In this document: positions 1-26,667 of the stretch, one piece after another
Layout: each line of letters begins with the position of its first letter
Numbering within the stretch: position 1 is the stretch's first letter
IMG/VR virus record: IMGVR_UViG_3300042453_004212
Location: 1 to 26,667 of that record
From: a virus
Length of the DNA: 26,667 nucleotides
Strand: one strand, 5' to 3'
Notes under the pieces: generated by a model
Told to the model about the DNA's origin: nothing
Seen by the model: only the letters and a program-made list of their open reading frames with translations
Database searches by the model: none
Made by a program: the position numbers and the translations under genes

Positions 1-348
1 TATGACTCGCTTGGAGACAGCCCCCGATACGATGCGTGTTCGGAGCAGTACGAAAGCGGTGCGCTGATCCTGCCCAAGTCCACCTACCCCGGATACGATG
101 CGTTCTTCCTCATCCGCAGCATGAAGGTGGTGAGCGACGAGGATGCCATCGTGGAGAAGGGTTCCTTCGTCAAGGTGAAGAACACCTTCGTCAAGACGAT
201 GGGCAAGCGCAACAGCAGCCGCGTGTTCCTCTCCAAGTATGTGGACATCGTGGCGGGTCAGCCCCTCCGTGACGAGGACGAGAAGATCTACCGCCTGCCC
301 TTCGGACTGACTTGGGAGGAGTACAACAAGAAGAAGTACAAGAGGTAA
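1..348 (+). CDS. C-terminal part of an unknown protein (5' end outside window)
   Basis: Frame 1 is open from the first base of the window to a TAA at 346-348, giving at least 115 residues. An internal ATG at 121 exists, but the reading frame upstream of it is open and of the same character, so the gene most likely begins before the window. The protein is soluble and mixed charged and ends in a lysine-rich tail (NKKKYKR). I recognise no family. Codons are strongly GC-rich in third positions (AAG, GTG, ATC, TTC), unlike the AT-rich genes in the rest of the window. A strong hairpin terminator follows 22 bp after the stop. Confidence 0.6.
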   Translation, partial: YDSLGDSPRYDACSEQYESGALILPKSTYPGYDAFFLIRSMKVVSDEDAIVEKGSFVKVKNTFVKTMGKRNSSRVFLSKYVDIVAGQPLRDEDEKIYRLPFGLTWEEYNKKKYKR

Positions 349-370
349 GGGATAGGGTAAGCAATGCAGA

Positions 371-408
371 AGCCCCTGGACTGGAAGGAGAGAGCCAGTC
401 CGGGGGTT
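371..408 (+). terminator. Rho-independent-type terminator after the first gene
   Basis: A stem of about 14 bp (371-384 with 395-408, one or two G-T pairs) closes a 10-nt purine loop and is followed by a T-rich run (TTCTGTATTCTTT). It lies 22 bp after the stop at 348 and fits transcription termination of that gene. Confidence 0.7.
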
Positions 409-421
409 CTGTATTCTTTGA

Positions 422-474
422 GCTACTATCAGATCTGGGGTGGTTTTCCCCAGATCTGATTCCCTGATAGTAGC
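422..474. repeat. Long imperfect inverted repeat with an 8-nt insertion in one arm
   Basis: The left arm 422-440 (GCTACTATCAGATCTGGGG) is exactly complementary to the right arm 448-474 except that the right arm carries an extra 8 nt (CTGATTCC), which partly duplicates CTGAT. The loop is 7 nt. It directly follows the terminator hairpin; it could be a second terminator or a protein site, but no T-tract follows. Confidence 0.7.
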
Positions 475-601
475 CGGACGGGATGGGACGGGATGGACCT
501 TAAATTTCCTCAAACTTCTCAAAGGTGAATATAAACCCGCCAGGTAATAGCCCGCAAAGCCCCCAAAGTCCCCAATAATAATTTAATATCTTTCTTATCG
601 G

Positions 602-627
602 ATCCAGGACTCTCAGAGCTCCTGGAT
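602..627. repeat. Near-perfect 12-bp inverted repeat
   Basis: ATCCAGGACTCT is followed, after one base, by its complement interrupted by a single extra C. It could form a tight hairpin or cruciform about 23 bp before the promoter at 650-677. Confidence 0.6.
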
Positions 628-649
628 ATCGGACTTGTGCAGTGATCAC

Positions 650-677
650 TTGACAACCCCCATACGTAGAGTATACT
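650..677 (+). promoter_or_regulatory. Early-type promoter TTGACA-16-TATACT
   Basis: A TTGACA box (650-655) and a TATACT box (672-677) are separated by 16 bp, the same geometry as the other early-type promoters of this window. The first ATG (688) is 10 nt beyond the -10 box, so the leader would be only about 4 nt. Confidence 0.6.
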
Positions 678-687
678 TATAGGACTC

Positions 688-912
688 ATGCTGGTCCCTT
701 CCGATAACTCTACGTCCCCCAGTCTCTGGTTATGGGTCTTATCGATTGCTTATCGGACTGTACATGGTATACTGGTTATCGGACTTCCGATCCTGCTGGT
801 TATCGGTCTGGTCTTTGCATACATTTATTTCATTAATTATGGGGCCATGGCGTGGTCTCCCAGTTCACCTGGTGCACTGGGACAGGACCGGACAGGACTC
901 AAAGATAATTAA
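688..912 (+). CDS. Possible small membrane protein
   Basis: A 74-residue frame directly behind a promoter. Residues about 13-50 are strongly hydrophobic (tryptophan- and leucine-rich, then ILVIGLPILLVIGLVFAYIY), enough for one long or two short membrane segments, with a polar tail. The LVIGL motif occurs twice, matching a DNA repeat CTGGTTATCGG 24 bp apart. The C-terminal codons run through two copies of the GGACAGGAC nonamer and through a hairpin (859-881), which is odd for a real gene. No family is recognised. It may be a real small phage membrane protein or a chance frame in a repeat-rich non-coding region. Confidence 0.4.
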   Translation: MLVPSDNSTSPSLWLWVLSIAYRTVHGILVIGLPILLVIGLVFAYIYFINYGAMAWSPSSPGALGQDRTGLKDN

Positions 913-1454
913 TAATTTTTGAGGGGGGAGACAACTATCAGGGGTTGGGGGGAGCTCCCAGTGCACCTGGATCCTCCCAACCCTCGGACGGGATACAAAT
1001 TATTGGACAGGATCCAGCCTCTGAGCTATAATGTACGGACATACCATGGACAGAACTCAAAGAATCTCTAAAATTTTGAATAAAATGAATGAACGCTTTC
1101 ATCTGCTCTTCGAATGGCTGGCATGCGAAGACACTGGACGGGATTGGGATGGGGTTGGCAACCCCTATGCAGGAAATTGTCATAAAAATGAGAAAATTGT
1201 CGGACAGGACCCCCAAAGCAACTCTAAGGTCTCTGAGATTGTCAAAAATTCTCAAAATTCTTAAAAAATTTTAAGAAATTGCTTGACATATAGGACAGGA
1301 TATAGGCCAAGGGGGGTCTGGGAGGTCATTAGGGGCCTTTGAGGGCTTAAAATGGCTTACAGAGCGTTTAAAGACGATCTGAGGGGTGTCTGGTGCATGG
1401 TCACTAACTCTAATATTCTCAAATATTCTCTAAAATCTTCTACCCCTCTCACTC
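913..1454. other. Gene-free stretch with short repeats
   Basis: No frame here has a start, ribosome site and protein character that I would call. The stretch holds five of the nine GGACRGGAY copies, a second CCCAGTGCACCTGG-like word (compare 859-881), recurring CTCAAAATTCT-type words and the 9-bp palindrome at 1258-1277. Overlapping frames on both strands at 938-1274 look like chance. Confidence 0.5.
1258..1277. repeat. Perfect inverted repeat, 9-bp arms
   Basis: TTCTTAAAA and TTTTAAGAA are separated by AA. Being AT-rich and symmetrical, it could be an operator or an easily melted site. Confidence 0.6.
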
Positions 1455-2243
1455 CTACAATTCTTTAAATTTACCCCGCTCATTCTGTATAAGCTTTATT
1501 GGCTCATAGTTTCGAAAATCTATATTTGTTGCAGTATTTTGATTTTGTGATCCTTGAGGCTTTATTGGAGCAAGAGGAAGTTTTGGTCCAGAATCACCAA
1601 ATCTCTTAATTTTTGGTTTATTGATATTATAACCGGGTCTTTGGGGGGTTATATTAATTGCATCCATATCTGGCTTTGGCATTACATTGATGGCATCCAT
1701 ATCTGGCTTTGGCATGATATCGATTGCATCAGTATCGCCCAACATGGGTACTTTTCCAATTAGTGGCTTTCTTTCCGGGAACATTGGGATTCCGGGGCTT
1801 GCTGGCTTTGGATTTTTATCTACACGTGGTTCAAATAGTTTAATTGGTTTTCCTGTACTTTTGTCTATTGCTGGCTTTCTTTTGCCGGGAATCCATCTGT
1901 CTTGGGGTTTGTAATTTGGTCCTACCAATGATCTATCGGGTTCCCAATAACCTTCTTCTCCTTCACGGCCAATTGGTGGTCCAAAGGGGTTTTTTGGATT
2001 TCTTTCCGGGGAATCCGGGGACAAAATACGACGATTTGGAATCGTAGTTGGTGAAGGACTCAGAGAAATTGTATTTGTTGGTCTTTCTTGATTAGGTACA
2101 AATTTAGTCCCATAAAACATACCCTTCTTTCCGTCTTTTTCACCGGAGCGCACTTGGTATTCGTTTAATTGAATCTCAAGAAAATTTACTTTTTCCTGAA
2201 GTTGCTCGGATAGATTCTTGTAGTAGTTTGCTAGGTAGTGCAT
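1455..2243 (-). CDS. Disordered proline-rich protein with 11-residue repeats
   Basis: 262 residues. The first 40 are helical with a heptad-like pattern (NLSEQLQEKVNFLEIQLNEY), suggesting a short coiled coil. The rest is low in hydrophobics and rich in Pro, Lys, Asn and Asp, so probably disordered. Residues around 170-205 hold tandem units of the form MDAINVMPKPD, visible also in the DNA as a 33-bp repeat. A late-type promoter (CTAAATA) ends 6 bp before the ATG and overlaps the stop of the gene before, which encodes a secreted protein. No family is recognised. Late expression suggests a virion, lysis or assembly role; this is inference. Confidence 0.75.
   Translation of the reverse strand: MHYLANYYKNLSEQLQEKVNFLEIQLNEYQVRSGEKDGKKGMFYGTKFVPNQERPTNTISLSPSPTTIPNRRILSPDSPERNPKNPFGPPIGREGEEGYWEPDRSLVGPNYKPQDRWIPGKRKPAIDKSTGKPIKLFEPRVDKNPKPASPGIPMFPERKPLIGKVPMLGDTDAIDIMPKPDMDAINVMPKPDMDAINITPQRPGYNINKPKIKRFGDSGPKLPLAPIKPQGSQNQNTATNIDFRNYEPIKLIQNERGKFKEL
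1660..1715. repeat. 33-bp in-gene tandem repeat
   Basis: The 23-bp core at 1660-1682 recurs exactly at 1693-1715, an offset of 33 bp, and a weaker third copy follows near 1726. It encodes the repeated DAI(N/D)xMPKPDM unit of the minus-strand gene. Confidence 0.8.
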
Positions 2244-2248
2244 AAAAT

Positions 2249-2255
2249 TATTTAG
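2249..2255 (-). promoter_or_regulatory. Late-type promoter motif CTAAATA
   Basis: CTAAATA on the minus strand, 5 bp upstream of the ATG at 2243. The TAA inside it is the stop codon of the upstream gene (2252-2254). Confidence 0.55.
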
Positions 2256-2554
2256 TCCTTAAATTTTATTATTAATTTCTTATTCCATATTCTAATATTC
2301 TCTGCATTTGGGTATAACATCCATGCTAGGTCTAGTATCTCTTGCTCCGATACTTTCTTTCTTGGTTGCTTGGTAGAGTTTCCTATTGGAAGATTACCTT
2401 GCATTCCGTTGTTGAAGTTGTATTCAGGTGCATTGGTAAAGTAGGGAATCTCCATGAGAATATCGTCTATGGGGACTATGTAAGTTTGACCTAGGCTTGG
2501 TCTGGGGGTGAAAAGAAGTATTGCTGCGAAGATGTAAGGAATAAATTTTGTCAT
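2252..2554 (-). CDS. Small exported protein with signal peptide
   Basis: 100 residues. The N-terminus is a clear Sec-type signal: MTKF, a hydrophobic core (IPYIFAAILLF) and a likely cleavage after SLG-Q near residue 23, so the mature part should lie in the periplasm. The mature part has about 77 residues, ending in a basic strand (WNKKLIIKFKD). The start overlaps the stop of the gene before as ATGA. There is no lipobox cysteine, so it is not an obvious outer spanin. Lysis, superinfection exclusion or envelope modification are possible. No family is recognised. Confidence 0.75.
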   Translation of the reverse strand: MTKFIPYIFAAILLFTPRPSLGQTYIVPIDDILMEIPYFTNAPEYNFNNGMQGNLPIGNSTKQPRKKVSEQEILDLAWMLYPNAENIRIWNKKLIIKFKD

Positions 2555-2706
2555 TTTCTTACTTCGTTGGCGTTTTCTTCTTGGGCCACGGATTCGTCGG
2601 TTTCTTCCTCGGCTGGCTCGGTGTCCTCGGGCTTCTTGAATCCCATTGGCTTGTCTAGGTAAACATCATAATTTTCTAAAAATTGTTTGAAACTTTTTCT
2701 GTTCAT
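2551..2706 (-). CDS. Small acidic protein, first gene of the late unit
   Basis: 51 residues beginning MNRKSFKQF at the ATG 2706; a longer frame to 2772 exists, but this start lies directly behind a late motif ATAAATA (2712-2718) and the extension would run through the divergent early promoter. The C-terminal half is very acidic (EDTEPAEEETDES). The gene is translationally coupled to the secreted protein gene through ATGA. Function unknown. Confidence 0.6.
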   Translation of the reverse strand: MNRKSFKQFLENYDVYLDKPMGFKKPEDTEPAEEETDESVAQEENANEVRK

Positions 2707-2711
2707 ATGAG

Positions 2712-2718
2712 TATTTAT
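2712..2718 (-). promoter_or_regulatory. Late-type promoter motif ATAAATA
   Basis: CATAAATA on the minus strand, 5 bp before the ATG at 2706. It lies 3 bp from the -35 box of the plus-strand promoter at 2722, so the two promoters are back to back. Confidence 0.55.
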
Positions 2719-2721
2719 GGC

Positions 2722-2749
2722 TTGACTTTGAGGCTGGGTAGGGTATACT
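2722..2749 (+). promoter_or_regulatory. Early-type promoter TTGACT-16-TATACT
   Basis: -35 at 2722-2727 and -10 at 2744-2749 with a 16-bp spacer. The ATG at 2756 starts 6 nt after the -10 box, where transcription is expected to begin, so the mRNA would be leaderless. Confidence 0.65.
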
Positions 2750-2755
2750 CTGGTT

Positions 2756-2989
2756 ATGGAAAACAAACCCATTCATACTCTGGAATTCACCGAATCTCAG
2801 TTGTTTGAGTTATACGATCTTCTTGACTTTGAGGTCGATGAGTGGTTTGAGAAGATTGACAATCCCTGTGAAGAATTGGCCAAGTATACCACCCGTGAAG
2901 ACAGGGTGAAGATTGTCGATGAAACCATGGGATTGTTTGAAGTTGTAAAGGCAAAAGTTAATCAAATTTTTGCTGAAGAAGAATCTTGA
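2756..2989 (+). CDS. Small acidic hypothetical protein
   Basis: 77 residues, acidic and probably all-helical (ESQLFELYDLLDFEVDEWFEKI). The start sits where the promoter predicts the first transcribed base, and no ribosome-binding sequence is present. The next promoter's -35 box overlaps its stop codon. It resembles the many short early helical proteins of T4-like phages in character only; no family is recognised. Confidence 0.75.
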   Translation: MENKPIHTLEFTESQLFELYDLLDFEVDEWFEKIDNPCEELAKYTTREDRVKIVDETMGLFEVVKAKVNQIFAEEES

Positions 2990-3013
2990 CTTTGTTTGTC
3001 TGAGGTGTATACT
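2986..3013 (+). promoter_or_regulatory. Early-type promoter TTGACT-16-TATACT
   Basis: -35 at 2986-2991 (overlapping the stop of the gene before) and -10 at 3008-3013. The spacer is 16 bp. The next ATG is 11 nt downstream of the -10 box, giving about a 5-nt leader. Confidence 0.6.
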
Positions 3014-3024
3014 CTGACAGTCGA

Positions 3025-3144
3025 ATGGACCAACATCCCCCACAAATTTACTGGTTTGCTCTTTGTGTGTTTCTTCCTGTGATAACCATATTTGTGGGGG
3101 ATCTAATCATCTACTTTATTGAAAAAAGGAATCGCTATGACTAA
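3025..3144 (+). CDS. Very small single-pass membrane protein
   Basis: 39 residues, MDQHPPQIYWF then a hydrophobic stretch of about 22 residues (ALCVFLPVITIFVGDLIIYF) and a charged tail (IEKRNRYD). It starts just behind a promoter and its end overlaps the start of the next gene by 8 bp, the coupling typical of this block. It could be a holin-like or membrane-targeted early protein; function unknown. Confidence 0.55.
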   Translation: MDQHPPQIYWFALCVFLPVITIFVGDLIIYFIEKRNRYD

Positions 3145-3337
3145 AAAAATTGCAAAGAAGAAGGTCGCCGTCAAGTCCAACCCGCAGCCCATGATCCTCA
3201 AGGTATTCCCTTACAAGGGCGTATTGGGTGCAATGGTTGATGTTGCCATGGTTGCCATTCTGATGTCGGGTGCTCTGATGATGGCTGTATCGGCCATTCT
3301 GATGGCAGGCAAGATCACGATCACCGCAGGTAAGTGA
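3137..3337 (+). CDS. Small membrane protein with basic N-terminus
   Basis: 66 residues from the ATG at 3137, preceded by AAAAAAGGAATCGCT, a good ribosome-binding sequence; a TTG start 18 bp earlier is less likely. The N-terminus is lysine-rich (MTKKIAKKKVAVK), followed by a methionine- and alanine-rich hydrophobic segment (residues about 30-60) with two possible membrane passes. The stop overlaps the next ATG (TGATG). Unknown function. Confidence 0.65.
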   Translation: MTKKIAKKKVAVKSNPQPMILKVFPYKGVLGAMVDVAMVAILMSGALMMAVSAILMAGKITITAGK

Positions 3338-3765
3338 TGGAGAAGCATACCCTCGTTCTTGAGGATCTTGAGAAACAGTATCCTCTGTGCTTCAAGCACA
3401 AGGGGTGCTGTATGTATGGGATTGAGATCCAGCCCGGTTGGAACAAAATTATTCATGTTCTTCTTGGGAGACTTGAAGATCACCTTGCTGCCAATCCTGA
3501 GAAGTTTATTGACTGTGAATTTCCATTCCGCATAGATCAGATCAAGGAGAAGTTTGGAACTCTGCGGTTCTATGTGAATGGTGAAGTCGATGAAACAATG
3601 TGGGATTGTATCAACTACGCAGAGGAGCAGAGTGCCAATGTCTGTGAAGTTTGTGCAAAGCGCGGAGTCGTCCATGTCTCAAAGGGTGGCTTCTGGCTTA
3701 AGACTCTCTGCTCTGAGTGTGCGAAGGATGAATACATCCCCTACAACAGAAATATGATGCCATGA
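3337..3765 (+). CDS. Phage zinc-ribbon hypothetical protein
   Basis: 142 residues. The C-terminal third has two cysteine pairs, C103-x2-C106 and C125-x2-C128, which should bind one zinc ion, and the preceding segment KEKFGTLRFYV followed by an EEQSANVCEVC helix-ribbon is a pattern I know from small uncharacterised proteins of many tailed phages. A GTG codon directly before the ATG would add one residue; the ATG overlapping the previous stop (TGATG) is preferred. The role is unknown; a zinc ribbon of this kind could bind nucleic acid or a host protein. Confidence 0.75.
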   Translation: MEKHTLVLEDLEKQYPLCFKHKGCCMYGIEIQPGWNKIIHVLLGRLEDHLAANPEKFIDCEFPFRIDQIKEKFGTLRFYVNGEVDETMWDCINYAEEQSANVCEVCAKRGVVHVSKGGFWLKTLCSECAKDEYIPYNRNMMP

Positions 3766-4085
3766 AGAAGATAAAGCCTGAAGACGTTGCAAGCGAACTG
3801 CGTCTACTTTCCAAGAACTGGTGTCTCAGTCCCGAAGTTATTAATATAATTTCTCACGGTTATGCAAGGATCTGTGAGTTGGAGCGGGAGCGCGATGAGG
3901 CGAGGCGGGAGGTGTGCAGGGATGAAGCGTATCGTCCTTCACCATCACCACCATGCACGGCAAATCAAGTTGCGAATCGGCGTGGTTGGGATTGCTTCAA
4001 GGAGGAATTCTTTGTTGGCGACGATGACCATGCAAAGATGGAAGCCGATTCAAATAATGAGTTGTTTCGTAAAGGACAAATTTAA
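3762..4085 (+). CDS. Hypothetical protein with short coiled coil
   Basis: 107 residues, overlapping the previous gene as ATGA. A charged helix in the middle (ELERERDEARREV) suggests a coiled coil; the C-terminal part is acidic and polar. GC content is higher than that of the following genes. No family recognised. Confidence 0.7.
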   Translation: MKKIKPEDVASELRLLSKNWCLSPEVINIISHGYARICELERERDEARREVCRDEAYRPSPSPPCTANQVANRRGWDCFKEEFFVGDDDHAKMEADSNNELFRKGQI

Positions 4086-4369
4086 TGTGCAACGATGAAG
4101 AATTTTACACTGCTCCCGAACCAAAATACAAGAGACAAATGAAATGTCTTGATGAGGTTGAGTATTACAATCTCAAGGGAGAAATTGATAGAGTTAGAAA
4201 CTCACCTTATGTTTGGTGGGTTCGTGAAAAGATGTTCAGCAACTACATTGAAATAAATTTTGCTGTGACTGTTGAAGCATGTGAAGATTTGACTGCTGTG
4301 GATGGATGGCAAGTAATCGCAGATAAAATTATCGAAGATATTAAACTCGCTTACAAGAATAGAAAATAA
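4085..4369 (+). CDS. Hypothetical protein
   Basis: 94 residues; its ATG overlaps the TAA of the gene before by one base (TAATG). It is mixed alpha/beta in composition with an aromatic cluster (YVWWVREKMF). No membrane segment and no known motif are seen. Confidence 0.7.
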   Translation: MCNDEEFYTAPEPKYKRQMKCLDEVEYYNLKGEIDRVRNSPYVWWVREKMFSNYIEINFAVTVEACEDLTAVDGWQVIADKIIEDIKLAYKNRK

Positions 4370-4370
4370 A

Positions 4371-4823
4371 ATGGCTATCGTACCTACATCTACAATCTAT
4401 AATTCAAACGGTCAGACTTTCTCTCGCTCCGAGTATCAGGGAGCAATTTATCAGGAAGTCACCTTCACCGATAGGCTTGTGTTCGATACTCAATTTACGA
4501 TCACAGAGCCCATCAACGAATCTATTTCAAACAATACGGTTTCAAATTATCCTGAAACTGCAAATAAATACTTCATGGGATCTTTTGACGGATTTTGGGT
4601 CCATAAGATCTTCAACGGTGGAAGGCTCGTAATGACTGTTCAGACGGTGGATCAGGATATGTTCATTCCTGTTGCCCATGATCGCATTGAGAGCGTCTGT
4701 ATGCAGGTTTCTACCGAATTGAATGGAAGCGATTGTGAGCCTCCTGATGTTCCTGCACCAGGAGTTCTTGCAATTCTTGGAATTGCTGCTATACTTACTA
4801 AGAACACTTTTAGAAAAGAGTAA
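4371..4823 (+). CDS. Protein with PEP-CTERM-like C-terminal sorting signal
   Basis: 150 residues. The body (1-120) is polar and beta-rich (many Thr, Ser, Asn, Phe). The C-terminus has the three-part layout of a PEP-CTERM signal: VPAPG at 127-131, a hydrophobic helix (VLAILGIAAIL) and a short basic end (FRKE). In bacteria such tails are cut by exosortase during export. No N-terminal signal peptide is visible, which is unusual for that class. It lies one base after the previous stop and just before a gene for a small membrane protein. Chance resemblance or a plain C-terminal membrane anchor cannot be excluded. Confidence 0.65.
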   Translation: MAIVPTSTIYNSNGQTFSRSEYQGAIYQEVTFTDRLVFDTQFTITEPINESISNNTVSNYPETANKYFMGSFDGFWVHKIFNGGRLVMTVQTVDQDMFIPVAHDRIESVCMQVSTELNGSDCEPPDVPAPGVLAILGIAAILTKNTFRKE

Positions 4824-4826
4824 AAT

Positions 4827-4991
4827 ATGAAACAGATTCTAAGCAAACTTATGGTTCCCATGCTCATTCTCCTTGCCATCAACTTAGTTGGTTTTGTATT
4901 CCACAAGAACTATGAGGGTGCTGTGGTCGGAAGCGTAGTTGGAATGATTGTTGCTTTCCTTGCTCTTGAAATCAAGGCTAAGTACGAGTGA
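4827..4991 (+). CDS. Small membrane protein
   Basis: 54 residues with two hydrophobic segments (about 9-24, VPMLILLAINLVGFVF, and 32-48, AVVGSVVGMIVAFLALE) separated by a short charged turn (HKNYEG). It follows the PEP-CTERM-like gene by 3 bp and precedes tRNA-Glu by 3 bp. The two-helix layout is holin-like but not diagnostic. Confidence 0.65.
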   Translation: MKQILSKLMVPMLILLAINLVGFVFHKNYEGAVVGSVVGMIVAFLALEIKAKYE

Positions 4992-4994
4992 ACT

Positions 4995-5068
4995 GGTCCC
5001 TTCGTCTAGTCGGTCTAGGACACGGCCCTTTCAAGGCCATAACAGGGGTTCGAATCCCCTAGGGATCA
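4995..5068 (+). tRNA. tRNA-Glu (TTC)
   Basis: A full cloverleaf can be drawn: acceptor GGTCCCT with AGGGATC, anticodon loop CTTTCAA with anticodon TTC, and T arm AGGGG-TTCGAAT-CCCCT. CCA is not encoded. It lies within the plus-strand early block. Confidence 0.92.
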
Positions 5069-5095
5069 TTTAAAATATGCTCTACATATTTGTAG

Positions 5096-5854
5096 ATGCA
5101 TTATAAGACAGTTTTTATTTCTGATCTACATCTTGCTTCTAAAAAAGCAAAAGCAAAAACAATTCTTTCTTTTTTAAAAGAAAATGAATTTCACGAAATA
5201 TTTTTGGTAGGCGACATCATAGACATATGGAGATTTCGTCAAGCCTTCTCAATGAATTTTGAAAAACAAAATTTACATGTGGAAATAATTGAATGTTTTT
5301 TAAAATTATCCCGCAAAGGAACAAAAATTCATTACATATATGGAAATCATGATGAATTTTTATCCAAATTCATTGACCATGAACTTTTTGGCAATATATT
5401 CCTACATGAAAGAATTGATTACGTTTCTTCAAATGGAAAAAAGTATTTGGTGATGCATGGTCACCAATTTGATTTGTTGACAAAATATCCAATAAGTTCA
5501 TATCTATACAAATTAGGTGATTGGGCTTATGAATGGTTGCTTTCAATAAATGAAGTATTTAACTGGTTTAGAAAAATTTTGGGAATGAAATATTGGTCAA
5601 TCTCAAAATACATAAAGATAAAAGTAAAGAAGGCAGCTCAGTTCATAGAGAGTTTTGAAGAAGTTATTTGCAAGTATGCAAAAGACAGAGGATATGATGG
5701 TGTTATCTGTGGTCATATACATGATCCAAAAATAACAACTAAAAATGAAACTCTTTACATAAATTGTGGTTGCTGGACAGAGAAAGAAAATTGTTCTTTC
5801 GTTTATGAAGATGAAAATGGAGAATTAAAACTTGGAAGAAAAGAAAAGATTTGA
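5096..5854 (+). CDS. LpxH-like metallophosphoesterase (UDP-2,3-diacylglucosamine pyrophosphatase family)
   Basis: 252 residues, close to the usual length of the family. All five metal-site blocks of the calcineurin-like fold are present: D10-x-H12 (FISDLHL), G39-D40 (VGDIID), G83-N84-H85-D86, H121-G122-H123 and G206-H207-x-H209. The order, the KGTKIHYIYGNHD context and the IDIW segment match UDP-2,3-diacylglucosamine hydrolases, which make lipid X in lipid A synthesis at the inner membrane. Such a gene points to a Gram-negative host and would be an auxiliary metabolic gene acting on lipopolysaccharide. It is more AT-rich than the genes upstream, which hints at a separate acquisition. It could instead be a relative with another phospho-substrate. 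Confidence 0.82.
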   Translation: MHYKTVFISDLHLASKKAKAKTILSFLKENEFHEIFLVGDIIDIWRFRQAFSMNFEKQNLHVEIIECFLKLSRKGTKIHYIYGNHDEFLSKFIDHELFGNIFLHERIDYVSSNGKKYLVMHGHQFDLLTKYPISSYLYKLGDWAYEWLLSINEVFNWFRKILGMKYWSISKYIKIKVKKAAQFIESFEEVICKYAKDRGYDGVICGHIHDPKITTKNETLYINCGCWTEKENCSFVYEDENGELKLGRKEKI

Positions 5855-5984
5855 TAACTGGTATGATCCCATCATACTGTTTTTTTATTTGAGCATATTT
5901 GCTTCTATAGCAATTTACTCAGTGATCGTTGGAACCATATATGGTTTCTTCGTAAAGGAAGAAAAAACTGGTTGTAAAAATTGA
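5832..5984 (+). CDS. Small membrane protein, TTG start
   Basis: 50 residues (MEEKKRFDNWYDP, then a hydrophobic helix of about 27 residues and a KEEKTGCKN tail). The frame has no ATG, but a TTG at 5832 is preceded by GGAG with 9-nt spacing, and the gene overlaps the end of the LpxH-like gene by 23 bp. The next promoter's -35 box overlaps its stop codon. One membrane helix is clear; the role is unknown. Confidence 0.45.
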   Translation: MEEKKRFDNWYDPIILFFYLSIFASIAIYSVIVGTIYGFFVKEEKTGCKN

Positions 5985-6008
5985 CATTGGAGTGGTAGGG
6001 TGTATAAT
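5981..6008 (+). promoter_or_regulatory. Early-type promoter TTGACA-16-TATAAT
   Basis: Perfect consensus boxes at 5981-5986 and 6003-6008 with a 16-bp spacer. The ATG chosen for the next gene (6015) lies 6 nt after the -10 box. Confidence 0.75.
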
Positions 6009-6014
6009 ATGCGT

Positions 6015-6311
6015 ATGGAAGACAAAATTTTTTATGGAATGTCCATTGAGCGCTACAAGTGTCTCATGGAAGGAATAGGCCCATGCATTCGTCTTTCTGA
6101 AGATGAGATGAAAGAAGGCTGGCATTTCTGTGATGAATGGGATGATCTTCTCATTCATCCCGATTCCGATGAATTTCAATTTTGTAAATGTTCTCACATG
6201 AAAAAGTTTAAAACTCCTGAAAGAGAGCAAGCATATCAAAAGAGATGGAATAAATCAAATGATGCTCTTGACAGGCTTTCTGATCTAGATGAAGAATTGG
6301 GGTTACACTAA
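6015..6311 (+). CDS. Conserved phage hypothetical protein
   Basis: 98 residues from the ATG at 6015. Earlier in-frame codons lie inside the promoter and cannot be transcribed from it. The segment LSEDEMKEGWHFCDEWDDL followed by CKCSH is a pattern I know from small uncharacterised phage proteins. Four or five Cys and His residues in that part might bind a metal. The message would be leaderless. Confidence 0.75.
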   Translation: MEDKIFYGMSIERYKCLMEGIGPCIRLSEDEMKEGWHFCDEWDDLLIHPDSDEFQFCKCSHMKKFKTPEREQAYQKRWNKSNDALDRLSDLDEELGLH

Positions 6312-6556
6312 TGACTTTACCTCATGAAGAATATTATAGTTTAGTTGCAGCAAAAAACTTTTTATATGATCTTTTGAATTGTGCACATACTCCGAAAGTT
6401 CCATCTGATATTCGTGACAGAGCTGCGAGAGTTTTGAAGCATTTTCCTATGCAACATAGATTGAATGAAATTTATAAAGACCACATTAATTCCAATCGTT
6501 CCATTTTAAATGAATATAAAAATGGCGGTGGGTGGGCCAAAGGAAAAGATGAATAA
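6311..6556 (+). CDS. BPSL0761-like hypothetical protein
   Basis: 81 residues. The start MTLPHEEYYSL and the later motif TPKVPSDIRDRAARVLKHFP are characteristic of the BPSL0761 family of short proteins found in prophages and phages, whose role is unknown. Helical and soluble. The start overlaps the previous TAA (TAATG). Confidence 0.7.
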   Translation: MTLPHEEYYSLVAAKNFLYDLLNCAHTPKVPSDIRDRAARVLKHFPMQHRLNEIYKDHINSNRSILNEYKNGGGWAKGKDE

Positions 6557-6698
6557 CGAGAAAAAATATTTTACTTATTACGATGCTCTATTTGCATCAG
6601 CAATTTTATGTGTTACATTTTTGATGCAGTTAGTTATATTTGAAAGATTAGAAGATAGGGTCAAGGAACTTGAAAAGAAAGTATTAGTCAATGAGTAA
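6549..6698 (+). CDS. Small membrane protein with C-terminal coiled coil
   Basis: 49 residues from the ATG at 6549, which overlaps the end of the gene before by 8 bp; a start at 6510 would run far into that gene. The layout is a polar head (MNNEKKYFTYY), one membrane helix (DALFASAILCVTFLMQLVIF) and a heptad helix (RLEDRVKELEKKV). Such architecture suits a bitopic oligomeric membrane protein; function unknown. Confidence 0.6.
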   Translation: MNNEKKYFTYYDALFASAILCVTFLMQLVIFERLEDRVKELEKKVLVNE

Positions 6699-7086
6699 GC
6701 CATTCGGATATTCGTATTTTTTGGACATGTACAATTGTCGTATTGGTGCTGCTGATGATCTGGAGCTTCACTATCGCTTTCTTGAGCGAGTTGTTGATAA
6801 GATCGGTATGACCCGAATGAGTCAACCATTTGTCATTCACGGCCCTACAAAAGATGGAAAAGAACTCTATCCCGATAAATTGGGTGTTAGTGCTTGGGTT
6901 CCTCTAATTGAAAGTGGTATCCAAATTCACTCAATCGAACCAACACATTTCATCACTCTTGATGTATATTCCTGTAATAAGTTTGACAAGATGATTATTC
7001 TTGATTATGCAAGAGAATGTTTTGGTTTTGATCGCCACGAAGAACACTTCTTTGTTCGTGGTATGGGGTATGGAAATATTGGATGA
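6691..7086 (+). CDS. speD: S-adenosylmethionine decarboxylase family, pyruvoyl-dependent (SpeD/SpeH type)
   Basis: 131 residues, the length of prokaryotic class 1b AdoMet decarboxylases. The maturation and active-site residues known from Thermotoga maritima can be placed with identical spacing: S67 (GVS), the Glu74-Ser75 self-cleavage site (LIE-S), H80 (IH) and C95 (DVYSC). Cleavage would turn Ser75 into the pyruvoyl cofactor. The His normally after that Ser is Gly here. Family members decarboxylate AdoMet for spermidine synthesis; some phage and bacterial members have been shown to use arginine or ornithine, so the substrate is open. The gene overlaps both neighbours by 4-8 bp, next to an RNA methyltransferase gene that also uses AdoMet. 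Confidence 0.82.
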   Translation: MSKPFGYSYFLDMYNCRIGAADDLELHYRFLERVVDKIGMTRMSQPFVIHGPTKDGKELYPDKLGVSAWVPLIESGIQIHSIEPTHFITLDVYSCNKFDKMIILDYARECFGFDRHEEHFFVRGMGYGNIG

Positions 7087-7643
7087 ATATGGAAACTCGC
7101 AACCTTATTGATCACTATAAATATTGGACAGATGACGCGATCAGAGCTGATCTTGAGACTAAGCGCCATAACTTTTCTGTTATCTGCTGCAACATTGGTA
7201 ACGATTTTAATATTGCAACCATTATACGGAATGCTAATGCGTTTCTGGCGAAAGAAGTAGTTATCTATGGGAATAAGAAATACGATAGGCGAGGGACTGT
7301 CGGTACTCATCACTACACAAACTTCCGTCATGTCAAAAGCATTGACAATCTCGGCTCCTACATTGAAGAAATTGTTTCCCAGTATGAAGGCAAGGTTAAA
7401 CTATTGGGAATTGATAATGTTTGTGAAGCAAAAGACATAAATGCATTTGACTTTGACCCAAATGTGCATTATATTATGATCTTTGGGCAGGAGCAAATCG
7501 GTGTTCCAAGAGACGTTCTAGATATGTGTGATGATCTTCTTTACATTCCTCAGTATGGTTCTGTAAGAAGCATCAATGTTGGTACTGCCTCTGGCATCAT
7601 AATGAATAATTATTGTGCCAAGGTTCACTCCTTCGTGGTGTAA
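7083..7643 (+). CDS. SpoU/TrmH-family (SPOUT) RNA 2'-O-methyltransferase
   Basis: 186 residues, close to TrmH-type length. The three SPOUT motifs are present in order: motif 1 with N43 and R49 (FNIATIIRNANAF), motif 2 FGQEQIGVP (134-142) and motif 3 IPQYGSVRSINVGTA (155-169), which form the trefoil-knot AdoMet site. The target is probably tRNA or rRNA ribose. The last five codons, including the stop, overlap the acceptor and D-arm part of tRNA-Gln (7629-7643). It overlaps the AdoMet decarboxylase gene by ATGA. A methyltransferase co-transcribed with tRNA genes may tune phage or host tRNAs. Confidence 0.88.
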   Translation: MNMETRNLIDHYKYWTDDAIRADLETKRHNFSVICCNIGNDFNIATIIRNANAFLAKEVVIYGNKKYDRRGTVGTHHYTNFRHVKSIDNLGSYIEEIVSQYEGKVKLLGIDNVCEAKDINAFDFDPNVHYIMIFGQEQIGVPRDVLDMCDDLLYIPQYGSVRSINVGTASGIIMNNYCAKVHSFVV

Positions 7644-7699
7644 CGGTAACACGGGAGACTTTGGATCTCTCTTTCTAGGTTCGAATCCTAGCGAAGGAA
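7629..7699 (+). tRNA. tRNA-Gln (TTG)
   Basis: Acceptor TCCTTCG pairs with CGAAGGA; the anticodon loop is CTTTGGA with anticodon TTG; the T arm is TAGG-TTCGAAT-CCTA. CCA is not encoded. Its first 15 bases are also the last codons of the SpoU-type gene, so processing of the tRNA removes the end of that message. Confidence 0.93.
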
Positions 7700-7702
7700 T
7701 TT

Positions 7703-7969
7703 ATGACAGATAAAAAAATAAAACCAGTCGGCAAATGGATTCTCGCAAAGTCTTTGATCGGTGGTCAAAAAACCACTGCTGCAGGAATCATATACAACGA
7801 GAAGTCATCCTCAAAAATCATTCCTGCAAAGGTAGAGTCAATCGGTAATAAACTCACCGAAGACATTCAGGTTGGCGATGTAATCTGGTGGGATGTCAGC
7901 AAGATCAAGGATGGTTACGCTGGTAACCATGTAGTTCATCAAGATTGGGTTTCATTCGTGGAGAGATAA
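7703..7969 (+). CDS. groES: GroES-like co-chaperonin (Cpn10)
   Basis: 88 residues, slightly shorter than bacterial GroES (about 97). It follows the fold from end to end: KPVGKWILAK strand, a mobile-loop-like GGQKTTAAGIIYNEK with the hydrophobic tripeptide (IIY), PAKVESIGNK, VGDVIWWDVSKI, and the final strand VHQDWVSFVER. Phage co-chaperonins such as T4 gp31 replace host GroES to let GroEL fold phage capsid protein. The assignment rests on pattern, not on high identity. It sits 3 bp after tRNA-Gln. Confidence 0.8.
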   Translation: MTDKKIKPVGKWILAKSLIGGQKTTAAGIIYNEKSSSKIIPAKVESIGNKLTEDIQVGDVIWWDVSKIKDGYAGNHVVHQDWVSFVER

Positions 7970-7970
7970 T

Positions 7971-8291
7971 ATGGCAAAAAAGAAAATTAAAAAAATGGTC
8001 ACAAAAACAATTCCTTGGAAGATCACTCCATTCTTTATTGACATGGATGAAAAACAATTCCAAGAGAGAATCAGCATCATGCCTGTCAAGATTCTTCTGA
8101 ACGAGTATGCAATTGCTTGTGAAGAGATCGGGAAGATTATTGCCAAGTTTCCAGACAAATACTATGACAAGAAGGAATATCTTGATATCTCAGCCCGTGC
8201 ATATGACCTAAAGATGCAAGTGATGAAGAGATTCCATGAACTTGAAGATCATGTTGAAGTCATAGATTACTACAGAAACATAGATTGCTAA
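7971..8291 (+). CDS. Hypothetical protein, last gene of early block
   Basis: 106 residues, lysine-rich start (MAKKKIKKMVTK), then mostly helical. It begins one base after the GroES-like gene ends and is followed by the hairpin region 8297-8345 between converging genes. No family recognised. Confidence 0.7.
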   Translation: MAKKKIKKMVTKTIPWKITPFFIDMDEKQFQERISIMPVKILLNEYAIACEEIGKIIAKFPDKYYDKKEYLDISARAYDLKMQVMKRFHELEDHVEVIDYYRNIDC

Positions 8292-8296
8292 AAGAA

Positions 8297-8321
8297 ACAA
8301 CCCCGCACTTCACGGGGTTGT
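8297..8321 (-). terminator. Terminator between converging genes
   Basis: Perfect 9-bp stem (297-305 with 313-321) with a 7-nt loop. On the minus strand it is followed by TTTCTTTT, so it should end minus-strand transcription from 8349. A weaker hairpin just beyond (8330-8350: AATAC...GTATT, followed by AGTCTTTTTT) could serve the plus strand. Confidence 0.7.
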
Positions 8322-8348
8322 CGGCCTAAGAATACTATTCCTAGGGTA

Positions 8349-8675
8349 TTAGTCTTTTTTCTTCTTAGATAACTTACGAAGGGTGAGTGCGAGTCTGGCT
8401 CTTTTGCCAGTCTTTCCACCTTTCTTTGCAGCCTTCTCAAGTTTGGATACGGGAATGTTCTTACCTTCCTTAGCCTTGAGAGTCTTTCGGAGTGACCCTT
8501 CCTTCTCAATGGCAGCTTGAATCCACTTCTTCTTCTCAAGAAGAACCTCTTCGTTTAGATCAAAATCTTCATCTTCAAAAAGATTATCAATAATTTCATA
8601 TGCAATTTCAAGTTCTTCTGTAAGAGCTTGAACTGTGTAAACTAATTCATTGAGATGCTTAATATATGGATCCAT
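8349..8675 (-). CDS. Late-block protein with basic C-terminal module
   Basis: 108 residues. The N-terminal half is acidic and helical; the C-terminal half (KKWIQAAIEKEGSLRKTL then KAAKKGGKTGKRARLALTL) is a lysine-rich module I know from many structural or hypothetical proteins of marine T4-like phages, probably nucleic-acid binding. The start is 9 bp after the stop of the gene before. Virion or packaging role inferred from context only. Confidence 0.7.
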   Translation of the reverse strand: MDPYIKHLNELVYTVQALTEELEIAYEIIDNLFEDEDFDLNEEVLLEKKKWIQAAIEKEGSLRKTLKAKEGKNIPVSKLEKAAKKGGKTGKRARLALTLRKLSKKKKD

Positions 8676-8683
8676 GATAATAA

Positions 8684-9331
8684 TTAGCCTAAGTTATATT
8701 CACTAGCGATTTGTTCTTCTACACCAAAATCTGGGAAATTGGTTTTAAAGAATTCATGTGCTGCTTTTGCTTCTTTGTAAAATTGGTGTTCTGGTCCGTA
8801 ACCTTCAACGGCTCCTTTTGGGTGTTTTTTAAGAGTCTCAATGTGTGCAATTCCTTGTTTACGAACTTCATCAGGCACACCTCTTTTTCCACCTTTAGTT
8901 TGACCAGCCATTAAAGGATGTCCTGGTCCAGATAAGAGTTTATGCATTTCATCCATTCCAACTGTTGCTGGATTATCTTCGTTTTCTGCTTCTTCTCTTG
9001 GATTGGCTGGAATCTTATATTCAGCTTCCTTCAAGACTCTTGGGAATCCACCGTAAGTAAAATTACCATCGGTTACTTCGGTTCCTTCCTTTAGGACCTT
9101 CTTCTTCTTTTTAGAAACAATTTCTTTCTTTCCCATTGCCTTTTTAATGGCTTTATCTTTGGAACCAAAGTATTCCTCTTTTGAGGTTTCTACTTCACCA
9201 TCACCATCATAGTCCTTGTCAGCCATTTTTTCCTTGGCTTTCCCGTGGGACTTTTCTTTCTTCTTCTTGGCTTCGCTCAAAAGCTTTTCAACTAGTTCTA
9301 CGAATGATAGATTTGGTTTCTTGTTTTCCAT
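8684..9331 (-). CDS. Late-block protein with acidic Asp-rich (EF-hand-like) motif
   Basis: 215 residues. Residues 36-50 contain DKDYDGDGEVETSKEEY followed by FGSKDKAIKKAMGKK, a module frequent in marine phage structural proteins. DYDGDGEV matches the D-x-D-x-D-G-x-hydrophobic part of a calcium loop, but position 12 is Lys rather than Glu, so calcium binding is uncertain. The rest is lysine-rich and likely disordered up to residue 100. A late motif (9337-9343) lies 5 bp before the ATG. Confidence 0.7.
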   Translation of the reverse strand: MENKKPNLSFVELVEKLLSEAKKKKEKSHGKAKEKMADKDYDGDGEVETSKEEYFGSKDKAIKKAMGKKEIVSKKKKKVLKEGTEVTDGNFTYGGFPRVLKEAEYKIPANPREEAENEDNPATVGMDEMHKLLSGPGHPLMAGQTKGGKRGVPDEVRKQGIAHIETLKKHPKGAVEGYGPEHQFYKEAKAAHEFFKTNFPDFGVEEQIASEYNLG

Positions 9332-9336
9332 GATAA

Positions 9337-9343
9337 TATTTAT
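9337..9343 (-). promoter_or_regulatory. Late-type promoter motif ATAAATA
   Basis: AATAAATA on the minus strand, 5 bp before the ATG at 9331. Confidence 0.5.
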
Positions 9344-10194
9344 TATTTTTTAAGACTCAAACTTTCGTCTTGTCTGCTTTTTATGTAATCATTAACTTTG
9401 TCAAAATATCCTAAATTTCTCAGTTCCTTGAAAACCATGTTTTCTACTGAAAATTCACCAGACTTTTTCAAACCAGCTGAACGCATATCTTTGAATTTTT
9501 TCTTCAATTTATCAAAGGATTCATCACTTGCATTTGAAGATATCATGCTTTCAATTTTGTGAATAAAATCCAATACCTTAGTTTGTATCTCTGGATCTTC
9601 AAGATTTACTTCTTCTTGTCTTGGCTCATTTAACCACATGTCTTTTACTAAACTGTAAGAGCCTTGGTTTGCTGGAACTGTTTCTGAAATATCTTGGGCA
9701 TAAATTTCAACATCATGATCAAAAATTTTAATATCATGAGAATGTGCCCAAAGTTGTTTTTTATCTCTTAGATATTCATCTAAAATTTCTGGGCAGTCTG
9801 CTATCTTTTCTTTATCCACCAAAATATGAAGATCGATGTCTGAATAAGGTGTGTAATTGAAATTAGCATTTCCACCCACAACCAATACATCTTCTATGGC
9901 TTCATTTGGAATTTTTGCAAACTTTGACCACACATCTGCTATTTGCAACAATTTGTCTTTTACATCTGCTTTTAATTTATTATTTTCCCATAGAGTTGGA
10001 TTTAACTCATTATGATATTGAAGAGTCAATGATGCTGCTTCTTCCAAATGATCTTTAAACTTTTTTCTCTTTTCCTGAGAAATATGAATGGCTGTAAGTT
10101 GCTTTTCAGCTCCTTGCTTAGACTCATGGGTTCCAAGAATTTTTTCTCCCTTTGAGTCCATAACCATGTATTTGTTTCCGCGCTTTACGATCAT
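9343..10194 (-). CDS. Nucleotidyltransferase-domain protein (Pol beta superfamily)
   Basis: 283 residues. The N-terminus (YMVMDSKGEKILGTHESK, then KQLTAIHISQ) is a small module common in phage proteins. A nucleotidyltransferase core follows: G107-G108 and S118-D119-x-D121 (TPYSDIDLHILVD) with a third acidic pair D161/E163 (HDVEIY), the layout of minimal nucleotidyltransferases that attach a nucleotide to protein, RNA or small molecules. The C-terminal 100 residues are helical. Late expression would place the enzyme in the virion or late in infection. The substrate cannot be inferred. Confidence 0.78.
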   Translation of the reverse strand: MIVKRGNKYMVMDSKGEKILGTHESKQGAEKQLTAIHISQEKRKKFKDHLEEAASLTLQYHNELNPTLWENNKLKADVKDKLLQIADVWSKFAKIPNEAIEDVLVVGGNANFNYTPYSDIDLHILVDKEKIADCPEILDEYLRDKKQLWAHSHDIKIFDHDVEIYAQDISETVPANQGSYSLVKDMWLNEPRQEEVNLEDPEIQTKVLDFIHKIESMISSNASDESFDKLKKKFKDMRSAGLKKSGEFSVENMVFKELRNLGYFDKVNDYIKSRQDESLSLKK

Positions 10195-10199
10195 GAAGA

Positions 10200-10206
10200 T
10201 ATTTAT
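10200..10206 (-). promoter_or_regulatory. Late-type promoter motif ATAAATA
   Basis: CATAAATA on the minus strand, 5 bp before the ATG at 10194 and directly after the tmRNA terminator. Confidence 0.55.
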
Positions 10207-10212
10207 GGCAAT

Positions 10213-10247
10213 AAAAAACCCGGTTTTTCAGTCGCGGGAAAACCGGG
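10213..10247 (-). terminator. Rho-independent terminator of the tmRNA gene
   Basis: On the minus strand CCCGGTTTT (247-239) pairs with AAAACCGGG (227-219) and is followed by TTTTTT (218-213). It begins directly after the coding piece of the tmRNA and separates it from the nucleotidyltransferase gene. Confidence 0.85.
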
Positions 10248-10542
10248 AAACCCCACTGCTTTAAGCAGCCATCCGCATTGGTGCGGCTTTTGTTGTTGCA
10301 ACTGTTTATTTACGACACTTGTTACCCGTGTCGGGTATCTCCTTCTTCAATACTTTACGCCAGTCGATGCCTTTCGACCCCTAAGTTCCCGAAGCCTAGG
10401 ACTTCGGGATGTGCCCCACTGCTATGAGGACTTTACTCGCCATCTCTAAGGAATTGCAGAATCCTTCGGTAAGGCTAATGGAGTCGTGGGGATTCGAACC
10501 CCAGTGCTGTTCGTATTTCTATCCGAGATCAACAATACCAAA
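10248..10542 (-). ncRNA. ssrA: Circularly permuted (two-piece) tmRNA
   Basis: tmRNA rescues stalled ribosomes and tags the nascent protein for degradation. Read on the minus strand, the acceptor piece comes first (10542-10479): a T arm TGGGG-TTCGAAT-CCCCA (10503-10487), then CGACTCC-A (10486-10479), CCA not encoded. After an intervening segment with a strong hairpin (10408-10388) the coding piece starts GGGGTCG (10381-10375), which pairs over all 7 bases with CGACTCC, followed by the tmRNA signature GG-x2-TCGAC-x-GG. Helix P2 joins the pieces: GTATT (10353-10349) with AATAC (10517-10513), and GAGAT (10341-10337) with ATCTC (10529-10525). A pseudoknot (10336-10313) precedes the tag frame and a hairpin surrounds its stop. 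This order, 3' half before 5' half, is that of permuted tmRNAs in alphaproteobacteria and some other lineages. Confidence 0.87.
10261..10299 (-). other. tmRNA tag reading frame ATTKAAPMRMAA
   Basis: The resume codon GCA (10299-10297) follows AAATAAACAGTT, similar to the region before the E. coli resume codon (AAAATAGTC). Twelve codons lead to TAA at 10263-10261 and give ATTKAAPMRMAA. The hydrophobic MAA end fits recognition by ClpXP-type proteases, which read the last residues of such tags. Confidence 0.8.
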
Positions 10543-10638
10543 GCGTAGTGGAGGACTTGCACCTCTATTGCTTATCAGATCTCTGTTCTAGACCAAAGAC
10601 CCTATCAGCCGGACGATTATCTCGCTGCTGGACTACGC
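10542..10638 (-). ncRNA. Structured tRNA-like segment at the 5' side of the tmRNA transcript, unassigned
   Basis: GCGTAGT (10638-10632) is fully complementary to ACTACGC (10549-10543), and just inside the 3' arm lies GAGG-TGCAAGT-CCTC, which has the size and key bases (C56, A58) of a T arm. This looks like a tRNA of about 97 nt, but no acceptable D arm or anticodon arm with T33 can be drawn, and position 8 is C. It abuts the tmRNA acceptor piece without a gap. It may be the 5' domain of the acceptor piece, a degenerate tRNA, or a processing guide. An AGCAGC in it could pair with GCTGCT at the end of the tag frame. Confidence 0.45.
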
Positions 10639-10644
10639 ATAAAA

Positions 10645-11211
10645 TTATTTAGTTGGTTCTATATCGTAGTAATAATTGTCATCATGGCCATCAATAATCC
10701 AGCGATCACTTTCTCCTTCACATTTCCAAATTTTATTATCAACTTTGAAATCTGGTTTTTCCGGAAATGGTTTTGTTACAAAAGACATATTCTTCCAAAA
10801 TATTCTATTGTTTGGCTGTAGTGTATAGTTTCCATTATCCAATGCAATCATATGAAGACACTTGTATTGAGTAGGTTCCTCTGAATAGGCGTTTCTGTAC
10901 CAATCAAAAGTCATCACATAATCACCCCAGTGTTCAGTCTTATCTTTTAGAACAACTTTTGCTCTGCAATCAAATAGAGCATCATATTCAACCATTGATA
11001 CATTTTCATGAAAACAATCCCATAATTGCAAATGGTCCAAGGGCATCAAAGGAGCATCCGGTTTCCAACAAAGCATGTGAATTGGAACTCTGCTACGAAC
11101 AATCCCGTAATCAGTCATGACATGGAATGTCATAGCATAACCAGCACAAGATTGTGCTCCAAATACTAAAACCTTGTCAAACTCTCCTTTATGCTGCTCA
11201 TGTTGATACAT
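10645..11211 (-). CDS. Hypothetical protein downstream of tRNA-Tyr
   Basis: 188 residues from the ATG at 11211, preceded by AAAGAGCAC as a ribosome site. An ATG at 11262 would add 17 residues but lies 3 bp after the tRNA end without a ribosome site; still longer frames run through tRNA genes and are artefacts. The protein is soluble, rich in Trp, Tyr, His and Cys (HWGDYVMTFDWYRNAY), with an all-beta look. No family is recognised. It should be transcribed with the two tRNA genes from 11457. Confidence 0.72.
   Translation of the reverse strand: MYQHEQHKGEFDKVLVFGAQSCAGYAMTFHVMTDYGIVRSRVPIHMLCWKPDAPLMPLDHLQLWDCFHENVSMVEYDALFDCRAKVVLKDKTEHWGDYVMTFDWYRNAYSEEPTQYKCLHMIALDNGNYTLQPNNRIFWKNMSFVTKPFPEKPDFKVDNKIWKCEGESDRWIIDGHDDNYYYDIEPTK
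10646..10652 (-). promoter_or_regulatory. Late-type promoter motif CTAAATA before the tmRNA transcript
   Basis: CTAAATAATTTTAT on the minus strand ends just before GCGTAGT (10638), so a late transcript would begin almost at the first base of the structured RNA. The TAA in it is also the stop of the upstream gene (10645-10647). Confidence 0.5.
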
Positions 11212-11264
11212 GTGCTCTTTACGAAGATAACAATAAAAATGTGGTACGTTAACATTATGCATAA

Positions 11265-11346
11265 TGCGAGCTGAAGGATTCGAACCTTCGTAGGCAATGC
11301 CAGCAGATTTACAGTCTGCCCTCGTTGACCGCTTGAGTAAACTCGC
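11265..11346 (-). tRNA. tRNA-Tyr (GTA)
   Basis: Acceptor GCGAGTT with AGCTCGC, anticodon stem GCAGA/TCTGC with loop CTGTAAA, long variable arm (TGGCATTGCCTAC) as expected for bacterial tRNA-Tyr, T arm GAAGG-TTCGAAT-CCTTC. CCA not encoded. Confidence 0.94.
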
Positions 11347-11349
11347 CAA

Positions 11350-11421
11350 AGCCACCTGTGGGATTCGAACCCGCAACCTCTGCTTTACAAAAGCAAGGCT
11401 CTACCGTTGAGCTAAGGTGGC
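11350..11421 (-). tRNA. tRNA-Thr (TGT)
   Basis: Acceptor GCCACCT with AGGTGGC, D arm GCTC-AACGGTA-GAGC, anticodon loop TTTGTAA (TGT). One mismatch in the T stem (GCGGG/CCCAC). It is the first gene of the minus-strand tRNA unit, 3 bp before tRNA-Tyr. Confidence 0.92.
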
Positions 11422-11429
11422 AGACTCTT

Positions 11430-11457
11430 ATTATATATCGTAAATTTTATTTGTCAA
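11430..11457 (-). promoter_or_regulatory. Early-type promoter of the tRNA-Thr/tRNA-Tyr unit
   Basis: Minus-strand TTGACA (11457-11452), 16-bp spacer, TATAAT (11435-11430). The expected start near 11423 is two bases before tRNA-Thr. Confidence 0.7.
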
Positions 11458-11464
11458 ATTTAAA

Positions 11465-14146
11465 TTACAAAGGTGCCAAAACAGGAGATGAAGAAATGCT
11501 GACTCCTAATGTTGGTCCTGTGGTTCCTAACCACATTCCAGGTCCGGTAGCACTCAATACAGTATTACCATCAACAGTTACTATATAATTTGGATTACCT
11601 GTAATTCTCCACCACCAAGTACTACCATTCAATCCGGGTGCACCACTTGCAACCCATTCTGCATTCCAGGGTATTTTTGAATAATCAGCTGTTGTTAAAG
11701 TAAATCCACCAATTTTATCTAAAGTATCTTGTACTGTGTCGTCCAATTGCTTTAGTTCGTTAACGTGAGCAGTGGATCCTGACATAAAATATGTTTTTAT
11801 TAAAGATTGAGAAAAATTACTATTATTAATATCAAGTGTTGCTAAACATACACCAGTAACACCATAATCAATAAATGTTGTTGGATTAAATAATCCAATT
11901 CCTTTTGTACCATGTAATAACACATGACGCACAAATTCAAAATAATAAGCAGAGTTGCCAGAAACTTCAGTATAATACACATGTTCTTTTGAATTATATC
12001 CAGTAGATGAATCTGCAAATCCAATACGGGGACCTTTATGCCAAAAATTTGCCGTTCCACCTTTTGTTCCACATAAACCCAATTCTTGTATTTTATCACG
12101 AACTTCTTGCGGACTTATATCAGGTCCAGACCAAACTACAGGTAATAAATCTTGTCTTTCCATAGACCAAGACACCGGGCCAATCCAAGGTGTTAAAGGA
12201 ATGTTTAAAGCATTTCTCTTTGCTGAACGGACTTCTCCCATTGCTTGCAAAAAACTTGTCCATGGTCCTATTGTTAATGAAGCACCTGACCCAAAATATT
12301 CTAATGTTGTTGGATCAGAACCATTTATAGACCAAACTTTTGAATAATCAGAAACAAAATCTTGTACCAAAACTTTCAGATAACCATACAAAACTGGAGA
12401 AGAAGCATTTCCAACATATGCTCCCCTTGGAAGAGGGTGACCATTCATATCATGTGGACCACCACACATTCCAGGATCTGTAATATAATCATCATAATTT
12501 GATACTGTTATATCGGGATATTCAGATATTAATTTATTAGTAAATGCTATATCAAGATTTTTTGCATCATATGTTTGTGCAGCATAATGCCAACCTAAGA
12601 AATATGGTTTTGGTGAATAACTATAATTATAACTTGCTGGACCACTGGTAACACCACCAACACCTTCATATATGTCTTTCCAAGAAGTTATTCCATACCA
12701 AGATTGATTATATTTTGCATTTCCAGATATTAGAGAATTTGCTATTGATGCATTATTGGCTACAAAGTCTAAATCAAAAAATGTTCCCTCTTTATCCATA
12801 AAAACAAAGTCTAGAGTAACACCTGATGATTTCATGTAATCTACCATTTCACCCCATACTTTTTGCATTGCACTAATTCCAGTTACAGGCCATGGATTCG
12901 GATAATAATTTGAAATAGGGCTTGTATATGATAAATTAGAATCATCATTTAGATAAGATCTAGAACTTCCACCACTAAAACTCAATTTATCATCATCAAA
13001 AAGGATGTGATAATTTGTATTTAAAAAATTAGGCTGTATTGCTCTTTTTCTTATTGGTAACGCTTTTAATTTTTCAAATTGTTTTCTAGACCAATTTGAT
13101 TGTCCAACATTTTGTGTGTATGGTGGTTCAAATACAGAATTAGAAAATGGATTTACCAATCCTATTGAATAGGATATTCCGTAAGAATCACCAAAAGCTA
13201 ACCAAGCAGAATTTCCAACAGTATATTGTAATTCTGTATTAGAATCATTATAATAATATTTTGTAACTAATAAATCAGAAGAAGCACAGCCAAATGATGT
13301 ACTAACGTAATTTGTTGTGGTAGTTCCTTTTATTAATTGAGGACCATACACATACCAAGTTGATCCCCCTGATTTATTATTTTCACTTATCATATAACAA
13401 GAAACGTGTTCCTGTGTTTGACCTAGATAAAATTCATAACCAAATCTTTGCCACCCACTAAAAGAAGCTGATTCTGGATATTGAATTGTTTGTTCAATTG
13501 ATGGTCCTCTTGCAGAAGTTGGTGGTGGCAAAACTTGATTCATTGCCATTGCAAATGAAGCGGGTCCAGTATTGGATGATGTAAGATTAATCAGTCTAAA
13601 ATTAGCTAATGTTGCACCTGTTGTTACATTTAACCAAAATGAAAATATGTAAGTATTTCCTGATTCTAAATTATAAGAACTGGTTCTCCACGCAACATAT
13701 TCATTTAAAGTTGTTACTGAATTTATTGCAAATGCACCTGTACCAGAAAACGGATCAGTTATATTTTCAGAAATTCTAGATGTATTGGTTCCTTGACCCG
13801 TCCAATTATAATTTGTTTCTTTAATATTTGAACTAGAAGTAACAAGATTGCCTGTTGAACCAGATCCCCAAATTCTTTGATTATCGGATCCAGATATATG
13901 GGGCCAATCCCATGCGTAAAGATATATTAATGGTCTCGATTCCTCTTCTGGTGGCGTATATACTGCAATTGGACCAGCATATCCAGAAAATCCGCTGTAA
14001 TTATACGAGACTACTACAAAATAATATGTTTGTCCACCACTTAAGTTTCCAAAGAAATAACTTGTAGAACCACCAGTACCTGAAACAGGTCCTACTGTTG
14101 CACCTAGTGTGTAAGTGTTACCTTCAATGTATATTTGTTCTGACAT
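11465..14146 (-). CDS. Large adhesin-like virion protein with possible glycosidase fold
   Basis: 893 residues. Residues 1-70 form the second half of a fibronectin III domain (GGQTYYFVVVSYNYSGFSG); the first half is at the end of the upstream gene, in the same frame. Residues about 90-290 look like a jelly-roll, carbohydrate-binding type domain (NLESGNTYIFSFWLNV, FSGWQRFGYEFY). The region about 400-800 has the alternating strand/helix pattern and Trp-rich acidic loops of a TIM-barrel glycosidase (LDFVFMDKEGTFFDLDF, WHYAAQTY, PWIGPVSWSMERQDLLPVVW); no glycosidase family can be named. A late motif precedes it. Likely a tail or fibre component that binds or cuts surface sugar. Confidence 0.7.
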   Translation of the reverse strand: MSEQIYIEGNTYTLGATVGPVSGTGGSTSYFFGNLSGGQTYYFVVVSYNYSGFSGYAGPIAVYTPPEEESRPLIYLYAWDWPHISGSDNQRIWGSGSTGNLVTSSSNIKETNYNWTGQGTNTSRISENITDPFSGTGAFAINSVTTLNEYVAWRTSSYNLESGNTYIFSFWLNVTTGATLANFRLINLTSSNTGPASFAMAMNQVLPPPTSARGPSIEQTIQYPESASFSGWQRFGYEFYLGQTQEHVSCYMISENNKSGGSTWYVYGPQLIKGTTTTNYVSTSFGCASSDLLVTKYYYNDSNTELQYTVGNSAWLAFGDSYGISYSIGLVNPFSNSVFEPPYTQNVGQSNWSRKQFEKLKALPIRKRAIQPNFLNTNYHILFDDDKLSFSGGSSRSYLNDDSNLSYTSPISNYYPNPWPVTGISAMQKVWGEMVDYMKSSGVTLDFVFMDKEGTFFDLDFVANNASIANSLISGNAKYNQSWYGITSWKDIYEGVGGVTSGPASYNYSYSPKPYFLGWHYAAQTYDAKNLDIAFTNKLISEYPDITVSNYDDYITDPGMCGGPHDMNGHPLPRGAYVGNASSPVLYGYLKVLVQDFVSDYSKVWSINGSDPTTLEYFGSGASLTIGPWTSFLQAMGEVRSAKRNALNIPLTPWIGPVSWSMERQDLLPVVWSGPDISPQEVRDKIQELGLCGTKGGTANFWHKGPRIGFADSSTGYNSKEHVYYTEVSGNSAYYFEFVRHVLLHGTKGIGLFNPTTFIDYGVTGVCLATLDINNSNFSQSLIKTYFMSGSTAHVNELKQLDDTVQDTLDKIGGFTLTTADYSKIPWNAEWVASGAPGLNGSTWWWRITGNPNYIVTVDGNTVLSATGPGMWLGTTGPTLGVSISSSPVLAPL

Positions 14147-14155
14147 GTTCTATTT

Positions 14156-14162
14156 TATTTAT
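14156..14162 (-). promoter_or_regulatory. Late-type promoter motif ATAAATA inside the gene junction
   Basis: GATAAATA on the minus strand lies in the 24-bp gap between the two fibronectin III gene halves, 9 bp before the ATG at 14146. Confidence 0.55.
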
Positions 14163-14170
14163 CCTTATCA

Positions 14171-15595
14171 TTAACGATAAAATATCTTAAATCCATCTTC
14201 ATTCGAAGAATTGTCTGTCCATGCTAAAGTTACTCCATTTTCATTTATACTCAAAGATGTAAGCCCCGAAGGTGCTTCGGGATATGCAGAAGGATTATAA
14301 TAGAAAATTTTGAATCCAAGTTCGTTATTAGAGTTATCTTGCCATGTAAGAGTTGTGCCATTTGATAATGGTTCACTTGCAGTTAAACCACTTGGTGCCA
14401 GAGGTATGCTTGTCAATTCTGCATATTTGTTCTGTGCATTTACTAATGCATTTGCCATCGCCAAATAAGCAGCCGAAAATCCTGCTTTATTAGCCGCAGT
14501 TCCAGTTCCTCTATTGGAATAAAAATAAGTTGGCTTTATATCTGTCTCTGAAAGCATGTATTGCATATTTGGCAATATAGTGGATGAATGCAAATCTCCT
14601 ACTCCTGCAGTTGTTAACAAAGACATAAGAGAAAATAGCTCACCATCTTTCATGTACAAAAGTAAACCAGATGAATCGCCTTCCCATAACTGAACTTCTT
14701 CGGCTTCATCAAAAATCATTTTGATAAATGGCCCTCTTTTATAAACATAACTGGGTGAAGGCCACAGTGAATTTGGTAATATATCAAGTTGTCTATAACC
14801 TAATCTCAACTTTGATACAGGCTGTATTGTGTCATTACCACCCCAAAAATATACATCATTTACAGGAAACTCATAAACTATGTTTCCAAGATCAAATTCA
14901 TCTGTTCCATTTGCAGTAACTAAGTATTGCGTTAAACCAGAAACTTGTGCTTGTGTCAAAACACCCAAAGGCGAAATCGCTCTTAATTTTTTCCCAGTAA
15001 ATATATTTGGTGAAGAAACTGCTGGTAATCTTGAAAAAGAGTGGTCTGTAGTGGTTATTTGATAATATGTTGCACCTAAACTATAACCAGGTGCCTGTGC
15101 TTCACATGCACCACAACCACCAGACCAACCTTGAAAATATCTTGGAATATCTACATCAGGTTCGTATGTTACACAATTATAAACCCCTCTAAAATTATCA
15201 TAATATGTCTTACTAGAAAATCCTGCATCCCAGTAATATCTCCCGTATGATGCGGTCAATCCTGTTTCTTTTACTAAAGGAAATTGAGCTGTAGTATCAC
15301 ATGGTTTATCTGGAGAAAAGTGTGTGCAGGCACCCAACATAGTATCCGATACCCACCAAAACAAAGGATAACCAATATTATAATAATTTGGGTATAATCC
15401 CAAAGAAGTTCCGGGTGGAGGGGCACCACAATTTCCTACAACAGTCCAATCTCTATATCTCAAAGAAATTGGTTGATATGACGCACTGGCACCATAAATC
15501 AGACAATTGGAATTTAAAGCTATGGGATAACCAGTGTTACCCGCACCATATAGATAAACATCATGCAAAGTTGGATCATAATTTTTGAAATACAT
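14171..15595 (-). CDS. Virion-type protein ending in fibronectin III half-domains
   Basis: 474 residues. The first 380 are rich in Tyr, Gly, Pro, Trp and Cys (for example CGAPPPGTSLGLYPNYYN, GWSGGCGACEAQ) and look like an extracellular beta structure without known family. The end carries two tandem copies of the A-B-C part of a fibronectin III domain (APSGLTASEPLSNGTTLTW and APSGLTSLSINENGVTLAW, each ending in NE-x-GFKIFY), neither completed. The following gene supplies the missing strands. A possible late motif lies 40 bp upstream at 15635-15641. Probably part of the host-recognition apparatus. Confidence 0.7.
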   Translation of the reverse strand: MYFKNYDPTLHDVYLYGAGNTGYPIALNSNCLIYGASASYQPISLRYRDWTVVGNCGAPPPGTSLGLYPNYYNIGYPLFWWVSDTMLGACTHFSPDKPCDTTAQFPLVKETGLTASYGRYYWDAGFSSKTYYDNFRGVYNCVTYEPDVDIPRYFQGWSGGCGACEAQAPGYSLGATYYQITTTDHSFSRLPAVSSPNIFTGKKLRAISPLGVLTQAQVSGLTQYLVTANGTDEFDLGNIVYEFPVNDVYFWGGNDTIQPVSKLRLGYRQLDILPNSLWPSPSYVYKRGPFIKMIFDEAEEVQLWEGDSSGLLLYMKDGELFSLMSLLTTAGVGDLHSSTILPNMQYMLSETDIKPTYFYSNRGTGTAANKAGFSAAYLAMANALVNAQNKYAELTSIPLAPSGLTASEPLSNGTTLTWQDNSNNELGFKIFYYNPSAYPEAPSGLTSLSINENGVTLAWTDNSSNEDGFKIFYR

Positions 15596-15607
15596 GATTG
15601 TTTATGG

Positions 15608-15635
15608 TTGACAACCCCATCTTTGGTACTATACT
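15608..15635 (+). promoter_or_regulatory. Early-type promoter TTGACA-16-TATACT
   Basis: Boxes at 15608-15613 and 15630-15635, 16-bp spacer, leading to the gene at 15651 with a short leader of about 9 nt. Confidence 0.7.
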
Positions 15636-15641
15636 ATTTAT
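15635..15641 (-). promoter_or_regulatory. Late-type motif ATAAATA overlapping the early promoter
   Basis: GATAAATA on the minus strand shares its last base with the -10 box of the plus-strand promoter and could drive the gene that starts at 15595. Confidence 0.4.
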
Positions 15642-15650
15642 CGTAAACTT

Positions 15651-15845
15651 ATGAGTCCAAAAGAACTAGAAGATCATATTTACGAATATGGTGAAACTAT
15701 GAAACACATAGGTAGATGTGAGACTAATGATAAATCATCTACCAAAGAATATAATAGGCTTATTTCGGCAAAAGAAAAACTTATTGAAAAATTTGATTCT
15801 TACTTTAAAAATTTAAAGAGAACTAATTGTGTCACCAAAAGTTGA
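15651..15845 (+). CDS. Small helical hypothetical protein
   Basis: 64 residues, charged and helical (SPKELEDHIYEYGETMKHI, SAKEKLIEKFDSYFKNLKR), with a promoter directly upstream. It runs 33 bp into the end of the minus-strand gene at 15813, tail to tail. No family recognised. Confidence 0.7.
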   Translation: MSPKELEDHIYEYGETMKHIGRCETNDKSSTKEYNRLISAKEKLIEKFDSYFKNLKRTNCVTKS

Positions 15846-16016
15846 TTTGATTATTTTGTCTACTTGCTCTGGAGAATATGAACGCAATTTTTGCATTAAT
15901 TCTTTTCTGACAGCAGCAGACCATTCTTTCAATCCACTTTTGCTAACATCAGGAAAGTCTTTTTTGGATACTTCTTGTTGAACGTTGTAAACATTACCTT
16001 CTGTTAGTTTTTTCAT
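15813..16016 (-). CDS. Small late protein
   Basis: 67 residues from MKKLTEGNVYNVQQ at 16016; the longer frame runs antisense through tRNA-Gly and is rejected. Helical and basic, ending in a helix-turn-helix-like stretch (SYSPEQVDKIIKSTFGDTI). A perfect T4-type late motif TATAAATA lies 5 bp before the ATG. Unknown function. Confidence 0.68.
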   Translation of the reverse strand: MKKLTEGNVYNVQQEVSKKDFPDVSKSGLKEWSAAVRKELMQKLRSYSPEQVDKIIKSTFGDTISSL

Positions 16017-16021
16017 GTAAA

Positions 16022-16029
16022 TATTTATA
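16022..16029 (-). promoter_or_regulatory. Late promoter, exact T4 consensus TATAAATA
   Basis: TATAAATA on the minus strand, 5 bp before the ATG at 16016 and one base from the first base of the divergent tRNA-Gly. Confidence 0.65.
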
Positions 16030-16030
16030 C

Positions 16031-16102
16031 GCGGCTGTAGTATAATGGCCATTACGCTAGCCTTCCAAGCTTGATATGAGAGTTCGATTCTCTCCAGCCG
16101 CA
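16031..16102 (+). tRNA. tRNA-Gly (TCC)
   Basis: Acceptor GCGGCTG with CAGCCGC, anticodon loop CTTCCAA (TCC), T arm GAGAG-TTCGATT-CTCTC. CCA not encoded. The next gene starts 3 bp downstream. Confidence 0.93.
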
Positions 16103-16105
16103 TTT

Positions 16106-16408
16106 ATGCCAAGAATTAGAAAAACATCTACTCAACCAAAGCGCAAAGCAAAGCCTGCTCCTCCTATTATTCGTCCCGTATACCCCGAATACGTTGAAAA
16201 TTTTATAAAGGAAGTTGAATCAAAAACTCCTTTTAAAGTTAAAGTGGATCAATATTCGGAGGGGGCCTCCTATCATATAGGTGTAAATCAAAAAATTGGC
16301 AAAGTTTATAGATGTATTTGGATGGTTGGGTTTGCAACAGACGCAGAACATTTGAAACCTTTCTGGTCATCTTTGCCTATGAAAGACCTTAGTGGTAAAC
16401 CATTATAA
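16106..16408 (+). CDS. Small basic hypothetical protein
   Basis: 100 residues from the ATG at 16106 (MPRIRKTSTQPKRKAKPAPP); an upstream ATG in the frame lies inside tRNA-Gly. The basic, proline-rich N-terminus is followed by a compact domain (FKVKVDQYSEGASYHIGVNQ, VYRCIWMVGFATD). No family recognised. Its last codons overlap the late motif at 16404. Confidence 0.68.
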   Translation: MPRIRKTSTQPKRKAKPAPPIIRPVYPEYVENFIKEVESKTPFKVKVDQYSEGASYHIGVNQKIGKVYRCIWMVGFATDAEHLKPFWSSLPMKDLSGKPL

Positions 16409-16411
16409 ATA
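16404..16411 (+). promoter_or_regulatory. Late promoter, exact TATAAATA, plus strand
   Basis: TATAAATA, 8 bp before the ATG at 16420; it overlaps the stop codon of the preceding gene. This is the one clear late motif found on the plus strand. Confidence 0.65.
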
Positions 16412-16419
16412 TTTGTATC

Positions 16420-16659
16420 ATGTACGACAAATATAATAAAGCAACACCATTTACAGTAAACGCAGCAATCCCTTCTCATAAAGGAATTCTTCTAACTAGT
16501 GCATCAAATACAACTGCTTCAGTTTATTTCTTTAATTCAGCTGGAGGTACATTTGGTGCAACAATTCAGTTTGGTGGGGCACCTGGGTTTGCTATTCTTC
16601 CTGTAGAAGTAGAAAGAATAACTGCTTTGGGTGGTGGAACTGGATTTTTACTTAATTGA
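16420..16659 (+). CDS. Small beta-rich virion-type protein
   Basis: 79 residues, almost all small and hydrophobic residues typical of beta structure (SHKGILLTSASNTTASVYFF, TFGATIQFGGAPG, ITALGGGTGFLLN). Preceded by an exact late promoter, so it is probably a virion component such as a small decoration or tail protein. No named family. Confidence 0.7.
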   Translation: MYDKYNKATPFTVNAAIPSHKGILLTSASNTTASVYFFNSAGGTFGATIQFGGAPGFAILPVEVERITALGGGTGFLLN

Positions 16660-16662
16660 TAT

Positions 16663-16869
16663 ATGCCAAAGGAAATCCGGTGTCTTGTTACAAACAGACG
16701 CTTAGACCCCGGAGAATGGTATTGGTATTCTTGGGAACTTGAAGCCCCCATTTCTGCTCCCGGAATGGCTGAAATAGAAAATCGTCGCCATAATAAGGGC
16801 GACGATTTTGCTAAACTACTTTGGGAAGAATGGGAATGGACCCGAGAAATCGGTTATCCAGATTTTTAA
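16663..16869 (+). CDS. Small Trp-rich hypothetical protein
   Basis: 68 residues with eight tryptophans or tyrosines in a short span (PGEWYWYSWELEA, LLWEEWEWTREIG). It begins 3 bp after the previous stop and overlaps the end of the minus-strand gene by 4 bp. Function unknown. Confidence 0.65.
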   Translation: MPKEIRCLVTNRRLDPGEWYWYSWELEAPISAPGMAEIENRRHNKGDDFAKLLWEEWEWTREIGYPDF

Positions 16870-17489
16870 TTTTTCAAAAATTTATTGATCTTGTCGTTGA
16901 CTGATTCCATAGGCATATGTACAACTTTTCCTCTTGAATCTGCTACTTCTGTATAGCGCTCAGGTGGTTCCAAAGAATCCATATATTCTCTTTCATCAGC
17001 ATCAACAATCTCCTTATCACCGGGTAAAGCAAAACCAGCCTCTACTCTTGCTCTTGCAGCAATCGGAGAAGTCTTTCCTGGTTTTGTTGATGGTTTGACA
17101 CTGCCTAGTGTGATTGATTCTCCTTCATCACCCTCGTCACCCATAACTCCATCTTGTGCGTCAGCATGAACTGCATTGGCATCACCAGCAGGAACAACAT
17201 CGTTTTCCCCACCTCTTGTTCTCTTTAAATTTCTTCCTTCGCCTCTTGCCATCTTTTCTGCTTTTATCTTTTCATAAGTTTGGGCAGAAGTCATAGAAGC
17301 TTCTTCAGGATAATCTGGGTGTACTACAGGAGCTTCACCAGGTCTTACTAAAGCCTTTCCAACTTCCTTAAAGTATTCTTCACTCTTTTCCTTTTGTTCG
17401 GAAAGCATCTTACGGCCTTTTAAATGGGATTCCATAGCGGCTTGCTTCATGGAATGAATCCAACTGTAATAACCTTTATTGTTCTTCAT
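16866..17489 (-). CDS. Acidic, largely disordered late protein
   Basis: 207 residues from the ATG at 17489 (MKNNKGYYSW), 5 bp after a CTAAATA late motif; an upstream extension would cross the divergent early promoter. The N-terminal 60 residues are helical and lysine-rich, the middle is acidic and glycine-rich (DGVMGDEGDEGES), with many Pro and Ala. A scaffold, head or assembly role is possible but not shown. Confidence 0.68.
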   Translation of the reverse strand: MKNNKGYYSWIHSMKQAAMESHLKGRKMLSEQKEKSEEYFKEVGKALVRPGEAPVVHPDYPEEASMTSAQTYEKIKAEKMARGEGRNLKRTRGGENDVVPAGDANAVHADAQDGVMGDEGDEGESITLGSVKPSTKPGKTSPIAARARVEAGFALPGDKEIVDADEREYMDSLEPPERYTEVADSRGKVVHMPMESVNDKINKFLKN

Positions 17490-17494
17490 AAAAT

Positions 17495-17501
17495 TATTTA
17501 G
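17495..17501 (-). promoter_or_regulatory. Late-type promoter motif CTAAATA
   Basis: CTAAATAATTTT-ATG, identical in sequence and spacing to the site at 2249; 2 bp from the -35 box of the plus-strand promoter. Confidence 0.6.
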
Positions 17502-17503
17502 AT

Positions 17504-17531
17504 TTGACATATTCTGAAACAATGCTATAAT
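17504..17531 (+). promoter_or_regulatory. Early-type promoter TTGACA-16-TATAAT
   Basis: Perfect boxes at 17504-17509 and 17526-17531; the ATG at 17538 follows the -10 box by 6 nt. Confidence 0.75.
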
Positions 17532-17537
17532 ATGGTT

Positions 17538-17678
17538 ATGAGTGACGCAGGAAAAGGGGACTCTTATCGCCCCGTAAATTACAAAATTTATTGTGAAAAT
17601 TGGGACAAAATTTTTGGATGCCAAAAGAAGACCAAATCAAAAAGCTCAAAGAAAAAGTCCAAGAACTCCAAAAATTAA
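17538..17678 (+). CDS. Very small basic protein, leaderless
   Basis: 46 residues (MSDAGKGDSYRPVNY... ending in a run of Lys, Ser and Asn: KTKSKSSKKKSKNSKN). Positioned where its promoter predicts the first transcribed base. Its last 61 bp overlap the next gene in another frame, and the lysine-rich tail may be a by-product of the heptad codons of that gene. The N-terminal DSYRPVNYKIYCENWDKIFG occurs in similar form in small phage proteins I have seen, role unknown. Confidence 0.55.
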   Translation: MSDAGKGDSYRPVNYKIYCENWDKIFGCQKKTKSKSSKKKSKNSKN

Positions 17679-17764
17679 ACCGTGAAATTACATTGGCTGC
17701 AGGTAAACTGGCAGCAGAAAACATGGATTTAAAACTAAAGCTTGACAAAAACAAAAGAAAGTGA
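17618..17764 (+). CDS. Short coiled-coil protein
   Basis: 48 residues with heptad leucines (IKKLKEKVQELQKLNREITL, then LAAENMDLKLKLDK), probably one continuous coiled coil. It starts inside the previous gene, and its 3' end contains the complete -35 box of the next promoter. Likely an oligomeric or partner-binding early protein. Confidence 0.55.
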   Translation: MPKEDQIKKLKEKVQELQKLNREITLAAGKLAAENMDLKLKLDKNKRK

Positions 17765-17770
17765 TATAAT
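17742..17770 (+). promoter_or_regulatory. Early-type promoter TTGACA-17-TATAAT
   Basis: Boxes at 17742-17747 and 17765-17770; the ATG at 17777 again follows by 6 nt. The -35 and spacer are embedded in the end of the coiled-coil gene. Confidence 0.72.
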
Positions 17771-17776
17771 ATAGTC

Positions 17777-17950
17777 ATGCCTAATTCAAAGCAACGTATT
17801 ACTAATCGTAAGCATAAGAGAAGTCAGGAACGTCGTAAGCGTCAACGGGCTGCTAGCCTGATGAACGCCAAGGTTGGAACACTCCGAGAGCTTGACCGGA
17901 TTAACCAACTTCCAAAGTCAGTCAAGCTAGAGAGATTGCCTAATGGCTAA
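17777..17950 (+). CDS. Small Arg/Lys-rich protein
   Basis: 57 residues; the N-terminal half is very basic (RITNRKHKRSQERRKRQRAA), as in RNA- or DNA-binding peptides, then a helix (LRELDRINQL). Leaderless by promoter position. It overlaps the next gene by 8 bp. Function unknown; nucleic-acid binding is inferred from charge only. Confidence 0.65.
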   Translation: MPNSKQRITNRKHKRSQERRKRQRAASLMNAKVGTLRELDRINQLPKSVKLERLPNG

Positions 17951-18239
17951 TACTGTTCAAATGTCCATTGAGGACGTTCGTAAGAAGTTTGATAAGATTG
18001 ATTGTTTCTTTACATATTATGATGGCGAGAAAGCCACATTTGATTTTTATGGTTCTGATGCCAATGGTTACGAGGTAAGAATTTCGCTGGGTGGTTGTGC
18101 TGCCTGGATTAAGAACCTTTCCTTTGGTTCAAAGGATGGTCTAAATATCAATGACGCATTAACTCGTCATGTTCGTTATCTTTCCGTAACAGATAATCAC
18201 GGTAAAGTTTTGTATGAACAGTTCTTTGATGTCAACTGA
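17943..18239 (+). CDS. Hypothetical protein
   Basis: 98 residues, mixed alpha/beta (FFTYYDGEKATFDFYGSDAN, YEVRISLGG), no known motif, second gene of the early unit from 17742. Confidence 0.7.
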   Translation: MANTVQMSIEDVRKKFDKIDCFFTYYDGEKATFDFYGSDANGYEVRISLGGCAAWIKNLSFGSKDGLNINDALTRHVRYLSVTDNHGKVLYEQFFDVN

Positions 18240-18248
18240 AAGTAACCT

Positions 18249-18665
18249 ATGAATAATTCTGACCATAACGATTTTGATCAATGGCAAAATGGAGATTATG
18301 ATGCAAATAATCCCAATAACTACCCATTTAATGCATGGAAGTTTTATCGTTATTCCAAGCCATCTGATGCATTTAAGAAAATGTGGGAAAACATGAATAA
18401 AGAAGATGGTTTAGAGGATCTTGCCAATTATCTCAATCTCAATGAGATCATGAAAGAAAGCATGAAGCAAGAAGCGAATAAAAAGGCATCACGTAAAAAC
18501 AATAAAAAGTCTACGGTTGTTAACTTTACGCAAGACGAATATATGAAATTGATTGAGATTCGTGGTTATCTTGCAATCACTGAGCAATTCGCGCATGTTA
18601 AGGCTCTTGATAAAGTATTGAATCAAATTCAAATGATTCCAATGCCCCCAAAACAAAAGGATTAA
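18249..18665 (+). CDS. Hypothetical protein
   Basis: 138 residues. The N-terminal 35 residues are rich in Asn, Asp and Tyr, followed by helices and a lysine-rich linker (NKKASRKNNKKS) to a helical end (TQDEYMKLIEIRGYLAITEQ). Starts 9 bp after the previous stop. No family recognised. Confidence 0.7.
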   Translation: MNNSDHNDFDQWQNGDYDANNPNNYPFNAWKFYRYSKPSDAFKKMWENMNKEDGLEDLANYLNLNEIMKESMKQEANKKASRKNNKKSTVVNFTQDEYMKLIEIRGYLAITEQFAHVKALDKVLNQIQMIPMPPKQKD

Positions 18666-18667
18666 TT

Positions 18668-18889
18668 ATGAGTGCATATAAACCAGGTGAAGGTTATGAT
18701 AAGGGTTTCAATTGTCGTATGAATGGTGGTGAACTCCCAAATCAAGCGATCTTTGGTATGGATCCTTATTGGAAGGAATACAAAACTGGTTGGGAAGATG
18801 CTGATAATAAGATTATCAGTGAAGCCCGAGATAGAAATTATTGCAGTAAACCAAAATGCTGCAAGAAGAAAAACTTTATTCAGGATTAA
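18668..18889 (+). CDS. Small Cys-rich protein with RMF/CrpP-like pattern
   Basis: 73 residues. The arrangement GYDKGFNCRMNGG ... DPYWKEYKTGWEDAD recalls the short ribosome modulation factor/CrpP group (G-x-x-A/G, CPY-like turn, then W-x-x-GW-x-x-A). The C-terminal CSKPKCCKKK could bind metal. The resemblance is weak and the tail differs. It overlaps the end of the minus-strand gene by 4 bp. Confidence 0.55.
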   Translation: MSAYKPGEGYDKGFNCRMNGGELPNQAIFGMDPYWKEYKTGWEDADNKIISEARDRNYCSKPKCCKKKNFIQD

Positions 18890-20550
18890 CTTGTAACTAA
18901 GTGTGGATTTATTAGTCTATCAAGATGTTCATGAAGACTTGGATCCACAGCAGACTTGATTAAATCAAGGGCCTTTTTAGACATAGTAAGTCTACTATGT
19001 TTAATTTGGCCTTTTTTTGCTTTAGCAATAAGTCCAGTTAATGGTGTTAATTCAATTGAGTGGCCAGCAGTTTCTGGTTTTGCCTGTTCTACTTTTTTTC
19101 CTCTACTTCTAGATTTTACAGAAGGAAATCCAATAGAATTAGCCCAATGTTCCATTACATCCTGTGTGTCAAAAATATGATATGATCCAGATTCAGATCT
19201 AATTACAGTTTTATTACCACTTTTTGTTCCGTATCTAACTAATCCTTTAGCGGCTTCTAAACTAAGTTCTCCTGCAACTTCTGGTGGCAATTTAATTCTA
19301 TATCTTCCTTTTTGTGAGGTAGGTTCTAAATCTTGTTCTTCTACTCCTTGTGCTTTCCACTCTTTTCTTCTTAATTTTTTACCAAAAGATGGCCATTTTG
19401 TAGGAAATGCCCCTGCTGCTTTATGTGTTTTAACTTCTGATCCAATTGTTGTCTGTGTATCTGGATCAAATAAAAATAAATCTGGTAATTTATTTTCTTT
19501 TTTCTTTCCGCCTGGTCTATCAGGATCAGAAGGTGATTTTGTAGATCCTAAAACATGTTGATCTAAAAAGCTATCAATAGCAGAATCTCTTTTTTTAGAA
19601 TCTTGAACTCCTGTAATATTATCTAAACCATGACCTAATGATAAAAGTCTTGCTTGTAGTTCTGCGTGATGACCACCAGAAGACGCACTTTTTAAAATAG
19701 ATAGATTTGGATCCGAATCACTTGCTCCAATGTTAAACATATTTGTTATTGCTGTGTTTATTTTATTTTTATGAGAATCATTAAAAACAAATTCACTTTC
19801 TTCTTTTAGAAGATAAGCAACTGGTAGCAAATCAACTTCTTCCATAAAATTTTTTGCAGGATAAGTTATCCAAAAAAGATCTTGTTCTCCTGATACTGGA
19901 TTTAATCCACGAACACCCACTTTTCCATTTTTATTTCTACGCTGAAATCTACGTAAATAATTTTTGGTTTCACTATCTGGTACATCTTTCCATTGCTTTG
20001 AATTCATGAATGAACTGAATTCTTCTGGGCACACATCAAATATTTCACAGTCATCAAAATAATCACCTTTCTTCCTTTTTAATAATGGAAGCTTCATTTT
20101 GATATCGTAACCAGACACACCACCTTGATTTATATTTCCACCTTGAGCAGGAACTCCTAAAGCACCAGCTCCACCACCTGTTCCCATGTCTTCCAATAAT
20201 TCAAGATAACTTACTTCATTGTTGGTATTGTGGCAAACGATTCCCTCAACTAAACAATGAAATTGTTCTTGTGTAATTTCGTATGCTTCTACTTCTTCAG
20301 AAAATAAATTTAGTGTCGCCAAATAGTTTGATAATTTGGCTTTAGTAGTCCCGTAAGGAAGTTGGTCAAAAATTTGCTTGAGTTTAATTACTAAAAATTC
20401 AAAAGCATCAATGCTGCTGACTGGCTTTAATAAATTGCCATTTGAATCTATTGCTCCTGCTCTATAAGCATCCAAAGAAGTATATGGTGCGCTTATGGCG
20501 TCAGCCAACTTATAGAAATAGAAAGATGGCACGTATGAACTAGGTTGCAT
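18886..20550 (-). CDS. Structural-type protein with PD-(D/E)XK nuclease motif
   Basis: 554 residues from ATG 20550 (a TTG codon lies just upstream). Residues 1-105 (KLADAISAPYTSLDAYRAGA then helices) resemble the N-terminal module of structural proteins in T4-like marine phages. A glycine-rich linker (122-148) follows. In the C-terminal half E297 (HHAELQARL), P356-D357 (LPDLFLFD) and E372-x-K374 (GSEVKTHKA) are spaced as in PD-(D/E)XK nucleases. The end is lysine-rich. A late motif (20557-20563) precedes the gene. A virion-borne nuclease could attack host DNA or process phage DNA; the motif alone does not prove activity. Confidence 0.65.
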   Translation of the reverse strand: MQPSSYVPSFYFYKLADAISAPYTSLDAYRAGAIDSNGNLLKPVSSIDAFEFLVIKLKQIFDQLPYGTTKAKLSNYLATLNLFSEEVEAYEITQEQFHCLVEGIVCHNTNNEVSYLELLEDMGTGGGAGALGVPAQGGNINQGGVSGYDIKMKLPLLKRKKGDYFDDCEIFDVCPEEFSSFMNSKQWKDVPDSETKNYLRRFQRRNKNGKVGVRGLNPVSGEQDLFWITYPAKNFMEEVDLLPVAYLLKEESEFVFNDSHKNKINTAITNMFNIGASDSDPNLSILKSASSGGHHAELQARLLSLGHGLDNITGVQDSKKRDSAIDSFLDQHVLGSTKSPSDPDRPGGKKKENKLPDLFLFDPDTQTTIGSEVKTHKAAGAFPTKWPSFGKKLRRKEWKAQGVEEQDLEPTSQKGRYRIKLPPEVAGELSLEAAKGLVRYGTKSGNKTVIRSESGSYHIFDTQDVMEHWANSIGFPSVKSRSRGKKVEQAKPETAGHSIELTPLTGLIAKAKKGQIKHSRLTMSKKALDLIKSAVDPSLHEHLDRLINPHLVTS

Positions 20551-20556
20551 CAAAAA

Positions 20557-20563
20557 TATTTAG
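20557..20563 (-). promoter_or_regulatory. Late-type promoter motif CTAAATA
   Basis: CTAAATA on the minus strand, 6 bp before the ATG at 20550; contains the TAA stop (20560-20562) of the upstream gene. Confidence 0.58.
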
Positions 20564-20958
20564 TTTTCTGTTTGAGAGAGTTTTCTGTCAACCCGAGGAT
20601 CGGTATTCAATTGTTGGTAATTTACTTCTGGTAATTTTGATATAGAAAATTCCAAAAATACTGTAAAAGATTTCAAATATGAATGTAATTTTGGCTCTAA
20701 TTTAAAGAATAAAATTCTAGCACATCGTTCATCCCCAAAAACGTTTTTTAAAATTATAAGATGATTTATTATCAATCTTTCACGTATTGATTTTAAAGTT
20801 TTATGTTTATGGATCTTTTGAAGAAGTCTTTTGATGTATTTTATTCTTTTTAGGTCATCCGTAAATTCATTTTTTCCTGAGCATTCTGCATTAAAATAAT
20901 ATCTCTGACAGAATTCCATAAAATTTTCTTCTGTCAGAGAGCTATATTTTTCTTGCAT
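20560..20958 (-). CDS. Helical basic hypothetical protein
   Basis: 132 residues from MQEKYSSLTEENFMEFCQ at 20958, 7 bp after the stop of the gene before; a longer frame to 21033 would run back into that gene. Strongly helical and basic in the middle (KRIKYIKRLLQKIHKHKTL). The position between structural-type genes suggests an assembly role. A family of similar proteins in marine T4-like phages seems likely but I cannot name it. Confidence 0.68.
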   Translation of the reverse strand: MQEKYSSLTEENFMEFCQRYYFNAECSGKNEFTDDLKRIKYIKRLLQKIHKHKTLKSIRERLIINHLIILKNVFGDERCARILFFKLEPKLHSYLKSFTVFLEFSISKLPEVNYQQLNTDPRVDRKLSQTEN

Positions 20959-20965
20959 TAAAGTC

Positions 20966-21520
20966 TCAGTGTTCGCAGCCACAATCTGTTCCTGCCATGT
21001 CACTATTGTACGAAGAAGAGGCAGCAGGAACAATCATCATGTTTACTTTACGCAAACCTGTAGGCATTCTCTGCACATTCATAATAAGATTCAAGGAGTG
21101 GCCTAGCTTTTCTTTAATTCCATCACCTTGCTTGAAGCCAGTCTTATTTACATCATCATATGGATTTTGACCATAGACACCGAGTTGTGGGCTTCCATAT
21201 TGTACTAGTTCATAAACATTTTCACCATCATTGACTTTTCCACTGCAAGAAAAATCAAGACCAAAGTGATTTAATTTTTGCTTTACAATTGATGTTACTC
21301 CATCAGGATCAATGTAATCCTTGTTGGAGAAGGTATGCAAAAGGGCATTTATTGCATCGATTGATCTAGGAAGCTTAAGATTGAAGGTCCCCTTGTCGGT
21401 CAATGCTGACATTTTTCCTGCACCTTGTGGGTCTCCGATGAAAAGACCACCACCCTCTGTGTGTTCGGGTGCATTTTCGATTAGTGTGTTGATTTTTGAA
21501 AGTAATTGTTTAAATTTCAT
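20966..21520 (-). CDS. Late hypothetical protein with Cys-rich end
   Basis: 184 residues. Compact mixed fold (GGGLFIGDPQGAGKMSAL, GTFNLKLPRSIDAINALL), ending in DMAGTDCGCEH. GDPQGAGK is only loosely like a P-loop and lacks the usual context, so ATP binding is not claimed. A late motif (21532-21538) lies 11 bp upstream of the ATG. Confidence 0.7.
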   Translation of the reverse strand: MKFKQLLSKINTLIENAPEHTEGGGLFIGDPQGAGKMSALTDKGTFNLKLPRSIDAINALLHTFSNKDYIDPDGVTSIVKQKLNHFGLDFSCSGKVNDGENVYELVQYGSPQLGVYGQNPYDDVNKTGFKQGDGIKEKLGHSLNLIMNVQRMPTGLRKVNMMIVPAASSSYNSDMAGTDCGCEH

Positions 21521-21531
21521 GGCTTCTCTTT

Positions 21532-21538
21532 TATTTAG
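21532..21538 (-). promoter_or_regulatory. Late-type promoter motif CTAAATA
   Basis: TCTAAATA on the minus strand; the ATG at 21520 follows after AAAGAGAAGCC, which also supplies a purine-rich ribosome site. Confidence 0.55.
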
Positions 21539-21545
21539 ATTAATT

Positions 21546-22691
21546 TTAAGGGTTTCTGTTCTTAATCAAGTCAAACAAATCTGGATTATAAACTTTGTTT
21601 TTCATGCCGTCTAGGGCAATGGCAGCAATTTCTTCAGTAAGTTTTTTCCATTTGCCACCCTTGCTCTTATAGCACTTTGCAGCCCAAGCATTTGCATATG
21701 CACTTGGATAAACATCAAATTTTTGTTTTGCTTGCGAAATGCAAGAAGACCACTTTTTTGGATCCTTTGGTTTATTCTTTGCTTCGTTTAATTCTTCAGA
21801 TTCCTTTAACATAGCAGAAACTGGCTTTGCGCTCCATGTCTTGCACGCCCAATATCTTGCTTTCCATCTCGGTCCAGGATTATCGCAATTGTGACGAGCA
21901 CGGAAATTTTTCCTACGTGCTGGATCGTCCCGTTTGATTTCCATATTCGGATCTCCAAAGTTTACTTTTACGACATTTCCTTTGTCGTTTTTTACATAAA
22001 CTTTGTATTTTTTTACATCACCACGCATAATCTTATTAAGCTTTACTTTTTTCTTTTCTTCTTCATGTAATTCAATCAATTCATCAAATTGATTGTATTC
22101 TTCACCCTCTGATACATCTACAAATCCCATTGTTGTATCTGGAGTAAAGGTTTCTATGGATTCACAACCATTTTCGTCTGTTAACCAAACTTCATAATTT
22201 CCATCTTCCTTGAGTTCAATCATGTCTACATTAAAAATATTTCCATTCTCGTTTATTATATAATCAAATGGAAGAAGTTCTTTGGCTTCAATGCTTGTAA
22301 ACTCTAATGGCATTACATGATTTGAATTTTCTACCAAAAACAATTCAAAGGATTCCTTTACTTCAGTAACACCTGTTTTAACAAAGATTGGCTTTTTTCC
22401 TTTTTTGCCAGTCCCCTTTTTACCACGACCAGCTTTCTTTTGTGCTGCTCTTTTTCTTCTGACAAAACTACCAATCTTTTTCTTTCCTAACTTGTCTGCC
22501 TTTTGTCTGCTCAAACAAGCTGAATATGACTCACCTTCTTCTGCGTCACCACACTTACCAACTCTCTCACCTTTGGTGTTGTATCTATCCCAACCGGGAC
22601 CATCCCCCGCAGATTCTCTATTAAACCATTTCCCAAGACCGGAGTTGGAATAAACTTTTTCAGTAATTAATTTTATTTTGTTAGATATCAT
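21546..22691 (-). CDS. Multi-module late protein with Cys/Trp-rich phage modules
   Basis: 381 residues from the ATG that overlaps the previous stop (ATGA). Three modules seen widely in marine phage proteins are strung together: an N-terminal GDGPGWDRYNTKGERVGKCG block followed by a very basic stretch (KAGRGKKGTGKKGKK); a central acidic domain (about 115-200); a Cys-rich block RARHNCDNPGPRWKARYW (about 265-285); and a C-terminal WSSCISQAKQKFDVYPSAYA block (about 320-357). Basic and Cys/Trp-rich composition suggests nucleic-acid or metal binding, perhaps inside the head. No enzymatic motif is seen. Confidence 0.68.
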   Translation of the reverse strand: MISNKIKLITEKVYSNSGLGKWFNRESAGDGPGWDRYNTKGERVGKCGDAEEGESYSACLSRQKADKLGKKKIGSFVRRKRAAQKKAGRGKKGTGKKGKKPIFVKTGVTEVKESFELFLVENSNHVMPLEFTSIEAKELLPFDYIINENGNIFNVDMIELKEDGNYEVWLTDENGCESIETFTPDTTMGFVDVSEGEEYNQFDELIELHEEEKKKVKLNKIMRGDVKKYKVYVKNDKGNVVKVNFGDPNMEIKRDDPARRKNFRARHNCDNPGPRWKARYWACKTWSAKPVSAMLKESEELNEAKNKPKDPKKWSSCISQAKQKFDVYPSAYANAWAAKCYKSKGGKWKKLTEEIAAIALDGMKNKVYNPDLFDLIKNRNP

Positions 22692-25045
22692 TTCCAACTG
22701 CCTTTTTTCTGGTCTTCACCTTCTTTATGTCCATTATCCGATCTATTTTCAGATCTATCACGGACACGCAAATTATTTATACTCTTTGATCCACCGTTTC
22801 TTAAAGGCTCCTTATGGTCAACATCTTTACCGTCACCTTTTTTGGCACGACCTTTTTTAATCATTAGTTCCCGTGCAGCTGTTCTTGCAGCACGTTCTTT
22901 TCTTTGCTTTGGTTTTCCGTGATAATTCTTGTATTCTTTTTTGTAATCTCTTTTATATTCTTCTTGGAACTGCAAGAAAGCTACCAATCTTCTTGGATTT
23001 GTGTTGTATCTCTCCAATACCAAATCATATAATGTTTTGATTGGAGATTCATTTTCTGTTGATTCTAGTAAAATACTTGAATTTGTTTGAATGAATTCTG
23101 CTTCGGAATCTGTTATTAATTCTGAGCGCAACATATTCGAAAGAACAAAGTTATTGCTTAAAGCTTCAATCAAAGCATCATTTAATATCAAGGCATTTTC
23201 ATCTATAACTTGATTTGCAATTTTTTCATTATTCAATACAGGAATCTTAATTGTCTTTTTCCCTATAGTTACGTAATTATATTCAACTGAATTTAAATCT
23301 TTTGGAGCCATTCCGGGAATAAGGCTTACATTGATATTGAAATCATTGCCATTCAATAGATTTCCGATGATTGTATCTATTGGATTTATTTTATTTGATG
23401 GAATCAACAAATCTTTAAGCGAAACTTTTTCTTGTTTCTGCTTTTGTTTTTCTTCAACTATTGTTCTGAATCTCTTTAAGAGATCCCCAGTTGAAGATTT
23501 AAAGTTTGATATATTAGATGTGTTGATTACATCTTTCGCAGGCTTTATTTCCAATTCTGCTTGCTTGGCAATCAAATTAAAATATTCATCACTCATTGGA
23601 AATACGCCGTTAATCGTTACTAAATGATTTGGTGCTAATTCTGGCTGACGAATATTATCACCGCGCAAATAAGTCTTGAGCAAATTTGCTATTACATTTG
23701 ATTTAAATTCAGACTTGGCTGTTGATTTGGAACCTTTGAACAAAGGCTTCGATGCATTCAACCATTCATTTTGATAATTGGATGCCAAAATCAATGGGTT
23801 TGGTTCACCGTTTTCATCGAAAGCAGGTCCAATATCGTTACCAGAAGCATCTTTTAACTTCATCTTTTGAAGTTCTTGCATTAATTCTGGGTTGGCTTTT
23901 ATCATCGAAAGTACTTCATCTGGTATTAACACAGTTGAATACTTTGCTTGAGCTTCTTGACCAACTTGCATCAATTGTTGTAATTGTGGATCTTTTTGAA
24001 TCAAATCTTGATTTGCTATGGCTTGTGTCAAAGCACTTCCAATCAAACCTTTAAAAGACTTATTTGATTGATCAAATTGTGTGGTAGATAAAGCCAGTTC
24101 ACCACCAGCAGAAACTTTGAACTTATAGTTTCCACATGACATATCTACTGAACCTTCATCTTGTACTCCTTGAGTTCCAGCTTCAATGGAGGAAACAAGG
24201 TTTTGAATGCACTCATCTCCAATTTGAGAAAGAACTTTTCTTGCAGTTAAAAATGCAGATCTTGTAAATTCCATTGCCTCGGGAGACAATGCGTTATATG
24301 TCATCAATTCTTGTTCACTTGCACCAGCTTTCATCTTTGCAAGGAATATGAGTGCATTCATAACTTGTTGATTATAAGGAAGACTTGAAACCGGGCTAAG
24401 ATTAAACTTAACAGTTAAATTTTCATAAGACATGTTATCGAAATCCCTATTTGTGGGGGGATTACGCATCATCTTGAAATATTCATCTCTGATTTCGGGT
24501 GGAACTTGAGCTAATTGAGAAGCATCCATTTGAGACATTGCCTGGAATATCTCTTTTTTATTCATTCTCTTGGCTTTTTTCTTCTCTTCTGGTTCAGCCT
24601 TTTTTTCAGATGGCTCTTCTTTTTTCTCTTCTGAAGATTCTTTCTTTTCTTTCTTTTCAGAAGACTCTTTTGTCTTTACATCACCAAAAAGAAGTTTTGA
24701 AGCCCGTGTTTGTTCAAATTTTGGATCTCTAGTTAATTGTTGTGCTTCATCAATAGTAAGAGTTTCTTTATTGATCTTTTCGTGTTTACTGTCGTCAAAT
24801 GAATCTTTAAAGATAAGTTGAACTTGACCATCTCTTGTTCTTACGGCAATTACTTCTTTTATGAGTTCTTGCTTCGGTTTGCGTTCTCTCGGAATCTGAC
24901 GAGATCTTTCTGCTCTTTTACGAGCAGCATCTTTGGCCTTTAAAGAGGTTGACCCTGCTTTGGCTCTATCTTTACGCATTGCCTCGCCTGTTTTGGCAAC
25001 AGGGCTAGCCTCAAACAAATTTTGGAAAAGTTTAATAAATTGCAT
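22688..25045 (-). CDS. Large structural-type protein with C-terminal HNH-like motif
   Basis: 785 residues. A basic N-terminus (residues 1-70) is followed by a highly charged Glu/Lys/Ser linker (about 125-160) and a long helical domain with many Gln and Leu (160-700). The end holds an HNH-like finger: V742-D743-H744, N758 and N767 in DVDHKEPLRNGG...SINNLRVRDRSENRS, preceded by a basic region. HNH fingers cut DNA and occur in phage packaging and homing proteins; here it is fused to a long, probably virion-associated body. A late promoter precedes it. Confidence 0.7.
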   Translation of the reverse strand: MQFIKLFQNLFEASPVAKTGEAMRKDRAKAGSTSLKAKDAARKRAERSRQIPRERKPKQELIKEVIAVRTRDGQVQLIFKDSFDDSKHEKINKETLTIDEAQQLTRDPKFEQTRASKLLFGDVKTKESSEKKEKKESSEEKKEEPSEKKAEPEEKKKAKRMNKKEIFQAMSQMDASQLAQVPPEIRDEYFKMMRNPPTNRDFDNMSYENLTVKFNLSPVSSLPYNQQVMNALIFLAKMKAGASEQELMTYNALSPEAMEFTRSAFLTARKVLSQIGDECIQNLVSSIEAGTQGVQDEGSVDMSCGNYKFKVSAGGELALSTTQFDQSNKSFKGLIGSALTQAIANQDLIQKDPQLQQLMQVGQEAQAKYSTVLIPDEVLSMIKANPELMQELQKMKLKDASGNDIGPAFDENGEPNPLILASNYQNEWLNASKPLFKGSKSTAKSEFKSNVIANLLKTYLRGDNIRQPELAPNHLVTINGVFPMSDEYFNLIAKQAELEIKPAKDVINTSNISNFKSSTGDLLKRFRTIVEEKQKQKQEKVSLKDLLIPSNKINPIDTIIGNLLNGNDFNINVSLIPGMAPKDLNSVEYNYVTIGKKTIKIPVLNNEKIANQVIDENALILNDALIEALSNNFVLSNMLRSELITDSEAEFIQTNSSILLESTENESPIKTLYDLVLERYNTNPRRLVAFLQFQEEYKRDYKKEYKNYHGKPKQRKERAARTAARELMIKKGRAKKGDGKDVDHKEPLRNGGSKSINNLRVRDRSENRSDNGHKEGEDQKKGSWK

Positions 25046-25052
25046 CTCAAAT

Positions 25053-25059
25053 TATTTAG
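25053..25059 (-). promoter_or_regulatory. Late-type promoter motif CTAAATA
   Basis: CTAAATAATTT on the minus strand, 7 bp before the ATG at 25045; contains the TAA stop (25056-25058) of the gene before. Confidence 0.58.
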
Positions 25060-25652
25060 CCTTCTGGAGATGCGTTATATTTTTCCAGCGGGTTATACAA
25101 TTTTAGATTTTTATAGGTTTTTGCCTTACCAATGGCTATTTTTCTTAGATTTGCATAGTCTAAGTTATTATTTTTGGCAAATTCAGCAATACTTGGGACA
25201 GTTATAATTTCATTTGTGTTTATGTCTTGAAATATTGCTGATTGTGTTATTTGAACCTTTTTCTTTTTAGGTTTCTTGGCCTTTATTTTGGCTCCCTCGG
25301 TTTCCTTTACTGGGCGTATTTCAACTGCTGTCCAGCCTTTATATGTCTTTCTTTTACCATTTAAAAGTTCACAAATTTTTACAGCAGTCATACCATTTTG
25401 TCTGCCAAACTCTGTCATGTTGGTAAAAAATGTTTTTTCCCCTGTATCAACTCTTTTTAACCAATAACCATTTTGTTGTTCTACTGGACTTTTCCAGACC
25501 CAATAAAGACCGTCTTGAATAAAAAAACCACCATGTTCTTGAACAAACTTGGCTCGGAACTTAGTGGCTTTTGAATTATCATTCATCTGAGTCCACAGTT
25601 TAGATCCTTTACTGTTGACCTGATCTTCTATTGTTTTTACATCCTTATACAT
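25056..25652 (-). CDS. Protein with two NUMOD-like DNA-binding modules, no nuclease domain seen
   Basis: 198 residues. Two copies of a module known from homing endonucleases (NUMOD-type helix-turn-helix) can be read: residues about 64-112 (TEFGRQNGMTAVKICELLNG followed by K-x-YKGW) and 138-187 (SIAEFAKNNNLDYANLRKIA followed by K-x-YKNL), joined by a lysine-rich linker (KAKKPKKKK). There is no GIY-YIG or HNH motif, so it may be a DNA-binding regulator or the remnant of a homing enzyme. It overlaps the nuclease gene upstream by 8 bp. Confidence 0.7.
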   Translation of the reverse strand: MYKDVKTIEDQVNSKGSKLWTQMNDNSKATKFRAKFVQEHGGFFIQDGLYWVWKSPVEQQNGYWLKRVDTGEKTFFTNMTEFGRQNGMTAVKICELLNGKRKTYKGWTAVEIRPVKETEGAKIKAKKPKKKKVQITQSAIFQDINTNEIITVPSIAEFAKNNNLDYANLRKIAIGKAKTYKNLKLYNPLEKYNASPEG

Positions 25653-26301
25653 AATGAGCTTCTTTATACCTCTTAACTAACTTTGAAAGATGACGAACAT
25701 ATTGTAAAGGATTACCTTGGAAGACTTGACGTAATCCATCTTCACAAGCAATCAATATTGCAAAATTTTCAATTATTGTATTGGTTCTTTCTTGATACAT
25801 CAATGCATACGCAGTAGCCTGTGCAAAGTAGTTATCAATGTCTGATTCTCTTTTTTCCTTTGAACTGGCTTTGAAATCTATAATAGAAAGCTTTCCATCA
25901 TATTCAGCAATACAATCTACTCTTCCTGCCAATCCTATTGTTTTAGAATACAAAGGTTGCTCTAAGGCAACGATATTATCTATCTTGTCTATCTCTGGTT
26001 TTATTAAACTAAACAGCGCTTTTTGAGTTGAATGCAATCCATCAAAATCAATGTCAACATTATTGATATAATCTTCAAGTAGTTTATGAAACTTAGTTCC
26101 TCTTGAAGTTACTCTTTTGCTTTCTTCTGGATTTCTTGCACGCCACTCACTGAAGAATTGTTGTTTTTCCCAACCAACAACAGTTGTTACACTAGGAAAA
26201 ATTCCTGCTGGAGTCTTATACAGTCTTGAACCGTTTTGATATACTTCTTCTAACTTTAGGTCAAAAGAAACAGGCTTATGTGTAAATGTTTTTCTTTGCA
26301 T
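25645..26301 (-). CDS. RecB-family PD-(D/E)XK exonuclease (MGME1-like)
   Basis: 218 residues from the ATG at 26301 (a TTG three codons upstream is possible). RecB-type nuclease motifs are in order: helix with H72 (RGTKFHKLLEDYI), E114, D129 (GLAGRVDCI), D142-x-K144 (SIIDFKAS) and the QxxxY motif Q161/Y165 (YFAQATAYALMY). Similar single-domain enzymes in cyanophages and T4-like phages resemble mitochondrial MGME1 and are thought to trim single-stranded ends in replication or recombination. Confidence 0.85.
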   Translation of the reverse strand: MQRKTFTHKPVSFDLKLEEVYQNGSRLYKTPAGIFPSVTTVVGWEKQQFFSEWRARNPEESKRVTSRGTKFHKLLEDYINNVDIDFDGLHSTQKALFSLIKPEIDKIDNIVALEQPLYSKTIGLAGRVDCIAEYDGKLSIIDFKASSKEKRESDIDNYFAQATAYALMYQERTNTIIENFAILIACEDGLRQVFQGNPLQYVRHLSKLVKRYKEAHYV

Positions 26302-26321
26302 TAAATTCAACTTTATAAAAT

Positions 26322-26349
26322 ATTATAACACCAAAATCTAAAATAACAA
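26322..26349 (-). promoter_or_regulatory. Possible early-type promoter for the nuclease gene
   Basis: Minus-strand TTGTTA (26349-26344), 16-bp spacer, TATAAT (26327-26322), 20 bp before the ATG at 26301. Same geometry as the other early-type promoters, with a weaker -35. Confidence 0.45.
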
Positions 26350-26352
26350 ATC

Positions 26353-26667
26353 TTAGACTATCTTATATAGACGAGAAATTCTACCAATAGCATCGGCTGC
26401 TAGATTTATGTCTATATTTTCTCTTTTTCCTTGAGGTTCTATAACTAAACCACCTTTTTCTGGTTCAGCAGCATAGTTATCATCACCACCCCCACCAAAA
26501 CCAATTGGCTTGGGGGGAGTCTTTTTAGGTGGTTTGGGGGGTGTTTTTCTTGGAGTCTCTGTGGGTCTTGGAGTCTCTGTGGGTCTTGGAGTCTCTGTGG
26601 GTCTTGGAGTCTCTGTGGGTCTTGGAGTCTCTGTGGGTCTTGGAGTCTCTGTGGGTCTTGGAGTCTC
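26353..26667 (-). CDS. C-terminal part of a Pro-rich repeat protein (start outside window)
   Basis: The frame is open from the window edge to TAA (26355-26353), at least 104 residues. It begins with at least six copies of ETPRPT, continues with Lys/Pro runs (RKTPPKPPKKTPPKP), a glycine hinge (IGFGGGGDD) and a folded-looking end (NIDINLAADAIGRISRLYKIV). The repeat would form an extended, charged rod or linker. Such linkers occur in phage virion proteins; the protein is otherwise unknown. Confidence 0.7.
   Translation of the reverse strand, partial: ETPRPTETPRPTETPRPTETPRPTETPRPTETPRPTETPRKTPPKPPKKTPPKPIGFGGGGDDNYAAEPEKGGLVIEPQGKRENIDINLAADAIGRISRLYKIV
26551..26667. repeat. Tandem 18-bp repeat, 6.5 copies and continuing
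   Basis: The 18-bp unit TGGAGTCTCTGTGGGTCT is repeated without change to the end of the window and codes for ETPRPT on the minus strand. Perfect identity of the copies suggests recent expansion; length may vary between isolates or be misassembled. Confidence 0.9.

Follow-up and report, generated by a model that had tools for sequence, protein, structure and literature searches.

In chaperone-usher pili, the incomplete Ig-like sandwich of one subunit receives its missing segment from the next (donor-strand complementation), and subunits with an acceptor end and a donor end form chains. The engineered fibronectin III (FN3) domain FNfn10 reportedly reassembles with high affinity from two fragments, the cut lying in the loop that follows strand C (before D or C'), a finding said to go back to Dutta and co-workers in 2005. 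In animals, the Fn3 halves of Fn3nc (SAS1) in HCF-1/HCF-2, located on two chains, interdigitate and hold the chains together non-covalently, and the HCF-2 half is able to bind the HCF-1 half, according to a later paper (PMC6582346, citing Park et al. 2012). The tailspike proteins TSP1-4 of the Ackermannviridae phage CBA120 form a branched complex in which several receptor-binding proteins, exchangeable among phages' tips, sit on one anchor; they dock through conserved N-terminal parts, and their tips vary (PMC8825819, PMC11414711). Phage DT57C, with branched lateral tail fibres, has two genes, LtfA and LtfB, in place of a single fibre gene; LtfB hangs on LtfA, and the N-termini of LtfA add strands to the sheets of LtfC (PMC10713586).

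Here we analyse a 26,667-nucleotide stretch of viral DNA (IMG/VR record IMGVR_UViG_3300042453_004212, the window), in which two neighbouring genes, A and B, very probably encode virion adhesin proteins that are translated separately and held together by a two-chain FN3 domain. Strands A, B and C, at the C-terminus of the anchor, would be an unfinished FN3 half, the socket; strands C', E, F and G, with which the tip begins, would be the missing half, the plug. Where the halves meet, they would form one FN3 β-sandwich, non-covalent and cut at the C-C' loop.

HCF-1 is the natural precedent for a two-chain FN3. The phage joint resembles Fn3nc in having complementary Fn3 halves on two chains, here seen in sequence, and would work like HCF but is not a member of it, because each half has its own gene, with stops in between and frames that vary, and does not arise by proteolysis of a precursor. 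The HCF-1 halves derive from one gene by proteolysis and make a one-to-one pair, whereas the phage adhesins have sockets in tandem, adaptors and several tips as alternatives. FNfn10 is likewise an FN3 made from two pieces, but it is a laboratory construct and the phage joint is natural and evolving. Unlike pili, which donate one strand, the phage proteins would each supply about half a domain (four strands versus three). The locus would have in common with the Ackermannviridae complexes a conserved N-terminal docking part, a variable tip and, judged by sequence, an anchor for several tips, but those dock via complete XD domains (as T4 gp10), whereas here one domain is shared between the partners. 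As in DT57C, two genes replace one fibre gene; the passages on LtfA-LtfB report no split FN3, and the joint mechanism differs as far as known. A literature search lying mostly outside subscription journals found no paper on, or precedent for, a split FN3 joint in phages.

Genes A and B

A preliminary description of this DNA had proposed one FN3 domain split between two in-frame genes 24 bp apart, and the sequence and FN3 profiles bear this out. Gene A (C-terminal residues ...NEDGFKIFYR) stops after strands A-B-C, and gene B (MSEQIYIEGNTYTLGATV...) opens at strand C' in the same frame, with 24 nt between them (Table 1). Five in-frame stops had been placed in the gap; there are five in total, but only four (TGA, TAA, TAA, TAG) lie in the gap itself (14147-14170), and the fifth is the TAA of gene A. 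A late motif had also been read there, but neither count is significant: RATAAATA sites are not enriched (4 found, 5.4 expected), and neither are TATAAATA sites significant as a late motif (4 found, 2.2 expected). A late promoter at the A-B gap was rejected, the motif being without enrichment. Over residues 1-390, A is 99% identical to contig L001. Copy 1 of the ABC half is the orthologue of L001's single ABC half (30/37 identical). The tandem second copy is absent from the preliminary description.

Table 1. Features of genes A and B in the window
Feature	Coordinates	Strand	Remarks	Basis
Gene A	14171..15595	-	474 aa; presumed anchor; C-terminus is two tandem ABC half-FN3s	ORF, ABC-half HMM
ABC half-FN3, copy 1	14291..14407	-	A residues 397-435	ABC-half HMM
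ABC half-FN3, copy 2	14174..14284	-	A residues 438-474; extra copy, runs up to stop codon	ABC-half HMM, Pfam fn3 profile 2-37
Stop codon of A (14171-14173) plus in-frame gap of 24 nt	14147..14173	-		Sequence
Gene B	11465..14146	-	893 aa; tip, presumed to bind the host or act on glycans	ORF, AF2, Foldseek
C'EFG half-FN3 (putative plug)	13949..14146	-	B residues 1-66	HMM, purifying selection versus L001, AF2 fusion model
Jelly roll	13328..13732	-	B residues 139-273; resembles carbohydrate-binding modules CBM16 and CBM4	Foldseek, CBM16 2zez, E 1.6e-4
Alpha/beta region	11711..13213	-	B residues about 312-812; low confidence	AF2 secondary structure

Complementarity and predicted fold of the halves

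The Pfam fn3 (PF00041) cut-off of 25 bits is passed only with both halves read together. With stops read through, the match lies at 13967-14275 (32 bits), and the translated fusions score 43.4 bits (window) and 30.2 bits (L001); A alone stays below the cut-off (21.8 bits, profile 2-37), and B alone gives no Pfam match. On an HMM of the complete FN3, the A halves of the window occupy positions 1-35 and the N-terminus of B positions 38-89. Across the halves generally, ABC runs from 1 to 35..38 and C'EFG from 37..39 to 89, with concatenations spanning 1-89. The half-domains thus lie on two separate polypeptides (profile 1-38 and 37-89), encoded by separate ORFs with their own starts, and judged by the profile they are exactly complementary. 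The B half scores 22.9 bits against this HMM (shuffled B halves, at most 7.2 bits), and the FN3 core residues are kept in all halves.

The joint was modelled with AF2 as a linked proxy, A and B forming one chain with the stops read as Gly. In the model of the linked halves, the FN3 is a predicted seven-stranded β-sandwich with all FN3 strands present (pLDDT about 95). Foldseek matches it to 6pol_A (TM 0.83) and VIA to the FN3 7y8s_B (Z 13.3, rmsd 2.4, 99 residues); an HCF-1 entry is not among the structural matches listed, which is uninformative either way. The first ABC half, left without a partner, is unstructured in this model; the alignment put the homologous halves on copy 2, and the model is silent on whether copy 1 or copy 2 partners B. 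The half of B has a pLDDT of about 50-60 when modelled in B alone and about 93 when an ABC half is included, in runs that differ in alignment. Independent folding of each half, which the preliminary description had named as evidence against a split domain, was not seen, and the two halves are predicted to fold together.

Between the window and L001, the C'EFG half retains 92% amino acid identity (dN 0.034, dS 1.03), versus 33% for the body of B behind the plug. The paralogous tips D and E of contig L038 behave alike, their plugs being 84% identical and their bodies 31%. These values point to strong purifying selection on the tip half.

Occurrence in other contigs

Both half types are found in 10 of 17 records, and the two are always present together or absent together. 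Over the eight distinct loci, C'EFG stands at the start of 19 proteins and ABC at the end of 13. The A-B gaps measure -1, 1, 5, 12 or 24 nt and cover all three frame relations; A and B are in frame in the window (24 nt) and in L001 (12 nt). Each plug gene starts with an ATG of its own at the same position, and eight plug-first genes sit after a tip or an unrelated gene, not after an ABC-ending gene (e.g. B2 of L013 and the genes for 294 aa in L037 and 301 aa in L038).

The system extends beyond a single split gene and includes several sockets, adaptors and several tips. Anchors with one ABC half occur in L001, L002 and L035. L013 has two sockets, then two tips, and L036 has an anchor with three ABC halves and two adaptors (398 and 109 aa; C'EFG at the start, ABC at the end), in all five sockets and five plugs. 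At the level of sequence, L013 and L036 (three sockets) thus each encode an anchor that could dock several tips, as in a branched complex. Socket:plug counts are equal in some contigs (5:5, 1:1, 1:1) and unequal elsewhere (2:1 in the window, 2:3, 3:4, 1:2), possibly reflecting partial contigs.

Relatives with a fused gene exist, for instance L017: in its 1602-aa protein, an anchor module (E 5e-20 to A of L013) is directly joined to a tip body in one polypeptide, though without FN3 at the join. A contiguous-FN3 ancestor of this exact A-B joint was not found. A wide scan with the motif DNS..E..FKIYY added one contig of the system (L059); L053 and L056, from the same scan, are unrelated to it. 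Because 50,697 cultured-phage records searched with A, B, the tip plugs, the anchor and the fused L017 protein gave no matches, the system has no named relative. A scan of 84,980 prokaryote species genomes with the D-type plug found none, nor did a single-sequence scan with B. The split-FN3 arrangement belongs to a group of uncultured phages.

The tip body

The jelly roll of B has a counterpart in the homologous L017 protein, which gives a CBM_4_9 match below the cut-off. The alpha/beta region is possibly a glycoside-hydrolase-like barrel, a weak assignment from the model; Foldseek gives weak whole-length matches of B to GH51 and GH36, and DUF4832 in BFVD. B would bind or cut host glycans. The CBM-like and FN3 content suggests that A and B are located in the virion, A presumably proximal and B distal. 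Considered for XD1-XD3 (T4 gp10-like) domains, A gives no Pfam match beyond fn3. A split in the last jelly-roll strand between tip D and the next protein (1200-1250 aa) was rejected, as the AF2 model of B has no strand there; we treat this junction as a cut between domains.

Nature and reach of the joint

Fission of an adhesin into two genes, as proposed in the preliminary description, is well supported: the split is kept in independent assemblies and the halves abut on the FN3 profile. An assembly or sequencing error dividing one gene is excluded; the contigs are metagenomic and the B body of L040/L027 has frameshifts, but the same split recurs in assemblies that are independent, differ in their gap sequences and show a dS close to 1. 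Readthrough, frameshifting or bypassing could take ribosomes across the gap and yield A and B as one protein containing a normal FN3; the frame and short gaps in the window and L001 would permit this. Set against it are the five in-frame stops of the window, the pairs that occupy the two remaining frames (gaps of -1, 1 and 5 nt), and the ATG of each plug gene. Recoding is highly improbable and cannot account for the joint, given the varying frame and gap and the eight tip genes that are not preceded by an ABC-ending gene.

Rejoining by complementation, which we infer, is likewise well supported by a conserved plug against a diverging tip body and by the abutting halves. It is very unlikely that the halves are remnants of an old FN3 broken by fission and devoid of interaction. 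Such relics are common, and orphan sockets exist (copy 2 in the window), but the plug half has a dN/dS of about 0.03, core residues are retained throughout, and tandem sockets and adaptors recur. Tail fibres are often trimeric and ABC halves are found in tandem, so that ABC halves (tandem or trimer neighbours) or C'EFG halves might instead form homo-oligomeric β-sandwiches, leaving A not joined to B. This is distinctly unlikely given the co-occurrence or co-absence of both half types in the 17 records, the single-half anchors, the pairing of ABC with C'EFG by AF2 (linked proxy) and the 109-aa adaptor with one half of each kind.

We favour the two-chain FN3 joint, in which the halves of separate chains would bind each other in the virion. 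With the joint constant and the part behind it variable, tips could be exchanged between phages, sockets added (as two or three tandem ABC halves) and the chain extended; adaptors, plug first and socket last, would lengthen it and give branched adhesins. If the halves bind, this would be a natural split-domain connector system encoded as separate genes, already diversified into apparently several socket/plug types. It would explain how host-binding tips are swapped and added in these phages, and would offer a clear binding and specificity prediction together with ready-made connector pairs. It would also caution annotators that an FN3 cut short where a gene ends could be a working half rather than a fragment. 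Phage tails often carry FN3 domains, whose role there is, to our knowledge, largely unexplained; one such role, joining subunits, becomes directly testable.

More tentatively, the joint may quite possibly represent a general, evolvable plug-and-socket code, with orthogonal split-FN3 pairs, branching or extending adaptors and socket-plus-tip units inserted at the cut point, by which tips are gained or swapped with the anchor undisturbed. The order in L013 (socket a, socket b, then plug b-tip b, then plug a-tip a) would be an example of insertion at the cut point. In the sister phages L016, L019 and L020, a parallel cut, there within a jelly roll that binds carbohydrate, would be a second joint type on the same principle.

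The junction of genes A and B

Genes A and B, the presumed anchor and host-binding or glycan-active tip, share a reading frame and are separated by 24 nt. The preliminary description proposed a single fibronectin III (FN3) domain split between these in-frame genes across the 24-bp gap. A six-frame search of the window, reading through stops, bears this out, with a single above-cut-off Pfam fn3 match at 13967–14275, exactly over the junction. Of the five in-frame stops then counted in the gap, four lie there and the fifth is gene A's own. The translated A+B fusion scores 43.4 bits against Pfam fn3 (cut-off 25); gene A alone scores 21.8 bits (profile positions 2–37) and gene B alone has no Pfam fn3 match. 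Gene A carries two tandem ABC halves (sockets), missed in the preliminary description (copy 1, residues 397–435; copy 2, residues 438–474), and neither is followed within A by strands C′ to G.

On an HMM made from 10 complete FN3 domains, with every split half excluded, ABC halves of several phages match positions 1 to 35–38 of 89. Most C′EFG halves (plugs) match positions 37–39 to 89, which places the cut in the C–C′ loop, and most concatenations cover positions 1–89. Two divergent plugs of the contig L036 match partly (895-aa tip, 3.1 bits; 109-aa adaptor, positions 60–88). Copy 2 and B score 39.1 and 22.9 bits separately and 58.8 bits concatenated; shuffled C′EFG halves reach at most 7.2 bits. 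AlphaFold2, with stops read as glycine, the halves covalently linked and their alignment rows unpaired, models the junction as a single FN3 (pLDDT about 95 over copy 2 and the B N-terminus), with copy 1, which had no alignment rows, unstructured. The model matches FN3 domains in Foldseek (TM 0.83 to 6pol_A) and VIA-align (Z 13.3). In a model of B alone, made with a different alignment, the N-terminal residues have pLDDT of about 50–60.

Recurrence and conservation

Relatives were collected by IMG/VR scans. Both half types occur in 10 of 17 records and neither in seven; as two pairs are near-duplicates, the 10 reduce to eight distinct loci. Across these loci, 19 proteins start with a C′EFG half (from residues 1–16) and 13 end in ABC halves. 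Free sockets and plugs number 5:5 in L036 and 1:1, 1:1, 2:1 (window), 2:3, 2:3, 3:4 and 1:2 elsewhere, on incomplete contigs.

Positions and make-up of the genes described (L-numbers are relative metagenomic virus contigs)
Record	Position	Strand	Feature
Window	14171-15595	-	Gene A, 474 aa, C-terminus ...GVTLAWTDNSSNEDGFKIFYR
Window	11465-14146	-	Gene B, 893 aa, N-terminus MSEQIYIEGNTYTLGATVGPVSGTGG...
Window	4994-5069, 7629-7699, 11265-11346, 11350-11421, 16031-16102		tRNA genes (Glu, Gln, Tyr, Thr, Gly)
Window	10645-11376		phrog_3704 (named ferredoxin), 243 aa, ORF TTG-extended
Window	25056-25652		HNH/NUMOD-type homing endonuclease
L001			Anchor 435 aa, one ABC half; tip 829 aa
L002/L038			Pair 1: anchor 200 aa; tip 867 aa
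L002/L038			Pair 2: anchor 618 aa (complete FN3 domains, one free ABC half); tip 282 aa
L002/L038			Additional plug protein, 301 aa
L013			Anchor with two ABC halves; tips 814 and 864 aa
L037			Adaptor 294 aa, plug at start, socket at end
L036			Three-socket anchor; adaptors 398 and 109 aa; 728-aa protein with internal plug
L036	3777-4106	-	109-aa protein
L059	5589-5918		109-aa plug+socket protein
L036	1579-3765	-	728-aa protein
L053	3549-8144	-	1531-aa phage protein
L040	7744-10580		Tip gene split over several frames
L016	5137-10058		Jelly-roll cut: upstream end NLISFSQDLNLNTIPGT, downstream start MPTPVWSYQNIKSV (contiguous in L017)
L019	2053-11861		As L016
L020	80-11852		As L016
L038	6850-6863		Short tip, then separate protein
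L037	9001-9015		Short tip, then separate protein
L036	14165		Short tip, then separate protein

The anatomy and recurrence of the halves are firm at the level of sequence, as is their conservation. The 66-codon plug of the window is 92% identical in amino acids to that of L001 (dN 0.034, dS 1.03); the figures are 33% for B residues 90–780 and 99% for A residues 1–390. The two paralogous L038 tips are 84% identical in the plug and 31% in the rest; for L013 tip 2 and the L002 tip the identities are 92% (plugs) and 54% (bodies). Constant plugs on divergent bodies mean that the joint was kept while the payload was replaced, as expected for docking parts.

Ribosomal recoding, which would join A and B in one chain, would account for the shared frame in the window. 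Junction gaps between adjacent sockets and plugs are 24, 12, 5, 1 and −1 nt, with all three frame relations represented, and every plug gene starts from an ATG of its own. In eight cases a plug-first gene is preceded by a tip or other gene instead of a socket, so ribosomal joining is impossible there. These observations make recoding very unlikely.

The 109-aa protein of L036 and L059 consists of hardly anything beyond a C′EFG half with an ABC half behind it, a circularly permuted FN3, and could serve in polymerisation or as an adaptor. The 728-aa protein has a GDSGTP motif in its N-terminal part, resembling trypsin-like proteases, and, beyond the internal plug, a C-terminal part that by eye appears SGNH hydrolase-like. 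The L053 protein has a single ABC-like half mid-protein and, by eye, a Hint-like C-terminus. The broken L027/L040 tip gene probably reflects assembly errors or decay.

Fused and otherwise cut relatives

Relatives are also fused (L017, L018) and ALTERNATIVELY cut (L016, L019, L020, at another site). The fused gene that the preliminary description suggested seeking exists as one 1602-aa protein with anchor and tip, but without FN3 at the join: residues 18–90 match the L013 A anchor module (E 5e-20) and run straight into the tip body. Since both are encoded in one protein, anchor and tip are one working unit in these relatives. In the sister phages L016, L019 and L020 the upstream protein's C-terminus corresponds to L017 residues 96–139 and the downstream protein to residue 146 onward, a cut within a jelly roll that resembles carbohydrate-binding domains; its CBM_4_9 match in L017 stays below cut-off. 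As FN3 and jelly-roll cuts both occur, the anchor/tip boundary has two different placements inside a beta-sandwich.

L013 socket 1 resembles the L002 socket (32/37) and its tip 2 plug the L002 plug (92%); the similarity is lower for socket 2 (23/37) and tip 1 (63%). The order a-b / b-a looks as if a socket-plus-tip unit had been inserted at the cut. Copy 1 of the window is the orthologue of the sole L001 socket (30/37) and copy 2 the extra one (21/37); a second tip is absent from the record. After short tips (EFG half and jelly roll) come separate proteins of ~1200–1250 aa, which begin where longer tips carry on, a second conserved gene cut that probably lies between domains.

Proposed connector and known systems

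We infer that the halves bind between chains and that A and B are located on the virion. Most likely, A's socket tail would remain unfinished until a plug comes; both would then co-fold, as predicted, into a single FN3. Adaptors would lengthen the chain and tandem sockets would give branches.

Dutta et al. (2005) reportedly engineered FN3 fragment complementation. The two-chain Fn3 principle exists in animals, since in HCF-1/HCF-2 a half Fn3 and its complement on the other chain hold the chains together, the chains there arising by proteolysis (PMC6582346). Phages with branched adhesins built through XD domains are known (PMC8825819), and such adhesins exchange tips (PMC11414711). DT57C forms a branched fibre from two genes (PMC10713586). 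The two-chain principle is already known; our literature search, limited in reach, turned up no description of phages that use split FN3 genes as a connector.

Gene B body and neighbouring genes

B residues 139–273 form a jelly roll resembling CBM16 and CBM4; a low-confidence alpha/beta region has weak matches to glycoside hydrolases, and the C-terminus is a beta domain. B is likely a glycan-binding or glycan-cutting tip. A search of cultured phages found no relatives of A or B. Relatives of the neighbouring nucleotidyltransferase gene are encoded by T4-like cyanophages and by Caulobacter phage Cr30, which suggests that the window phage is a T4-like myovirus.

Two of the five tRNA genes, which lie between window genes, sit directly downstream of gene B. 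The homing endonuclease gene adjoins a gene of 785 aa whose C-terminal part weakly matches HNH. The true start of the phrog_3704 gene is probably downstream, because the annotated start overlaps the tRNA pair.
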